Source: Paenibacillus sp. FSL R5-0517 (lineage in GTDB: Bacteria > Bacillota > Bacilli > Paenibacillales > Paenibacillaceae). Taken from it: a DNA stretch of 64,000 bases. Under the pieces are notes generated by a model. It made no database searches and was not told where the DNA came from. It saw only the letters and a list, made by a program, of their open reading frames with translations. The stretch is taken from assembly GCF_037974355.1 (NCBI RefSeq), contig NZ_CP150235.1:2976001-3040000 (forward strand). Direction: 5' to 3'. Both the position numbers and the translations under genes were made by a program. Numbering within the stretch: position 1 is the stretch's first letter; every line of letters begins with the position of its first letter. Below are positions 1-64,000 of the stretch, one piece after another.

Positions 1-100
1 GAAGCTTAACGAGCTTTGGCAACACTGTAGTTAATGATACCTACGGTATCAAAAACACCTCCCAAAAAGCGGGGATTTTCTAATCCCCCGATGAAACAGA

Positions 101-133
101 ACACTCTGACGTTCACGTCAGGGTGTTTTTTTT
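101..133 (+). terminator. Intrinsic terminator of the gene left of the window
   Basis: An 11-bp perfect stem (ACACTCTGACG with CGTCAGGGTGT) is followed by a run of eight T. It closes a transcription unit entering from the left. Bases 1-100 may hold the tail of that gene, but several frames close there and I cannot say which is real. Confidence 0.8.
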
Positions 134-190
134 AATAAAATGGCTCAATCATTGATGGTTTTTGAATATTTCCGTTTTGTTTAAAATTAT

Positions 191-212
191 TTTGTTTTCA
201 AAATAAAACAAA
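191..212. promoter_or_regulatory. Candidate operator ahead of the rhamnose genes
   Basis: TTTGTTTT and AAAACAAA form an inverted repeat with a 6-nt centre, about 50 bp before the start codon. Further TTTTGTTT and AAAACAA half-sites flank it at 175-182 and 235-241. The clustering suggests a binding region for a sugar regulator, perhaps DeoR- or LacI-type. The regulator itself is not in the window. Confidence 0.4.
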
Positions 213-262
213 GATGTTAAACTCGTATCAGGAATAAAACAAACATTATCGGAGGGAAACAA

Positions 263-2332
263 ATGGTACAGAGTTTATGGAATGCGTCGCAGGCATCTGA
301 GAAAACAACAGGACTTGAACAGCTGGTTTATAGATCCAATCTCATTGGTTCTGATCGCAGTGTATGTAACATATACGGTGGTAATACGTCTACCAAAACG
401 ACAGTGAAGGACTTTCGTGGTCGTGATGTAGAAGTAATGTATGTGAAAGGCAGCGGCTCAGATCTGGGTTCGATGGAAGCGAAGCATTTTACCGGACTTG
501 GGCTTGAAGATATCAGACCATTAATTGAACGTGAATCCATGTCGGATGAAGAGATGGTTGAATATCTGGGACATTGCATGATCGATGCCAAGCACCCGCG
601 CGCCTCCATTGAGACTCTTCTGCATGCGTTCCTTCCATATAAACATGTGGATCATACTCATCCAGATGCGATTATTAGCCTGTGTTGTGCGGATAATGGC
701 AAGGAGTTGGCGAAAGAGATCTACGGTGATCGTTTTGTGTGGGTGCCCTACGTACGTCCAGGGTTTACATTATCTAAAATGATTGCTGAAAGCGTATTCT
801 CGAATCCCCATGCCGAACTCGTACTGATGGAAAAACACGGACTTGTGACTTGGGGAGAAACATCCGAGGAATGTTACGCTCAAACGATCAAGATTATCAA
901 TGAAGCAGAAGCTTTCATCGAAGCACGGGTGAACGAAGAAAGTCTGTTTGGTGGTGTGAAGCACCCGGCACTTGCCGCTGATGTTCGTCGTCAGATCGTA
1001 TCACGTGTGATGCCAACGATTCGTGGAGCGGTATCAGATAGCAAAAAAATGATTCTGTCCTTTGATGATCAAGAGGACGTACTTGCTTTTGTAGGCGGAT
1101 CAGATTCCCCGGAATTGTCTCAGGTAGGTGCAGCTTGTCCGGATCATCTGGTACATACCAAAGTGGTACCTCTGTTCATCGATTGGACACCGGATGCGGA
1201 AGATATCGAAGGTTTAAAAGCCAAGCTGGTAGAAGGTGTAGCTGCCTACAAAGAGCAATATCAGCAGTATTTTGAGAGCAACAAAAACGAAGGTGATGTC
1301 ATGTTCGAGGCGGCACCACGCGTTATCCTCATTCCTGGTGTGGGCATGATCAACACAGGCAAGAGTTGGGCGCTTTCCCAAGTAAGCGGAGCGTTGTACC
1401 ACAGAGCGATTGCCGTTATGCGTGGAGCGACTAGCTTGGGTCAATTCGTATCGCTCAGTGCAAACGAGTCTTACAATGTGGAGTACTGGCCGTTGGAATT
1501 GTACAAATTGTCTCTCGCTCCGGCAGAAACCGAATTCTCCCGCAAAGTGGCGTTTATTACAGGCGGCGCAGGTGGTATCGGAAGTGAAACAGCGCGCAGA
1601 TTGGTATCCGAAGGCGCTCATGTGGTGCTCGCTGATCTTAATCTGGAAGGTGCACAGAAGGTAGCACAGGAGATTAATGATCAGTACGGAGCGAATCGTG
1701 CTTATGCGCTGAAAATGGACGTGACCGATGAGGAAGCCGTTCAATCGGCTTATGCGGATGTTGCGGTGCAATATGGCGGAGTAGATATTATCGTGAACAA
1801 TGCAGGATTGGCCACATCCAGCCCGTTTGACGAAACATCCTTGAAAGAATGGAACCTGAACATGAATGTACTGGGCACAGGGTATTTCCTCGTCGCTCGT
1901 GAAGCGTTCAAGCTGATGAAACAACAGGGTATTGGGGGAAGCATGGTATTTATCGGGTCCAAGAATTCGGTGTATGCAGGTAAAAGTGCCTCTGCTTACA
2001 GTTCAGCGAAAGCACTGGAAGCGCATCTGGCACGCTGCATTGCAGCAGAAGGTGGAGAGTATGGCATTCGTGTCAACACGATTCTCCCGGATGCCATTCT
2101 ACAGGGTTCAGCCATCTGGAACGGTTCCTGGAGAAACGAACGGGCAGCGGCATACGGAATCGAACCGGATCAATTGGAGGAGTATTACCGCAAACGGACG
2201 ACATTGCTCGTGAATATCTATCCTAGAGATATTGCAGAAGGAATTGCATTCTTTGCCTCTTCAAAATCCGAAAAAACAACCGGTTGCATGATGACCATTG
2301 ATGGCGGTGTACCAGCAGCATTTACACGTTAA
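263..2332 (+). CDS. rhaEW: Bifunctional rhamnulose-1-phosphate aldolase / short-chain dehydrogenase
   Basis: A 689-residue fusion for L-rhamnose catabolism. The N-terminal part (about 1-400) is a class II aldolase of the AraD/FucA type; the HxHPD-like segment near residues 128-133 is the expected zinc site. It would split rhamnulose-1-phosphate into dihydroxyacetone phosphate and lactaldehyde. The C-terminal part (about 426-689) is a short-chain dehydrogenase with a GGAGGIG nucleotide motif near 433 and a YSSAK catalytic motif, expected to oxidise lactaldehyde. The SD GGAGGG lies 6-7 nt before the ATG. The start of rhaA follows 19 bp after the stop, so the two form an operon. The same fusion is known in Bacillus (YuxG). 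Identification is firm; the direction of the dehydrogenase reaction is taken from family knowledge. Confidence 0.92.
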
Positions 2333-2351
2333 AATAGGAGGGTTCTTGCGG

Positions 2352-3623
2352 ATGGATAACCAAGTCAAGCAAGCGTATGAAGCAGCCAAGGCATTGTATG
2401 CTCAGCACGGAATTGATACAGAAGAGGTGCTGAACAGACTCGCGGAGATCAAAGTATCCGTACACTGTTGGCAAGGCGATGATGTAAAAGGTTTTCTGAA
2501 TAAAGATGGCGAGTTAACAGGGGGTATTTCCGTTACAGGTCAATACCCGGGGGCTGCGAGCACACCAGCAGAACTTCGTAACGATCTGGAGCAAGCTTTT
2601 GCTCTGATTCCTGGTAAACATAAGGTCAATCTGCATGCGATATACACGGACACAGACGAGCAGGTTGAACTGAATCAGATTGAGCCAAAGCATTATGAGA
2701 ACTGGGTGAAATGGGCCAAAGAACAAGGACTCGGCCTGGACTTCAACCCAACATGTTTTTCTCATGAAAAATCAAGTGACGGGTTTACACTCAGTCATCC
2801 AGACCCTGAGATTCGCAAGTTCTGGATTGATCACTGCAAGGCATCCCGCCGGATTGGTGCTTACTTCGGGGAACAGCTCGGTCAGACATGTGTAACCAAT
2901 GTGTGGGTACCGGACGGGTTCAAGGATAATCCGGTTGACCGGTTGACTCCACGCAAACGTCTCAAAGAATCACTGGATGAAGTATTCGGCGAGCGCCTTA
3001 ACCCAGAGCACAACCTGGATGCGGTAGAGAGTAAGCTGTTTGGTCTGGGTTCGGAAGCCTATGTGGTGGGTTCTCATGAATTTTATATGGGTTACGGTTT
3101 GCAAAATGATACGTTGATCTGTCTTGATGCGGGTCATTTCCATCCAACAGAGGTTATTTCCAATAAACTGTCGTCCTTGTCATTGTTTACAAGTGGCATT
3201 CTGCTGCACGTAAGCCGCCCGATGCGCTGGGACAGTGATCACGTGGTAATCATGGACGATGAGTTGCTGGAAATTGCCCGTGAACTGGTTCGACATGATC
3301 TGCTTGCGACCACACATATTGGACTGGATTTCTTCGATGCAAGCATTAACCGTGTAGCTGCATGGGTTGTGGGTACTCGCAACACAATCAAAGCCCTTCT
3401 TCGTGCGATGCTGGAACCGGTGGATGCCTTGAAACAAGCCGAACTTGATGGAGATTACACCCTGCGTCTCGCGTTAACGGAAGAGTTCAAATCCTATCCG
3501 TTTGGCGCAATCTGGGACTACTATTGTGCTAGGCAGGGAGTGCCTGTTCGTGAAAAGTGGATCACCGATATCAAAACCTATGAACAAGACGTATTGCTAC
3601 AGCGTGATAAATCGTTGGTGTAA
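2352..3623 (+). CDS. rhaA: L-rhamnose isomerase
   Basis: A 423-residue cytosolic isomerase converting L-rhamnose to L-rhamnulose, the first step before phosphorylation and the aldolase made by the preceding gene. The sequence fits the RhaA/RhaI TIM-barrel family, with conserved metal-site segments such as SVHCWQGDD near the start, DFNPTCFSH, and [11 protein letters not shown] place the start at the ATG at 2352, because AGGAGG ends 9 nt before it. The reading frame is open further upstream to 2298, but that stretch overlaps the end of rhaEW. No rhamnulokinase gene is visible; it is presumably left of the window or elsewhere. Confidence 0.92.
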
Positions 3624-3627
3624 GTCT

Positions 3628-3664
3628 AACCACTGCGGAATGAAAGTTCCGTGGTGGTTTTTTT
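3628..3664 (+). terminator. Terminator of the rhamnose operon
   Basis: A 13-bp stem (two G-U wobbles) with a 6-nt loop and a T-run, 4 bp after the rhaA stop codon. Confidence 0.85.
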
Positions 3665-3773
3665 CTTTTTTGACATTAATCACAAGGAAATGCATAAGTG
3701 AGGAGATTGCTTCCATACTAGGAATATAGATCCGTATCGCATACGTTTGCCACGCAGAGGAGGAGTAATAGCG

Positions 3774-5447
3774 TTGAATCTAGCCCACAACAAACTGTAT
3801 ATCGCTGCACTTGGCGGCGTGAATGAAATAGGAAAGAATATGTATTTGATCCAGTACAATCAGGACATCATCGTGATTGACTGTGGTTCGAAGTTTCCCG
3901 ATGAGACATTGCCTGGGATTGATCTGATCATTCCGGATGTTGCGTATCTGCTGGAGAATCTGGATAAAGTAAGGGGTCTTGTGGTTACCCACGGACATGA
4001 AGATCACATCGGTGGCATTCCCTATTTGTTAAAACAAATGAACATCCCCGTGTATGCATCCAGGCTCACTCGAGGGTTGATCGAGCTTAAACTGAAAGAG
4101 CATGGACTTCTGCGCAAGGCGGACCTGCATACGATCGATGCTCACTCCAGCATTACGCTGGGAGGAATCGAGGTTTCCTTTTTCGCAACCAGTCATAGTA
4201 TACCGGATTGTCTTGGTATCTTCTTTAAGACCCCCGTGGGTAATGTCGTGCATACCGGAGATTTCAAATTTGATATGTCGCCTGTACATGGACCTTTCCC
4301 AGATCTGCACCGCATGGCCGAGATTGGCAAACAGGGTGTCCATATTTTGCTCTCCGAGAGTACCAATGCAGAAAGACCGGGTTTTACACCTTCCGAGCGT
4401 GTAGTGGGAGACCACATTCTGGATGCCTTTATCCGTGCAAAACAAAAAGTATTTATCTCTACTTTTGCGTCAAATGTCAGCAGAGTACAGCAGATTGTAA
4501 ATGCAGCATTCGAGACGGGACGCAAACTGGCACTGTTGGGCAGAAGTATGGTGAATGTGGTATCGGTGGCGAGTGAATTGGGGTATCTGCAAGTTCCTGA
4601 CGGATTGTTGATTGAAGCCATCGACTCGGATCAGTTTCCACCTGAACAGGTTGTTGTCTTATGTACAGGTAGCCAGGGAGAAGCGATGGCAGCATTATCA
4701 CGTCTGGCATCCGGTAAGCATCCACATGTAAGAATTAACGCCGGGGACACGGTCATTATTGCGGCCGGAGCCATACCGGGCAATGAACGGAATCTTGCAC
4801 ATGTCATTGATAACCTGTATGTTCTCGGAGCACGTGTGATGTATGGTTCAAGTGGTGCAGCAGGAATGCATGTATCGGGACACGGCAGTCAGGAAGAGCT
4901 CAAATTGATGTTGACCCTGATGAAACCGGATTATCTGATTCCGATCCACGGTGAGTTCCGTATGTTGTATCAGCACAGGCTGCTTGCCGAGTCTGTAGGT
5001 ATAGAGCGTGATCATGTGTTTATCGTGAATAATGGGGATATGGTCCAGTACAAAGACGGCACTGCTTCTCTGGGTCCCAAAATTGCATCAGGAAACAGTC
5101 TCGTAGACGGTCTGATCATGGGGGATGTCGGCAATATTGTCCTGCGTGATCGCAGGCAACTGTCATCCGATGGTATGTTGGTGATTGTAACTACCTTAAG
5201 CAAAACGGAAAAACAGATGGTCACGTCACCCGAGATTATCTCCAGAGGGTTCATATTCGTCAAGGACTCGGAAGAATTCATGCATGAAATTCATGAGCTG
5301 GTTCTAAACCGGATGGGTGAGCTGACCGCGTCTGGCGTGAATCAGTGGAATGTGATCAAAAGAAAGCTGAAAGACGAGATCGGTCACTATATTTACGCTC
5401 AAACCAAGAGAAGACCTATGATCTTGCCTATTATTATTGAAGTTTGA
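3774..5447 (+). CDS. rnj: Ribonuclease J
   Basis: A 557-residue beta-CASP metallo-beta-lactamase-fold nuclease with 5'-3' exo- and endonuclease activity in mRNA decay and rRNA maturation. HGHEDH at residues 73-78 is the zinc-binding motif; the later segments HTGDFKFD and IHGEFRM are the remaining metal and beta-CASP motifs. Length matches RnjA-type enzymes (about 555). The start is a TTG: GGAGGAG sits 7 nt upstream of 3774, while the alternative TTG at 3747 has no SD. It appears monocistronic, with its own terminator-like hairpin downstream. The sequence alone does not say whether it is the RnjA or RnjB paralogue. Confidence 0.92.
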   Translation: MNLAHNKLYIAALGGVNEIGKNMYLIQYNQDIIVIDCGSKFPDETLPGIDLIIPDVAYLLENLDKVRGLVVTHGHEDHIGGIPYLLKQMNIPVYASRLTRGLIELKLKEHGLLRKADLHTIDAHSSITLGGIEVSFFATSHSIPDCLGIFFKTPVGNVVHTGDFKFDMSPVHGPFPDLHRMAEIGKQGVHILLSESTNAERPGFTPSERVVGDHILDAFIRAKQKVFISTFASNVSRVQQIVNAAFETGRKLALLGRSMVNVVSVASELGYLQVPDGLLIEAIDSDQFPPEQVVVLCTGSQGEAMAALSRLASGKHPHVRINAGDTVIIAAGAIPGNERNLAHVIDNLYVLGARVMYGSSGAAGMHVSGHGSQEELKLMLTLMKPDYLIPIHGEFRMLYQHRLLAESVGIERDHVFIVNNGDMVQYKDGTASLGPKIASGNSLVDGLIMGDVGNIVLRDRRQLSSDGMLVIVTTLSKTEKQMVTSPEIISRGFIFVKDSEEFMHEIHELVLNRMGELTASGVNQWNVIKRKLKDEIGHYIYAQTKRRPMILPIIIEV

Positions 5448-5513
5448 GATGTAGAATGTAGCGAGTATTCTTGTGTTAATGATCTGAGCAAACGTGCAGA
5501 TGAAAGTTTAACA

Positions 5514-5572
5514 GCCTGATGAATGTGGGATCATACTTTCTGTATGAACGTCACAGTGATATCGGGCTTTTG
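5514..5572 (+). terminator. Probable terminator after RNase J
   Basis: An outer stem GCCTGAT/ATCGGGC and an inner CATAC/GTATG stem are followed by a short T-run. It is less regular than the other terminators in the window. Confidence 0.5.
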
Positions 5573-5689
5573 CTATTACATAGGAAAGTATATTGGACAC
5601 GATAAACGGAGGTGAATCTAATTCGCCATGGCTTTGCGATTCGAAGTATAATAAAAGGTAAACTAGTTAAAGAAACAAGAGGGGTCTTT

Positions 5690-6673
5690 ATGAATAAAAC
5701 GATTTCTGATATCGCTCAGATGGCAGGTGTGGCAAAAAGCACGATCTCTCGCTACCTGAATGGCGGATCGGTTAGTGAGGATACACGCCAGAAGATTGAG
5801 CGTATTATCAAACAATACAATTATGTTCCTAACACATTTGCACAGAGTCTGAAGGCGAAGAAGACCAGTATCATTGGTACGGTTGTGCCACGTCTCGATT
5901 CTTTTGCGACCTCCCAGACACTGATCGGAATTGATGAAGAGCTGCGAAGTAATCAATATCAGATGTTGATCGCAAATACGAGTCAGGACATGCAGCGTGA
6001 GATTGATGCCATTTATGATTTTGCACGACAGAAGGTGTCGGGTATTATTCTCTTGGCTGCTGAAGTGACCGAAGCACATCTGAAGGCTGTTGAGGATATA
6101 CGGATTCCGGTGTTATTGGTGGGGCAGCAACATGAGCAACTGCACAGTCTGGTTCATAATGATGACCAGGCAGGTTATGAGATGGGCAGATATGTCGTCG
6201 AACAGGGTCACCGCAAGATCGTCTATATGGGGGTTAGCGAGAAGGATCGGGCGGTAGGGATCTATCGTAAACAAGGGTTCCAGCGAGCAATCGCCGAGTG
6301 TGGTGGATGTGAAGTGAAGTATTATGAGACGAGCTTCAAGATGTCTGAAGCCATCGTGACCGCTGAAGCCATCCTGAAAGAAATCACACCAACAATCATT
6401 GTAGGGGCCACGGATAATATCGCACTGGGTGTGATGAAGATCGCGTTCTCCAATAAAATTCGCATACCGCAAGATTTGTCTGTTACCGGATTTGGCGGAT
6501 ATGAGATTACGGAGATGATCCATCCCATGCTGACGACTGTGAAATATGATTATTTGCGGGCAGGGAAAGTAGCGGCGAATCACATTATTCGTCTGGTCAA
6601 AGGCGAGTCGGTGGAGGCACGAACAACACTGGACGTAGAATTGATTCCTCGAGAAAGCGTTGACAAATTATAA
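5690..6673 (+). CDS. scrR: LacI-family repressor of the sucrose genes
   Basis: A 327-residue regulator. Residues 1-50 hold the LacI helix-turn-helix (TISDIAQMAGVAKSTISRYL) and hinge; the rest is a periplasmic-binding-protein-like effector domain. I chose the ATG at 5690 because AGAGGGG lies just upstream and the HTH starts immediately after it; the frame is open to 5612 without a good SD. Two near-palindromic GAACCGGTTC sites lie in the 345 bp after the gene, one inside the promoter of the sucrose operon. Repression of scrB-scrA relieved by a sugar phosphate or fructose is the expected behaviour of ScrR proteins. The target assignment is inference from position. Confidence 0.85.
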   Translation: MNKTISDIAQMAGVAKSTISRYLNGGSVSEDTRQKIERIIKQYNYVPNTFAQSLKAKKTSIIGTVVPRLDSFATSQTLIGIDEELRSNQYQMLIANTSQDMQREIDAIYDFARQKVSGIILLAAEVTEAHLKAVEDIRIPVLLVGQQHEQLHSLVHNDDQAGYEMGRYVVEQGHRKIVYMGVSEKDRAVGIYRKQGFQRAIAECGGCEVKYYETSFKMSEAIVTAEAILKEITPTIIVGATDNIALGVMKIAFSNKIRIPQDLSVTGFGGYEITEMIHPMLTTVKYDYLRAGKVAANHIIRLVKGESVEARTTLDVELIPRESVDKL

Positions 6674-6698
6674 AAACATCCTTTATGATAATTCCATC

Positions 6699-6708
6699 GA
6701 ACCGGTTC
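6699..6708. promoter_or_regulatory. scrR operator: LacI-type operator O1
   Basis: GAACCGGTTC is a 10-bp perfect palindrome with the central CG pair typical of LacI-family sites. It lies 78 bp upstream of the second copy. The spacing could allow looping. Confidence 0.65.
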
Positions 6709-6774
6709 CATAGTGGATATCCAATACGGATATGCGAACACGGGCAGGCATTAATGCCAAATGGAATTATTTTT

Positions 6775-6803
6775 TTGTATCCGTTGGAACCGGTTCCTAT
6801 AAT
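6775..6803 (+). promoter_or_regulatory. Sucrose operon promoter with internal operator O2
   Basis: TTGTAT (6775-6780), a 17-bp spacer and a consensus TATAAT (6798-6803). The perfect palindrome GGAACCGGTTCC occupies 6786-6797, entirely between -35 and -10. A repressor bound there would block RNA polymerase directly. Confidence 0.75.
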
Positions 6804-6813
6804 TTGATTTTCG

Positions 6814-6996
6814 TATAAGTTAAATAAGAAATAAACATGACGGAGAGGGCAGAAAAAATCTGAAGAAACGGAGTGCTCGCCTTTATCACCGGATTTCACC
6901 CTTTAGATAAGGGATCAGGAAATCTGGGGATAACAGCGATCGGAGGATTGTTCTGCCATCGTAGTCCCAGTGTGAAGTTTCTTGGTCTAACTTATA
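6814..6996. repeat. Short inverted-terminal-repeat element, copy A
   Basis: About 183 bp bounded by TATAAGTTA and TAACTTATA. The interior matches copy B (15385-15611) in several blocks: CGGAGAGG(A)CAGAAAAAA, a CGGATTT..CCCTTTAG block, GGGGATAACAGCGATCGGA, GTTCTG(C/T)CATCG and AGTGTgAA. It lies in the 5' untranslated region of the sucrose operon, between the promoter and the SD of scrB. No coding potential is visible. Confidence 0.7.
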
Positions 6997-7018
6997 TAAG
7001 CGAGAATGGAGAACAGCT

Positions 7019-8494
7019 ATGAAAATGACTAGAGAGCAGCGCTATAGACGGATTGAACAAGCTGAGCCTGAAGAGATTGCGAAGCTTGAAGCACAGATAT
7101 CCGAGTGTCCATGGAGACAGAGTTACCACATCCAGCCCATAACGGGTCTGCTTAATGACCCTAACGGCTTTGCATATTATCAAGGCTATTATCATCTCTT
7201 CTATCAGTGGTTTCCACTTGGAACAGAACACGGCATGAAATACTGGTATCATACCCGCTCGAAGAATCTGGTGAACTGGGAAAATGTCGGGATTGGAATC
7301 GAACCGGATAGCTGGTATGACTCACACGGAGCTTATTCCGGAAGTGCGATTGAAAAAGATGGCAAGCTGCACTTGCTGTACACGGGCAATACGAGGAATG
7401 AGGCTTGGGTCAGACATCCATATCAATGCTTGGCTGTCATGGATGAAAGCGGTTCAGTAACCAAACGGAATGATCCCGTAATCTCGTCTGTTCCAGCCGG
7501 ATACACGGAACACTTCAGAGATCCCAAGGTGTGGCAACAAGGAGGTACATATTATTGTGTCATTGGTGCGCAGAGAACAAACGAGACGGGATGTACGGTA
7601 CTGTATCGCTCAATTGATCTGAACAACTGGGAGTTTCTTGGTGAAATTCGCACGCAATTCACTTCCTTTGGTTACATGTGGGAGTGCCCGGATTATATGG
7701 AGATGGACGGGAAAGGCGTGCTTGTCTTTTCACCACAAGGCTTAGATGCTGCAGGAGATCATTATCAGAATGTTTTTCAGTCCGGTTATCTGATCGGTGA
7801 GCCGCTCAATCTTCAGACGAGAGAGTTCAATCATGGTGAGTTTCAGGAGTTGGATCGTGGATTCGACTTCTATGCTCCACAAACCATGCAGGGCCCGGAT
7901 GGAAGACGTATTCTGGTTGGTTGGATGGGGCTTCCTGATCTGGCATATCCGACAGATGATAACGGTTGGGCTCATTGCCTGACCATTCCTCGGCAGTTGA
8001 CACTGCGAGACGGGAAGTTAATTCAACAACCAGTAGTTGAGATGAACCAATTGCGTCAACAGGAGGAAGGCACGCATATTCGCGTAACGATTGACCATGA
8101 GAGTCGATCTTTCACTGGTTTGAATGGAATTTCCTATGAGCTGATATGTGAGATAAGCCAAGCAGATGCAGAGATGGTCGGCATCGAATTCCGTGCAAGT
8201 GGAACGGAGAAAACGGTTCTTCTGTATGATCGGATTCAGCAGAAAGTTATTCTGGATCGGACGATGTCTGGTGCCGAGCTGGCAGAGCAAAATGGCGCTG
8301 TACGGCGGTGCGCGCTTACTGCGGACGTAATTAAATTCCATCTGTTCGTAGACGCATCTTCAGTTGAGATCTTTGTGAACGACGGGGAAGAGGTCTTTAC
8401 TAGCCGCATTTTCCCAAGTCGGGACAGCGTGGATATTCGTTTCTTTGCACACGGAGGCAAAGCTGATTTCGAAGCAACACAATGGATTTATTAA
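7019..8494 (+). CDS. scrB: Sucrose-6-phosphate hydrolase, GH32
   Basis: A 491-residue intracellular glycoside hydrolase with no signal peptide. It cleaves sucrose-6-phosphate delivered by the PTS encoded next door. The three GH32 signatures are present: LNDPNG at 45-50 (nucleophile Asp47), RDP at 167-169 (transition-state Asp168) and ECPDY at 222-226 (acid/base Glu222). A C-terminal beta-sandwich follows (about 340-491). GGAG is 8 nt before the ATG. scrA follows after 26 bp, so the two are co-transcribed. Levanase or inulinase activity is less likely because the protein is cytosolic and linked to a PTS. Confidence 0.92.
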   Translation: MKMTREQRYRRIEQAEPEEIAKLEAQISECPWRQSYHIQPITGLLNDPNGFAYYQGYYHLFYQWFPLGTEHGMKYWYHTRSKNLVNWENVGIGIEPDSWYDSHGAYSGSAIEKDGKLHLLYTGNTRNEAWVRHPYQCLAVMDESGSVTKRNDPVISSVPAGYTEHFRDPKVWQQGGTYYCVIGAQRTNETGCTVLYRSIDLNNWEFLGEIRTQFTSFGYMWECPDYMEMDGKGVLVFSPQGLDAAGDHYQNVFQSGYLIGEPLNLQTREFNHGEFQELDRGFDFYAPQTMQGPDGRRILVGWMGLPDLAYPTDDNGWAHCLTIPRQLTLRDGKLIQQPVVEMNQLRQQEEGTHIRVTIDHESRSFTGLNGISYELICEISQADAEMVGIEFRASGTEKTVLLYDRIQQKVILDRTMSGAELAEQNGAVRRCALTADVIKFHLFVDASSVEIFVNDGEEVFTSRIFPSRDSVDIRFFAHGGKADFEATQWIY

Positions 8495-8520
8495 GTATTA
8501 CGTGAGAGGAATGAGATAAC

Positions 8521-10503
8521 ATGTCGGAGAATCAACGGATTGCCCAGGAAGTCATTCATGCCATCGGGGGCAAAGAGAATATCGCATCATTTGCACACTG
8601 TGCAACACGTCTTCGCATCATGGTGAAGGATAAAGAGAAGATTGATCAGAAAACGGTCGAGAACATCGAAAAGGTGAAAGGGGCTTTTTTCAACTCGGGT
8701 CAATATCAGATTATCTTTGGTACGGGAACGGTGAATCGAATCTTTGAAGAGGTTGAGAAGCTGGGAATCGAAGGATCGTCCAAGGATGATGTGAAGAGTC
8801 AGGGAAAAAAGGAAGGAAACGCTTTTCAACGGGCAATCCGCACTTTTGGTGACGTATTTGTACCCATCATCCCCGTACTGGTAGCTACAGGGTTGTTCAT
8901 GGGCTTGCGCGGATTACTTACCCAGAATGAAATTTTGGCTTTGTTTGGTGCAACACCAGATGATATCTCTTCCAATTTCCTGTTGTTTACTCAAATTCTG
9001 ACGGATACGGCATTTGCATTTCTGCCTGCACTTGTAGCGTGGTCTGCATTCCGCGTATTCGGCGGAAGTCCGGTACTTGGTATCGTACTGGGGCTAATGC
9101 TGGTTAATCCGGCATTACCCAATGCTTACGCGGTGGCGGATGGATCAGCCCAGCCTCTGCATATGTTCGGTTTTATCCCTGTCGTGGGTTATCAGGGGTC
9201 GGTCCTGCCTGCGTTCTTCGTAGGTTTGATTGGAGCCAAGTTCGAGAAGGTACTAAGAAGACGGGTGCCTGAGGCACTGGACTTGATTCTGACTCCTTTT
9301 ATAACGTTAACGGTTATGATTATACTTGGACTGTTCGCGATTGGTCCCGTGTTCCATTCCCTGGAAGAGTGGGTACTGCATGGAACAACAGCCGTATTGG
9401 ATCTTCCGTTTGGCATCGCAGGTATTATCATTGGATTCTTCCATCAGATTATTGTTGTTACCGGTGTGCATCACATCTTTAACTTCCTGGAGATTCAGCT
9501 ATTGGAGAAAACAGGATTCAATCCGTTCAACGCGATTATCACCTGTGCCATGGCTGCACAAGGAGCCGCTTGTCTTGCGGTTGGTCTGAAAACCAAAAAT
9601 ATGAAACTCAAAGCACTCGCATTACCTTCGTCATTGTCTGCTTTTCTAGGCATTACCGAGCCTGCCATCTTCGGTGTTAACCTGCGTTATATGAAACCAT
9701 TTATTATGGGGCTGGTTGGTGGTGGTGTGGGGGGTTTCATCGCTTCCCTGTTCCATCTGCAAGGTACAGGCATGGCAGTAACGGTTATCCCTGGAACATT
9801 GCTCTATCTCAACAGCCAACTGCCGTTGTACATCTTGTCCAACGTGGTTGCCATGGCCATTGCTTTTGCACTTACCTGGTTCTTCGGATATAAGGATCAA
9901 CCGATTGCAGAGGAACCGGTAAGCCATGACAACAGTGGAGTAACATCAGTTGACGTTCATGCAGCGGATTCTAATCCGCGCACCAATTCAGTTACCGATG
10001 CTGTTATAAGCAATCGTCCTAAGGTAGAATTGCTCGAAATCGCTTCGCCGATGAATGGTACTGTCGTTGATTTGGAGCAGGTACCTGATCCGGCTTTCTC
10101 GGAAAAACATATGGGTGAGGGCATTGCCATTGAACCATCAGAAGGTAAAGTGTATGCTCCGTTTGATGGTGTCATTGCACATGTCATGAACAAAAGTAAA
10201 CATGCGGTGATTCTGGAACATGAGACAGGTGTACAGATGCTGGTTCATATCGGAATTAATACGGTTGGACTCAAAGGAAATGGTTTTACCGCCCATGTGA
10301 ATAGCGGAGATCGTGTAACTGCAGGGCAATTATTGATCGAATTCGACATGGATGTCATTCAGGCTGCGGGTCTGCCGTTGATAACACCTGTGCTGATTCC
10401 AAGCGGGAATGAAGCGATAGCAACGGTTACAGGAACCTCAACCGGTCCTGTGCAAGCCAATGGGGATGCAATACTTGTGGTGAGATTCATTGAACCTCAA
10501 TAA
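8521..10503 (+). CDS. scrA: Sucrose-specific PTS enzyme IIBCA
   Basis: A 660-residue permease that imports and phosphorylates sucrose. Domain order is IIB (1-85, phosphorylated Cys27 in the HCATRLR motif), IIC (about 105-460, about ten membrane segments), a Ser/Asn-rich linker (465-505) and IIA (about 510-655, active His576 in the LVHIGINTV motif). Many sucrose permeases lack IIA and borrow it from glucose EIIA; here it is fused, so the protein needs only HPr. The position behind a GH32 sucrose-6-phosphate hydrolase supports sucrose as substrate; trehalose would be the main alternative within this family. Confidence 0.9.
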   Translation: MSENQRIAQEVIHAIGGKENIASFAHCATRLRIMVKDKEKIDQKTVENIEKVKGAFFNSGQYQIIFGTGTVNRIFEEVEKLGIEGSSKDDVKSQGKKEGNAFQRAIRTFGDVFVPIIPVLVATGLFMGLRGLLTQNEILALFGATPDDISSNFLLFTQILTDTAFAFLPALVAWSAFRVFGGSPVLGIVLGLMLVNPALPNAYAVADGSAQPLHMFGFIPVVGYQGSVLPAFFVGLIGAKFEKVLRRRVPEALDLILTPFITLTVMIILGLFAIGPVFHSLEEWVLHGTTAVLDLPFGIAGIIIGFFHQIIVVTGVHHIFNFLEIQLLEKTGFNPFNAIITCAMAAQGAACLAVGLKTKNMKLKALALPSSLSAFLGITEPAIFGVNLRYMKPFIMGLVGGGVGGFIASLFHLQGTGMAVTVIPGTLLYLNSQLPLYILSNVVAMAIAFALTWFFGYKDQPIAEEPVSHDNSGVTSVDVHAADSNPRTNSVTDAVISNRPKVELLEIASPMNGTVVDLEQVPDPAFSEKHMGEGIAIEPSEGKVYAPFDGVIAHVMNKSKHAVILEHETGVQMLVHIGINTVGLKGNGFTAHVNSGDRVTAGQLLIEFDMDVIQAAGLPLITPVLIPSGNEAIATVTGTSTGPVQANGDAILVVRFIEPQ

Positions 10504-10550
10504 GTGAACGTATGAAATCATTTTCGCCAGATTTTTATGCAATTTTTATA

Positions 10551-10602
10551 ACAAAACAGAAACGTTCTGTCCGAGCCGATTGCTCTGGACAGAACGTTTT
10601 GT
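10551..10602. terminator. Bidirectional terminator between scrA and the GH5 gene
   Basis: AAACGTTCTGTCC and GGACAGAACGTTT form a perfect 13-bp stem with a 14-nt loop. A-rich and T-rich flanks allow it to serve both convergent units. Confidence 0.85.
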
Positions 10603-10643
10603 AATTCCGATGGGAAATAAGAATTTAGGAACCCTTAAAAGTG

Positions 10644-12368
10644 TTATGAAGTTACGCCAACAACACTGGTTCCATTTTTTGTGATTTTATACGTCAGCAC
10701 ATCGCCGTTCCAGAAGTGGAACTTGAGGGTGACTTCGCCATCATTGGTTTCATTAAAGAAGTTAGGTTTTAGCTCGATCACCTGACGATCGTAATCTGGG
10801 CTAAACGTGTAAGAGAACTCTTTGAACGAAGTCCAGTTCTGTGGACCGGCGTTCTCCCCGTTGGCATATGTCGCTTCCATCGTTGCCAGTTGGTTGCCGT
10901 TAAACGTAGTTGGAATGGCAAATGCACTGGTCGTACCCGTTGCATCATTTAAAGTAGGTGTGTCATATTTAATGATATTAAAGTTCCAGTCCGCACCTTG
11001 GTTGAATCCTGCTGTGAGTGTGGCATTTACGCCTAAATCACCAGAGGCTGTCAATTTGGTTAACAGATTGGATTTTAACGTAAGCACATCTTTTTTGATC
11101 GTATAGTCTTTACCTCTGACAAGAGGAGTAGTACCATTTTTCAACGAATTGAATTTGTTACCGTTCAGATTGAGTTTTACTTTTTTATCTTGAATGGTTT
11201 CATTTTGTTTAAGGTACACGAGGTCCGTTTCAGCCGTGGATGAGCGACCTGTCCAGCTTGCTTTCATCGTATCAAATAGTTCCTGATCAGACCAAGTAAA
11301 GCTTGTGCGTCCGAAGTGTTGTCCGTTATCCCACAACATCGTTGTCATCTGTTTTTGACGCAGATATTGCCCAACAAATTCGAAGAATTTCAGCTTTTCG
11401 CCTTGTTCAATGACACCTGTATGCTGGTCAAAACCAAGCAAGCCATACTCACCGACGATAACCGGAATGCCTTTGGCTGTAAAAGCATTGTATACCCGAT
11501 CGAAGGTATCGGTAATGTCTTTCTGGACTTCCTCGTTATACTTGGTGTAACCTGCAATATTCACACTGAATGGCCAGAACCCGTAATAGTGAACGGTTGC
11601 AATAATGTTGGGGTCACTCAATTTTTGAATGGTCTTATTCAGTTCATCCAGATCAGGTTGAGCGGAAGAAGTATGCATCGTTGGAAGCACAAGTGGACGT
11701 GTATCGTTGTTTCCTCCCGAAGTTCTTACAATTTTATGAAAAGAAGTATTCAACTCGTCCAGCATGCGATATCCAATAGCCGCATCTGTTGTACCTCCTT
11801 CGGAGAAGCGGGGTTCGTTAACACTTTCGAACATGAGTTTGTCGGATGCATCTTTGAACTTGTCAGCGATCTGAGTCCAAGCAGCATTGTAACGGGCAAG
11901 TACGTTGTCATGGTCTTTCTCCATGTAACTGATCCAGCGCCAGGAGTCATGGTGAAGATTGATCATGACGTAGAGATCGGCATCGAGGGCCCAGTTCACT
12001 ACTTCTTGAACCCGATTCATGTAAGCGGAATCAATTGTATAGTCGGGTGCGTCACCGATGTGAGCTTCCCAGGTCACAGGAATACGGATACTGTTGTAGC
12101 CCTCAGCTGCGATCGATTGAATTAGTTCCTTCGTAATGCGCGGATTGCCCCAGGCTGTCTCATCCTCACCAACGGCATCCAGAGAGTTACCCAGATTCCA
12201 GCCAGGCTCCATGGCGTTCACGTATGCCTGCATTTTGCTTGGCGCGGTTGAGGTACTGGCCTGTTCACTGTTGTCTGTTGCAGCGGAAGCGACAGCCGAA
12301 GAGAACAGAGACAGAATCATGGCAGTTACAAGTGTAAGAGAGAGGACCGATTTACGATTTTTTTTCAT
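10644..12368 (-). CDS. Secreted GH5 endo-beta-1,4-glucanase with X2-type module
   Basis: A 574-residue exported glycoside hydrolase. A signal peptide with a basic start (MKKNRK), hydrophobic core and AxA-type cleavage region lies at 1-31. The GH5 barrel covers about 45-370: acid/base Glu185 in SVNEPRF and nucleophile Glu307 in VIVGEYG. A module resembling CBM_X2 follows (about 375-460), then a C-terminal beta-rich carbohydrate-binding-like domain (about 465-574). Likely substrates are cellulose, beta-glucan or xyloglucan. The start at 12368 is preferred over 12374 because GGAG is 9 nt from it but only 3 nt from the outer ATG. A cre site lies about 125 bp upstream, so glucose repression is expected. 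It probably feeds the beta-glucoside uptake genes nearby. Confidence 0.88.
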   Translation of the reverse strand: MKKNRKSVLSLTLVTAMILSLFSSAVASAATDNSEQASTSTAPSKMQAYVNAMEPGWNLGNSLDAVGEDETAWGNPRITKELIQSIAAEGYNSIRIPVTWEAHIGDAPDYTIDSAYMNRVQEVVNWALDADLYVMINLHHDSWRWISYMEKDHDNVLARYNAAWTQIADKFKDASDKLMFESVNEPRFSEGGTTDAAIGYRMLDELNTSFHKIVRTSGGNNDTRPLVLPTMHTSSAQPDLDELNKTIQKLSDPNIIATVHYYGFWPFSVNIAGYTKYNEEVQKDITDTFDRVYNAFTAKGIPVIVGEYGLLGFDQHTGVIEQGEKLKFFEFVGQYLRQKQMTTMLWDNGQHFGRTSFTWSDQELFDTMKASWTGRSSTAETDLVYLKQNETIQDKKVKLNLNGNKFNSLKNGTTPLVRGKDYTIKKDVLTLKSNLLTKLTASGDLGVNATLTAGFNQGADWNFNIIKYDTPTLNDATGTTSAFAIPTTFNGNQLATMEATYANGENAGPQNWTSFKEFSYTFSPDYDRQVIELKPNFFNETNDGEVTLKFHFWNGDVLTYKITKNGTSVVGVTS

Positions 12369-12492
12369 CAACATAATCTCCTTCAGTTAGAATGGTTGAA
12401 CTTGAATAGAAGTTAAGCAACTGTGAAAATGGAGCTCAACTCAAACCAAATCATGACTTGTTCAAAAATGGGATCACCACCGAATTATGTAT

Positions 12493-12506
12493 TGAAAGCG
12501 TTTTCG
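12493..12506. promoter_or_regulatory. cre: cre site (CcpA) upstream of the GH5 gene
   Basis: TGAAAGCGTTTTCG matches the catabolite-responsive consensus TGWAANCGNTNWCA except at the last base. The 320-bp gap 12369-12688 otherwise holds the two divergent promoters, including an extended -10 (TGATATAAT, 12634-12642) facing right. Confidence 0.7.
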
Positions 12507-12688
12507 GAATTTAATATATCATGATTATATATAGGGGGATACCCGCATAATTGCAATAAAACTCATGTGATAATTAGTGATCTGATTTAGCTAGTTGATT
12601 GTGTGAAGATAATGATTTTATTTGGAATTGAGATGATATAATTGATTTTAACAATAATTAGATTCATATACTCTTGGAGGAATGTAAA

Positions 12689-13519
12689 ATGAAGCTGGAT
12701 GCACATCAACATTTCTGGGAATACAATATTGCCGAGTATGGATGGATTGGGGAAGAGATGAAAGCCATTCGTCAGTCTTTTCTCCCACATGATTTGGAAC
12801 CTATATTAACACAATCGGGGATGGACGGATGCATTGCAGTGCAAGCGAGACAATCACTGACAGAAACTGAGTGGCTTCTGCAACTGGCAGACCAATACGA
12901 GTTTATCAAAGGTGTGGTCGGATGGGTGGATCTTTGTTCGGATGATGTTCGAAATCAGCTTGAACTGCTCGCGTCCAATCCGGTTCTGAAGGGTGTGCGT
13001 CATGTCATACAGGATGAGCCTGATCTTCAGTATGTTTTGAGAGAAGATTTCCAGCGTGGGATTTCATTGCTTAAAGAGTATGATTTGGCCTATGATCTGT
13101 TGGTATCCAAGGAGCAACTGCCTTATGCCGTTGACCTGGTTAAGGCGTTTCCTGAACAGCGATTTGTACTTGATCATCTAGCCAAACCCGACATAAAATC
13201 AGGTATACTCTCACCATGGCGAGAAGCACTGGAGTCGTTGGCTGCCCAACCAAACACATATTGTAAACTTTCAGGAATAGTGACTGAAGCAGATTGGGCA
13301 AGTTGGACTCCGAGTGACTTTACATCCTATCTGAATATCGCCATAGAAGCCTTTGGTGCGGAACGGTTAATGTTTGGGTCCGATTGGCCAGTGAGTAACC
13401 TTGCGGCTTCGTATTCTGAAGTATACGGTCTCATTAAGACCCACACTCAATCCCTATCAGAGTCTGAGCAACAGATGATTCTTGGTGGGACATGTGCTGC
13501 CTTTTATCAAATATCATAA
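12689..13519 (+). CDS. Amidohydrolase-fold lactonase (COG3618 type)
   Basis: A 276-residue TIM-barrel metal-dependent hydrolase. It begins KLDAHQHFW, the HxH metal motif of the L-fuconolactonase / L-rhamnonolactonase group, and ends with the GSDWPVS segment that supplies the catalytic Asp. Such enzymes hydrolyse sugar-acid lactones in non-phosphorylated pathways for L-fucose, L-rhamnose or L-galactose. The start at 12689 follows GGAGG by 8-9 nt; the frame also opens at 12674, but that ATG overlaps the SD. No dehydrogenase or dehydratase partner is adjacent, so the substrate cannot be fixed. Proximity to the rhamnose genes (9 kb away) is only suggestive. Confidence 0.75.
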   Translation: MKLDAHQHFWEYNIAEYGWIGEEMKAIRQSFLPHDLEPILTQSGMDGCIAVQARQSLTETEWLLQLADQYEFIKGVVGWVDLCSDDVRNQLELLASNPVLKGVRHVIQDEPDLQYVLREDFQRGISLLKEYDLAYDLLVSKEQLPYAVDLVKAFPEQRFVLDHLAKPDIKSGILSPWREALESLAAQPNTYCKLSGIVTEADWASWTPSDFTSYLNIAIEAFGAERLMFGSDWPVSNLAASYSEVYGLIKTHTQSLSESEQQMILGGTCAAFYQIS

Positions 13520-13533
13520 TGGGCATTTCTTCG

Positions 13534-13581
13534 TTAAACCGGTTTCGGGAAGTTGACAACGGTTCTGATTCTTGCTAAAGT
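13534..13581 (+). promoter_or_regulatory. Promoter and cre-like site of the GH1 gene
   Basis: TTGACA (13553-13558), 17-bp spacer, TAAAGT (13576-13581). TTAAACCGGTTTCG (13534-13547), a cre-like palindrome, abuts the -35, which would let CcpA repress this promoter. Confidence 0.65.
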
Positions 13582-13605
13582 TTTATCCAATCCGCATAAT
13601 TGATC

Positions 13606-13687
13606 TGGGAATGTTACCGATATGGGCATAACCTGAGCTGGCTTGTTTACACGTAATCGTGTACCTAGGCTGGTTCGGGTTTTTTCT
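13606..13687 (+). promoter_or_regulatory. RAT 1 and overlapping terminator (LicT-type antitermination)
   Basis: GGGAATGTTACCGATATGGG with the following CATAACCTGAGC (13608-13638) fits the ribonucleic antiterminator target of LicT/SacT proteins. It overlaps the 5' arm of a long imperfect hairpin ending in T6 (to 13687). Bound LicT would stabilise the RAT and allow read-through into the GH1 gene. Confidence 0.8.
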
Positions 13688-13855
13688 ATTTAAGCTGAAC
13701 AACCGATTTTACACGAGACGACTACGCGGCCAGAACAATCTTCCAATCGCTGTTATCCTCAGATTTTTTCTGTCCTCTCCGTTTATGTGTAATTGTGCAG
13801 TTCAACTTAAATATTTTGTCTTTTTAATATTCTAACGATTTGAGCGGATAGCTGA

Positions 13856-15325
<1,470 letters not shown>

Positions 15326-15384
15326 TTTATACTTTTCTGAATTAAAATGGTCTTGAACTGCAATAAAACATCGGAAGTTTCATC

Positions 15385-15611
15385 TATATCAATTGAACTA
15401 AACATTTACACAAAACGGAGAGGACAGAAAAAAGCTGGAGAAGCGAAGCTAAAAGCTTTCAATGGAAAGCCACTTCGTGAGTATCAACTCGCTTTATCCC
15501 CGGATTTTCCCTTTAGCAAGTGAATCAAAAAAATCAGGGGGTAACAGCGATCGGAAGGTTGTTCTGTCATCGGAGTAGCTAGTGTAAATATTCTCTAGTT
15601 CAATTGATATA
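15385..15611. repeat. Short inverted-terminal-repeat element, copy B (intact)
   Basis: 227 bp bounded by perfect 16-bp terminal repeats: TATATCAATTGAACTA on the left and its exact reverse complement on the right. The inner halves continue the symmetry with ATTTACAC / GTGTAAAT. The centre is GC-richer and holds further small hairpins. There is no ORF. It lies between the GH1 gene and the licT promoter. It has the look of a MITE or a mobile RNA-hairpin element. Confidence 0.8.
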
Positions 15612-15639
15612 ACCACGGAACTTCCGTTTGTTCCCACAT

Positions 15640-15676
15640 TGAAAGCGTTGACATATAGTCAGGTTCGCGCTATACT
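15640..15676 (+). promoter_or_regulatory. licT promoter fused with a cre site
   Basis: TGAAAGCGTTGACA (15640-15653) is a perfect cre match. Its last six bases are the -35 TTGACA. A 17-bp spacer leads to TATACT (15671-15676). CcpA bound to cre would occlude the -35 directly. Confidence 0.85.
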
Positions 15677-15697
15677 TGACGCAATTATATCGTTTCT

Positions 15698-15789
15698 GGG
15701 ATTGTTACTACTCGAAGTAGGCAAAACCTAAGCACCAAAAAAGCAGACCACCATGTCTTGTTTATTTTGTGATGCTTCAGGTTTTTTTT
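15698..15789 (+). promoter_or_regulatory. RAT 2 and overlapping terminator ahead of licT
   Basis: GGGATTGTTACTACTCGAAG with the following TAGGCAAAACCTAAGC (15698-15733) is a near-consensus RAT. Its end (AACCTAAGCA) is also the 5' arm of a hairpin closed by TGCTTCAGGTT and T8. LicT thus controls its own synthesis by antitermination. Confidence 0.85.
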
Positions 15790-15848
15790 GTATGCCCAAA
15801 AGACGATGTATAACTGCCAAGAGAGTGGAACGTGACGGGGGGATTGAA

Positions 15849-16679
15849 GTGAAAATAGCAAAGGTTATCAACAATAACGTCATTAGCATCTATCAGGCGG
15901 ATGGAGCAGAGCTTGTGGTGATGGGACGTGGGATTGCCTTTAAGAAAAAGCCGGGGGATAAAGTAGACGAGACCCGCATCCAAAAAGTATTTGCATTGAA
16001 AAACAAACAGACATCCGATAATTTCAAAATGCTGCTGCGTGAAGTTCCGATGGAACTGATTGAAATTGTGGAAGAGATCATCACGTATGCGCGTGAGAAT
16101 CTCGGCCGAAAGCTCAATGAGAACATCTATGTGTCCCTTACGGACCATATTAACTTCGCCATCGAACGTTATCGGGAAGGCGTGGAGATCAAGAACGCAT
16201 TAATGTGGGAGATCAAGCAGTTGTACAAGCCTGAATTCGAGCTGGGTCTGAAGACACTGGAACAGATCAACACTCGCATGAATATTGAACTTCCACCAGA
16301 TGAAGCCGCGTTTATTGCCCTTCATATTGTCAACGCAGAGATGAACGAAGAAGTCATTACAACGATGAACATTACGAAGTTTATTCAGCAAATTATTAAT
16401 ATAGCGAAATATCATTTCAAAATGGAATTTGATGAGGATTCTCTCAGTTATTTTCGCTTTATTACACATTTGAAGTTTTTCTCTCAGCGAGTGCTCAGTG
16501 GTACGCATTACGACAACAACTATGATCATTTCTATGACATGATTAAGGAGAAGCATCCTGATGCCGCAGCGTGTGCGGAGAAGATTGAGTTGTTTGTCAA
16601 AAAAGAGTACAACCATGAGCTGACCAATGAAGAAAAGTTGTATCTGACAGTTCATATCGAACGAGTGGTTAATCGATAA
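15849..16679 (+). CDS. licT: LicT/BglG-type transcriptional antiterminator
   Basis: A 276-residue RNA-binding antiterminator. Residues 1-55 are the CAT RNA-binding domain (KIAKVINNNVISI, VVMGRGIAFKKKPGD); two PTS-regulation domains follow (about 65-170 and 171-276), with histidines in TDHINFAIERY and FIALHIVNAE. When substrate is transported, BglP no longer phosphorylates PRD1, and the protein dimerises on RAT RNA. The start is GTG at 15849, 6 nt after GGGGGGA, because LicT proteins begin at this KIAKVINN segment; the 32 codons open upstream lie inside the terminator. Three RATs in this window are its obvious targets. Confidence 0.92.
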   Translation: MKIAKVINNNVISIYQADGAELVVMGRGIAFKKKPGDKVDETRIQKVFALKNKQTSDNFKMLLREVPMELIEIVEEIITYARENLGRKLNENIYVSLTDHINFAIERYREGVEIKNALMWEIKQLYKPEFELGLKTLEQINTRMNIELPPDEAAFIALHIVNAEMNEEVITTMNITKFIQQIINIAKYHFKMEFDEDSLSYFRFITHLKFFSQRVLSGTHYDNNYDHFYDMIKEKHPDAAACAEKIELFVKKEYNHELTNEEKLYLTVHIERVVNR

Positions 16680-16689
16680 TATTTAAATG

Positions 16690-16719
16690 TTGACAAAAAT
16701 GGTTTAATTATAATAATAT
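16690..16719 (+). promoter_or_regulatory. Probable bglP promoter
   Basis: TTGACA (16690-16695) with TAATAT at 16714-16719 (18-bp spacer); the AT-rich stretch offers other -10 choices. Confidence 0.5.
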
Positions 16720-16750
16720 GTGATTAACAGGAATTGAATACGATTTAACT

Positions 16751-16842
16751 GGGATTGTTACTGGTTATGCAGGCAAAACCTAAGTCATGAGAAGGTCAGG
16801 ACCATTGTGTCAGTGTCCCCTTACTCAAGGCTTAGGTTTTTT
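16751..16842 (+). promoter_or_regulatory. RAT 3 and overlapping terminator ahead of bglP
   Basis: GGGATTGTTACTGGTTATGC with the following AGGCAAAACCTAAGTC is the best RAT of the three and very close to the Bacillus licS/bglP consensus. Its AACCTAAG end pairs with CTTAGGTT at 16831-16838, followed by T-rich sequence. Confidence 0.88.
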
Positions 16843-16875
16843 GTGTGCAAAAAAATCGGTAAAGGGCCTGTTTGA

Positions 16876-18789
<1,914 letters not shown>

Positions 18790-18834
18790 AGTAGATTAGA
18801 TGCAAAATCAGTGTTTTAGGTTTTCATGGTTCCG

Positions 18835-18863
18835 TTGACAGGGTGGAATTGGAAATTTATAAT
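18835..18863 (+). promoter_or_regulatory. Consensus promoter of the ABC-F leader
   Basis: TTGACA (18835-18840), exactly 17 bp, TATAAT (18858-18863). Both hexamers match the sigma-A consensus perfectly. Such a strong promoter is typical of genes held off by attenuation. Confidence 0.9.
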
Positions 18864-18910
18864 TGGAATTGTACATCTATTACCTGATAATGAAAGGTGG
18901 ATTATTGAAC

Positions 18911-18955
18911 ATGACGAATGCGATGAGACTGCGTTTCTTTCCTTTGAATCGGTAA
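18911..18955 (+). CDS. Leader peptide 1 of the ABC-F gene
   Basis: A 14-codon ORF, MTNAMRLRFFPLNR, with AAAGGTGG 10 nt upstream. The MRLR core is the Arg-X-Arg macrolide-arrest motif and strongly resembles the ErmD leader peptide (MTHSMRLR...). CCTTTGAA at its 3' end (18941-18948) pairs with TTCAAAGG (18965-18972). A stalled ribosome would free the latter, whose CAAAGGC (18967-18973) can pair with GCCTTTG (19077-19083) in the terminator loop and 5' arm. After TAA the frame continues as LNTFKGSDR to a TAG at 18983. Translation is inferred, not shown. Confidence 0.85.
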   Translation: MTNAMRLRFFPLNR

Positions 18956-19069
18956 TTGAATACGTTCAAAGGCTCTGACCGTTAGTTCAGAGTAAACGGG
19001 ATCAGTCTGTCATTTTCAATTATCCTGACCTTATATACATGGTTTAACTTGTATTCTCGTTTACATTGG

Positions 19070-19097
19070 ATCACAGGCCTTTGGTCTGTGATTTTTT
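19070..19097 (+). terminator. Attenuator terminator of the ABC-F leader
   Basis: A 10-bp stem, ATCACAGGCC/GGTCTGTGAT (one G-U), with a TTT loop and T6. It lies 115 bp after leader peptide 1 and 170 bp before the gene, so it must be read through for expression. Confidence 0.88.
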
Positions 19098-19161
19098 GGT
19101 TTACTTATCACGAGTCTGAGCCGATATGATGCTCAATAGAGACCTCAGGAGGTACACCGCT

Positions 19162-19185
19162 ATGATGACATTACTATTCTATTGA
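19162..19185 (+). CDS. Leader peptide 2 of the ABC-F gene
   Basis: A seven-codon ORF, MMTLLFY, with a perfect AGGAGG 9-12 nt upstream. Its 3' end (19179-19193) is segment 1 of a hairpin set that reaches to the SD of the ABC-F gene. Position and pairing match translation-attenuation leaders of erm genes. Confidence 0.75.
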   Translation: MMTLLFY

Positions 19186-19262
19186 TACGAGCTGGCACGA
19201 TAAGCTCGTATCGATAGAAGTGTTCTTCGCTATCGATACGAAATAATTCTTATTTCGGAGGT
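19179..19262 (+). promoter_or_regulatory. Translation attenuator with mutually exclusive hairpins
   Basis: Segment 1 (19179-19193) pairs with segment 2 (19203-19217) over 15 bp with one wobble. Part of segment 2 (19207-19217) can instead pair with segment 3 (19230-19240) over 11 perfect bp. CGAAATAA (19239-19246) pairs with TTATTTCG (19250-19257), which touches the first base of the SD GGAGGT (19257-19262). A ribosome paused on leader 2 would free segment 2, favour 2:3 and open the SD, as in ermC. Confidence 0.8.
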
Positions 19263-19269
19263 AGCGAAT

Positions 19270-20739
19270 ATGGAAAAGATATGTTTTGAATTAGTGCAGG
19301 TTGAAATGACCTATATGGATAAAGCAGTTCTGAACATTGAGCGACTGGCCGTGCATCAACTGGATCGCATCGGTGTAGTGGGTGGTAATGGTCAGGGTAA
19401 AAGTACATTATTGAAACTCATTGCGGGACAGATCCAGCCAACAGCCGGAAAGGTAAAACGTTACGCAGAGTTTGGTTACATGGAACAAGTAGAACCACCC
19501 CAGCCAAACGAAAATCTGGAGGTTGACGGGGCTTTACTCAGCAAATTGGCGATTCCTCAACATGATAAATCATGGAGTGGCGGAGAACAGACCCGTTTGA
19601 AACTGGCTCAATTGTTCACTCATTACCATGAAGTATTATTACTGGATGAACCCACAACCCATCTGGACCAAGAGGGCATTACATTTTTACTGGATGAATT
19701 GCGGTATTACTATGGGGCAATCGTGCTGATCAGTCATGACCGTGCGGTTCTGGATGAACTGGTGACCACGATCTGGGAAATTCATCAGGGAGAAGTCCAC
19801 GTATATACCGGTAACTATAGTGATTATCAGGAACAGAAGAGGCTGGAGCGTGAACAGCAACACCTGGCCCATGAACAATTCTCCAAAGAGAAAAGAAGAT
19901 TGGAGCTGGCCGCCCAGGAAAAGATGAAGAAAGCCGAGAAAATAACGCAGGCTGGAAACATGTCCAAAAAAGAATCCAAGGCAAAAGCAAACCGCATGTT
20001 TGAGACCAAATCCAAAGGTACCAGTCAAAAAGCAGTGCATCGTGCTGCTAAAGCGATTCAACAACGCATGCAACAACTTCAAGAGGTGAGTGCGGTGCAG
20101 GAGGATCGACCGATTATCTTCCGTCAGCCGAAGACATTGGAGTTACACAACCGATTTCCAATTATGGCAGATCGCCTTACACTTGAAGTGGGTGGAAACA
20201 TATTATTGGAGGATGCAAGTTTTCAAATTCCGTTAAAACAAAAAATAGCGATAACCGGAACCAATGGCAGCGGGAAAAGCACATTGCTTAACCATGTTTT
20301 CCGTGCTGGAGATGGAATCACGATGTCTCCAAAAGCAAAGATCGGTTATTTTCAGCAAATGAGCTATCGTTTCACGATGAAAGATACTGTATTACAATTT
20401 CTGAAAAATCGTTCGGAATATGAGGAATCAGAGCTTAGAAGTGCGTTGCACGCGATGCAGTTTACAGGGAATGACTTGCTCAAGAATGTGGGAACATTAA
20501 GTGGAGGAGAAGCGATTCGTCTTCAATTATGTTATTTGTTTCTTGGGCAATATAACATTCTATTGTTGGATGAGCCGACGAATTTTCTTGATATGCATGC
20601 CTTGGAAGCGTTGGAGCGTTTTATCAAGGCGTATGAAGGAACGATTCTCTATGTATCTCATGACCAGAGGTTTGTTGAAAATACAGCGGATCAACAATTT
20701 CAGATTGCGGAGCGTCAATTAATTCGGGTGAATATATAA
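19270..20739 (+). CDS. ABC-F ribosomal protection protein
   Basis: A 489-residue cytosolic protein with two ATP-binding cassettes and no membrane segments. NBD1 has Walker A GGNGQGKST (38-46), signature SGGEQ (103-107) and LLLDEP (123-128). A long, highly charged linker (about 185-290) corresponds to the antibiotic-resistance domain that reaches the peptidyl-transferase centre. NBD2 has GTNGSGKST, TLSGGE and LLLDEPTNFLD. Length and short linker fit the Vga/Lsa/Msr/VmlR resistance group rather than housekeeping Ettp-, Uup- or YkpA-type proteins. Two upstream attenuators imply induction by ribosome-targeting drugs. The macrolide-type leader suggests macrolides as inducer; which drugs it protects against cannot be read from sequence. 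The start ATG follows CGGAGGT by 7-8 nt. Confidence 0.88.
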   Translation: MEKICFELVQVEMTYMDKAVLNIERLAVHQLDRIGVVGGNGQGKSTLLKLIAGQIQPTAGKVKRYAEFGYMEQVEPPQPNENLEVDGALLSKLAIPQHDKSWSGGEQTRLKLAQLFTHYHEVLLLDEPTTHLDQEGITFLLDELRYYYGAIVLISHDRAVLDELVTTIWEIHQGEVHVYTGNYSDYQEQKRLEREQQHLAHEQFSKEKRRLELAAQEKMKKAEKITQAGNMSKKESKAKANRMFETKSKGTSQKAVHRAAKAIQQRMQQLQEVSAVQEDRPIIFRQPKTLELHNRFPIMADRLTLEVGGNILLEDASFQIPLKQKIAITGTNGSGKSTLLNHVFRAGDGITMSPKAKIGYFQQMSYRFTMKDTVLQFLKNRSEYEESELRSALHAMQFTGNDLLKNVGTLSGGEAIRLQLCYLFLGQYNILLLDEPTNFLDMHALEALERFIKAYEGTILYVSHDQRFVENTADQQFQIAERQLIRVNI

Positions 20740-20788
20740 GTTGAACTAAAAAAATATTTACACTGGACACTTCCATGACAGAACAACC
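20734..20788. repeat. Repeat-element fragment, copy C (reverse orientation)
   Basis: ATATAAGTTGAACTA, then ATATTTACAC and a CATGACAGAACAACC block match the reverse complement of the right end of copy B. Only about 55 bp remain. The terminal repeat begins inside the last codons of the ABC-F gene and includes its stop codon. Confidence 0.65.
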
Positions 20789-20791
20789 AAC

Positions 20792-20826
20792 AAAAACAGC
20801 CAAAGAGATTTTGGCTGTTTTTGTTT
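20792..20826. terminator. Bidirectional terminator between the ABC-F gene and bioY
   Basis: AAAAACAGCCAAA pairs perfectly with TTTGGCTGTTTTT across a short loop; A- and T-tracts serve both directions. Confidence 0.85.
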
Positions 20827-20868
20827 TAGAATATGGATGCTCGTGATTCAATAGGATATGTAGATTCA

Positions 20869-21459
20869 TTAAGAATCGATTTTTACAACCGTTGAATGCA
20901 TGTTACCTGTAAGACGTTGAGGTGGAAATACCATGCGTACGGGTGCGATGATGATCGTGGCAAATACCGCTTTGATCAGATCACCAATAATGTAAGGATA
21001 GAATCCTTGAATCATGGCCTCGGGCAAGGACATTTTGTATGCATAAGCCAGCCAGGGAACGCCTGAGACATAATTTAATAGTGAACCAAATAATTCAATG
21101 ATGATAAACGCAAAAATAAAACCTTTAAACCCTTGGATTCTCACTTTGGAGAGGAACAAACCGATCAGGAGTGCGGAAAAGGGCCAGATTACAACATATC
21201 CCCCGGTCGGACCTAAGAGAACAGCAAGACCACCAGTTCCATGTAGAAGTGGGAAGCCTAGTGCTGTCAGCACAACAACGAGAGCAATACTTAAGAACCC
21301 ATACAACGGACCAAGTAACCCTCCGGCCAGCATAACAGCCAAGGTTTGTAATGTTATGGGTACTGGGGAAAAGCCAATAGGAATGCTTATGTAACCAAAA
21401 AGTACTAATATTGCGGCCATAAGGGCGCTGAATACAATGCCTCGCAAAGATAATTTCAT
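20869..21459 (-). CDS. bioY: Biotin transporter S component
   Basis: A 196-residue membrane protein with about six transmembrane helices. The segments GFSPVPITLQTLAVMLAG and GGYVVIWP are characteristic of BioY. It binds biotin and works with an ECF energising module; the genes for ATPases and EcfT are divergently transcribed 112 bp away. The shared intergenic region contains a BirA-type operator, so biotin repletion should shut both units. GAGAGGA lies upstream of the ATG. Confidence 0.92.
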   Translation of the reverse strand: MKLSLRGIVFSALMAAILVLFGYISIPIGFSPVPITLQTLAVMLAGGLLGPLYGFLSIALVVVLTALGFPLLHGTGGLAVLLGPTGGYVVIWPFSALLIGLFLSKVRIQGFKGFIFAFIIIELFGSLLNYVSGVPWLAYAYKMSLPEAMIQGFYPYIIGDLIKAVFATIIIAPVRMVFPPQRLTGNMHSTVVKIDS

Positions 21460-21492
21460 GTTTGAACAATCCTCTCCATTTTGGTAATATGA

Positions 21493-21524
21493 TTGTTAAC
21501 CAATTATATAAATGTGGTTGACGA
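21493..21524. promoter_or_regulatory. BirA-type biotin operator
   Basis: TTGTTAACCA and TGGTTGACGA form an inverted repeat (two mismatches) separated by 12 bp, the layout of Firmicute BirA boxes. It lies between bioY and the divergent ECF genes and overlaps a TTGACG -35 candidate (21519-21524) facing right. Confidence 0.8.
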
Positions 21525-21571
21525 TTAGGATCGTACCACATAAAAATAGAAAGGGAAAGGACTAATTTACG

Positions 21572-22429
21572 ATGCAAGGCAACCTGCCCATAATTACATT
21601 AGAAGATATCCGAGTGCATTATGCTTCCGAGGATGGTCAAGTAAGGAAAGCGCTGGACGGTATCTCGCTTACGCTGCATCAAGGAGAATGGATTAGTATT
21701 GTAGGGGCGAATGGCAGTGGGAAAAGTACGCTCGCCGGGCTACTCATTGGATTCATTCCATTATCGGGAGGGGTACGGATTATCCCGGAGGCACTAACCG
21801 TCCGAGGTGTATTGCAGCAACCGGATACCCAGGTATTGGGGGACACGATTGAAGAGGAATTCCATTATGCATTGTCACCATTAATGATTACTGTAGAAGA
21901 ACAATTGGAGCTCAGGCAGGACGTATTACATACCGTAGGACTTCAATATGCACCGGATATGGCCATCTCACAGTTATCGGGTGGACAGAAACAACTGCTC
22001 AACATTGCTGTAGCGCTCGTGTCCAGACCGGATGTATTGATTCTGGATGAACCAACAGCCATGCTTGATCCCGGAGCAAGAGACCGTATTGAGACCATAG
22101 CTCAGAAGATCACCCAGCGGGGGACAACGGTAATCTGGATTACGCATCATCTGGAAGAAGCGACCTTGTGTGATCGGATTATTGCTATGGACCGAGGGCG
22201 TTGTGTGTACGATGGAAAGCCCGAGTCCTTTTTCTATGAAAAAGAGATGACTGAGAAGGCTATTTTGAATAAAGAGCAGCTATCTCCCTGTGAAAGATTA
22301 GGGTTGGATCCTCCGTTCACTGTGAAGACTGCGTTATTGCTCAAGCACAAAAAAGGCATCAGGCCAGAAGCCATGCCACTGAGGCCTGAACAATTGGCTA
22401 AGGAGGTCGCACGTTGGAGATCGAATTAA
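21572..22429 (+). CDS. ecfA: ECF transporter ATPase (EcfA1-like)
   Basis: A 285-residue ATPase energising vitamin uptake. It carries Walker A GANGSGKST near residues 47-55, a Q-loop segment (LQQPDTQVLGDTIEEE) typical of EcfA proteins, the signature LSGGQKQ and Walker B LILDEPTAMLD. It forms a heterodimer with the ATPase half of the next protein. Its end overlaps the next start by 16 bp. Divergent linkage to bioY across a BirA-type box points to biotin. Confidence 0.9.
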   Translation: MQGNLPIITLEDIRVHYASEDGQVRKALDGISLTLHQGEWISIVGANGSGKSTLAGLLIGFIPLSGGVRIIPEALTVRGVLQQPDTQVLGDTIEEEFHYALSPLMITVEEQLELRQDVLHTVGLQYAPDMAISQLSGGQKQLLNIAVALVSRPDVLILDEPTAMLDPGARDRIETIAQKITQRGTTVIWITHHLEEATLCDRIIAMDRGRCVYDGKPESFFYEKEMTEKAILNKEQLSPCERLGLDPPFTVKTALLLKHKKGIRPEAMPLRPEQLAKEVARWRSN

Positions 22430-24153
22430 CCAATATACGTATAGAAGCATCGGAATCGAGCAAGCGTGCACTGCTTGAAGATATAAATATTCAGTTGAAC
22501 AGTGGGGAAATCACGTTGCTGTTGGGCTGTACGGGTTCAGGAAAAACGACTTTACTACAGACGTTGGCTGGTCTGAGACCTCCCGATGCAGGCAGTATCA
22601 CATTGGATGGTACACCTTTCTGGAAAGAAGGAAAAGTGCCGAAGTCCATTTTATTGCAAATGGGACTATTGTTTCAATTTCCGGAACAACAACTGTTTGC
22701 CAGAAGTATTCAGCGTGAATTCGCATATTCTCTGCGTTCCTATCGATATTCAGAGAAACAACAACAAGAGCAGATCACAAAAGCTCTGAATCAGTGGGAT
22801 CCGCCGGTATCCCTGGAGTTGGAACGACGTTTTCATCTGGACAGGTCGCCATTTGCCCTAAGTGGGGGAGAGAAGCGCAGACTAGGTCTTGCTCTCGGAA
22901 TGGTGACCAACCCACATTGGCTTCTGCTGGATGAGCCGAGCGCTGGTTTGGAAGCGCAAAGTGTCGTGCTTTTGCTGGATGCATTGGAGCAACATCGTCA
23001 GGCAGGTGGTGGGGGCGTGGTAGCAACACATGATTTGGATACATTCTTGCCTTGTGCGGATCGGGTATTGTTATTGCAGGAAGGTCGCCTAATCGCCGAT
23101 CTTACGCCGCGAGAACTTCACGATAGGCCTGAATTGCTGGAGCAGACAGGGATCGGACTGCCACCTTCGATGCGACTAGCACAGCAGATGAGGGCTGCGG
23201 GTCTTGATCTACCTTCTATCGCGATGACACCAGAAGAGATGGCTGAAAGTATTATTCAGTCTACGTTCGTTGAGGTGGGCGTTCAGAACGAAGGGAAAGT
23301 GGCATCCGGACCAGCGACTAACCTGGCAGAGAGAGAGACAACGGAGAACATGAAAGTGCACGATCCGAAGCTTCTTCCGAACACATGGACTCCTTCAGGC
23401 GGATTATATGGTGTTATGGACCCGCGTTTGAAATGGATTTTATATATTTTGCTGGTCACCGCCGCGATGCTTCAACATCGATGGCTGGGATTGACATTAA
23501 CACTGGTGCCGGTAGTGACAGCACTTGTCGGGCTCCCGCGTCAGACTTTGGCTGGATGTATGAAGTTAATGAAGCCATTGTTATTCTTTTTCATCATATC
23601 GACAGCGCTATCGGGGACAACCCTTTCAACAGAGGGAGGAGGTCTGCACTTTGGCTTTTCCCTGATGCAGGCAGAGGGCACTTTGCTGAATGTGTATCGT
23701 TTGTTTATTGTCACGTTGGCAAGTTTATGGTTTTCACTAACGACACCATATGGGCGAATGGTAGAAGGACTGAATTGGGTACTCGGTATCGGTAAAAAGA
23801 TCAGACTGCCCGTAGCCTCGTTTGCTCTTGCTGTATCGTTAATCTTTCGATTTATCCCGATGATCTGGAGTGAATGGCAGCGATTCTCACTGATTGTACG
23901 GGCACGTGGAAAGGTCGCTTTAAGACCAAATACCGTACGGATTCGTGATTTGGGTCCGATGGTAATTCCCTTGTTAATGGCACTGTTCCAACGTGCAGAG
24001 GATATGACGATTGCGATGGAAATGCGTAAAGTTAGAGAGCACTCTATGCTTGGAACGCGCTCTTCGTTATTGGTGTGGTCCAAGCGTGATACCTGGATTA
24101 GCATGGCAGGCCTCATTGGTTTTGTACTATTAGTATGGATTGGCCAATTGTGA
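22414..24153 (+). CDS. Fused ECF ATPase (EcfA2) and transmembrane EcfT
   Basis: A 579-residue fusion. Residues 1-270 are an ABC ATPase: GCTGSGKTT Walker A, FPEQQLFARSIQREF Q-loop, LSGGEKRR signature and LLLDEPSAGL Walker B. A poorly conserved linker (about 270-325) leads to an EcfT domain (330-579) with five or six membrane helices and the coupling helices, recognisable by an Ala-Arg-Gly motif (VRARGK) and a related EMRKV segment. The start is TTG at 22414, 7 nt after AAGGAGG. ECF modules normally encode A2 and T separately; a fusion fixes one ATPase per T. I see no frameshift: the reading frame is continuous and the linker has normal composition. Confidence 0.88.
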   Translation: MEIELTNIRIEASESSKRALLEDINIQLNSGEITLLLGCTGSGKTTLLQTLAGLRPPDAGSITLDGTPFWKEGKVPKSILLQMGLLFQFPEQQLFARSIQREFAYSLRSYRYSEKQQQEQITKALNQWDPPVSLELERRFHLDRSPFALSGGEKRRLGLALGMVTNPHWLLLDEPSAGLEAQSVVLLLDALEQHRQAGGGGVVATHDLDTFLPCADRVLLLQEGRLIADLTPRELHDRPELLEQTGIGLPPSMRLAQQMRAAGLDLPSIAMTPEEMAESIIQSTFVEVGVQNEGKVASGPATNLAERETTENMKVHDPKLLPNTWTPSGGLYGVMDPRLKWILYILLVTAAMLQHRWLGLTLTLVPVVTALVGLPRQTLAGCMKLMKPLLFFFIISTALSGTTLSTEGGGLHFGFSLMQAEGTLLNVYRLFIVTLASLWFSLTTPYGRMVEGLNWVLGIGKKIRLPVASFALAVSLIFRFIPMIWSEWQRFSLIVRARGKVALRPNTVRIRDLGPMVIPLLMALFQRAEDMTIAMEMRKVREHSMLGTRSSLLVWSKRDTWISMAGLIGFVLLVWIGQL

Positions 24154-24265
24154 TGAATTAGAATTATTAACGCAGTGTTTTCCATTGTTCATGCATAAGT
24201 ACGGTCGACCTTGCTCACAATAAGTGTGCGTGAATCATCTGGAAGTGGATCAGGAGGGATAAACG

Positions 24266-24565
24266 ATGAAAGATAAGTTTTTGCGTGAAGAACGACAAGA
24301 ATATACCGATGTGTCTACGGTGGAGTCGCAGCGAAACGATATCACACTCGAAGAATTCCCGGAGGGTCCTTACGGTTCATCTCTGTTATCCGAGTCTCTT
24401 GGGAAAAGTTCTCCGTGGCGGGCGGATCAGAGGTCTGCACATCGTTTTGATTATGAGAATCATGAGCTTCACGAGGGAGAAGTACGGGATTATCCGGGTC
24501 AGGATGTTTTTGACGAAACGGTTCCGGATAATGTGTCCAAACCTCAATACACGGAAGAATCGTAA
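24266..24565 (+). CDS. Small acidic hypothetical protein
   Basis: 99 residues, rich in Glu, Asp, Ser and Tyr, with no signal peptide or membrane segment and probably disordered. AGGAGGG lies 7-8 nt before the ATG and a terminator follows, so it is very likely a real, separately transcribed gene. I recognise no domain. Confidence 0.7.
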   Translation: MKDKFLREERQEYTDVSTVESQRNDITLEEFPEGPYGSSLLSESLGKSSPWRADQRSAHRFDYENHELHEGEVRDYPGQDVFDETVPDNVSKPQYTEES

Positions 24566-24591
24566 TGTGATATGGATATAAAATAGAGCGC

Positions 24592-24629
24592 AGCCTCCGA
24601 CAGGTTTTATCTTGTTCGGGGGCTATTTT
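24592..24629 (+). terminator. Terminator after the small acidic protein gene
   Basis: AGCCTCCGA pairs with TTCGGGGGCT (one wobble), followed by a T-rich stretch. Confidence 0.65.
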
Positions 24630-24709
24630 CGTTTGTGCTCAATAAAAACAAATCTCCTCCAATTCCACATTATGGGTTATTATATTTGTAGCTCGGAGTA
24701 AAAATTTGG

Positions 24710-25195
24710 TTGAATAGGCGGAGGATTCGGAATGGGCGGTTATTGGAGTGTGCAGTAGAATTACCTCCAACTCATGGTGAGGCTAAGAATTTCACGGAAA
24801 ACTTCTCTGATTTTTCTTTAACCAAAGGACGGATCATGTTTACCATTGTAAATATGGATGGTGAGAATGTCGGAGGTGTGAACCTGAACAGCATTGATGA
24901 GAGAAACGGTACCTTTAGCATTGGCATTCAAATTGACAGGGATCATCGAGGAAAAGGATACGGAACCAGAGCTGTTCGCATTTTGCTGAACTATGCCTTC
25001 TTCGAGCGCAGGCTCAACAAATTCAATGACTCTGTACTCGAAGGAAATGAACCTTCTGCAGCCATGATGAGAAAACTTGGATGTATTCAGGAAGGTGTGC
25101 GTCGCCAAGTGATCTATACGGATGGAAAATACCAGGATCTAATTCTCTTTGGATTAACCAAAGACGAGTTTGTGGAAAAAGAGGGGCTTGTTTGA
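24710..25195 (+). pseudogene. Broken GNAT acetyltransferase
   Basis: The frame encodes the middle and end of a RimJ-like N-acetyltransferase, with acetyl-CoA motif A as RGKGYGT. The usual first 35-45 residues are missing. In another frame, 24732-24755 reads MGGYWSVQ then stop; GGYWS is the kind of segment expected just before VELPPTHGEAK. A single-base frameshift near 24755 would join the two. Even then a stop at 24711 cuts off the N-terminus. The only start in the long frame is a TTG (24710) without SD. I judge it a decaying gene, though expression of a short domain cannot be excluded. Confidence 0.55.
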
Positions 25196-25325
25196 TTGTT
25201 TGATTCCAGCATATATAAGATCACTAGGTGCTTAAAGTCTGCCAATGATCATTGGATAAATGGTAATGTACATTAAGCTAAAGGTGAGAGTATATTCTAA
25301 TGATATCAAAATCTGAGATGATCGT

Positions 25326-26789
25326 GTGGATAAAGCGATACCCGATCCGACATGGAAAAGGTTAGGTTTTGCTGAACAGCCTGATTTTCATACTTCTGGT
25401 CTGGGTGTGGGGATTGTAATTATCGATTCAATTAAACCGCATCATCTCGTACATCACTTAAATACACGAATTAAATGTGTTACCGTACATGAAAATATGA
25501 CTGTCACTATGCGAGACATTTCATCTATGAACAGGGAGGAGGATAATCGGAAAGGCGAGCATGGCCTTATGAGTGTATTAGCTTTGGCTCATGAACCTAT
25601 TCTATTAGAGGGACAGATTCATGTCGGGATTGCACCAGCAGCAACATTTATCGTTTTAGATCATGGGGCATTTACAACTGGAGAAGGAGAACGTCTGAAA
25701 AAAGGAATGGAATGGATTCTTGAACATGGGCTCGAATGGAATATAAAAATTATTTTAAGCACTGGTTGGCAGGCATTAGATAATGAAGTTTATCTTAAAA
25801 ATACGAGTGAAAACTCAACGGTTAAAGCATTGGCGACAGCTGTGCAACAGGGCATTTTGGTTATTTGTTCGAATGGGAATACACGTTTAAATAACATCAT
25901 GCCTCCAATACAGTATTTAGCAGTAGGGGGCTACGTGGATCGTGGAAAGGCTGATCGTTCATTACACGTTCCTTTCCCTGATGAACCTTATGGCAGAAAT
26001 GGAGATGGTCATTTTAGACCAGATATATTAGCACCCAGACTAGACCTTACGATCCCCTTTTGTGAAATTGAAGAATCTACTCGGCGTGTATCTTTTTATG
26101 GGGGCACATCTGGAGCGGCTGCCCTTGTTGCTGGTGTTGCGGCTCATCTATTCTCCCGATTTCCGACTTTAAGTTCTGAGATGCTAAGACACTTATTAGT
26201 CGAGCATGGAGAACCACTGGAGGGTGATGATAACCTGGCTCCTCGAATTAACGTTGAGAATACAATTCGTTATATGGACAGGGCAGATAAGCCAAGCTAC
26301 ATAACAAAAACTTTACCCATGGTAAGTATAAAAAATCAAAATCCCTATAACACAATTCATTCAATGGATGATATCGAAAGAGCGCTCTCTTTAACAGTTT
26401 TAGTGGAGAGGGGAGGATTATCACGTGAAGAGTTGTGGAGCTTCACTAAGGATTCATCCGCTATTGTTCGTAAAATTGCAGTATCGACCCTCGGCCAACC
26501 GATGAACGAACGAGAGCGAAAGTTGTATTGGATGTATTTAATGAATGAAACAGAAGGGGGAGTGCGTGGATGGTATATGCATGGATTATTGCAAAATGCT
26601 CCAAAGGAGGAAATACATAAATGGATAAATTGGTCAACAGATATTAACTGGTCGGTTCGATGGTGTGTTAGCGAATATTTGGCTCAATATCCAGAGTGTT
26701 TTCCCCAACTGGAAAAAAACCAAGATCCTGACGCTATACATATCAAGGCATTGCCTTTAAGGCAATGGTTCACGACTCTATTTCTATAA
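25326..26789 (+). CDS. Intracellular subtilase (S8) with C-terminal helical-repeat region
   Basis: 487 residues with no signal peptide or propeptide. The triad is readable: Asp34 (VIIDS), His79 (GEHGLMSV) and Ser262 (GGTSGAAALVAG), with oxyanion Asn185 (SNGN). So residues 25-310 should be an active S8 serine protease domain. Residues about 335-487 are helical and contain HEAT-like units (SAIVRKIAVSTLG, WSVRWCVSEYLAQYP), a fold used for protein binding. The start is GTG at 25326 with a poor SD; a better SD (AAAGGTGAG) at 25281 leads into a different frame. Base composition is more AT-rich than the metabolic genes around it, which suggests acquisition. Substrate and role are unknown; regulated proteolysis or defence are possibilities only. 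Confidence 0.75.
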   Translation: MDKAIPDPTWKRLGFAEQPDFHTSGLGVGIVIIDSIKPHHLVHHLNTRIKCVTVHENMTVTMRDISSMNREEDNRKGEHGLMSVLALAHEPILLEGQIHVGIAPAATFIVLDHGAFTTGEGERLKKGMEWILEHGLEWNIKIILSTGWQALDNEVYLKNTSENSTVKALATAVQQGILVICSNGNTRLNNIMPPIQYLAVGGYVDRGKADRSLHVPFPDEPYGRNGDGHFRPDILAPRLDLTIPFCEIEESTRRVSFYGGTSGAAALVAGVAAHLFSRFPTLSSEMLRHLLVEHGEPLEGDDNLAPRINVENTIRYMDRADKPSYITKTLPMVSIKNQNPYNTIHSMDDIERALSLTVLVERGGLSREELWSFTKDSSAIVRKIAVSTLGQPMNERERKLYWMYLMNETEGGVRGWYMHGLLQNAPKEEIHKWINWSTDINWSVRWCVSEYLAQYPECFPQLEKNQDPDAIHIKALPLRQWFTTLFL

Positions 26790-26824
26790 TGAAGTAACGT
26801 AAATCAGTATGTGGAGGGAACCTT

Positions 26825-27406
26825 ATGAAACAAACCATTTCAAGTGATGAATTAATCATTGATTGCAAGGATATTTATTTGCGCGAGTATCGACTTGAGG
26901 ACTTAGAGAAACTGCAAGAAATTACGTGGCAACCTGAGGTGTATGAAATGTTACCCGGATGGAACGCTACGATTGAAAACAGGACCCTGTGGCTCACCGA
27001 ATATGAAATCCCTGAGAATCAGCGTTTTAAACAAGCAGCATTGGCGGGAGGGGATATTGGAGATTTATACTTACGTATGGCTATCGTACTGAAAGAGAAT
27101 GATGAGTTCATAGGATGGTGCTGCTCAGGGACCAAGGACGAACTGCCAGCACCCAATCGGGAGATTATGTACGGTATTTCGAAACACTTCAGGAATCGTG
27201 GCTATACAACGCAGGCAGTAAAAGGGATGACACAGTATTTGTTTGAACATACCAACGTTGAAATATTAAATGCCATCGCTTTGATTACCAATCAAGCATC
27301 CAATAAGGTGATACAGAAATGTAATTTTGAAAGGTTAAATTTGATCGAGATCGAGAATGAACCTTATCACCATTATCAACTGTGTAAGCATGAAGGTCAT
27401 TTTTGA
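26825..27406 (+). CDS. GNAT-family N-acetyltransferase
   Basis: A 193-residue RimJ/RimL-like acetyltransferase. The core runs from IYLREYRLEDL to KHFRNRGYTTQAVKG (acetyl-CoA motif A variant) and the closing NQASNKVIQKCNF segment. GGAGGG is 8 nt before the ATG. It follows the subtilase gene by 35 bp and may share its transcript. Acceptor unknown. Confidence 0.75.
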   Translation: MKQTISSDELIIDCKDIYLREYRLEDLEKLQEITWQPEVYEMLPGWNATIENRTLWLTEYEIPENQRFKQAALAGGDIGDLYLRMAIVLKENDEFIGWCCSGTKDELPAPNREIMYGISKHFRNRGYTTQAVKGMTQYLFEHTNVEILNAIALITNQASNKVIQKCNFERLNLIEIENEPYHHYQLCKHEGHF

Positions 27407-27450
27407 TAGAACATAGTCCCATGTAGAATCGTTATAACATTAACATTTTG

Positions 27451-27490
27451 GATCAGGCTAGACAGTTATTGCTGGCTGCCTGATCTTTTT
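27451..27490. terminator. Terminator between convergent GNAT and merR genes
   Basis: GATCAGGC pairs with GCCTGATC around an inner CAG/CTG stem, followed by T5. It can serve both directions. Confidence 0.75.
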
Positions 27491-27521
27491 CTTTCATTTA
27501 ATTTATAGGACAAGGCTTATT

Positions 27522-27881
27522 TTAAAAATTTTCTCCGCGATAATAGCGTTCCAGTTTGTGATCCAAATGAACAAGCTGCGCTTTTTTTTCCTCGATATCA
27601 TTCAGCAACTTTTGCTTTTGATCCTCAATTAGCCTGGTTCTTTCTTTCAACGTGGAGGTTCCTTCATTGACCTGATCATAATACTTTTTGATGTCTTCCA
27701 CACTCATCCCCGTTTCACGAAGGCATTTGATAAAAACCAGCCAGTTCAGATCATCCTCCAAATAAAGGCGGTTATTCTGCTCATTTCGTGCAGCGGGTTT
27801 CAGCAGTCCCTTTCTTTCATAAAAGCGGATCGCTCCAATCGAGATATCAACTTTTTTGGCTACTTCTCCAATCGTTAACAT
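27522..27881 (-). CDS. MerR-family regulator
   Basis: 119 residues: winged HTH at 1-70 (LTIGEVAKKVDISIGAIRFYERKGLL) and a coiled-coil dimerisation helix. There is no metal-binding cysteine, so it resembles AdhR/YhdM-type sensors of electrophiles or other stresses rather than metal sensors. Divergent to an SDR gene across a 19-bp-spacer promoter, its probable target. Confidence 0.85.
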   Translation of the reverse strand: MLTIGEVAKKVDISIGAIRFYERKGLLKPAARNEQNNRLYLEDDLNWLVFIKCLRETGMSVEDIKKYYDQVNEGTSTLKERTRLIEDQKQKLLNDIEEKKAQLVHLDHKLERYYRGENF

Positions 27882-27908
27882 GTGAATCCACCTTTTTATA
27901 AAAAAAAT

Positions 27909-27939
27909 TTGACCTGCACTAAGTGTAGCATAGTAACTT
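27909..27939 (+). promoter_or_regulatory. MerR-type promoter of the SDR gene
   Basis: TTGACC, a 19-bp spacer, TAACTT. The spacer contains the dyad GCACT-A-AGTGT. An over-long spacer with a central dyad is the hallmark of MerR-activated promoters. Confidence 0.7.
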
Positions 27940-27983
27940 ATACATTGTTAAATAAAAATCTAATGACGGAAAGAAGGATTCAC

Positions 27984-28694
27984 ATGAAAAAGACTGTTTT
28001 TGTAACCGGAGCAAATAAAGGAATTGGATATGAAATTGTAAAACAGTTGGGTGAAGCTGGTTGGAAAGTTATCCTTGGCGCAAGGAGTGTCGAACGGGGG
28101 GAAGCAGCTGTTTCGGAGTTAACTTCCAGGGGATTGGATGTAGAATTTGTGCAGATCGACATGATCGACATGAAGAGTATCGAACTGGCAGCTGATACGA
28201 TCTATAAGAAGTATCCCTCAATAAACCTTCTGATCAATAATGCAGGTATGCCTGGTGCATTCTCTCATTCCTTCACGGATACGAAAGAGGAAGACCTGCG
28301 GAACGCCTTCGAAGTGAACTTTTTCGGCACGTTCCGTTTGAATCAGCGTTTGTTCCCGTTAATCAAAGATAATGAAGGCACAATCATTAATGTTTCGACC
28401 GACATGGCATCTCTGGACCATATGCAAAATGCGGAATTCACTTTAAATGCCTTCGACTATAACTCATCCAAAACGGCCAACAGTGCCATGACTCTTTCCA
28501 TGGCCTATGAAGTCAAAAACAGCAAGGCTCAAGTCTTTGCAGTCACGCCCGGATTCACTTCAACAGATCTTAACGGCAATGCCGAAGGCGGTAAATCAAA
28601 AGAAGCCGGCGCTGCGATTATCGTGCGTTATGCGACAGATGGTAAACGCCATAATGGGGAGTTCCTTGATGAGGATGGCGTATACCCTTGGTAA
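27984..28694 (+). CDS. Short-chain dehydrogenase/reductase
   Basis: A 236-residue Rossmann oxidoreductase: TGANKGIGYE cofactor motif at the start, NNAG, and a catalytic YNSSK. An Arg after the second strand (GARS) favours NADPH. It resembles carbonyl-reductase-like SDRs. The ATG at 27984 has AGAAGGA 8 nt upstream; 34 codons open further upstream cover the promoter and are not coding. Control by the divergent MerR protein suggests a role in reactive-carbonyl or quinone stress. Confidence 0.85.
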   Translation: MKKTVFVTGANKGIGYEIVKQLGEAGWKVILGARSVERGEAAVSELTSRGLDVEFVQIDMIDMKSIELAADTIYKKYPSINLLINNAGMPGAFSHSFTDTKEEDLRNAFEVNFFGTFRLNQRLFPLIKDNEGTIINVSTDMASLDHMQNAEFTLNAFDYNSSKTANSAMTLSMAYEVKNSKAQVFAVTPGFTSTDLNGNAEGGKSKEAGAAIIVRYATDGKRHNGEFLDEDGVYPW

Positions 28695-28941
28695 TCCATA
28701 AGATAATGGGTATGAGGGGCTAAAAAATTTTGAGTTCATTCTGACTGATTTTGTCTCTTGGATAGCAAGGAATATGAGAATATAACGTCGAATAAGAAAA
28801 ATGTGTTTGTTAGTTCTAATTTATTAGTTGTATATGAAACAAACATAAACGTAGACGAACATCTTTCTTGTACCAGTTTAAGAGAGCATGTACTGAAAAA
28901 TCATATTTCTAACAAGTGTATCAATCGGAGGTATATATTTA

Positions 28942-29412
28942 ATGGGGGTTTCATTAGATAAAGCATGTTTAACAGATGCAGTGACTATTCATGAGATGAA
29001 AGTTAAATCATTTATGCCTTTGTTGGAAAAATATCAGGATTTTGAAACAAGCCCTGCTAATGAAACCGTAGAAAGAGTTATTACTCAAATCAATCAATCT
29101 TTTACAGATTATTTCATAATTCGTCATCTTGAAATTGCTGTTGGTGGAATAAGAGTCGTGAAAAAAGAAAATCAAGTCTACAGTGTTAGCCCAATTTTTA
29201 TACTGCCAGAACATCAAGGAAAAGGAATTGCTCAAAAAGTCTTTACAATAGTTGAGCAGATATATGATGATGCAAAATCATGGAAACTAGGTACCATCTT
29301 GCAAGAGAAGGGAAACTGTTATTTGTATGAAAAGATAGGTTATAAAAAAACAGGTGCAACAAAAGCAATTAACGACAAAATGACAATGGTATTTTATGAG
29401 AAGCATTTATAG
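28942..29412 (+). CDS. GNAT-family N-acetyltransferase
   Basis: 156 residues with a typical GNAT core: IFILPEHQGKGIAQKVF (motif A) and YLYEKIGYKKTG. GGAGG lies 11 nt upstream. The gene and its 250-bp leader are clearly AT-richer than the surroundings. Substrate unknown. Confidence 0.78.
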   Translation: MGVSLDKACLTDAVTIHEMKVKSFMPLLEKYQDFETSPANETVERVITQINQSFTDYFIIRHLEIAVGGIRVVKKENQVYSVSPIFILPEHQGKGIAQKVFTIVEQIYDDAKSWKLGTILQEKGNCYLYEKIGYKKTGATKAINDKMTMVFYEKHL

Positions 29413-29518
29413 GCCGTAAATCCTTGAATAAGGGGCTTCAGATTCCTAAGCTTGTAAGCCCGGAAGCCTCAAACCAATTGGACTACTACTCTTCACTCTA
29501 TCAAACAGATACAAAAAA

Positions 29519-29559
29519 GAATCCCCCATTCGTTTCTTAATTGAAATGATGGGGGATTC
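29519..29559. terminator. Bidirectional terminator
   Basis: GAATCCCCCAT pairs perfectly with ATGGGGGATTC between the convergent GNAT and histidine kinase genes; an A6 tract precedes it. Confidence 0.8.
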
Positions 29560-29593
29560 TTCATGGCAATGAAAAGCCGGAGTCTACCTCAAT

Positions 29594-31111
29594 TCAGACA
29601 TCAGTCTTATATAGCGGCATCAAAATCATAAATTCAGTTCCCACGCCTACCTGACTTCGTACTGTAATTTTCCCACCATACGACTCCACAATTGAGCGGG
29701 TAATGGCTAGACCGAGACCTGCACCACCTTGTTTGCGCGAACGAGAACTGCTTGTGCGGTAAAATCGCTCAAAGATATGGGGTAGATGTGCAGGTTCAAT
29801 ACCTGTACCGTTATCCTTTACTGACAATTCAGCCTTATGGTGCGTGGCATACAACGTAATGGAGATGGCTCCATGCTCTGGATCGGTGTGCTGCACCGCA
29901 TTATGGAACAGATTCAGCACAACCTGCTTCAGCTTATAAGGGTCAGCCAGTATATGGACCGCAGCCGTCAAGTCCAGATGAATGGACCTCAGCTGAGCCA
30001 TCATCGCAAGTTGGGGTTGCATTTCGAGCAACAGACTGTCCAACTGAATGACCTCACGCTCCTGCTTCGGAGCCTGGTCCAACTTGGTCAGGAGCAGTAA
30101 ATCTTCAACGAGCTTGTTAATTCGTACCGATTCGCCGTGCATGCTGTCCAGTGCTTTATACAATTGATCCTGATTGGTCGCTGCTCCCCGCTGTAGAACT
30201 TCAATGAAGCCGTGAATGGAGGTAAGCGGGGTACGAAGCTCATGGGAAGCATCGGACAAGAAACGCTGCATCTGCTCTTTCGATTCCCGCTCCGCTTCAA
30301 ACGAGTTCTCCAACCTTTCAAGCATCCCATTAAATGAAACGGCGAGCTGATCCACTTCCTCTTGTCCCTGAACGACGGGAAGGCGTTCTGCAAGGCTGCC
30401 TGCATCGATCTGCTGAACTTTATTAACCATGTTGGACAGGGGAATCAATGTCCGGCGTAATACCTTAGTGTATAGAATAAGACCGGCTACCATGGCCAAC
30501 AGTGATAACATCAGAAAGATCAGAAGCTGTTTAATAATCAAGTCTTTCAGTGGCTTTGTAGCTGTGCCCATCTGGACCATGGGTAAGCCCCGATTGCGTG
30601 GACCTGGTGAGGCGAATACAATCAATTGCTCATTCCCTTGACTATCCGTTACGATCCGATAGGGAATATGTTTTTGTTCTTTCAAATCCACTGTAATGTC
30701 TTGATATTCAACGCTTGATAGATGAGGAGCTTTCAGACCGTCTTCCCCAAAAACATCCTCAAATGTACCTTGATTATCAAACAACGCCAGTGACCGGTCC
30801 GGAATAAATAGCACCCGATTGCCAGATCCGTTACCTGCCTGTCCTCCAAAAGGATTGTTGGAAGAGCCACTACGTGACTGGATTCCAAGCCAAACCGGGG
30901 GCATGGACATGAGCTGTTCTTGCATGGTTTTTGCCTGATTTCGATACAGAAAGCTTTCCATGATCCAGAATTGCAGGATACCGATTAACAATAGCAACCC
31001 AGCAAGCACGAACAGAGAACGTGAGAGCAATTGAGAACGCAGTGAACGGGGCCAGATCCATTGGTGAAGACGTCTTAAACGAAGTTTATTTTTCTTAGGC
31101 AGTGAGTTCAT
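29594..31111 (-). CDS. Sensor histidine kinase
   Basis: A 505-residue membrane kinase. TM1 is at about 31-53, an extracytoplasmic sensor (54-190) contains an Asn/Gly/Ser-rich stretch, TM2 is at about 194-214, then a HAMP domain, a HisKA domain with phosphorylated His290 (SDASHELRTP), and an HATPase domain with N, G1 and G2 boxes. Its start overlaps the response-regulator stop by one base (TGATG), so translation is coupled. The kinase architecture is of the common OmpR-partner type. The signal is unknown; the divergent glycosylation operon suggests envelope sensing. Confidence 0.9.
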   Translation of the reverse strand: MNSLPKKNKLRLRRLHQWIWPRSLRSQLLSRSLFVLAGLLLLIGILQFWIMESFLYRNQAKTMQEQLMSMPPVWLGIQSRSGSSNNPFGGQAGNGSGNRVLFIPDRSLALFDNQGTFEDVFGEDGLKAPHLSSVEYQDITVDLKEQKHIPYRIVTDSQGNEQLIVFASPGPRNRGLPMVQMGTATKPLKDLIIKQLLIFLMLSLLAMVAGLILYTKVLRRTLIPLSNMVNKVQQIDAGSLAERLPVVQGQEEVDQLAVSFNGMLERLENSFEAERESKEQMQRFLSDASHELRTPLTSIHGFIEVLQRGAATNQDQLYKALDSMHGESVRINKLVEDLLLLTKLDQAPKQEREVIQLDSLLLEMQPQLAMMAQLRSIHLDLTAAVHILADPYKLKQVVLNLFHNAVQHTDPEHGAISITLYATHHKAELSVKDNGTGIEPAHLPHIFERFYRTSSSRSRKQGGAGLGLAITRSIVESYGGKITVRSQVGVGTEFMILMPLYKTDV

Positions 31112-31824
31112 CAGAGGTCCACCCTGTACCCGACACCCCGAAGCGTGCGTATGAGTTTATGCTCTTTGTCCCCGAGTTTGTCACGCAAGGAGCGAACATA
31201 TACCTCCACAATATTTTCTTCTCCGCCAAAATCATACCCCCATACCCGGCTCAAAATGGTTGCTTTGCTAAGTACGATCCCATGATTAAGCACAATAAAT
31301 TTTAACAGTTCGTATTCGGTAGGAGATAGCTCCAGGACCTGATTCTGATAGGTGATTTCTTTGCGCTGATCATCAATTCGGAAGGGACCGTGGGTGACAG
31401 CTCCTATTAATAAAGGAAATTGATTGCGCAGTCTGGCCTGAATTCGAGCGAGCAGCTCGTCGAAGGCAAAGGGTTTGATCATATAATCATCAGCCCCCAG
31501 CCAAAGGCCCTTAACCCGATTCTCGACTTCGTCCTTCGCTGTCAGCATAATAACACCAACCTGAGCTCCGGTCTTACGAAGACGCTCGACCACTTCGAAT
31601 CCATCCATCTCTGGCATCATGACATCCAGAATAGCCATATGTGGCCTGAATTCAAGTGCCAACTCAAGCGCAGTCGCTCCATCCGGTGCCGTACGCACAT
31701 CGAAGCCTTCATTGCTTAATCCAAGCTCCAGAAATTGCAAAATATGTGGTTCATCATCAGCCAATAGTATTTTAATTCCGCTGCTAAGCTTCATAATGCG
31801 GGGTTCCTCCTTGCTTGCTTCCAT
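31111..31824 (-). CDS. OmpR-type response regulator
   Basis: 237 residues: receiver domain with acidic pocket DDE (23-25) and phospho-acceptor Asp67 (LDVMMPEMDG), and a winged-helix output domain (about 135-235). Two starts are possible: the ATG at 31824 after GGGAG, or the one ten codons downstream after AAGGAGG; I keep the first. Likely target: the divergent GT39-GT2-gtrA-galU operon, whose start is 174 bp away. Confidence 0.88.
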   Translation of the reverse strand: MEASKEEPRIMKLSSGIKILLADDEPHILQFLELGLSNEGFDVRTAPDGATALELALEFRPHMAILDVMMPEMDGFEVVERLRKTGAQVGVIMLTAKDEVENRVKGLWLGADDYMIKPFAFDELLARIQARLRNQFPLLIGAVTHGPFRIDDQRKEITYQNQVLELSPTEYELLKFIVLNHGIVLSKATILSRVWGYDFGGEENIVEVYVRSLRDKLGDKEHKLIRTLRGVGYRVDL

Positions 31825-31998
31825 CTTAATTCTCCCTCAAGTGATAGGGACTATATGTTGTATTATCGCTTGCCAAACTGAAATTTAGCTGAAAGGATTA
31901 TGAATTATCCTCAGACAACATTCAGCGGACACTCATCCCAGTTTTATTTTGGCATGTCAGAATAGTAGACATGAAGAACTTTGAAGGAGTGATTAACA

Positions 31999-34185
31999 TT
32001 GAATAACACCAAAAGAAGGATGGATTTTGTCCTTCTGCCAATTGTATTACTGGCGGCGTTTCTGAATGGATACGGTATCTGGAACGACCAATATGCCAAT
32101 TCCTACTATACGACTGCCGTTGGTAGTATGCTCAGCAACTTCCACAACTTTTTCTATGCTTCACTAGACTCGGCAGGCTCCGTCACTGTAGATAAACCAC
32201 CTGTGGTCTTCTGGATTCAGACAGCTTTTGCCTATGTCTTTGGATTGCACGGATGGAGTGTTATTTTGCCACAGGTATTAGCGGGAACCGGTTCGGTGCT
32301 CCTGATCTATTTCATGGTGAAACCTACATACGGTCTTGCAGCAGCACGGATCTCGGCGCTTGCAATGGCAACTGTGCCTGTCGTGGCGGCAGTCAGCCGG
32401 ACCAACAATATTGACAGCATGCTGGTGTTTACACTACTGCTGGGTTCATGGTTTTTGTTCAAAGGCAGCAAACAAGGCAGTGCTTGGCGCATTCTCGTTG
32501 CCTTTGGGTTAATAGGCGTAGCCTTTAATATGAAAATGCTTCAAGCCTACATGATTCTGCCAGCTTTTTATTTGTTCTATTTGTTCGCATTTCAGGCGAA
32601 ATGGAGAAGGAAGATCATTCTGATGATCGGCAGTACAGCGGTTCTGTCGGTCGTTTCCTTATCCTGGGCCGTCACTGTGGATTCCATACCCGAAGAAGAG
32701 CGTCCTTATATCGGCAGCAGTGAAACGAACTCGGTCATGGAACTGGCATTTGGATACAACGGCCTGGCTCGTCTAACGGGTCAGCAGAATACTTCAGGTA
32801 ACGCTGGTATGCCAAATGGGATCGGACAGGGAAATAATCGTGGCAATCGAGGGGACATGTCTTCAGTTCCTAATCAGACGGATAGTGGTGTTCCTGGCGC
32901 TGGACGAGATGCCAATGCACCGGATACCGATAATTCAAATGCTTCAAACGGCAGGAACGCCATGGGCGGCATGAATGGGCTGAATGGCAATTTCCCGAAC
33001 GGACAGATGCCAAATGATATGGAAATGCCAAACGGAAGAAATTCTGGCGGTAATGGTGGCGGAGGCATGGGAGGCATGTTTGGTACGGGGGAGAAAGGTC
33101 CTTTGCGTCTCTTCCAGACTGAACTGTCAGGTCAGGCAAGTTGGCTATTGCCAGTTGTGCTGCTTGGGTGCATTGCCATATTTGCAGGGTTAAGACGGAG
33201 AAATATAACCAATAAGCACAAGGAGGCCTTATTCTGGTTGGCCTGGCTGCTGCCGGTTGCTGCCTTTTTCAGTGTGGCAGGGTTCTTCCATCAATATTAT
33301 CTGATTATGCTTGCACCTCCAATTGCAGCGCTGACTGGCGCAGGATTTGTAGCGATGTGGAAGTTATATCGTGATCGCACCGGATGGCAGGCGTGGTTGC
33401 TTCCGGTGTCCGTACTGCTTACGACGCTGTTCGGCTGGTATATCATGCAGGTGTATAACGATACGATTGGTGCAGGATGGTCGATTAGTGAATTAATCGC
33501 AGGCATTCTGGTTACGGTCATTCTGGTCGTTATGCTTCATCGCACACATCGATGGAAACAGGGCTTCATTATCGCGGGATTCATGGTGATGCTGATTGGT
33601 CCAATCTATTGGGCATTCACCCCAATTACTTATGGTGGTAACAGTATGATTCCGGCAGCAGGACCCACGGGTTCCAGTAGCATGTTTGGTGGAGCCGGAA
33701 TGGGCATGCCGATGGGTAACGGTGCAGGAGATACAGAAATGCCTGCAACGGGTGGCCGAGGTGGAATGGGTAACCGTAACGAAGAAGTGGATACAGCCAC
33801 ATTGAATTATCTGAAAGAGCACAATACGGGCGAAACGTATCTCTTCGCCACTACGGACTATAATCAGGCAGCGCCTTATATCATCGATGAGAAGGCAGCA
33901 GTGATTACGCTTGGCGGTTTCTCCGGATCAGACCCGGTGTACACCACAGAGGAACTTGAGGAACTCGTCAAGAGCGGGCAAGTGAAATATTTCATGGTTG
34001 GTGGCATGGGTGGCCGTGGAGGAAACTCGGAAATTACCGATTGGATCAAAGAACATGGAACCGAGATTCCAACGTCAGAATGGAAGACAGGCACCGACAG
34101 CGGATCTATGGATAACGGAGACACCGGAAACAGAGCTGGCTTTGGATTCGGCGGACAGACGACCTTGTACGAAGTGAAATTATAA
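31999..34185 (+). CDS. GT39/ArnT-like membrane glycosyltransferase
   Basis: A 728-residue polytopic enzyme with about 11-12 membrane helices. It carries the GT39 hallmarks: a first extracellular loop with a catalytic Asp (NDQYANSYYTTA), VDKPPVVFW, and a C-terminal soluble part with TTDYNQAAPYII. It should transfer a sugar from a polyprenyl-phosphate donor outside the membrane. A roughly 110-residue loop (about 260-370) is made mostly of Gly, Asn, Met and Pro, with a shorter similar stretch near 555-590. The start is TTG, 9 nt after AAGGAG. It resembles B. subtilis YkcB, with the YkcC-like GT2 next. The acceptor may be teichoic acid or another wall polymer; this is inference. Confidence 0.85.
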   Translation: MNNTKRRMDFVLLPIVLLAAFLNGYGIWNDQYANSYYTTAVGSMLSNFHNFFYASLDSAGSVTVDKPPVVFWIQTAFAYVFGLHGWSVILPQVLAGTGSVLLIYFMVKPTYGLAAARISALAMATVPVVAAVSRTNNIDSMLVFTLLLGSWFLFKGSKQGSAWRILVAFGLIGVAFNMKMLQAYMILPAFYLFYLFAFQAKWRRKIILMIGSTAVLSVVSLSWAVTVDSIPEEERPYIGSSETNSVMELAFGYNGLARLTGQQNTSGNAGMPNGIGQGNNRGNRGDMSSVPNQTDSGVPGAGRDANAPDTDNSNASNGRNAMGGMNGLNGNFPNGQMPNDMEMPNGRNSGGNGGGGMGGMFGTGEKGPLRLFQTELSGQASWLLPVVLLGCIAIFAGLRRRNITNKHKEALFWLAWLLPVAAFFSVAGFFHQYYLIMLAPPIAALTGAGFVAMWKLYRDRTGWQAWLLPVSVLLTTLFGWYIMQVYNDTIGAGWSISELIAGILVTVILVVMLHRTHRWKQGFIIAGFMVMLIGPIYWAFTPITYGGNSMIPAAGPTGSSSMFGGAGMGMPMGNGAGDTEMPATGGRGGMGNRNEEVDTATLNYLKEHNTGETYLFATTDYNQAAPYIIDEKAAVITLGGFSGSDPVYTTEELEELVKSGQVKYFMVGGMGGRGGNSEITDWIKEHGTEIPTSEWKTGTDSGSMDNGDTGNRAGFGFGGQTTLYEVKL

Positions 34186-34236
34186 ACTGTAATGAAAATC
34201 TCGAACGAAGTCCATTGGAAAAGGGAGGGGACGAAC

Positions 34237-35223
34237 ATGGCTCACGCGTACCGATACAGCATTATTATTCCCATGTATAACGAGGAAGCGGTGATCGAAG
34301 AGACTTATCGGCGTCTGAAGAAGGTCATGGGCAGCACAGGAGAGAGTTATGAACTGCTGTTTGTCAATGATGGCAGCGTGGATGGAAGTGCACAGATGAT
34401 TCGTGATTACGCCCGTTGGGACGAGAGTGTGAAGCTGATTGATTTTGCTCGTAACTTCGGACATCAGATTGCGATAACAGCAGGTATGGATTATGCAGCG
34501 GGGGATGCCGTGGTTATTATTGATGCGGATCTGCAGGACCCTCCCGAACTGATACTGGATATGATCGCCAAATGGGAAGAGGGTTATGAAGTCGTATATG
34601 CCCGTCGCACCAGACGAAGCGGGGAAACTCGTTTCAAGAAATGGTCGGCAAGTCTATTCTATCGTCTACTTCGTGCCTCCACGGATACGGATATCCCGGT
34701 AGACACCGGAGACTTCCGCCTCATTGACCGCAAAGTATGTGATGAAATGAAACGTCTTCCGGAGAAAAACCGATTTGTGCGCGGGTTGGTCAGTTGGGTT
34801 GGATTTCGTCAGACGGCTATTGAATATGAACGGGATGAACGTCTGGCAGGTGAAACGAAATATCCGCTGAAACGCATGCTGAAGCTGAGCCTGGATGGCA
34901 TTACGTCATTTTCGCATAAACCGCTCAAGCTGGCAGGATATGTAGGTGCGATCCTGTCGGTAGGTGGATTCATCTACATGTTAACGGTTATTGGTTCAGC
35001 CATCTTTACGGATTCTACGATTAAAGGGTGGCCATCTATTGTGAGTATCATGCTGATGTTTAACGGATTCATCCTGATTATGCTGGGCATTCTGGGCGAG
35101 TATGTTGGCCGAATCTATGATGAGACCAAGGCACGTCCACTATACATTGTAAGAGACGTGGTTCAGGCCGAGAGTCAGCAAGTGCAATCCCGATTGACAG
35201 CCCGAGTCGCTCATCATGACTAA
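34237..35223 (+). CDS. GT2 polyprenyl-phosphate glycosyltransferase
   Basis: A 328-residue enzyme charging undecaprenyl phosphate with a sugar from a nucleotide donor. It has a DPM1-like catalytic domain (1-230) with SIIIPMYNEE, VNDGSVDGS and DADLQDPPE (DxD-type metal site), and two C-terminal membrane helices. It makes the lipid-linked donor used by the GT39 protein. The ATG at 34237 follows GGGAGGGG; the ORF opens at 34192 but without SD. It overlaps gtrA by 8 bp. Confidence 0.9.
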   Translation: MAHAYRYSIIIPMYNEEAVIEETYRRLKKVMGSTGESYELLFVNDGSVDGSAQMIRDYARWDESVKLIDFARNFGHQIAITAGMDYAAGDAVVIIDADLQDPPELILDMIAKWEEGYEVVYARRTRRSGETRFKKWSASLFYRLLRASTDTDIPVDTGDFRLIDRKVCDEMKRLPEKNRFVRGLVSWVGFRQTAIEYERDERLAGETKYPLKRMLKLSLDGITSFSHKPLKLAGYVGAILSVGGFIYMLTVIGSAIFTDSTIKGWPSIVSIMLMFNGFILIMLGILGEYVGRIYDETKARPLYIVRDVVQAESQQVQSRLTARVAHHD

Positions 35224-35608
35224 GCGTCTGGTAACAATCTTCAAGTTTGGTATTGTGGGTGTTGCGAATACCGCAGTGGATGCGGCGGTGTTTGCTATAC
35301 TCGCACTGGTCGGTATGCCGATTCTGATTGCTCAAGGAGTCTCGTACAGCTGCGGTGTTGCGAACAGCTATTGGCTGAACGGCAGGTGGACTTTTCGAGA
35401 TGCGATGCGAGGGGGTAACGATAGAGCGAAACTTATTCGTTTTCTAATCACCAATCTCATCGTTCTTGCATTATCCGCCCTCATTCTGATGACATTGCAC
35501 GATGTGTTGGGTTGGAGTCTCGTGATGAGCAAGATCCTGGCGACATTAATGGGAATGGTCCTGAACTATATGGCTAGTAGATATTGGGTGTTTCGTATAG
35601 CAGCTTAG
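35216..35608 (+). CDS. gtrA: GtrA-family membrane protein
   Basis: 130 residues with four transmembrane helices, the GtrA/GtcA fold believed to flip polyprenyl-phosphate-linked sugars. The VGVANTAVDAAVF and LNYMASRYWVF segments are typical. Its start lies inside the end of the GT2 gene, giving the standard three-part glycosylation module: GT2 charging enzyme, GtrA flippase and GT39 transferase. Confidence 0.88.
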   Translation: MTKRLVTIFKFGIVGVANTAVDAAVFAILALVGMPILIAQGVSYSCGVANSYWLNGRWTFRDAMRGGNDRAKLIRFLITNLIVLALSALILMTLHDVLGWSLVMSKILATLMGMVLNYMASRYWVFRIAA

Positions 35609-35665
35609 CTGCGTGTAGTATGAAATATTAGTTATATGAAGCAAATGAAAGGAGTGTATGATGAA

Positions 35666-36538
35666 ATGCGCATTAAAAAAGCCGTTATTCCGGCAGCGGG
35701 TCTCGGAACCCGTTTCCTGCCAGCAACGAAGGCACAGCCTAAAGAGATGTTACCCATCGTGGATAAACCGGCTATCCAATACATTGTTGAAGAAGCAGTG
35801 CAGTCAGGCATTGAGAATATCCTCATTGTGACTGGACGTAACAAAAAATCCATAGAAGACCATTTTGATAAATCGGTTGAACTTGAACATTCTTTATATG
35901 CCAAGGGCAAACAGTCTTTACTGGAAGAGGTGCAAGCGATCAGCGAGATGGCCAATATTCATTTTATTCGTCAAAAAGAACCGCTGGGTCTGGGGCATGC
36001 CATTGGATGTGCACGGCAGTTTGTAGGAGATGATGCCTTCGCAGTACTGCTCGGCGATGACATTATGGTGTCTGATCCGCCTGCACTTGCCCAGATGGTT
36101 CATCTCTATGAAAAGACAGGCAGCCAGATCATCGGTGTCCGTCAGGTAGACGCGGCAAATGTGAGCAAATATGGCATTATTGATTCGGCTGGTGCAGAGG
36201 ACCGGGTTCACCGAGTCACCAATTTGGTCGAAAAACCTTCCCTTGCAGAAGCACCATCCCGAACAGCTGTAATGGGAAGATACATTCTGAAACCTTCCAT
36301 CTTTCCCATCCTAGATCAGATCGAGAGAGGGGCTGGAGGGGAATATCAGTTAACGGATGCCTTGAAAGAAATAAGTCAGGTGGAGGAGTTGTTAGCTCTT
36401 GAACTGAAAGGACGTCGCTACGATATTGGCGATCAATTCGGATATATTCAGGCGATCTTGGAGATCGGATTGATGCGCAAGGAATTACAGCCCATGCTGA
36501 CACCCTATCTTCAAAAGCTTGCAACCCAGTGGGTATAG
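35666..36538 (+). CDS. galU: UTP-glucose-1-phosphate uridylyltransferase
   Basis: 290 residues. The nucleotidyltransferase signature PAAGLGTRFLPATKAQPKEM near the start and LLGDDI and GRYILKP segments identify GalU/GtaB. It makes UDP-glucose, the likely donor for the GT2 protein and hence for wall glycosylation. The start at 35666 matches GalU family N-termini; AAAGGAG is 12 nt upstream, rather far, and an in-frame ATG at 35645 is an alternative. Last gene of the operon. Confidence 0.9.
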   Translation: MRIKKAVIPAAGLGTRFLPATKAQPKEMLPIVDKPAIQYIVEEAVQSGIENILIVTGRNKKSIEDHFDKSVELEHSLYAKGKQSLLEEVQAISEMANIHFIRQKEPLGLGHAIGCARQFVGDDAFAVLLGDDIMVSDPPALAQMVHLYEKTGSQIIGVRQVDAANVSKYGIIDSAGAEDRVHRVTNLVEKPSLAEAPSRTAVMGRYILKPSIFPILDQIERGAGGEYQLTDALKEISQVEELLALELKGRRYDIGDQFGYIQAILEIGLMRKELQPMLTPYLQKLATQWV

Positions 36539-36689
36539 GCATTGATATGAAGCAGAGGCCCACATCTGCTGCAACAAGATAGCCTTTCCTTCGTACATGG
36601 TTCTTTCATAGAATCCAGCATTGTACAATGTTTCCAGTAACGCTACAATGAGCAAGAAGTTCAAGTTGCTCTTGGAGGAGTGAGGAATC

Positions 36690-37535
36690 ATGAATGAGAC
36701 TATCATCAGGGACCTTATTAAGTATATGGACGTCGAGGACAACGCCGCCATTCAGTACATTCAGACCGAGCATCGGATGAAACTGGGACACTTTTGGGGA
36801 ATACAGAAAGGTAACCGTGTACTGGAAATCGGGTGTGGTCAGGGAGATACAACAGCCGTGCTTGCACACCTGGTGGGGGAGCATGGGTACGTTCATGGTG
36901 TAGATATTGCACCAGAGGATTATGGTACACCGTTGACCGTAGGTGAAGCGGCAGCCAAGCTGCGGAGATCTCCGCTGGGTGACCGAATTCGAATGGATTA
37001 TGAGTTCGACATTCTAAGTGATCAGGTTAAATTTGCCGAGAATGAGTTTGATGTGATTGTACTATCCCATTGTTCCTGGTACTTGAAATCGTTTGACGAA
37101 CTCGCCCGGATTCTTAGCAAGGTTAGGACGTGGGGACATCAGTTATGTTTTGCCGAATGGGATGCACGAGTAACAGATGTGAGCCAGCTCTCGCATTGGT
37201 TATCCGTTCTCATTCAGTCCCAGGTTGAATGTTACAAGGAGAACAGCTTCTCCAATGTGCGTACGCTTTTTACACCGGAGGATATTCAGGAGCTTGTCAC
37301 TGCGTCAGGCTGGATGATGAAGGAAGAGATTTCGATCCATTCTTCCGAACTGCAGGACGGTCGCTGGGAAACTGAAATGACACTGACAGAAGCGCCTGAG
37401 GAACTAAAACGGCTTCCGATCCCTGACAAAGTAAAAACACTTCTTCTTTCCGAACTGAAATTACTCAGAACACATCATGCGTTGGGCCCTGGGAGTCCAC
37501 TGGGGACGTATGCCATTATTGCCAACAAACAGTAA
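36690..37535 (+). CDS. SAM-dependent class I methyltransferase
   Basis: A 281-residue protein with the SAM-binding motif VLEIGCGQGDTT (about 50-61) and an acidic residue ending strand 2 (GVDIAPEDY). GGAGGAG lies before the ATG. There is no helpful neighbour: it has its own leader and precedes the asd T-box. Substrate unknown. Confidence 0.78.
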   Translation: MNETIIRDLIKYMDVEDNAAIQYIQTEHRMKLGHFWGIQKGNRVLEIGCGQGDTTAVLAHLVGEHGYVHGVDIAPEDYGTPLTVGEAAAKLRRSPLGDRIRMDYEFDILSDQVKFAENEFDVIVLSHCSWYLKSFDELARILSKVRTWGHQLCFAEWDARVTDVSQLSHWLSVLIQSQVECYKENSFSNVRTLFTPEDIQELVTASGWMMKEEISIHSSELQDGRWETEMTLTEAPEELKRLPIPDKVKTLLLSELKLLRTHHALGPGSPLGTYAIIANKQ

Positions 37536-37592
37536 GGAAATCACGAATAAATTTCATTAGCCAAAAAAATATGTTTACTTCATCACGGTAAT

Positions 37593-37618
37593 TTTGATAT
37601 TATAATCGCAATATCAAA
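37593..37618. promoter_or_regulatory. Inverted repeat at the asd promoter
   Basis: TTTGATATT and AATATCAAA are perfect 9-bp arms separated by 8 bp that contain most of a TATAAT hexamer (37601-37606). It could be an operator overlapping the -10. Confidence 0.5.
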
Positions 37619-37620
37619 TG

Positions 37621-37918
37621 CGACGAAGAGACGAGTAGATAAAAACCATTCTTTCAAAGAGAGCTCCGGCAGCTGAAAAGGAGTAAAGAACTTTTTATTG
37701 AATAAAGACTCAGAGCAGCACATCGGAACTTAGCATTAAGGGATGGTGTGACAGGCGCTCCTGTTACAGAGCTAGAGTAGGAAGGTATACAACAGCAACA
37801 TGGTTGTGTAACCTTTACTTGAAGAGGCGGATATGGTGACATATCAGCGAATCTGGGTGGTACCACGAGAGTTCAATCTCGTCCCTGAGACTATTGTCTT
37901 GGGGATGGGATTTTTTGG
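37621..37918 (+). promoter_or_regulatory. T-box riboswitch upstream of asd
   Basis: The 14-nt T-box core GGTGGTACCACGAG is at 37856-37869 and can pair with downstream CTCGTCC in the antiterminator/terminator switch. The terminator, with GAGAC/GTCTT arms and a T6 run, ends at 37918. The start of stem I holds the AGTA element (37634-37637), and the opposite strand reads GAATAAAG (37700-37707). The specifier codon is in that GAA-flanked loop; AAA (Lys) is one candidate, but I cannot settle it. It would read an uncharged tRNA for an aspartate-family amino acid. Confidence 0.85.
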
Positions 37919-38006
37919 TTTTTTCGGGGCTGTGACTACACGCTTTGGAATTGCCTGAATAGTGTTTAATAAGAGGAAACTCACACCGAAAGGAAATGAT
38001 GATTGA

Positions 38007-39092
38007 ATGTCAGCAAAATTGAAAGTTGGTATCGTCGGTGGAACGGGAATGGTAGGTCAGCGTTTTGTAGACCTGCTCGATCAACATCCATGGTTTGAAG
38101 TAACAGCTATTTCTGCAAGCGCCAATTCGGCAGGTAAAACATATGAAGAATCCGTACAGGGCAGATGGAAACTCGCAGTTCCTATTCCGGAAGCGGTGAA
38201 GAAAATCGTGGTTCAAGATGCTTCGCAGGTCGAAGCTTTTGCGAGCCAGGTTGATTTTATTTTCTGCGCGGTTGATATGAAAAAGAATGAGATCCAAGCG
38301 CTCGAAGAGGCTTATGCCAAGACAGGAACACCTGTCGTGTCCAACAACTCGGCTCATCGCTGGACAGCAGATGTACCTATGGTAATTCCTGAGATTAACC
38401 CGGGACATCTGGACGTGATCGAAGCTCAACGCAAACGTCTGGGTACGAAAACCGGATTCATTGCCGTAAAACCAAACTGCTCCATTCAGAGTTATGTGCC
38501 AGCATTGCACGCTTTGCGTGAGTTCAATCCGACTCAGGTCGTTGCTTCCACGTATCAAGCCATCTCGGGAGCAGGTAAAAACTTTACGGACTGGCCGGAT
38601 ATGCTCGATAATGTCATTCCATACATCGGTGGCGAGGAAGAGAAGAGTGAACAGGAACCTCTCCGGATCTGGGGTAGCATCGAGAACAATCAGATCGTCA
38701 AAGCTTCTGCTCCATTGATTACCACACAATGTATTCGTGTACCGGTAACGGATGGGCATCTGGCTACCGTGTTTGTAAACTTCGAGAAAAAACCAAGCAA
38801 AGACGAAATTCTGGAGCGTTGGTTGCAGTTCAAAGGTCGTCCGCAGGAACTGGCTCTGCCAAGTGCACCAAAACAATTCATTACGTATTTTGAAGAAGAG
38901 AACAGACCACAGACAAAACTGGATCGTGACATCGAACGCGGAATGGGTGTATCGACAGGCCGACTGCGCGAAGATTCACTCTATGATTACAAATTCGTTG
39001 GATTGTCCCACAACACGCTCCGCGGAGCGGCAGGTGGTGCGGTTCTGATCGCTGAATTGCTCAAAGCCGAAGGATACATTCAACCGAAATAA
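38007..39092 (+). CDS. asd: Aspartate-semialdehyde dehydrogenase, archaeal/fungal type
   Basis: A 361-residue NADPH enzyme reducing aspartyl phosphate to aspartate semialdehyde, for lysine, threonine and methionine. The cofactor loop is GGTGMVGQRF (15-24 region), the catalytic cysteine is Cys158 in PNCSIQ, and the conserved IRVPVTDGH and LRGAAGGA segments follow. The sequence looks like the archaeal/fungal branch rather than the usual bacterial Asd, so a second, classic Asd probably exists elsewhere in the genome. GAAAGGAAATGATG precedes the ATG. Regulated by the T-box just upstream. Confidence 0.9.
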   Translation: MSAKLKVGIVGGTGMVGQRFVDLLDQHPWFEVTAISASANSAGKTYEESVQGRWKLAVPIPEAVKKIVVQDASQVEAFASQVDFIFCAVDMKKNEIQALEEAYAKTGTPVVSNNSAHRWTADVPMVIPEINPGHLDVIEAQRKRLGTKTGFIAVKPNCSIQSYVPALHALREFNPTQVVASTYQAISGAGKNFTDWPDMLDNVIPYIGGEEEKSEQEPLRIWGSIENNQIVKASAPLITTQCIRVPVTDGHLATVFVNFEKKPSKDEILERWLQFKGRPQELALPSAPKQFITYFEEENRPQTKLDRDIERGMGVSTGRLREDSLYDYKFVGLSHNTLRGAAGGAVLIAELLKAEGYIQPK

Positions 39093-39143
39093 GCATCAAA
39101 GAATCATGAACAGCAACAGATTTCTGCAAAGAATGATTAGATG

Positions 39144-39172
39144 AAAACCATCACTTGTTGATGGTTTTTTTT
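39144..39172 (+). terminator. Terminator after asd
   Basis: CCATCA/TGATGG stem with flanking A4 and a run of eight or more T. Confidence 0.8.
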
Positions 39173-39259
39173 GTGGGCTATATCCGGAAAACGGAGTGGA
39201 GTCATGGAGTGGTATGAAATATGTAAAGTGAAAAACGCCGACAGGATTGTCAGCGTTAT

Positions 39260-39754
39260 TTACTGCGCAGCTGCCGGGCACGGACTCGAAGCTTCGGATT
39301 CAGGAAGAATACGACTCTTTAGCCGAGAAGCCGGACAGCTGCCTTCTTCGTCGCGTTTGGTTTCCCAATGAATAGGATTGGTCATATCCGGGATGCGTTG
39401 CTCCAAAATGGCTTGATATTGACGTGCTTTCTCTTCCAAATGAGCAACCCGGCTCTTGGCTTCTTCAAGCTGAATCAGCGCTGCTTCCTTGTATTCCATC
39501 ATAAGTGCGAATCGCTGTGCAACGGTTGAATCCCCTTCAAGACAGAGATCGACGTATGTTTTAATGTTCTCAATCGGTAAGCCAGTCTGTTTGAGGCATT
39601 TGACACCATGCAGCCAGTTGATGGATTCCTCATCAAACACCCGAATGTTATTTTTATTGCGTTGAATGCTTGGAACCAAACCTTTATCCGTGTAAAAGCG
39701 TACCGCGTGCTCTGTGAGTCCTGTAAGATGGGCAGCATCCTGAACCGTATACAT
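39260..39754 (-). CDS. MerR-family regulator
   Basis: 164 residues: MerR winged HTH (MYTVQDAAHLTGLTEHAVRFYTDKGLVP), a long coiled coil (about 80-125) and a Ser/Ala/Pro-rich tail. The start at 39754 follows AGGAGG by 7 nt; the upstream 27 codons are not preceded by an SD. It lacks the metal-binding cysteines of CueR/ZntR. It is divergent from an aldo/keto reductase with a MerR-type promoter between them, the same gene arrangement as the MerR/SDR pair at 27.5 kb. Confidence 0.88.
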   Translation of the reverse strand: MYTVQDAAHLTGLTEHAVRFYTDKGLVPSIQRNKNNIRVFDEESINWLHGVKCLKQTGLPIENIKTYVDLCLEGDSTVAQRFALMMEYKEAALIQLEEAKSRVAHLEEKARQYQAILEQRIPDMTNPIHWETKRDEEGSCPASRLKSRILPESEASSPCPAAAQ

Positions 39755-39791
39755 ATGTAATCCTCCTCGTAAAAAATATAATGGAGACCGC

Positions 39792-39822
39792 TTGACTTCG
39801 TGTAACACGAAGGAGCTAGGGT
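39792..39822 (+). promoter_or_regulatory. MerR-type promoter with perfect dyad
   Basis: TTGACT (39792-39797), 19-bp spacer, TAGGGT (39817-39822). CTTCGTGT-A-ACACGAAG (39796-39812) is a perfect 17-bp palindrome centred in the spacer. The layout is exactly that of a MerR-activated promoter reading into the reductase gene. Confidence 0.85.
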
Positions 39823-39927
39823 TATTGTAACGCAAGTCGGACGGAAGTGGAACAACTGCTTTTTTTGCTGAATTTCAGCAATACGTGAAGACTTGCGATT
39901 CACAATAGAAGCTTAGGAGGCGTTAAT

Positions 39928-40779
39928 ATGCAAACTGTAACTTTAAATAATGGAGTGAAAATGCCGATCATCGGCTTTGGTGTCTACCAGGTTCCTGATG
40001 CCGATGAATGCGAGAACACGGTATATGAAGCATTGAAGGCAGGTTACCGCTTAATTGATACGGCCGCCGGATACCTGAACGAAGAAGCAGTTGGACGCGC
40101 GATCAAGCGCAGTGGCATACCGCGGGAAGAACTGTTTATCACGACCAAGCTATGGATTCAGGATGCCGGATATGAAAGTACCAAGCTGGCGTTTGCCAAA
40201 TCGCTCAGTAAGCTGCAGCTCGATTATCTGGATATGTACCTCATTCATATGCCTTTTGGTGACTACTACGGGTCTTGGCGTGCGATGGAAGAACTGTACC
40301 GCGAGGGCAAGATCAAGGCAATAGGCGTCAGTAACTTCCTGCCAGACCGTCTGATGGATCTTATTGTTCATAACGAAATTGTGCCTGCCATCAATCAGAT
40401 CGAAACACATCCGTTTCAACAGCAGGTCGATAGTGCTGCTTTTATGAAAGAACAGGGCATACAACACCAGTCATGGTCACCGTTTGCGGAAGGTCGCAAC
40501 AATTTATTTAGCAACGAAGTGCTGGCTTCGATTGCTGGGAGACATAACAAATCTATCGCCCAGGTTGTACTCCGCTGGCTTGTGCAACAAGACATCGTGA
40601 TTATTCCAAAATCGGTACGCAAAGAGCGGCTTATCGAGAACTTTGATATTTTCAATTTTGTACTGAGTCCGGAAGAGATCGCAACCATTTCCACGCTGGA
40701 TACCAAGGAAAGTCTATTCATGAAGATTGACGACCCTGAAGTTGCCCAGATGCTAGGTAAGATGAAAGTGGATTTGTAA
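39928..40779 (+). CDS. Aldo/keto reductase
   Basis: A 283-residue NADPH oxidoreductase with the complete AKR tetrad Asp44, Tyr49, Lys74 and His107 ([23 protein letters not shown]). [14 protein letters not shown] is the cofactor phosphate-binding segment. AKR5-like enzymes reduce methylglyoxal, glyoxal and other aldehydes. TAGGAGG is 8 nt upstream of the ATG. The divergent MerR regulator and its dyad suggest induction by an electrophile. Confidence 0.9.
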
Positions 40780-40854
40780 AGACAGAAACGAATGACTAGA
40801 TTTACGAAGCCGAGTAGTATCGTAGCGATATTAGTAATAAAAGCAATCCAATGT

Positions 40855-40884
40855 AAAACGCCGACGATCATGTCGGCGTTTTTT
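40855..40884. terminator. Bidirectional terminator
   Basis: AAAACGCCGAC pairs perfectly with GTCGGCGTTTT; it serves the convergent reductase and transporter genes. Confidence 0.88.
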
Positions 40885-40900
40885 ACATTCCAGTATGTTG

Positions 40901-41875
40901 TTAGGCGGCAGATGTCTTATCCGACTTATGCAGAAGCTGAGAGCGACGACCGAGCAGATAACCTGTCAGGGAAGCAAGCATCTGTTGGAATACCATGCCG
41001 AGCACGACCGGGACAGCAACAGGTGGCGGAAAATACGAAACAGCGAGTACTGCACCTGCGCTGATATTACGCATGCCTCCATTAAACACGAGAGCTACCT
41101 GGTCGGCCTCATTCCATCCCAACAATCGAGCAATAAAATAACTTAGTGCATACCCGAGAGATGCCAGGAAAATAATGATGACCGCAAGACCAGCCAATTT
41201 CCAGTTGAAATCGGCCAAGTAGGGGGCAACAACAGATCCATTTATTGCAACGACGGATGCCATAAACAATTTGGATAATGGATTCAATCTCGGTCCCCAG
41301 ACCGGGACAATGGCGCCTTTGGTCCACTCATTCAAAAGCATACCGAGCAGGGATGGCACTACAATCATCCAGAACAGACTGCTCATCATGGCAGCTGTAT
41401 CCAGGGTGACACTGGTGCCAATCAACAGAGATAATACGCCGGGAACGACGAAAGGAGCAAGCATCGTATCAATCAGGATGATGGAAAGCGTAAGTGCGAT
41501 ATTGCCCCGATAGATGCTGACCCAGATGAAGCTGCTTATTCCAGTTGGTATAACGGCTGCCAGAACCAGACCCGTTATGGTGTACGCATCTGTAGGGAAC
41601 ACCAGATGACCCATACCGAGAGCAATTAGAGGCATCGCCAAATGCAAAATAAACAGACATACAAACAAGGGGAATGGCTTCTTCAGTACATTGACAAAAT
41701 CCCGTATCCCAAGACTGATACTTCCAGCGAACGTCATGAACGCAAAGAGCCAAGGAGATAAAAAGGTATAAGAAGAAAGGAAACTCCCGCATAACACGCC
41801 AATAATAATGCTGATTGGGGTAATCAGTGGCATGATGCGGTTCAAGCGTTGGTTCAAGGCTTGAAGCATTATCAT
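40901..41875 (-). CDS. Bile acid:sodium symporter (BASS) family transporter
   Basis: A 324-residue membrane protein with nine or ten helices. The GGMRNISAGAVLAVSYF segment and the IPTGISSFIWVSIYRGN segment are the crossing helices of the BASS fold. Bacterial members move organic anions such as pantoate, pyruvate-like acids or sulfonates with sodium; the substrate here is unknown. AAAGGGATG lies just upstream of the ATG. Confidence 0.82.
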   Translation of the reverse strand: MIMLQALNQRLNRIMPLITPISIIIGVLCGSFLSSYTFLSPWLFAFMTFAGSISLGIRDFVNVLKKPFPLFVCLFILHLAMPLIALGMGHLVFPTDAYTITGLVLAAVIPTGISSFIWVSIYRGNIALTLSIILIDTMLAPFVVPGVLSLLIGTSVTLDTAAMMSSLFWMIVVPSLLGMLLNEWTKGAIVPVWGPRLNPLSKLFMASVVAINGSVVAPYLADFNWKLAGLAVIIIFLASLGYALSYFIARLLGWNEADQVALVFNGGMRNISAGAVLAVSYFPPPVAVPVVLGMVFQQMLASLTGYLLGRRSQLLHKSDKTSAA

Positions 41876-42010
41876 GACATCCCTTTACCGTGTGATTTTA
41901 CTATTATACATGTTAATAACGCTGGCTGCAGATCCATTTGCAATAAAACAGTCTAAACAGGTATCATGGACTTGGAACAAGGATTTAGAATAGGAGAAAG
42001 GGAGATGATC

Positions 42011-42481
42011 ATGTTTAAAAGAAAACGAAGGCACACATTAATGATGACAGGCCTTATCGCATCAAGTATTCTTTTGATTTCGGCCTGTTCTGTCGTGGAG
42101 CAAGCCAATGAAAGTTTAAATTATGTTAGTGGGGCTACTGATTATATAGAACAGGTATCGAACGCCGGCGCAGATCTGCAAGAGCTCGCATCAGGTGCAG
42201 TGAACAATCCGGAGATAACCACTCAGATTCAGGAGAAAATCGACGTGATTCAAGCAGAAGCAAGCGAATTTTCTCAGCTGACTGCTCCTGCAATCGGTGA
42301 GAGCATTCATGAGAATCTGGTCAGCTACAATACGCAATTAACGGAAGTTGTGGACCATTTCGAGAATACGATTACAGAGCAAGGGTTTACGGTGGAAAAT
42401 TGGGAGAAGACGGGCATTCCAGAACTCATCACCAACATTAATAACCTGAGAGATCCGCTGAGCGGACTTCAGGGGGAATAA
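42011..42481 (+). CDS. Putative lipoprotein
   Basis: 156 residues beginning MFKRKRRHT with a hydrophobic segment and a lipobox (LISA-Cys, around residue 26). The mature part is helical and acidic. It resembles the small lipoprotein family DUF6376 of Bacilli, but I am not sure of that. GGGAG is 8 nt before the ATG at 42011. Function unknown. Confidence 0.72.
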   Translation: MFKRKRRHTLMMTGLIASSILLISACSVVEQANESLNYVSGATDYIEQVSNAGADLQELASGAVNNPEITTQIQEKIDVIQAEASEFSQLTAPAIGESIHENLVSYNTQLTEVVDHFENTITEQGFTVENWEKTGIPELITNINNLRDPLSGLQGE

Positions 42482-42539
42482 GTTGAATTCATTTTCAATA
42501 TGTAGAGACAACTAGTCTGAAATTTTCATATTTTATACG

Positions 42540-42587
42540 AGCGGGATATCGGAGGGATTGAATGACTGATATGTTCGCTTTTTTTAT
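42540..42587 (+). terminator. Probable terminator after the lipoprotein gene
   Basis: AGCG..GATATC pairs imperfectly with GATAT..CGCT and is followed by T8. Confidence 0.55.
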
Positions 42588-42699
42588 TTTCCGAAAACTC
42601 ATGCATATTTAATGTCACAGGAGCTAGACTATAGCAAGTAATCACGAGATGAATATGAGCCAGGGTTTGATATATTTTGGCACAAAGGAGAACTGAGTC

Positions 42700-43455
42700 A
42701 TGACCGAACACAATGGAAAAGTAATCATTATTACTGGTGGAGCTAGTGGTATTGGTAAAGAAACAGCCCTTCAACTTTCGGATCAAGGTGCGACTATTGT
42801 TATCGCTGACTATAATGAAGACGGAGCGAAGAAGCTTGCGGCAGAGATTGAAGCAGCAGGCGGAACAGCGGGCGCATATAAAGTGGATGTATCCAAAGGG
42901 GACGAGATTAAAGCCCTGATCGACTGGACAGTTGAGCAATACGGTACGTTAAGCGGTATTTTCAATAACGCAGGCATTGGACTTGTGAAGCCATTTCTGG
43001 AGATGGACCCGGAATCCTATCACAGAGTCATTGATGTAGATCAACACAGTGTATATTATGGGATGTATTATGGCGCGAAAAAAATGGTTGAATTAAATGT
43101 ACAAGGTACCATTGTTAATACGGCTTCGATCTATGGAAGTGTTGCTGCAGTAGGCAGCTTCAACTACAATGCAGCCAAGGCGGCTGTTGTAATGATGTCC
43201 AAGTCTGGTGCATTGGAACTTGCGGAGCATGGAATTCGTGTCGTTGGTGTAGCGCCTGGTTTTATCGAAACACCGATTCTTGGCGATGACCAAGCCATGA
43301 AAGATGCACTTGCTACTCAACATATGCGTGGAGAACTTATTCAGCCAGAGAAAGTAGCCAGTGTGGTTACATTCCTCTTCAGTGATGCAGCAAGTGCAAT
43401 GAATGGTACAACCGTAGCAGTAGATGATGGTTTCCTCAGCTTCAAAACCAAATAA
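42700..43455 (+). CDS. Short-chain dehydrogenase/reductase
   Basis: 251 residues, classic SDR: GGASGIGKE cofactor motif, acidic residue in IADYNED (NAD preference), NNAG, and catalytic Ser with YNAAK. The GFIETP and VAVDDGF ends fit glucose-dehydrogenase / 3-oxoacyl-reductase-like enzymes. AAAGGAG lies 10 nt upstream. Substrate unknown. Confidence 0.85.
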   Translation: MTEHNGKVIIITGGASGIGKETALQLSDQGATIVIADYNEDGAKKLAAEIEAAGGTAGAYKVDVSKGDEIKALIDWTVEQYGTLSGIFNNAGIGLVKPFLEMDPESYHRVIDVDQHSVYYGMYYGAKKMVELNVQGTIVNTASIYGSVAAVGSFNYNAAKAAVVMMSKSGALELAEHGIRVVGVAPGFIETPILGDDQAMKDALATQHMRGELIQPEKVASVVTFLFSDAASAMNGTTVAVDDGFLSFKTK

Positions 43456-43498
43456 GTAACCCTTCTAGAAGGAAGGGAAGTCTCCTCAAATAAACAGA

Positions 43499-43541
43499 AA
43501 AAACGGTGCAAAACGATTTATTCGTTTTGCACCGTTTTTGT
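43499..43541. terminator. Bidirectional terminator
   Basis: A 16-bp perfect stem: AAACGGTGCAAAACGA with its complement, loop of five, and a T-run. Confidence 0.9.
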
Positions 43542-43645
43542 ATTTCATTATAAAGGAATCGTGGCATAGGAGGTGGAAATAAGTTTGTCGAATTTTCCCG
43601 AAAATTCAGAGATCATGATACAATTAACAAGGCTATAGCTTTTTA

Positions 43646-43816
43646 TCATTTTGTGGTGTCATATACAATTCGAACTCCAAGAGAGCCATAGCTCTCTTCT
43701 TTGTAATGACATTGAGAACAGCTTTTGGTTGAACACAACGCATCATTATGAACTTGTAATTTTTCGTTGCACTGTGGACATTTATTTTCAAAAAGAGTCT
43801 TCAACACGTTAAACAT
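43646..43816 (-). CDS. Small zinc-ribbon protein
   Basis: A 56-residue ORF on the reverse strand. It contains two paired-cysteine knuckles, CPQC (residues 13-16) and CSQC (33-36), with a further Cys28, as expected for a compact zinc ribbon. The C-terminal GSLGVRIVYDTTK looks like a beta hairpin. The gene fills an otherwise empty intergenic region between a terminator and the divergent TauE gene. The SD is weak. No known family assigned. Confidence 0.65.
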   Translation of the reverse strand: MFNVLKTLFENKCPQCNEKLQVHNDALCSTKSCSQCHYKEESYGSLGVRIVYDTTK

Positions 43817-43942
43817 GCTTAATCACTCATTTCGGATTAATTTACTTGGTTTTTATTATAACGGATAATATTCGCCTTGTATAGCACTTTAGATGGGGAT
43901 CGAAATGAAATTTATATTGGCACGAAAGGAAGCGCATAACCG

Positions 43943-44740
43943 ATGGATCTTCAGCTTTTTATCATCATGTTTATTCTCGGTCTGGTCGGTTCATTTTTCT
44001 CCGGTTTGTTGGGTATTGGTGGGGCCATTATCAATTATCCGCTACTGTTATATGTTCCATCCTGGATGGGACTGGAGCCATTCTCAACACATGAGGTATC
44101 GTCGATTAGTATGTTTCAAGTATTTTTCGCTTCACTGGCCGGTGTTGTTGCATTCCGGAGAAAAGTAAAAGCGGGGAGAAGTGGTGGGGCATTTGTTCAC
44201 CGAGGATTGGTACTCTACATGGGCTCCAGCATTCTTGCTGGCAGTCTGATTGGCGGGTTCGTCTCAGGTCATTTGGATGGAAGAGTTATTAATGTGATCT
44301 ATGGTATTTTGGCAATTCTGGCGATTGTGCTCATGCTGATTCCTGGAAAAGGAAAGCTTGATACCTCGGCTCCTTTGGTGTTCGACCGATGGATAGCAGC
44401 AGGCACTGCGTTTGCAGTAGGCATTGTATCAGGAATTGTGGGTGCGGGTGGTGCTTTTATCCTTATTCCCATCATGCTGACGATCCTTAACATCCCCGTG
44501 CGAACGACGATTGCATCTTCACTGGCAATTGTATTTATCTCGGCCATTGGTGGTGTGATAGGGAAATTGACGGGTGGAGACATTCCGCTGGAACCCATTA
44601 TCTATACAGTGATTGGTAGCATGCTGGGGGCTTCCATTGGTTCTAAGGTTAGTTCGATGATCAATGTGAGGATACTTCGGTATGCATTAATTGTACTTAT
44701 CGCCATTACAGCGGTCAAAGTCTGGTCTTCCATTCTGTAA
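43943..44740 (+). CDS. TauE/SafE-family permease
   Basis: 265 residues with eight predicted membrane helices and the duplicated GLxGxGGx motifs of the family (LLGIGGAIINYPLL, IVGAGGAFILIPIM). Members export sulfite, sulfoacetate or similar organosulfur anions. The SD GGAAG is rather far from the ATG. No sulfur-metabolism gene is adjacent, so the substrate is open. Confidence 0.82.
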   Translation: MDLQLFIIMFILGLVGSFFSGLLGIGGAIINYPLLLYVPSWMGLEPFSTHEVSSISMFQVFFASLAGVVAFRRKVKAGRSGGAFVHRGLVLYMGSSILAGSLIGGFVSGHLDGRVINVIYGILAILAIVLMLIPGKGKLDTSAPLVFDRWIAAGTAFAVGIVSGIVGAGGAFILIPIMLTILNIPVRTTIASSLAIVFISAIGGVIGKLTGGDIPLEPIIYTVIGSMLGASIGSKVSSMINVRILRYALIVLIAITAVKVWSSIL

Positions 44741-44869
44741 AATCACGTACGTAGAATGAACAGTGACGATTTCGTAACCAAACGGTTGGATCACCGTATA
44801 AAGGTTATGAACATGAGCTGACACGTTGGATACACCATCAAATGAGTTCAGTTTTCGTCCATGGAGCAC
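44687..44869 (-). CDS. Possible small protein antisense to the TauE gene end
   Basis: A GTG-started 60-residue frame with AAAGGAG only 5 nt upstream. It runs across the 186-bp intergenic region into the last 54 bp of the TauE gene. The sequence (VSNVSAHVHNLYTVIQPFGY) has ordinary protein composition and no obvious motif. It may be real or chance. Confidence 0.35.
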   Translation of the reverse strand: MLHGRKLNSFDGVSNVSAHVHNLYTVIQPFGYEIVTVHSTYVILQNGRPDFDRCNGDKYN

Positions 44870-44926
44870 CTCATCTCCTTTCATGGATACATGTTTAACA
44901 TTAATAGAAGTTGAGGTATCCACCCT

Positions 44927-47308
44927 ATGAATAACGTACTTACAGAACAGGCTGATGCAGGATATCGGCTAGCTGAACAGAAAGCATCTCAGTATTTTAC
45001 TGCTCTTAGGCAGCAACTTATGGATAATACGTATACAACTATACTTACCCAAGATATTCATGTGTGGCAAAAAAAACATATTCATCGTTTTGCCTGGCTT
45101 TCTCTTTTGTCACCAAGTAAACGAAAACCCGACCCCCGGGATGTGCATAGATATATCCATTGGCTGAATACGACTGGAAAGTTGGATGATTACCTGGATC
45201 GGAGTATTTCATATATCTATATGCGAGATCTGGGGCAAGCCCTTGATTCTCCAGATACTCAGGCCCGAATTCAGCACGTTGTCGAGAATACCAAAAAATA
45301 TTTTATGGGCTCTGCCGCTGGGCGCAAAGGACAGCACGATTACATCAGTCTGGCTGCGCTGTACCGGTGGGGGCAGAAGGAGCACATTGAAACGGCTGTC
45401 ATCTGGGTGATGAATAAATTAAAGAATGTAGCATCCAACATCCCGAAGGAGCTGGATGCAGAGCAGGCGCAGCGGAAGCTTATCAAAATTATTCTCGGCG
45501 TGGTTCTTCATGTGGACGATGAGATGAACGAGCAGACTCCACCTGAGGAACGGGCCCGAAGATTTGATGCGGCGATCAGACTCGGTTATTCCTACGGTTT
45601 GACGTATCCATTTGTGGATGACCTGCTGGATTCTCAAGCCTTGACTGCTCAGGAAAAGGAACAATATTCCCTGATGATACGCGATGCACTTCTTACCGGG
45701 GTTGTACCTGATCTGGGAGAATGGAAAGGTGCTAACCTTGAAGTGATTGAATATGTGCATTCCGAGCTTCGGGAAGCATTTGAGTACATCAAGAATTACC
45801 AGCATCCAGAGAAACAACGCACGTTCCTAGAGCAATCCTATGTTTTCTTTCAGTCTCAAGAGATGGATCGCAACAAGAAATTAGCCAATGCGAATTATAC
45901 CAATGAAGAATTGTACATTCCAATTATTATTAAATCTTCGTCTTCCCGATTAATTGTCCGGTCTGTACTCAGTGCACCAGTGGATGAAGGATTTGATCTG
46001 CGGACGTTCTATTACGGGATATATAATCAGCTGGCAGATGATTTTGCCGATATGTTTGACGATATGGAAGAAGGGGCTGTAACTCCTTATACGTACTATT
46101 TGAAGTATCGTGATTTGCGCCCTGATCTGATTAATCCATATGAATTGTATTGGGCAGTCATCTCTCACCTGATCCACGATGTATACAACTCGGACGCCAA
46201 GACCCGGGAGGTCATCCTGGATCGGGCTATAAATGGTCTGAAGCGTTGTAAAGAACGGTTGGGGCAGCAGAAATATGATGAAGTAATGACGATCTTTGCC
46301 TCGGGGCAGCCTGAATTCAATCAACTGGTTCAACAGATGGTGAGAAAAGCAGATGACGTTGATTTTCTCGATAAATTGTTACGGGATCAGGTTGTGCTTC
46401 AGTTGAAACATGACAAGCAGGAGAAAGAGGAGTTCAAGCAGACCATTCGAACAGTTCGCGAACAGATTAATGTGGAGTTGCAGATTGCGAAGCCCGGTGG
46501 ACTTCATGAGATGAAAGAAACGCTGATCGATGCAGCCAATTATAGCTTGCAGGGAGACGGAAAGAGGTTACGCCCCATATTAACTTGGGTTATGGGTGTG
46601 CGCGAGTATGGCCTACCCGAATCATCTATTGTTCCGCTGCTACGATCGCTGGAGTACATGCATACTGCTTCCCTGATCTTTGATGATCTGCCTACGCAGG
46701 ATAATGCTTCGACGCGGCGTGGACGTTCCACTCTGCATCAGGTACACAATAGCGCCACAGCAGAGCTTACGGGTCTGTTTCTCATTCAGAAGGCGATAGG
46801 AGAACAATCCTCATTGAATCGCTTTGATGCAGCAACCGTACTCACTCTTATTCAATATTCGGCTGAAAAAGCTGAGGATATGTGTATGGGGCAAGCGATG
46901 GATCTGAACTCCAAAGGCAAAGTGTTAACGCTTGAGCAGTTGAATATGATCTGTTTTTACAAAACAGGCATTGCCTTCGAAGCTGCTCTGGTCATGCCAG
47001 CCATACTTGCTCAAGTGAAGGAACCGGAGATGGCAACGCTGAAAAAGTTCGCTTATCATGCGGGGATCGCCTTCCAAATCAAGGATGACTTGCTGGATTA
47101 CGAGGGAAATCATCTCATTCTTGGGAAACCTGCAGGTCAGGATGAGCGGAACAACAATTCAACCTTTGTGTCCATCCTGGGTGATGAAGGCGCGAAGAAA
47201 GAGATGTGGGAACATTACTGTCTTGCTACAGATGCATTAAACGAGTTGCCGAAATCTATTCCATTTTTGAGACATCTTTTGGATTATCTTGTGGCTCGTG
47301 AGCGATAA
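44927..47308 (+). CDS. Two-domain isoprenoid synthase-like protein
   Basis: 793 residues. The C-terminal half (about 510-793) is a trans-isoprenyl diphosphate synthase of the FPP/GGPP type: GDGKRLRP, first Asp-rich motif DDLPTQD (586-592) followed by TRRGRSTLH, and second motif KDDLLD (719-724). The N-terminal half (1-500) is all-helical and carries DDLLD (231-235) and DDFADMFDD (371-379), spaced about 140 residues apart like the two Asp-rich motifs of the same fold. It lacks clear GKRxRP and RRG segments, so it may be a degenerate synthase or a cyclase-like domain. There is no signal peptide. The SD is poor. It resembles in layout the fungal cyclase-prenyltransferase fusions; the product is unknown. 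Confidence 0.7.
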   Translation: MNNVLTEQADAGYRLAEQKASQYFTALRQQLMDNTYTTILTQDIHVWQKKHIHRFAWLSLLSPSKRKPDPRDVHRYIHWLNTTGKLDDYLDRSISYIYMRDLGQALDSPDTQARIQHVVENTKKYFMGSAAGRKGQHDYISLAALYRWGQKEHIETAVIWVMNKLKNVASNIPKELDAEQAQRKLIKIILGVVLHVDDEMNEQTPPEERARRFDAAIRLGYSYGLTYPFVDDLLDSQALTAQEKEQYSLMIRDALLTGVVPDLGEWKGANLEVIEYVHSELREAFEYIKNYQHPEKQRTFLEQSYVFFQSQEMDRNKKLANANYTNEELYIPIIIKSSSSRLIVRSVLSAPVDEGFDLRTFYYGIYNQLADDFADMFDDMEEGAVTPYTYYLKYRDLRPDLINPYELYWAVISHLIHDVYNSDAKTREVILDRAINGLKRCKERLGQQKYDEVMTIFASGQPEFNQLVQQMVRKADDVDFLDKLLRDQVVLQLKHDKQEKEEFKQTIRTVREQINVELQIAKPGGLHEMKETLIDAANYSLQGDGKRLRPILTWVMGVREYGLPESSIVPLLRSLEYMHTASLIFDDLPTQDNASTRRGRSTLHQVHNSATAELTGLFLIQKAIGEQSSLNRFDAATVLTLIQYSAEKAEDMCMGQAMDLNSKGKVLTLEQLNMICFYKTGIAFEAALVMPAILAQVKEPEMATLKKFAYHAGIAFQIKDDLLDYEGNHLILGKPAGQDERNNNSTFVSILGDEGAKKEMWEHYCLATDALNELPKSIPFLRHLLDYLVARER

Positions 47309-47363
47309 ACCATTTTTCTCGTGATGCCTTATTGCATATGACTTATAATGATAGATAACGACA

Positions 47364-47402
47364 AAGGTCGGGATTCCATAGGATGGATTCCGGGCCTTGT
47401 TT
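47364..47402 (+). terminator. Terminator after the isoprenoid synthase gene
   Basis: GGGATTCCAT/ATGGATTCC arms extended by AAGG/CCTT, followed by a weak T-run. Confidence 0.6.
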
Positions 47403-47578
47403 GCCTTCATAGACACAAATTTCTTGGAAAGTTTTGTTTCAAGGATTGAAATTCTGGGTATTAAGCAGGTACTGTTGTTTTAAAACCGACTAATTATTAT
47501 AGAAGATCTTTTATCAGGAAAAATCTTAGATTTCGACAATCTTTAGATGGAGTTTATATGCCAAAAGGAGAGCTTACA

Positions 47579-50206
47579 ATGCAGGTTCAAAAGGTCGATC
47601 ATCATGAATTGTTCGAGCAGATTTACAACCAAGCGCCTATTGGGATTGCACTCGTTGCTCCGACGGGGCAATGGATGAAAGTGAACCCTGCTTTTTGCTG
47701 TATGCTAGGTTACACAAGTGATGAACTAATGAATCTTACGTATCAGGATATTACACATCCGGATGATTCACCACACGATATGATCTGTAGTTACGACCTA
47801 TTTGAGGGTAAAATAAAAGAAAATCAATACGAAAAGCGTTACATCCATAAAAATGGTGACATCTTATGGACGTCATTGCATGTTACATTAGTTCGTAGAG
47901 AAATTACGGATGAACCGATTTACTTTATTTGCCATATTGTTGATATTACTGACCGCAAAATGTCTGAACAAAAGCTTCTGCATAGTGAAGAGATGTTCAA
48001 ACTTATAACAGATCATGCTCAGGAGATCATCTATATTGCCGATCAGCAGGGTGTTTGTAGATTCTGCTCACCCTCCGTTCAAGGTTTACTGGGTTATTCG
48101 CCAGAACAAGTAATTGGTCAAAATAATGATGCATATTTTCACCCACAAGATCTGGAACGGATTTCACAGATGGACTTGACCAAGGGTAATCTGTTGAATA
48201 CTAGGGTCCGTCATAAAGATGGGCATTATCTGTGGTTTGAAACCACATACAAGGTCTTTGGAGATGCTGAGCATGGAATGCAGATTTTTTCAATTGGACG
48301 AGATGTATCCGAACGGAAAAAACATAAAGACATCAGTGCAGAGGCTGAACGCATCGCCTTAATTGGCAGTTGGGAATGGGATATGGTCAATGACCAGATC
48401 GCTCTTTCAGATCAGATTTTTGAGATTCTTGAATTCGAACGTACACGAAAATCATATCGTGCAAGCGATATAGCTAATGTGATTAATCCTGCGGATAAAG
48501 CCTCCTTATACGAACAAATGGAATGGGTAAAACAAGGGAAAGCGCTAGATTTCGAGTACAAGCACATTAGTACGAATGGAAGTGAGAAGTATCTTCACTT
48601 GCGTGGATTGATTACGTTCGATGAGAATCATCAGCCAGTCCAGCTAAACGGGACACTACAGGATATAACTGAACGCAAACGTATCGAATTTAAATTACAG
48701 GAATCTGTGGAGCGCTACACTTCGCTTAAAAAATACAATCATGACGCCATTATCTCGTTTAACATGGATGGTAATATTATGAATGCCAATCCCGTAGCGG
48801 TGAACATGACGGGCTGTCCCGTGGCTGAGATGATCGGCACAAGCATAAGCAGATTTATCGGAGCCGACAATTTGGGTCTGATCTTGGGCAGTAATTATGA
48901 GATGGCTGAAAAGGAAATCAACGCTGTAAGGCACACCGATGGCTCTGAGACCGAAGTCTTGGCTACGCTTGCTCCAATCATTGTAAATAAATCCAATGTC
49001 GGGTTTTACCTGATTGCGAAGGATATCATGGAGCAGAAGAAACTGCTTGTTGCCAAAGAGACAGCGGAGAGAATGAATAAGGCCAAAAGTGAATTTTTGG
49101 CGATGATGAGCCACGAGATCCGCACACCTATGAACGGTGTAATTGGGATGACGGATTTGCTATTGGATACTCCTGGACTTAGCGCGGAACAAAAGGAATA
49201 TATTGAAATCATTCAGAAGAGTGGAGATTCCTTGCTGGCAATCATTAATGATATTCTTGATTTTTCCAAAATCGAGTCAGGCAAAACCGATCTGGTAGAA
49301 GATCCTTTTGATCTCGTAGAAATCGTGACCGAGACGGTACAAATCGTAAAACCACTGGCTATTGAAAAAAAACTGGATGTTCGTATGTGCGTAGAAGATG
49401 TCATACCAACTCCGGTATATGGTGATGCGTATCGACTGAAACAGGTGCTTACCAATATCATTGGCAACGCGGTCAAATTCACTTCAGAAGGCGGCGTGGA
49501 TATTAAAGTTGGGGTTAAGGAGCAGTCTAGCAATAGCGTGAAGCTTTATTTTCAGGTAAAGGATTCGGGCATTGGGATTCCGGCTGAGAGGAGACAACAA
49601 TTATTTGAACCCTTCTACCAACTGGAGAATTTTATGACCCGCAAACCTCAAGGTACCGGTCTTGGCCTAGCCATTAGCAAGAAACTGGTGGAGCTTATGC
49701 AGGGCGAGATTTGGATTGAGGATTCGGATCAACCGGGTACAATATTTATATTTACTGCCCAATTCAAATTAAATAATGGTGAAGAAAGCAACAGCTTGGA
49801 TCAACAGCAGAAGAAGAGCAGAACCTCAGCCTTGCGAATATTAGTCGCAGAAGACAATGAGGTGAATCAGCTTGTCCTTAGCAGAATTGTGGAGAAAAAA
49901 GGACATTTTGTGGATCGTGTGGCGGACGGTATTGAGGTAGTCGAAGCGGTAAAACACAATTCATATGATATTATCTTCATGGATGTGCATATGCCAAGGC
50001 TTAATGGATTCGAAGCGACAAAAGTGATTAAAAATTCTTTGCACTCCGAGAGTTGTCCGTATATTATTGCGGTAACTGCCAATGCGTTAAGAGGAGACAA
50101 GGATAAATGCTTGAAGGCAGGCATGGATGCGTACGTCAGCAAACCGATTAAAATCGAGTCCATCATGCAAGTCTTGGAAACCTATTACGTCAAACATAAT
50201 CTTTGA
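47579..50206 (+). CDS. Multi-PAS hybrid sensor histidine kinase
   Basis: An 875-residue cytosolic hybrid kinase. Four PAS/PAC sensor domains occupy about 8-490 (HPDD-type loops; C-terminal PAC repeats ending DITDRK, DVSERK, DITERK). A HisKA domain follows with His512 (MMSHEIRTPMNGV), an HATPase with GTGLGLAISKKL, and a C-terminal receiver with Asp802 (FMDVHMPRLNGFEA). No HPt domain is present, so a separate phosphotransfer protein is needed for relay. The start at 47579 has AAAGGAG 8 nt upstream; the ATG at 47558 includes the SD. No output gene is adjacent. The signal, perhaps redox or a ligand, is unknown. Confidence 0.9.
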   Translation: MQVQKVDHHELFEQIYNQAPIGIALVAPTGQWMKVNPAFCCMLGYTSDELMNLTYQDITHPDDSPHDMICSYDLFEGKIKENQYEKRYIHKNGDILWTSLHVTLVRREITDEPIYFICHIVDITDRKMSEQKLLHSEEMFKLITDHAQEIIYIADQQGVCRFCSPSVQGLLGYSPEQVIGQNNDAYFHPQDLERISQMDLTKGNLLNTRVRHKDGHYLWFETTYKVFGDAEHGMQIFSIGRDVSERKKHKDISAEAERIALIGSWEWDMVNDQIALSDQIFEILEFERTRKSYRASDIANVINPADKASLYEQMEWVKQGKALDFEYKHISTNGSEKYLHLRGLITFDENHQPVQLNGTLQDITERKRIEFKLQESVERYTSLKKYNHDAIISFNMDGNIMNANPVAVNMTGCPVAEMIGTSISRFIGADNLGLILGSNYEMAEKEINAVRHTDGSETEVLATLAPIIVNKSNVGFYLIAKDIMEQKKLLVAKETAERMNKAKSEFLAMMSHEIRTPMNGVIGMTDLLLDTPGLSAEQKEYIEIIQKSGDSLLAIINDILDFSKIESGKTDLVEDPFDLVEIVTETVQIVKPLAIEKKLDVRMCVEDVIPTPVYGDAYRLKQVLTNIIGNAVKFTSEGGVDIKVGVKEQSSNSVKLYFQVKDSGIGIPAERRQQLFEPFYQLENFMTRKPQGTGLGLAISKKLVELMQGEIWIEDSDQPGTIFIFTAQFKLNNGEESNSLDQQQKKSRTSALRILVAEDNEVNQLVLSRIVEKKGHFVDRVADGIEVVEAVKHNSYDIIFMDVHMPRLNGFEATKVIKNSLHSESCPYIIAVTANALRGDKDKCLKAGMDAYVSKPIKIESIMQVLETYYVKHNL

Positions 50207-50246
50207 AACTAATTTCTAATTGTACTAAAAAATAGATTGGCAATAG

Positions 50247-50285
50247 AGCCGTTAGCTTACCACAAATAAACTAGCGGCTTTTTTT
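50247..50285. terminator. Terminator after the hybrid kinase
   Basis: AGCCGTTAG pairs with CTAGCGGCT (one wobble) and is followed by T7. Confidence 0.82.
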
Positions 50286-50345
50286 GCTGTTCCATGATTT
50301 TGGTCCACCCCTGTATCCCACAGATGCAACTGCACACGAATATCC

Positions 50346-52112
50346 CTAAGGATTTTTGATCCACAATTTGGAGATGTCCATATATCCGAATTCTGCTATC
50401 TGCATGCCGAAGATGCTTTGATCCAGTTCAGCCTGCTTGTTCATGTGGCAACCATGCAAGATCCAGCATTGATCACGAAGCAATGCTTCAGCTTCATCCA
50501 GGAGCACTGTTCGGTCTTCCCGATGAAGCTTCGCGAAATGATCCAGTTTGTCATCCAGTTGAGACTGGAATGCAGGAGACATACACATATGAAAATGGTT
50601 GGACAGGTTTTTGAAAAAATGAATCATGCCGTACTGCCAATCTTCCTCCAGTATCTCTTCAGCCAAGATCAATTGTGCGTTCGTGGTTTCCTCTGAGTTG
50701 AAATAATCCACAACGGGCTGCATGCTGATGTTTATTCCGATGGACTGCGCACGACATTGGAACCACTCCGCAACATCTGCATCCTTATTTTGCTTATACG
50801 ATAAAGTTATCGTCTCACCCTGGTATCCACAGCCATGCAGCAATTCACGAGCATGGTCAAGAGAAACCGCTGTCCAGTCTTGGGCTGCACTTCTCCAGGG
50901 AAGGAAACTGCTGGCTGGTGTGATCCGATTGCCACCGAGATCTCTGACAAGAGCGACCGAATCATAGACGATACGAAGCGCTTGTCGAAATAGAGGCTGA
51001 TGATGGATGCCTTCCTTGTGAAAATTAAACAGCATATACTGACAACCCAGTGCCGGATAATTGATGCTGTTGGTCCGTTCAAAGCCTGTTGCGAGACTCA
51101 ATCGATCTGTACCTGGTAGCTCATAATAACGATCATTCGGACTCAGGTCAGGTACGAACCAGAAATGGACTTGATCCAGATGTGGCCGAATGCCGTAGTA
51201 GGCATCAAATGCAGTAAGTTCCAATACATCTTCATTCAGCTCAGAGATCTGGAAAGGACCGGTACCAATTAAGGTATTGGCTACATTGTAATCGTAGGGC
51301 AGGATCGTCATTCGAATACAGCTGAACAGATGCAAAAAGAACCGATTAGGACGACGAAGAACAAACTTGATGCAGTAATCACCTGCTACTTCCGCGTGTT
51401 CGATATCCCGATATAACCAGATGGACGGACTATGCACGTCTTTTAATCGTTGCAACGTTGCTTGCACATCCCGGGAGGTCATGACACGACCGTTGTGAAA
51501 ACGTACACCCTTCCTGAGATAGAAGGTCCATAATCGGTGGTCCTCGCTGCACTCCCACATATGAGCCAATGCTGGGCGGAATGATTCTTTTTTGGCATCA
51601 TAAGTGATTAATGTATTACAGACCTGGCTCAACAGATAGGTTTCAAAAGCAGTATACACAAAGGCTGGATCCAAATCGCCTAACTGGCGAGACCTCATAA
51701 TGCGCAGGATATCCTGACCTGAGGAAGTTTCGTCGTGGCTGTGAAATCCCATCTGTTGATGGAGGGAAAGCATGAGCTGTTCTCGCAATGAATCATGCAT
51801 CTGAATGGTTCCGATGAGTTCAATGGCATCTTTCATTTTGTCTTTAGCGAGAAGTTGTGTAAAACTCGCTTCCAGCGCTTCATTCATGCTACGCAGCAAC
51901 GTTAATTCCGAATGGTGCCCACGACCACGCCCGGGTTGCCAGTGGATGAAGCCTTGCTCCTCCAATTTTCTAATAATGAACTTCACATTACGAGGGGTGC
52001 AGCACAAGGCAGCGGACAGGCTATCAATGGTTACCGCTACAGGTTCATGGAGCTTGAATGAAAGTTGTTCGGAACCGGCGATCCTTAGAAAGTGTGTATG
52101 TAGAGTATCCAT
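50346..52112 (-). CDS. SgrR-like transcriptional regulator
   Basis: 588 residues: an N-terminal winged HTH (about 10-95, VTIDSLSAALCCTPRNVKFIIRKLEEQGFI) and a large C-terminal domain of the SBP_bac_5 solute-binding fold (about 170-560). There is no signal peptide, so the binding domain senses ligand in the cytoplasm, as in E. coli SgrR. The start at 52112 has GAGGAG 8 nt upstream. It is divergent from an MFS transporter gene, the arrangement of sgrR with the sugar exporter setA. Sugar-phosphate stress or another intracellular solute could be the signal; this is inference. Confidence 0.85.
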   Translation of the reverse strand: MDTLHTHFLRIAGSEQLSFKLHEPVAVTIDSLSAALCCTPRNVKFIIRKLEEQGFIHWQPGRGRGHHSELTLLRSMNEALEASFTQLLAKDKMKDAIELIGTIQMHDSLREQLMLSLHQQMGFHSHDETSSGQDILRIMRSRQLGDLDPAFVYTAFETYLLSQVCNTLITYDAKKESFRPALAHMWECSEDHRLWTFYLRKGVRFHNGRVMTSRDVQATLQRLKDVHSPSIWLYRDIEHAEVAGDYCIKFVLRRPNRFFLHLFSCIRMTILPYDYNVANTLIGTGPFQISELNEDVLELTAFDAYYGIRPHLDQVHFWFVPDLSPNDRYYELPGTDRLSLATGFERTNSINYPALGCQYMLFNFHKEGIHHQPLFRQALRIVYDSVALVRDLGGNRITPASSFLPWRSAAQDWTAVSLDHARELLHGCGYQGETITLSYKQNKDADVAEWFQCRAQSIGINISMQPVVDYFNSEETTNAQLILAEEILEEDWQYGMIHFFKNLSNHFHMCMSPAFQSQLDDKLDHFAKLHREDRTVLLDEAEALLRDQCWILHGCHMNKQAELDQSIFGMQIAEFGYMDISKLWIKNP

Positions 52113-52207
52113 GTGCATAACTCCTCTATTAAAGGTGAAAAGTGTGATCAAATGTTTACACTTTTACTTCCCCCTTTTATCCTTACAATTATACATGAGT
52201 AGAGGTA

Positions 52208-52374
52208 GTTCAAAAAGTCCGCTTTTGATTACGAAAGATGCCTAAAGGCATCATCAGCATCGAATATGGAATACAGCCGAAATGTCCGTTGCTCACGTAG
52301 TTTTCCCTACGCTCAGCTACTCCATTTCTAGCTTTATCCCATCTTCTCGGTACTGAAAACCGAACTTTTTGAAC
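52208..52374. repeat. 167-bp repeat with inverted ends
   Basis: Begins GTTCAAAAAGTCCGC and ends with the near-exact inverse (ACCGAACTTTTTGAAC). There is no ORF of note. It sits in the intergenic space between the SgrR-like and MFS genes. It may be a MITE-type element. Confidence 0.65.
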
Positions 52375-52391
52375 ACGAATTAGTAGAAGTT

Positions 52392-52410
52392 GTTCAAAAA
52401 GTCCGCTTTT
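52392..52410 (+). repeat. Partial second copy of the 167-bp repeat end
   Basis: GTTCAAAAAGTCCGCTTTTGA repeats the left end of the 52208 element, 184 bp downstream. The preceding AGTAGA is also shared. It looks like a remnant of a tandem or nested insertion. Confidence 0.6.
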
Positions 52411-52441
52411 GAAGCATCTAGAATGAATAGGAGAAGTTCGC

Positions 52442-53677
52442 ATGAAGCAATATTTAAGGCAAATTCACCCCTTGGCATGGACCATCATTATCGGAACCAT
52501 GTTTGGACGTCTTGTCACGTCAATGAGTATCCCGTTTCTATCCATTTATCTGACACGTGTACTAGAGGCTACACCGACCCAGACCGGTATTACTGTGGCC
52601 GTTAGCTCGCTGGCAGGTGTAATGGTCAGCTTTTATGGCGGTTATATTTCGGACCGGATTGGTCGCAAAATCGTGATGTTAATCTCGGTATTTAGCTGGG
52701 CAGGTGTGTTTTTCATTTTTTCAGCAGCAGAGCATCTATGGGTGTTCTTTGTTGCCAATACGTTAAACGGATTATGCCGTGCAGTATTCGAGCCTACCTC
52801 CAGAGCCCTGTTATCGGATATTACTTCTCCGCAGAACAAATTGCTGGTGTTCAACCTCAGATATGCTGCGATTAATCTCGGCGTGGTCTTTGGGCCAATT
52901 ATCGGATTTCAACTGGGATCGTCTGAATCGACATTTCCATTTGTGATTTCCGGCTTGGTATACATAGCCTATGGACTTGTACTGTTTCTGCAATTCAAGC
53001 TACAGCATGCCAATTTGCCAGAGCGTCATCAGGCAACCGCACCACGTTTGCGTGAAGCACTCATGACCACTGGTCGCGACCGGGTGTTTCTGCCAGTATT
53101 GATCGGTACCACATTTTGTGTTCTGGGTTACGGACACTTCAGTTCTACATTGGCACAGTACTTGGCGAGGAGCCCGATCTTTGAAAATGGAAGCCAGATG
53201 TTCTCGTACATGCTTTCCCTGAATGCCGTGACGGTATTGATTATTCAGTATCCGCTTGTGCGAACATTCCGAAACTTTCCACCGCTTGTTCCTCTGATTG
53301 TGGGTAATCTGCTGGTTGCAACCAGTCTGATGATGGTTGGAATCGCTGAAGGTGTACTCATGATGATGATGAGTGTCATACTATTTACCATTGGGGAAGT
53401 ATTATTGTTCACGATGATGGATATGCTCATCGACCGGATTGCGAAGCCGGAATGGAAGGGAACGTATTTCGGGACCATCGGCTTCAATAATATTGGTAGT
53501 GTCATTGCTCCTGTAATGGGAGGGGTGTTATTAAGTCAATTTGGAGCGGAGAATGGGCTGGCTGTCTTTGTACCAATTGCACTGACAACAGCACTGGGAG
53601 TGCCTTTTCTTCTGATCGCACATAGACGCCTTGTTGTTAGAGAGAAGCAAACGGAGTCCACATCATTGGGTATGTAG
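52442..53677 (+). CDS. MFS transporter
   Basis: A 411-residue permease with 12 predicted helices. GGYISDRIGRK is the cytoplasmic loop 2-3 signature. GAGAAG lies 8 nt upstream of the ATG. Divergent linkage to the SgrR-like regulator suggests that it exports the solute sensed by that protein, sugars being the analogy, but drug export is equally possible for this family. Confidence 0.82.
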   Translation: MKQYLRQIHPLAWTIIIGTMFGRLVTSMSIPFLSIYLTRVLEATPTQTGITVAVSSLAGVMVSFYGGYISDRIGRKIVMLISVFSWAGVFFIFSAAEHLWVFFVANTLNGLCRAVFEPTSRALLSDITSPQNKLLVFNLRYAAINLGVVFGPIIGFQLGSSESTFPFVISGLVYIAYGLVLFLQFKLQHANLPERHQATAPRLREALMTTGRDRVFLPVLIGTTFCVLGYGHFSSTLAQYLARSPIFENGSQMFSYMLSLNAVTVLIIQYPLVRTFRNFPPLVPLIVGNLLVATSLMMVGIAEGVLMMMMSVILFTIGEVLLFTMMDMLIDRIAKPEWKGTYFGTIGFNNIGSVIAPVMGGVLLSQFGAENGLAVFVPIALTTALGVPFLLIAHRRLVVREKQTESTSLGM

Positions 53678-53731
53678 CAGGAATTGAAAGATTAATGACA
53701 TGAATTAAATAACAATTCAGTTAAAATTATC

Positions 53732-53760
53732 TTGACGGATGTTAAACCAGCGAATACAAT
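53732..53760 (+). promoter_or_regulatory. Promoter of the sulfotransferase leader
   Basis: TTGACG (53732-53737), exactly 17 bp, TACAAT (53755-53760): a strong sigma-A promoter 362 bp before the gene it serves. Confidence 0.85.
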
Positions 53761-53787
53761 AAACAACAAATATGTGAAACGGGTGGG

Positions 53788-53829
53788 ATGATGATTATGT
53801 TTATGCCTATACAGATTTCGAATCAATAA
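53788..53829 (+). CDS. Leader peptide of the sulfotransferase gene
   Basis: A 13-codon ORF, MMIMFMPIQISNQ, behind GGGTGGG. The ATG at 53797 (MFMPIQISNQ) has the best SD spacing. The stop TAA is followed at once by TTG-AAT-ACG, the same arrangement as in the ABC-F leader. It contains no charged residues and no obvious stalling motif known to me. Confidence 0.65.
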   Translation: MMIMFMPIQISNQ

Positions 53830-53997
53830 TTGAATACGCATAAGCATAGTGACATTAATCCGATTTTTTTTGCAATGATCGCGTTGGGACAGTCATGTTT
53901 GTGCACCCCTGTCGTGGACGCTCATCATTATTGCGATGCAGAGGAGATTCGGGAAATGCTTGCATTTCATCCGGATTCCTTCGGTTATAAGCTGTAG
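53830..53997 (+). CDS. Second leader ORF, in frame after the leader stop
   Basis: A 55-codon frame beginning at TTG directly after the TAA of leader 1 (MNTHKHSDINPIFFAMIALG at its start). It stays open to a TAG at 53995-53997. That stop lies in the 5' arm of the terminator (53991-54003), so a ribosome finishing this ORF would cover that arm and block termination. It could be reached by stop-restart or by read-through. A 55-codon run may also be chance. Confidence 0.5.
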   Translation: MNTHKHSDINPIFFAMIALGQSCLCTPVVDAHHYCDAEEIREMLAFHPDSFGYKL

Positions 53998-54026
53998 ATG
54001 AACTTTAGTTCATCTATGGCTTTTTT
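53991..54026 (+). terminator. Attenuator terminator of the sulfotransferase gene
   Basis: GCTGTAGATGAAC pairs with GTTCATCTATGGC (13 bp, two wobbles) over a TTTA loop and is followed by T6. It is located between the leader ORFs and the gene. Confidence 0.9.
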
Positions 54027-54121
54027 GCATGCATTCCACCAATCCGTTCACATGGAAAGGAGCATTTGTTTTTCTTTTTGGCAATGAACATACCCTTAAA
54101 GGAAGAAAGAGAGGTAACCCT

Positions 54122-54853
54122 ATGAAGCAACCTGCGCAAAGTTATACCATTTGGTTCTCCCAACGCACGGGCAGTACTCTGTTGGGTGACGCTTTAAGTT
54201 CTACAGGTGTGGCCGGTTATCCGAACGAATGGCTGCATTATCAGTTTAAAAGTCCAGAAAATTTGAAGATTGAAGATCTGGAGCAGATTTGGAGCCAAGG
54301 GACAACGTCAAACGGCGTGTTTGGCATAAAGATTAATTTTGAACAACGATGGATTGATGCATTCCGTAGTCTCTATCATCTGCCACCAGTGTTATCACGA
54401 GCTGAGGTATGGAGTACGGGGTTTCCGAATTGTAACAAGCATATATACATGACACGTCGCAACAAAGTCAGATTGGCAGTGTCGTGGTGGAGAGCCATTG
54501 TTTCGGGGGAGTGGCATCGCAAGCATGGAGATCGCCCTCACATACAAGATATTGCAGATCAATACAACTTTGATGCGATTAAACATTTGCTTGTTGAGAG
54601 TAACATGTGCGAAGCTGCAATCGAAGATTTTCTGTCCGAATCAGGCATTGAACCGCTGACAATTGTATATGAGGATTTTATACAAGATTATGAGGGGACC
54701 GTCATGGATGTGTTAGCGTTTTTGGGTGTTCAAACGGACGGTATTACGGTATCAGCCCCCTCCTTTGACCCGATTGCAGATGAGATCTCTGAACAATGGG
54801 TCCAACGATTTCGGGAAGAGTGCCAGAGAGGATGGGAGAATGTAAGATGGTAA
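54122..54853 (+). CDS. Stf0-family sulfotransferase
   Basis: A 243-residue cytosolic enzyme. WFSQRTGSTLLGDAL near residues 12-26 is the 5'-phosphosulfate-binding loop of PAPS-dependent sulfotransferases, and the RRNKVRLAVSWWRA segment near 115 is the 3'-phosphate site. The rest matches Stf0, whose founding member sulfates trehalose in mycobacteria. The ATG at 54122 follows AGAGGT; an open frame upstream to 54029 has no start with an SD. Control by a leader and terminator is unusual for a sulfotransferase and suggests that the acceptor may be a ribosome-targeting compound. The acceptor is not known. Confidence 0.82.
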   Translation: MKQPAQSYTIWFSQRTGSTLLGDALSSTGVAGYPNEWLHYQFKSPENLKIEDLEQIWSQGTTSNGVFGIKINFEQRWIDAFRSLYHLPPVLSRAEVWSTGFPNCNKHIYMTRRNKVRLAVSWWRAIVSGEWHRKHGDRPHIQDIADQYNFDAIKHLLVESNMCEAAIEDFLSESGIEPLTIVYEDFIQDYEGTVMDVLAFLGVQTDGITVSAPSFDPIADEISEQWVQRFREECQRGWENVRW

Positions 54854-54990
54854 ACACACATGGAAAAATACATCCACGGGTCGGAAATGTTGCATTTAGT
54901 GTCATTATGTATGATTCATCTTAGTGAGGAACAAAGATGGTTTGAATCATTAGAACGGAAAAGAATTGTTATTCGAAGGAGTGAGGGGTT

Positions 54991-56736
54991 ATGCGCAAAA
55001 CAGAGAAACGCTCCATGTCTTGGCTGCTGCGCTATTTAAAACCAGTCAAAGGACGGCTGGCCTTACTTTTAATCATGTTGCTGACATCAACGGGGCTTCA
55101 GCTATTGAATCCACAGATTATCAAACGATTTATCGATACAGCGGCAAATGGTGGAGTGCTCACCAATCTCATTCAGCTTGCAGGAATATTTCTGGTTGTG
55201 GCCGTGTTTAATCAACTCATCACGGTAGCGGTCAGTTATCTGGGAAATGATGTGGCCTGGCGGGCTACGAATCAACTTCGTGGAGATCTGCTGAAGCACT
55301 GTCTGCGTCTTGATATGCGTTTTCATAATGTGAAAACACCTGGTGAGATGATTGAACGTGTGGATGGTGACGTAACGAGTATCTCCAATTTTTTCGCAAT
55401 GTTTATCGTGCAAGTGATCGGGAGTTTTGTACTGCTGGCCGGAATTCTCGGGTTCATGTTCAGCGTCAATGTGCCTATTGCTATGGTCATGACCGTGTTC
55501 ACATTGTTATCGATCCTGTTCATGGTCTTCATCCGAAATCTGGGCGTGGACTCTTCCAAAAATGAACGGGCGGCAAGTGCCGCTCTGTTCGGATTAATTG
55601 AAGAACGTATTGCCGGGATTGAAGATGTGCAAGCGAATGGCCATGTGCCCTATGTGATGAACCGCTTTTACCGCACGATGCGCACAGTATTCCGTAAGGG
55701 GAGAAAAGCCTGGCTACTTCGGGTTATTCCATGGAATACCACAGTAGTTCTGTTCGCTCTGGCGGTCACTGCGGTGTTATTGTTGGGTGTGCATTACTAT
55801 ATGGAAGGTCTCATTAGTATCGGAACATTATTTCTGATCTACCAATATACGCAGATGCTGAATGATCCGATTGAGATGCTTGGAGATCAGGTGCAGGAGT
55901 TCCAAAAAGCAAAATCAGGTATGCTGCGCTCCAGAGAGCTACTATCCATGCAGAGTGTGATTGAAGAGGGGACAGAGGATCAATTGCCTGAAGGACCGCT
56001 TGGATTGGAATTCAATCAGGTACATTTCAGCTATAACCGGGATAAACCGGTATTGCAGGACATTAATTTTGCCATTAAACCTGGAGAACGTCTGGGAATC
56101 ATCGGTCGCACAGGAAGCGGCAAATCGAGTCTTAGTCGTGTTCTTCTCCGATTGTACAATCTGGATCGGGGAACGATCCGTGTAGGTGGAACGGATATCA
56201 CGAAGCTTTCATTACAAGCGCTCTATCGCCGGGTGGGTATGGTGACCCAGGATGTGCAGTTGTTTGATGGCACGCTGCGTGACAATCTGACCTTGTTCAA
56301 TGGGGATGTATCGGATCATATGATCAGGGAAACGACGGATCGCCTTGGGCTTAGCCAATGGATTAATTCACAACCAGAAGGACTCGATACCTATCTGGCA
56401 GCAGGTGGAGCTTCGTTATCGGCAGGGGAAGCACAGTTATTTGCCCTGACCCGCGTATTCCTGACCGAACCAAGTCTGGTCATTCTGGATGAGCCTTCGT
56501 CACGTCTGGATGCTGCGACTGAAGGCATGCTGCAATCTGCAATTGACCAGTTAATGAAACAATCCACAGGAGTCATCATTGCTCACCGACTGGCTACACT
56601 GGAGAAAGTTGACCGGATTATGGTGCTGGGGGATGGCAAGGTACTGGAATTTGGAGCGAGAGAAGAACTTGCCAGTAACCCGGCATCTCATTATGCCAGA
56701 CTGCTCATTACAGGCCGAGAGGAGGAATTGGCATGA
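54991..56736 (+). CDS. ABC exporter half-transporter (subunit 1)
   Basis: A 581-residue type IV ABC exporter with six membrane helices (about 20-320) and an ATPase domain. Walker A is GRTGSGKS (372-379), the signature is LSAGE (476-480, where LSGGQ is canonical) and Walker B is VILDE with catalytic Glu501; the H-loop is IAHR. The degenerate signature contributes to one of the two ATP sites of the dimer with the next protein. AAGGAGTGAGGGG precedes the ATG. It is 137 bp after the sulfotransferase gene and probably shares its transcript. Confidence 0.88.
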   Translation: MRKTEKRSMSWLLRYLKPVKGRLALLLIMLLTSTGLQLLNPQIIKRFIDTAANGGVLTNLIQLAGIFLVVAVFNQLITVAVSYLGNDVAWRATNQLRGDLLKHCLRLDMRFHNVKTPGEMIERVDGDVTSISNFFAMFIVQVIGSFVLLAGILGFMFSVNVPIAMVMTVFTLLSILFMVFIRNLGVDSSKNERAASAALFGLIEERIAGIEDVQANGHVPYVMNRFYRTMRTVFRKGRKAWLLRVIPWNTTVVLFALAVTAVLLLGVHYYMEGLISIGTLFLIYQYTQMLNDPIEMLGDQVQEFQKAKSGMLRSRELLSMQSVIEEGTEDQLPEGPLGLEFNQVHFSYNRDKPVLQDINFAIKPGERLGIIGRTGSGKSSLSRVLLRLYNLDRGTIRVGGTDITKLSLQALYRRVGMVTQDVQLFDGTLRDNLTLFNGDVSDHMIRETTDRLGLSQWINSQPEGLDTYLAAGGASLSAGEAQLFALTRVFLTEPSLVILDEPSSRLDAATEGMLQSAIDQLMKQSTGVIIAHRLATLEKVDRIMVLGDGKVLEFGAREELASNPASHYARLLITGREEELA

Positions 56737-58502
56737 CTGTAGCAGGATTTATAGGCCGTTTGTTTCGATTCAGGCCATTGTTATTTGTAATCAACGGATT
56801 GTTATGGTGTATATTTCATTCCTTGCCGTTAGCCATTGGTATTGGGATGCAGTGGTTTTTTGATCGCACAACAGTGGGGTCAAATGACTATATGTGGCTT
56901 GCTGTGCCGCTTATCTTTATTGCTTTGGTCCGAATGGCTCGGGTGGGCACATTCTTTGTAGCCTTCTATGCATGGGTTACGTATCTGTATCATGTTCAGG
57001 CGATTTTGCGAACCAACATGCTCGCAGCGATCATGCGCTGGCCGGGCCGTAATCTTCCGGCTTCACCAGGGGAGGCGATGAGTCGCTTTCGGGATGATGT
57101 GGATGAAGTCGTCGAGTATGTAGAATCATGGGTGGACTTCTGGGGACGACTTGTATTTGCTGTTGTGTCCATCGTCATTATGGCGAACATTAATTGGCAG
57201 ATCACATTGGTTGCCGTGCTGCCATTGGTGGTCGTGACCTTACTTAATAACCTGTCGGGGAATCGGGCCCGGAAATATGCACAGGTTAACCGCGAAGCGA
57301 CTGGGCGAATTACCAGTTTTATTGCGGAAACGTTTGGAGCTGTGCAAGCCCTGAAACTGGGTCAGGCGGAAGAGAACGTCTCTTCACGTTTTGACCAGTT
57401 GAATGAGGATCGTCGTCAGGCTGCACTCCGGGACAATCTGTTCAAACAGTGGATGAGATCAATGAATCAGCATGTGCTCAGTATCTGCACCGGGCTGATT
57501 CTACTGATGTGTGCAGCTGAGATGAAAGCAGGGAACTTTACCGTAGGTGATTTTGCCTTATTCACCAGTTATCTGGCTAATATCGGATTTAGCATTTCAC
57601 TGTTTGGTTATATGGTGTTTCAGCACAAAAGGCTTAAGGTATCCTATGATCGTATGCGCAAGCTATTTCGCCCAGGGGAAGAAGACCAGATCATGGATTC
57701 GAGAGAAATCTACCTGTATGAAGATCCGCCAGAGCTTGTAAGTGAACAGAGAGATCCCAAGGAGAAATTGCAATCGCTTGAGGTGAAGAATCTGACATAT
57801 CAATACCCGAATTCTGCAAATGGCATAGAAGAGATCAGTTTCCGTCTGCAACGCGGACAATTTCTGGTCATTACGGGACGGATCGGGTCAGGTAAATCAA
57901 CGCTCGTACGCACACTTCTTGGACTGTTACCCAAGCAAAAAGGGGACATTCACTGGAATGGAGCAGCTGTTGATCCAGCCACGTTCCTGATGCCGCCTAG
58001 AGCAGCGTATACCCCACAAGTGCCAAGACTGTTCAGTGATACGTTGAAAGAAAATATCGTCCAGGGTAAACAAGGTAACATGGAGCAAGCGCTGGAGAAA
58101 GCCATTCGTCTGGCTGTGATGGAGAAGGATATCAACCATCTGGATCAGGGGCTTGAGACCCCGGTTGGTCCAAGAGGGGTGATGCTGTCAGGCGGGCAGA
58201 TTCAACGGGCGGCTACAGGGCGCATGTTAATGACGGAGGCGGATTTATTTATCTTTGACGATCTGTCCAGTGCACTGGATGTGGAGACCGAACAACAAGT
58301 ATGGGAAGGGTTGTTCCAAGAGCCGGATGTCACCTGCATCGCGGTTTCTCACCGCAGGGCAGCGCTCTCCAAAGCAGATCATATTATCGTGATGAAAGAT
58401 GGACGCATTGAAGCGGAGGGAAGCTTGGCTGAATTGCTTGCTACCAATGAAGAGATGCAACTGCTGTGGCAAGGCGAACAAACTCCCGCTAAAGTAGGAT
58501 AG
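56733..58502 (+). CDS. ABC exporter half-transporter (subunit 2)
   Basis: A 589-residue partner of the preceding half-transporter, overlapping it by 4 bp (ATGA). It has six membrane helices, Walker A GRIGSGKST (382-390), a canonical LSGGQ signature, and Walker B FIFDD with Asp510 in the place of the catalytic Glu. Together with the LSAGE of subunit 1 this makes one non-hydrolysing composite site, as in heterodimeric multidrug exporters such as BmrCD and TM287/288. The substrate is probably a drug or lipid-like molecule. Confidence 0.88.
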   Translation: MTVAGFIGRLFRFRPLLFVINGLLWCIFHSLPLAIGIGMQWFFDRTTVGSNDYMWLAVPLIFIALVRMARVGTFFVAFYAWVTYLYHVQAILRTNMLAAIMRWPGRNLPASPGEAMSRFRDDVDEVVEYVESWVDFWGRLVFAVVSIVIMANINWQITLVAVLPLVVVTLLNNLSGNRARKYAQVNREATGRITSFIAETFGAVQALKLGQAEENVSSRFDQLNEDRRQAALRDNLFKQWMRSMNQHVLSICTGLILLMCAAEMKAGNFTVGDFALFTSYLANIGFSISLFGYMVFQHKRLKVSYDRMRKLFRPGEEDQIMDSREIYLYEDPPELVSEQRDPKEKLQSLEVKNLTYQYPNSANGIEEISFRLQRGQFLVITGRIGSGKSTLVRTLLGLLPKQKGDIHWNGAAVDPATFLMPPRAAYTPQVPRLFSDTLKENIVQGKQGNMEQALEKAIRLAVMEKDINHLDQGLETPVGPRGVMLSGGQIQRAATGRMLMTEADLFIFDDLSSALDVETEQQVWEGLFQEPDVTCIAVSHRRAALSKADHIIVMKDGRIEAEGSLAELLATNEEMQLLWQGEQTPAKVG

Positions 58503-58534
58503 CTTTGAATAAATTAGAAAAGCCAATAAAAACC

Positions 58535-58590
58535 AAAAAAGCCTTACAGACGTTTACTCCTTGAAAGAGTATAGTCTGTAAGGCTTTTTC
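58535..58590. terminator. Bidirectional terminator
   Basis: AAAAAAGCCTTACAGAC pairs with GTCTGTAAGGCTTTTT; it lies between the convergent ABC and heme O synthase genes. Confidence 0.88.
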
Positions 58591-58611
58591 GTTATAACGA
58601 GTGTAACGGTT

Positions 58612-59541
58612 TTATCTCATCATTTGAGCAATCAAGGAATACGCAATGATGACCAGGAAGATAATAGTGATATGGTTAATGGAGAAGATAAACATCCGTT
58701 TGGACCATTTCTCCGTTTCTTTCCGATCAAAGGTAGCCACACTGAGAATGAGCCAGGCCAAGGTAACCAGAAATGCCACAATAGCGACAAAAGGACTCAT
58801 CGGCCAGAATAAAAAGCTGGATATCAGCAAGAGTACCAGATATACATTCGTCTGAATGTATGTCCGTCTAATACCTTTAACGACAGGCAACATGGGAACA
58901 CCAGCAGCTTTGTATTCGTCAAAACGACGAATTGCAATGCCATAGAAGTGAGGCATTTGCCATAGGAGCATCGTTACGACCAATGCCCAGATCTCAAAAT
59001 GACCCAGTTCCGGTGAAATGGCTGCCCAACCGATAAGCGGAGGCACAGCCCCTGAAAGACTTCCCACTTCCGTGTTGTAGATCGTTGTACGTTTGGTCCA
59101 CATCGTGTATGGGAACACGTAAAGCAACAGTCCCAAAATACCGAATACGGCAGCAGATGGGGAAGCGATGTACAACATGATGCCCCCGATGATGGTGATT
59201 GCAATACCGAGAATTAACCCCGACTTGGTATCTACGCGTCCCGTAACGGTAGGACGTGTCTTCGTGCGCTCCATAATCGCGTCAATATCGCGATCATACA
59301 AGTTGTTAAACACCCCTGCAGCCCCAATAATAAGGGAAGACCCGATAAAAGAAAGAATAATTGGTACAATATTAGCTAAGATTGAAGCATCAAATACATA
59401 TAAAGCCAAACTTAAACCCGCAAACATGGCGATCAGGTTGGACTTGATGATTCCGATTTTGATCGTATCGAAGAATACTTTCGGAATCGAGCTATACTCC
59501 AGGCTGATATTGGTCTGTGAACCATTGTTCAATGTTTTCAA
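58612..59541 (-). CDS. ctaB: Protoheme IX farnesyltransferase (heme O synthase)
   Basis: A 309-residue UbiA-superfamily membrane enzyme with about nine helices that adds a farnesyl group to heme B for cytochrome oxidases. NNLYDRDIDAIMERTKTRP is the prenyl-diphosphate-binding Asp-rich motif and RFDEYKAAGVPMLPVVKG the second one. The start appears to be TTG at 59541, with AGGAAG 7 nt upstream. The gene stands alone; oxidase genes are not adjacent. Confidence 0.9.
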   Translation of the reverse strand: MKTLNNGSQTNISLEYSSIPKVFFDTIKIGIIKSNLIAMFAGLSLALYVFDASILANIVPIILSFIGSSLIIGAAGVFNNLYDRDIDAIMERTKTRPTVTGRVDTKSGLILGIAITIIGGIMLYIASPSAAVFGILGLLLYVFPYTMWTKRTTIYNTEVGSLSGAVPPLIGWAAISPELGHFEIWALVVTMLLWQMPHFYGIAIRRFDEYKAAGVPMLPVVKGIRRTYIQTNVYLVLLLISSFLFWPMSPFVAIVAFLVTLAWLILSVATFDRKETEKWSKRMFIFSINHITIIFLVIIAYSLIAQMMR

Positions 59542-59704
59542 GAACTCACTTCCTATATCTATACTTATATATTATGTCGCTATTATACCATTCAATACAC
59601 TATGTGATTTAATTAACGTTTTAGTATTTAAAATAATGTCATTTGATTGTGAACAATTTAAAAACAAGGTTTTTTTTAATTGTTAAATAATTATTTCTGT
59701 GTTA

Positions 59705-59800
59705 CAGGAGAGAAGCAGAAAATCCGTGGATAACAGTGATGTGAAGTTTGTTCTATCATTAGTAGTGTAATTGTAAATGTTCTTTTGTTCAACTCACATA
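59705..59800. repeat. Repeat-element fragment, copy D
   Basis: About 96 bp resembling the right half of copy B: GAGAAGCAGAAAAT, GGATAACAGTGAT, TTGTTCTATCATT, AGTGTAATTGTAAATGTTC and a TTGTTCAACTCACATA end. The left terminal repeat is not recognisable. Confidence 0.5.
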
Positions 59801-59862
59801 GGGTGGATTGAAGAATGTAAACCAAGATATAGGTTGCAAAATGTCTGAGATTTGTATATTGT

Positions 59863-59943
59863 AGATATAAGATATCTTTAATGGTTTTATTTTAAATGAT
59901 TTTACGTAAATCTCCGAATGATTTTTCTTAAGAGAAAGCGGAG
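59863..59943 (+). promoter_or_regulatory. Dyad and leader hairpin before the flavoprotein gene
   Basis: AGATAT-AAG-ATATCT (59863-59877) is an inverted repeat in a promoter-like stretch. CTCCG (59912-59916) pairs with CGGAG (59939-59943) around an inner TTTTTCTT/AAGAGAAA region, then GTTATTTTT follows, giving a terminator-like shape in the 5' leader. Function is unproven. Confidence 0.4.
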
Positions 59944-59996
59944 GTTATTTTTAGAAGTCAATTAGAGATATTAAATGTCTGGAAAGGGTGAATAAT

Positions 59997-60926
59997 ATGA
60001 GTAATACGAATCAACTCTTGGATGTACTTATTATTGGTGGAGGACCAGCGGGGCTTAATGCAGCCCTTGTACTCGGCAGAGCCCGCAAGAACGTCGTAGT
60101 CATCGACGATGAGACACCGCGAAACTGGGTTACAAAGGAGACGCATGGGTTTGTGACGAGAGATGGGGCCAGTCCTCGTGAATTTCGCAAAGCGGCAAAA
60201 GAGCAGATTGCAGCATACCCTTCAGTTCAATTTGCATCGGATACGGCAGTAGCAGTTACAGGTAGTGATGGTGATTTTGTAATCCAGACTACACAGGGGA
60301 CAAGCTATCGCACGAAAAAGATTTTGTTTGCAGTAGGTAAGAAAGATCTGCCTCTGGATATTAACGGATTAACAGAGGTTTATGGCAAAAGTGCGTTTGT
60401 GTGTCCATATTGTGACGGATGGGAGCTAAGAGACCAGTCGTTGGTCATCATCGTTAGTGGAGATAAGGCATTACATATGGCAAAAGTCATATCCGGCTGG
60501 ACAGATCGTTATACAATCTGTACGAATGGATCAGATTCCTTGACCGATGAGGAGCGTGAAGAGCTGAAACAGCATCATGTTACTGTATTCGATGCACCAG
60601 TTAAATCCATTGACTCTGAAAAAGGAATGGTAAAGCAAGTTGTACTGAATGACGGTACAGCGATTCCATGCACGGGAGTTTTCTTCCAACCCAAACTGTT
60701 CACCGGATCAGAACTGCCGAAGGCCATCGGTTGTGATATTTCAGAATCAGGAACAGTTATCGTTGATGCTTCGGGCAAAACATCCATAGCGGGTGTGTAC
60801 AGTGCAGGTGATGCAGCCTCTGAGTTGTATCAGGCCATTACGGCTGCGTCCCTGGGAGCATTGTCTGCAGTAAGTATTAATACTGAATTGAATTTTGAGA
60901 AGTGGGATGAGCCAAGTCAGCATTAG
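59997..60926 (+). CDS. Thioredoxin-reductase-like FAD/NAD(P) oxidoreductase
   Basis: A 309-residue flavoprotein with the FAD motif GGGPAGLNAA and the ATP-like GDAASELYQA segment near the end. A redox CPYCDGWE motif sits about 140 residues in, as in thioredoxin reductase. The second nucleotide motif, normally GGGDSA, reads VSGDKA, which weakens NAD(P)H-binding predictions. The ATG at 59997 has GGAAAGGG about 9 nt upstream. Candidate reactions: disulfide reduction or oxidation of small molecules in secondary metabolism. Confidence 0.8.
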   Translation: MSNTNQLLDVLIIGGGPAGLNAALVLGRARKNVVVIDDETPRNWVTKETHGFVTRDGASPREFRKAAKEQIAAYPSVQFASDTAVAVTGSDGDFVIQTTQGTSYRTKKILFAVGKKDLPLDINGLTEVYGKSAFVCPYCDGWELRDQSLVIIVSGDKALHMAKVISGWTDRYTICTNGSDSLTDEEREELKQHHVTVFDAPVKSIDSEKGMVKQVVLNDGTAIPCTGVFFQPKLFTGSELPKAIGCDISESGTVIVDASGKTSIAGVYSAGDAASELYQAITAASLGALSAVSINTELNFEKWDEPSQH

Positions 60927-60987
60927 ATTATATGAATCAGTGTTATAGAACCAATAGAACCATAGCGATAGCGTCACAAGTTCACAC

Positions 60988-61024
60988 AGTAGGGGATTGC
61001 ATATGCAATCCTCTACTTGTTGTT
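60988..61024 (+). terminator. Terminator after the flavoprotein gene
   Basis: A 13-bp near-perfect stem around an ATAT loop, followed by a T/G-rich run rather than a pure T-tract. Confidence 0.65.
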
Positions 61025-61114
61025 TTCAGCCTTAACGTTGAACGATTCCAAAGAGAGGGAGCAACCGGAAGAAAATTTGATATCAAGTTTAAATTGATTT
61101 ATCATATTATTAAA

Positions 61115-61132
61115 TGATAGATATCACTATCA
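61115..61132. promoter_or_regulatory. Candidate operator ahead of the P450 gene
   Basis: TGATAG-ATATCA-CTATCA is an 18-bp inverted repeat just upstream of the leader ORF. Its arms and length fit TetR-type regulators, which control many CYP102 genes, but no such regulator gene is adjacent. Confidence 0.5.
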
Positions 61133-61157
61133 ATTATAAGCAAAGGAGAGGTCATAC

Positions 61158-61241
61158 ATGAATGAAAACAGAGCAGCCATCCCTTGGTTAGCGAATACCT
61201 TGCTCCATGACGTACAGATAAGAGGTGATCATCATGAATAA
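61158..61241 (+). CDS. 27-codon ORF upstream of and overlapping the P450 gene
   Basis: An ORF starting [18 protein letters not shown] with AAAGGAGAGG 6-9 nt upstream, a better SD than that of the P450 gene. It ends in a TAA that overlaps the P450 start by 8 bp, so the two may be translationally coupled. The product has no recognised domain. Confidence 0.5.
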
Positions 61242-64000
61242 TACAACTCACATACCACAGCCTAAAATGTATGGACCGCTTGGAAATCTGCCTTTGATTG
61301 ATAAAAATAAACCAACGTTGTCGCTAGGTGCACTGGCTGAACAGTATGGACCGATATATCGACTTACCGTGCCCGGTTATTCCGGTTTAATCGTATCTGG
61401 GCCAGATCTTGTTGCTGAGTTATGTGATGTGTCCCGTTTTGACAAGTTTGTATACAATGAACTCGAAAACGTCCGTGCTTTTGGAGGCGATGGTTTATTC
61501 ACTAGTAGAACATCAGAGCCCAACTGGAAAAAGGCCCATAACATTCTGCTTCCGACTTTCAGCAAGCAGGCCATGAAAGGTTATCATCCCATGATGGTGG
61601 ATATTGCCGAACAGTTAATCAACAAGTGGGCACGCCTCAATTCCAACGATACGATTGATGTTGCAGACGATATGACACGTCTTACGTTGGATACCATTGG
61701 ACTATGTGGATTCAATTATCGGTTTAACAGCTTTTACAGACAGGATCACAGTCCTTTTATTGAGAGCATGGTCAGAGCGCTAAATGAAGCGATGCAGAAA
61801 AGCTCGCGTTTGAAAATTCAGAATCTGCTGATGGTCAAAACCAAACGACAGTTCCAGGACGATATTCAGACGATGTTCTCTCTGGTAGATCAAATTATAG
61901 AGGAACGTAAAGCGAGTTCAGCATCTGAAGAGGTTGACTTGCTCGCTCGTATGTTGAATGGCAAAGATCCAGGGACTGGAGAAATGCTGGATGATGAGAA
62001 TATCCGTTATCAGATTATTACGTTTCTGATTGCCGGACATGAAACAACCAGTGGTTTGTTATCTTTTGCCCTGTATTTCTTATTGAACAATCCTGAATCC
62101 CTTCAAAAGGCGTACGACGAGGTAGATCAGATTTTGGTCAGTGACTCACCACAGTACGAGGAAATTCTTCAGCTTGCCTATATTCGCATGATTCTAAGTG
62201 AATCGCTACGTCTATGGCCAACAGCCCCGGGTTTTGATGTATATGCCAAAGAAGACACCGTCATAGGTGGCAAATATCCCTTGAAGAAAGGGGAGAGTTG
62301 TAGCATTCTTCTGCCCCAGCTTCACCGTGACAGAGAGGCTTGGGGAGAGGATGCGGAGCTGTTCCGTCCAGAGCGATTCGAAGATACGACGAAAGTGCCT
62401 CATCATGCGTATAAACCTTTTGGTAATGGGGAGAGAGCATGTATTGGCATGCAGTTTGCTTTATATGAAGCAGCTCTTGTGCTTGGCATGCTCCTCAAAC
62501 ATTTTGAGCTGATCGATTATAGCAATTATGAATTGGATGTTAAACAGACGCTGACGTTGAAGCCGGGAGACTTCCGAATCCAGGTGAAAGCGCGCGCGGC
62601 TACGCAGCCGATGAATAAGGCAACTGTATATGCAAAAGAGAAACCTGATGTTGTTCATAAAAATGTAGCAAGCAACCGTCAGATGGGAGAAAATGTGTTC
62701 GTTGAAGCAGATGGTGATCCATCACTCCTGGTGTTGTATGGTTCCAATCTGGGAACGGCAGAAGGCATTGCCAGGGAACTTGTGGAGAAAGGTCGTTCGT
62801 ATGGCATCCCAAGTGAAGCTGCAACTCTGAATGAATGGATGGGCCGTTTACCCCGTCAGGGGGTGGTTCTCATCGTCACTGCTTCGTATAATGGTAAACC
62901 ACCACAAAATGCTACAGCATTTGTAGACTGGTTGAAGGAAGCGGAGTCAGAGGATGCACGGGATGTGAACTATGCAATTTTGGGCTGTGGAGATCGAAGC
63001 TGGTCGGGAACATACCAGAGTATTCCGCGATTAATGGATGAGAAACTTGAAAATTTAGGTGGCAATCGATTGTTATCCCGCGGTGAAGCCGATGCCGGAG
63101 GTGATATCGAGAAACAAGTCGAGGCATGGCAGCATATGTTGTGGCCGCAGGTGTTGAACGCTCTGGGAATCAACGCGGAAGTAGTGAAGCCAACCCGGCC
63201 AAGCACAAGGGGAATTCAAATGGAGTTTGTCCATCAGGAAGCTGAGATGCCGCTTGCACAAACATATGATGCCAGCTATGCCACGGTATTAGTTAATAAA
63301 GAACTTCAGGAGATGGGAAGTGGGAGAAGCACACGTCACATTGAGGTGTTGCTTCCTAAAGGTATGACCTATAGAGAAGGCGATCATCTAGGCGTGTTGC
63401 CTAACAATCAGTCGCAGAATGTGGACCGGGTTCTGAGTCGGTTCGGGTTAAGTGGAGATGTCCATGTACAATTAACTTCGGACACGAAACACCTTACACA
63501 TCTTCCCCTTAACCGTCCCGTCAAGGTACAAGAGTTGCTCACTCAATGTGTGGAACTGCAAACACCTGCTACCAGAACACAGTTGCAGGAGTTGGCTAAT
63601 CATACGGTATGCCCCCCTCATAAGCGTGAACTGGAAGGCATGTTGGACGAGAACGGCTATAGGGATTATATTCTTGCCCATCGAATCACCATGTTGGACC
63701 TGTTAGAAAAATATGAGGCGTGTGAGTTGCCTTTTGAAAAGTGTATTGAACTATTACCGCCGCTTAAACCCAGATATTATTCAATATCCAGCTCACCACG
63801 ACTGAATTCGGAGCAAGCAAGCATAACCGTATCGGTAGTAAGAGAGCCTGCGTGGAGTGGCAGGGGCGAATACCTTGGCGTTGCCTCATCATACCTCGCC
63901 AGTTGCCAATCCGGAGAACGTATACTGATGTTTGTACGGACGCCGGAATCCGAATTTGTTCTATCGGAAGAGGCCGATGTTCCCATGATCATGGTGGGAC
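61234..64000 (+). CDS. cypD: Bifunctional P450 / NADPH-P450 reductase, CYP102 type (truncated by window end)
   Basis: The first 922 codons of a self-sufficient fatty-acid hydroxylase. The P450 domain (1-450) has AGHETTS (267-273), ESLRLWP (I- and K-helix motifs) and heme-binding [10 protein letters not shown] with Cys403. The FMN domain (about 490-640) begins [15 protein letters not shown]. The FAD/NADPH domain begins near residue 665; RYYSISSSP (about 845) is its FAD-binding segment. The 3' end, including the NADPH site, lies beyond base 64000. The start at 61234 follows AGAGGTGATC; the ORF is long and continuous. It is not preceded by its own regulator here. Confidence 0.92.

Follow-up and report, generated by a model that had tools for sequence, protein, structure and literature searches.

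What controls the chromosomal msr gene of the soil bacterium Paenibacillus sp. FSL R5-0517, and why is this single gene preceded by two leader peptides? Msr proteins confer resistance to macrolides and streptogramin B. Within the window, by which we mean the whole stretch of 64,000 nucleotides that was analysed, we read positions 18835-19269 on the plus strand, between a promoter and a gene for an Msr-family ABC-F protein. The original prediction placed a transcription attenuator and then a translation attenuator before one ABC-F gene, and sequence, structure and wide comparative evidence all agree with it: two complete attenuators sit between the promoter and msr, beyond what chance would give. 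The gene product reaches 739.7 bits against NF000168 (curated cut-off 680), which places it in the Msr family, and its best PDB match is 5zlu. In the plasmid set, the nearest named relative of the gene is an annotated msr(G) (70% identity), and, judged by its nearest loci, the genome falls with the Paenibacillus amylolyticus/xylanexedens group. A Vga/VmlR identity of the gene was rejected (Vga_all 446.5 bits, cut-off 725; VmlR-type absent from the best matches). The earlier comparison with VmlR is thus apt for the mechanism and not for the protein family. Sister loci likewise carry TTGACA and TATAAT 5' of leader 1. In an Rfam 15 scan of the window at gathering score, neither attenuator was matched; the sole match in the window is a T-box leader (RF00230, 37614-37889, 106.4 bits). 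The features are as follows.

18835-18863, + strand: promoter, TTGACA-17-TATAAT, 12/12 of the sigma-A consensus
18893-18900, + strand: Shine-Dalgarno sequence (SD) of leader 1, AAAGGTGG, read from the sequence; 18899-18909 doubles as the 5' arm of helix A
18911-18955, + strand: leader peptide 1, MTNAMRLRFFPLNR-stop, RLR class, 9/14 residues as in ErmDL MTHSMRLRFPTLNQ
18899-19025, + strand: anti-antiterminator hairpin, helices A-D (folding, RNAalifold, arm swaps)
18899-18909:19015-19025, + strand: helix A, leader-1 ribosome-binding site with a downstream strand
18926-18931:19003-19008, + strand: helix B, its 5' side being the Arg6-Leu7 codons
18942-18948:18965-18971, + strand: helix C
18973-18978:18987-18992, + strand: helix D
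18985-19001, + strand: antiterminator 5' strand, GTTCAGAGTAAACGGGA (duplex against shuffles, arm swaps)
19055-19072, + strand: antiterminator 3' strand, TCTCGTTTACATTGGATC, running into the terminator 5' arm (duplex against shuffles, arm swaps)
19068-19097, + strand: intrinsic terminator, stem 19068-19094, T run to about 19097
19147-19152, + strand: SD of leader 2, AGGAGG, read from the sequence
19162-19185, + strand: leader peptide 2, MMTLLFY-stop, family consensus xxLLF[FY]-stop
19177-19193, + strand: segment 1, overlapping the end of leader 2 (folding, 24-locus pairing counts)
19203-19219, + strand: segment 2, partner of 1 when off and of 3 when on (folding, 24-locus pairing counts)
19226-19246, + strand: segment 3 (folding, 24-locus pairing counts)
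19250-19268, + strand: segment 4, holding the msr SD (GGAGG within 19257-19262; folding, pairing counts, opening energy)
19270-20739, + strand: msr, Msr-family ABC-F ribosomal protection protein, 489 aa (NF000168)

The first layer opens with a short, SD-led reading frame with Arg-X-Arg near codons 6-8, as in leaders of the ErmDL/ErmK class, and both the place of this leader and its ErmDL-type nature had been recognized correctly, as had the terminator (given before as 19070-19097). The RNA of this region (18870-19105) folds with -69.4 kcal/mol, compared to a dinucleotide-shuffle mean of -50.3 (z -4.1). In an alignment of 24 loci, RNAalifold found unprompted a stem that joins the RLR codons to GGGAxxAGTCT. 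Helices B, C, and D are 93-99% paired, and covariation links the wobble base of the Leu7 codon to its partner, with double changes in 8 of the 24 loci. The arms of helix A, taken from 66 loci with varied downstream genes, pair better with their cognate partners than with permuted ones (mean -16.4 vs. -11.1 kcal/mol, z -14.5). Similarly, the antiterminator duplex is stronger than its dinucleotide-shuffled counterparts, by over 2 sd in 31 of 32 loci (mean z -4.7), its cognate strands pair better than swapped strands (z -3.6), and a terminator-like hairpin lies 3' of leader 1 in all 33 loci scanned. Downstream of leader 1, antiterminator and intrinsic terminator are mutually exclusive, as in other RLR attenuators. 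The antiterminator had been placed at 18967-18973:19077-19083. These 7 bp exist, and the fold of 18946-19082 (past the leader, before the terminator 3' arm) gives the antiterminator helix with CAAAGGC:GCCUUU as an outer extension, but they do not form the conserved switch: among the eight closest loci this pairing occurs only in the window and in L012, the other six carry GGCCGTGG or similar, and the conserved pairing is 18985-19001:19055-19072. When only the ribosome footprint is blocked, some of the terminator 5' arm is still tied up in a different local helix in the equilibrium fold of the partial transcript, and the antiterminator is the best fold only if the leader region upstream of the ribosome is omitted. 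As a route to the antiterminator, the equilibrium fold with a blocked footprint was therefore rejected, and the case for layer 1 rests on the co-transcriptional order and on comparative pairing. Many layer-1 leaders of Bacillaceae and Caryophanaceae loci (L016, L017, L020, L026, and others) have an extra terminator-like hairpin, AGAAAGGCGGA..TCTGCCTTTC with a T run, 5' of the main terminator; the Paenibacillus clade to which the window belongs lacks it.

In the second layer, MMTLLFY and its perfect AGGAGG were found where they had been predicted. In the off state, segments 1 and 2 pair with a core at 19184-19193:19203-19212, extended in the window to 17 bp with one G-U (19177-19193:19203-19219) and not 15 bp as first counted, while segments 3 and 4 pair at 19229-19234:19260-19265 and 19239-19244:19252-19257; segment 4 contains the msr SD. 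In the on state, segments 2 and 3 pair at 19206-19215:19232-19241 (11-12 bp in the window). The exclusive hairpins are present as placed, but the prediction had them end at the SD and missed segment 4, which sequesters the SD in 3:4, rather than the SD lying merely at the end of 2:3. The layer-2 RNA folds with -51.8 kcal/mol, compared to a dinucleotide-shuffle mean of -31.7 (z -5.4). Column-shuffle statistics on heavily deduplicated leader-2 helices are too weak, as most pairs are invariant, and pairing was counted over 24 loci instead: it is complete for 2:3 (240 of 240 cells) and for the SD-side helix of 3:4 (100%), and reaches 96% for 1:2. Changes on both sides are seen in 1:2, 2:3, and the inner helix of 3:4. 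The pairing 2:3 is nearly invariant, with one both-side change, which leaves conservation as its main support. Placing a ribosome footprint at Tyr7-stop lowers the cost of opening the SD and start codon from 11.8 to 5.0 kcal/mol and makes 2:3 the best fold, and in the last five codons of leader 2 pairwise changes are synonymous in 549 cases and not in 184. This arrangement, with 1:2 over the leader, 3:4 over the SD and 2:3 as the alternative, is of the same type as ermC, which is a four-segment translation attenuator.

These data indicate that msr is likely controlled by a two-stage drug-induced attenuator, in which the leaders, promoter, terminator, exclusive helices and the evolutionary conservation of these are directly supported, while we infer the stalling, the inducers and the AND behavior. 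Without drug, leader 1 would be translated through, the anti-antiterminator hairpin including the RLR codons would form, and with it the terminator, so that RNA polymerase would stop. A macrolide-stalled ribosome on the RLR codons would occupy one arm of this hairpin, and the freed GUUCAGAGUAAACGGGA could pair with UCUCGUUUACAUUGGAUC at the terminator base, allowing the polymerase to continue. In the read-through mRNA, 1:2 and 3:4 are expected to form and bury the msr SD, until segment 1 is masked by a ribosome that has stalled on the last codons of leader 2 (Leu-Leu-Phe-Tyr-stop), upon which 2:3 would pair and free the SD. Msr would then be made only when both leaders stall, an AND gate with a tight off-state. 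For ErmDL/MefAL-type leaders, both stalling and transcription attenuation have been published (PMC10314930, PMC4335068). The presumed stall at the stop codon of leader 2 is modeled on MsrDL (MYLIFM), which stalls at its stop codon with erythromycin (PMC10314930). As a counterpoint, leader 2 has 7 codons and a UGA stop, compared to the tested MYLIFM-UAA, and a change of UAA to UGA in MsrDL lowered induction (PMC10314930).

Dozens of independent loci carry the two layers, again with compensatory changes. Of 52 related loci that were fetched, 49 are full, and 47 of these have the leader-2 element (xxLLF[FY]-stop and segments 1 to 4), about 100 nt 5' of the gene; the RLR leader is recognized by motif in 34 of the 49, with L039 added by covariance model. 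The covariance models for layer 2 (R1) and layer 1 (R2), whose E-values are rough, have one match each in the genome of the window. We surveyed 75 genomes of the genus. An Msr with at least 68% identity occurs in 25 of them; R1 lies directly 5' of the gene in every one, and R2 is present in 24. R1 without msr is found in two genomes (L109:787-893, L110:783-889), 5' of a stand-alone mef and with the leader MMMLLFF. Among 399 Bacilli genomes, R1 is present in 23 (11 genera) and R2 in 76 (43 genera). The genes 3' of R2 (L122-L187) include msr, mef, mph, erm, and genes for an RlmA-type 23S methyltransferase, an hflX-like protein (L168, L170, L187) and an MFS exporter (L185), the last two labels being read from the protein sequence only. 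The Peribacillus msr loci L027, L029, L043, L045, and L049 have another first leader (MAFLQLY) and another terminator, as though an exchange of the sensor in layer 1 had taken place. Of the distant Msr genes of the genus (43-45% identity, L111-L115), four of five show an RLR leader; their second leader, MRYMHWYFFI or a similar peptide, lies 5' of an SD-complementary stem. Plasmid msr(E) has the leaders MHSIRIR and MMLAFVFT (L063:1899-1976), with an SD-complementary stem (TCCTGTTTGCT:AGCTAAACAGGA) 3' of the second. Since the distant Msr genes of the genus and plasmid msr(E) each show two leaders, this arrangement recurs in several Msr branches; staphylococcal msr(A) has only MTASMRLK. A split or shortened msr frame with the attenuator kept occurs in close relatives (G050, G005, G051, G054, G068; L041, L054, L043), reflecting either real decay or assembly errors.

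The gene order in relatives points to an origin of the stacked form. In eight loci (L015, L019, L022, L024, L038, L039, L046, L061) leader 1 and the msr leader 2 are separated by mef, L024 being a mef-containing locus without a layer-1 match, and in Planococcus (L033-L036) mph takes the place of mef between the RLR leader and leader 2. In L024, L038, L039, L046, and L061, mef has an LLF-type leader of its own, which in L039 is MMTLLFY, identical to leader 2 of the window. The mef module is complete in these loci except L046, and its segment 4 reads GTATCGAT (GTATCAAT in L061) instead of GGTAGC, with the pairing to segment 3 retained. In Peribacillus L045 and L049 no more than a remnant separates two LLF modules, and L029 has a single one, of which the leader matches the first module and the hairpin the second. 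Sister species with and without mef exist (L046, L026). The stacked form before one gene thus looks like operon control, probably after mef loss; we infer that it arises when mef is lost between the repeated LLF modules, as may have happened in the window. This suggests a third reason for two layers, namely that each may guard a different level of a present or past mef/mph-msr operon.

Alternatively, only one layer may be active, in which case the RLR attenuator would be the sensor and the leader-2 region a remnant of the operon from before mef loss, or a constitutive damper of translation. Leader 2 does precede mef in relatives as well, and the mef-less loci resemble recombination products of two repeated modules, as the comparison of L029 with L049 illustrates. 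Nevertheless, this explanation is quite unlikely, as 47 of 49 loci, some of them without leader 1, retain leader 2 and the three helices with compensatory changes, and the codon changes in LLF[FY]-stop are mostly synonymous (549 vs. 184), where a remnant would decay. A second transcription attenuator in the place of layer 2, as reported for msrD with MsrDL, is very improbable. The gene family, the position and a hydrophobic leader ending in L[LI]F.-stop are shared with msrD, which has a terminator there, but in the window and its relatives the hairpins between leader 2 and msr all lack a following T run, so that layer 2 is not a terminator, and the SD is inside segment 4. Layer 2 as a terminator was rejected on this ground.

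Another possibility, which we regard as fairly unlikely, is that the layers sense different drugs, for example macrolides and ketolides by the RLR leader and lincosamides, streptogramins or another tunnel binder by LLFY, with an OR-like, broadened or graded response instead of AND. The leader motifs differ in kind, Peribacillus has the other peptide, MAFLQLY, in layer 1, and MsrDL and ErmDL do not have the same drug range, cladinose being required by MsrDL and not by ErmDL (PMC10314930). However, the layers are in series and layer 2 cannot rescue a terminated RNA, so a drug acting on leader 2 only would yield little msr. Also, a lincosamide sensor would be useless, as the resistance given by Msr is to macrolides and streptogramin B. 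Two-stage control in which both leaders must stall is the reading that we prefer. More tentatively, and rather as a possibility than as a probable account, macrolide resistance in Bacilli may be built on two RNA sensors that can be reused together. One would be the widespread RLR attenuator of transcription, which would switch on msr, mef, mph, erm, rlmA-like and hflX-like genes alike, and the other a gene-level LLF[FY]-stop translation attenuator as a second lock on msr and mef, with the window as an AND gate formed by deletion of mef between two copies of the second module.

Each type of layer is already known (ermD/ermK, ermC), and so is msrD with two leaders. New are the serial transcription-plus-translation variant and the layer-1 RNA, which is absent from Rfam and precedes erm, mph, mef, rlmA-like and hflX-like genes too. 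In the open-access literature we found no description of two serial leaders acting on transcription and then on translation of one msr, nor of a Bacillales msr leader, an mph leader or an RLR RNA family shared across macrolide resistance genes. With two unlike attenuation mechanisms and two sensors before one resistance gene, AND logic against the cost of leaky expression becomes testable. Environmental Bacilli are a likely reservoir of clinical mef-msr operons, and the layer-1 RNA also provides a sequence handle for the inducible macrolide resistance genes, of several enzyme classes, that they carry.

Among the known systems, RLR transcription attenuators have been described for ermK and mef(E) (PMC4335068). 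Layer 1 is like ermK/ermD/ermJ and mef(E)L/mef(A)L in its RLR leader, with the 9/14 residues of ErmDL, and in its terminator-based control, and erm genes are among those downstream of layer-1 covariance-model matches; unlike these systems, the window adds a translational layer with its own leader. Layer 2 is like the ermC/cat type, where the leader overlaps segment 1, 1:2 and 3:4 form the off state with the SD in 3:4, and 2:3 forms the on state, but its leader ends in LLFY-stop, stalling is predicted at the stop codon and the whole layer is preceded by a transcription attenuator. In erm(B) two leader peptides also stand in series before one resistance gene, and their action is reported as translational attenuation (PMC8274638), without the transcription layer of the window. 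The vmlR gene of Bacillus subtilis has one tripeptide uORF, a transcription switch and an SD-sequestering hairpin (PMC9226507). The window shares with it an ABC-F gene with anti-antiterminator, antiterminator, terminator and SD-sequestering hairpin; however, where vmlR (a Vga/VmlR-type gene) has its single uORF inside the anti-antiterminator controlling both layers, the window has two leaders, two separable RNA switches and an Msr-type gene. In the streptococcal mef(A)-msr(D) operon, MefAL and MsrDL flank mef(A), both layers are reported as transcriptional, and dual control of one msr has already been proposed (PMC10314930). In a phage-borne msr(D) (L064:2449-2549), the msr(D) SD (CAGGAGGAA) has its complement in the bases that directly follow the MsrDL stop codon (TTCTTCCTG), so the reported terminator may be accompanied by a translational component. 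Like msr(D), the window has an Msr-family gene and two leaders, of which the first is RLR and the second short and hydrophobic, ending in L[LI]F.-stop. MsrDL is a hydrophobic hexapeptide with UAA followed by an intrinsic terminator, where the window has the heptapeptide MMTLLFY with UGA and no terminator. Unlike msr(D), the window places both layers before one gene and makes the second translational, and it thereby offers a comparative frame for the known two-leader control of streptococcal msrD.
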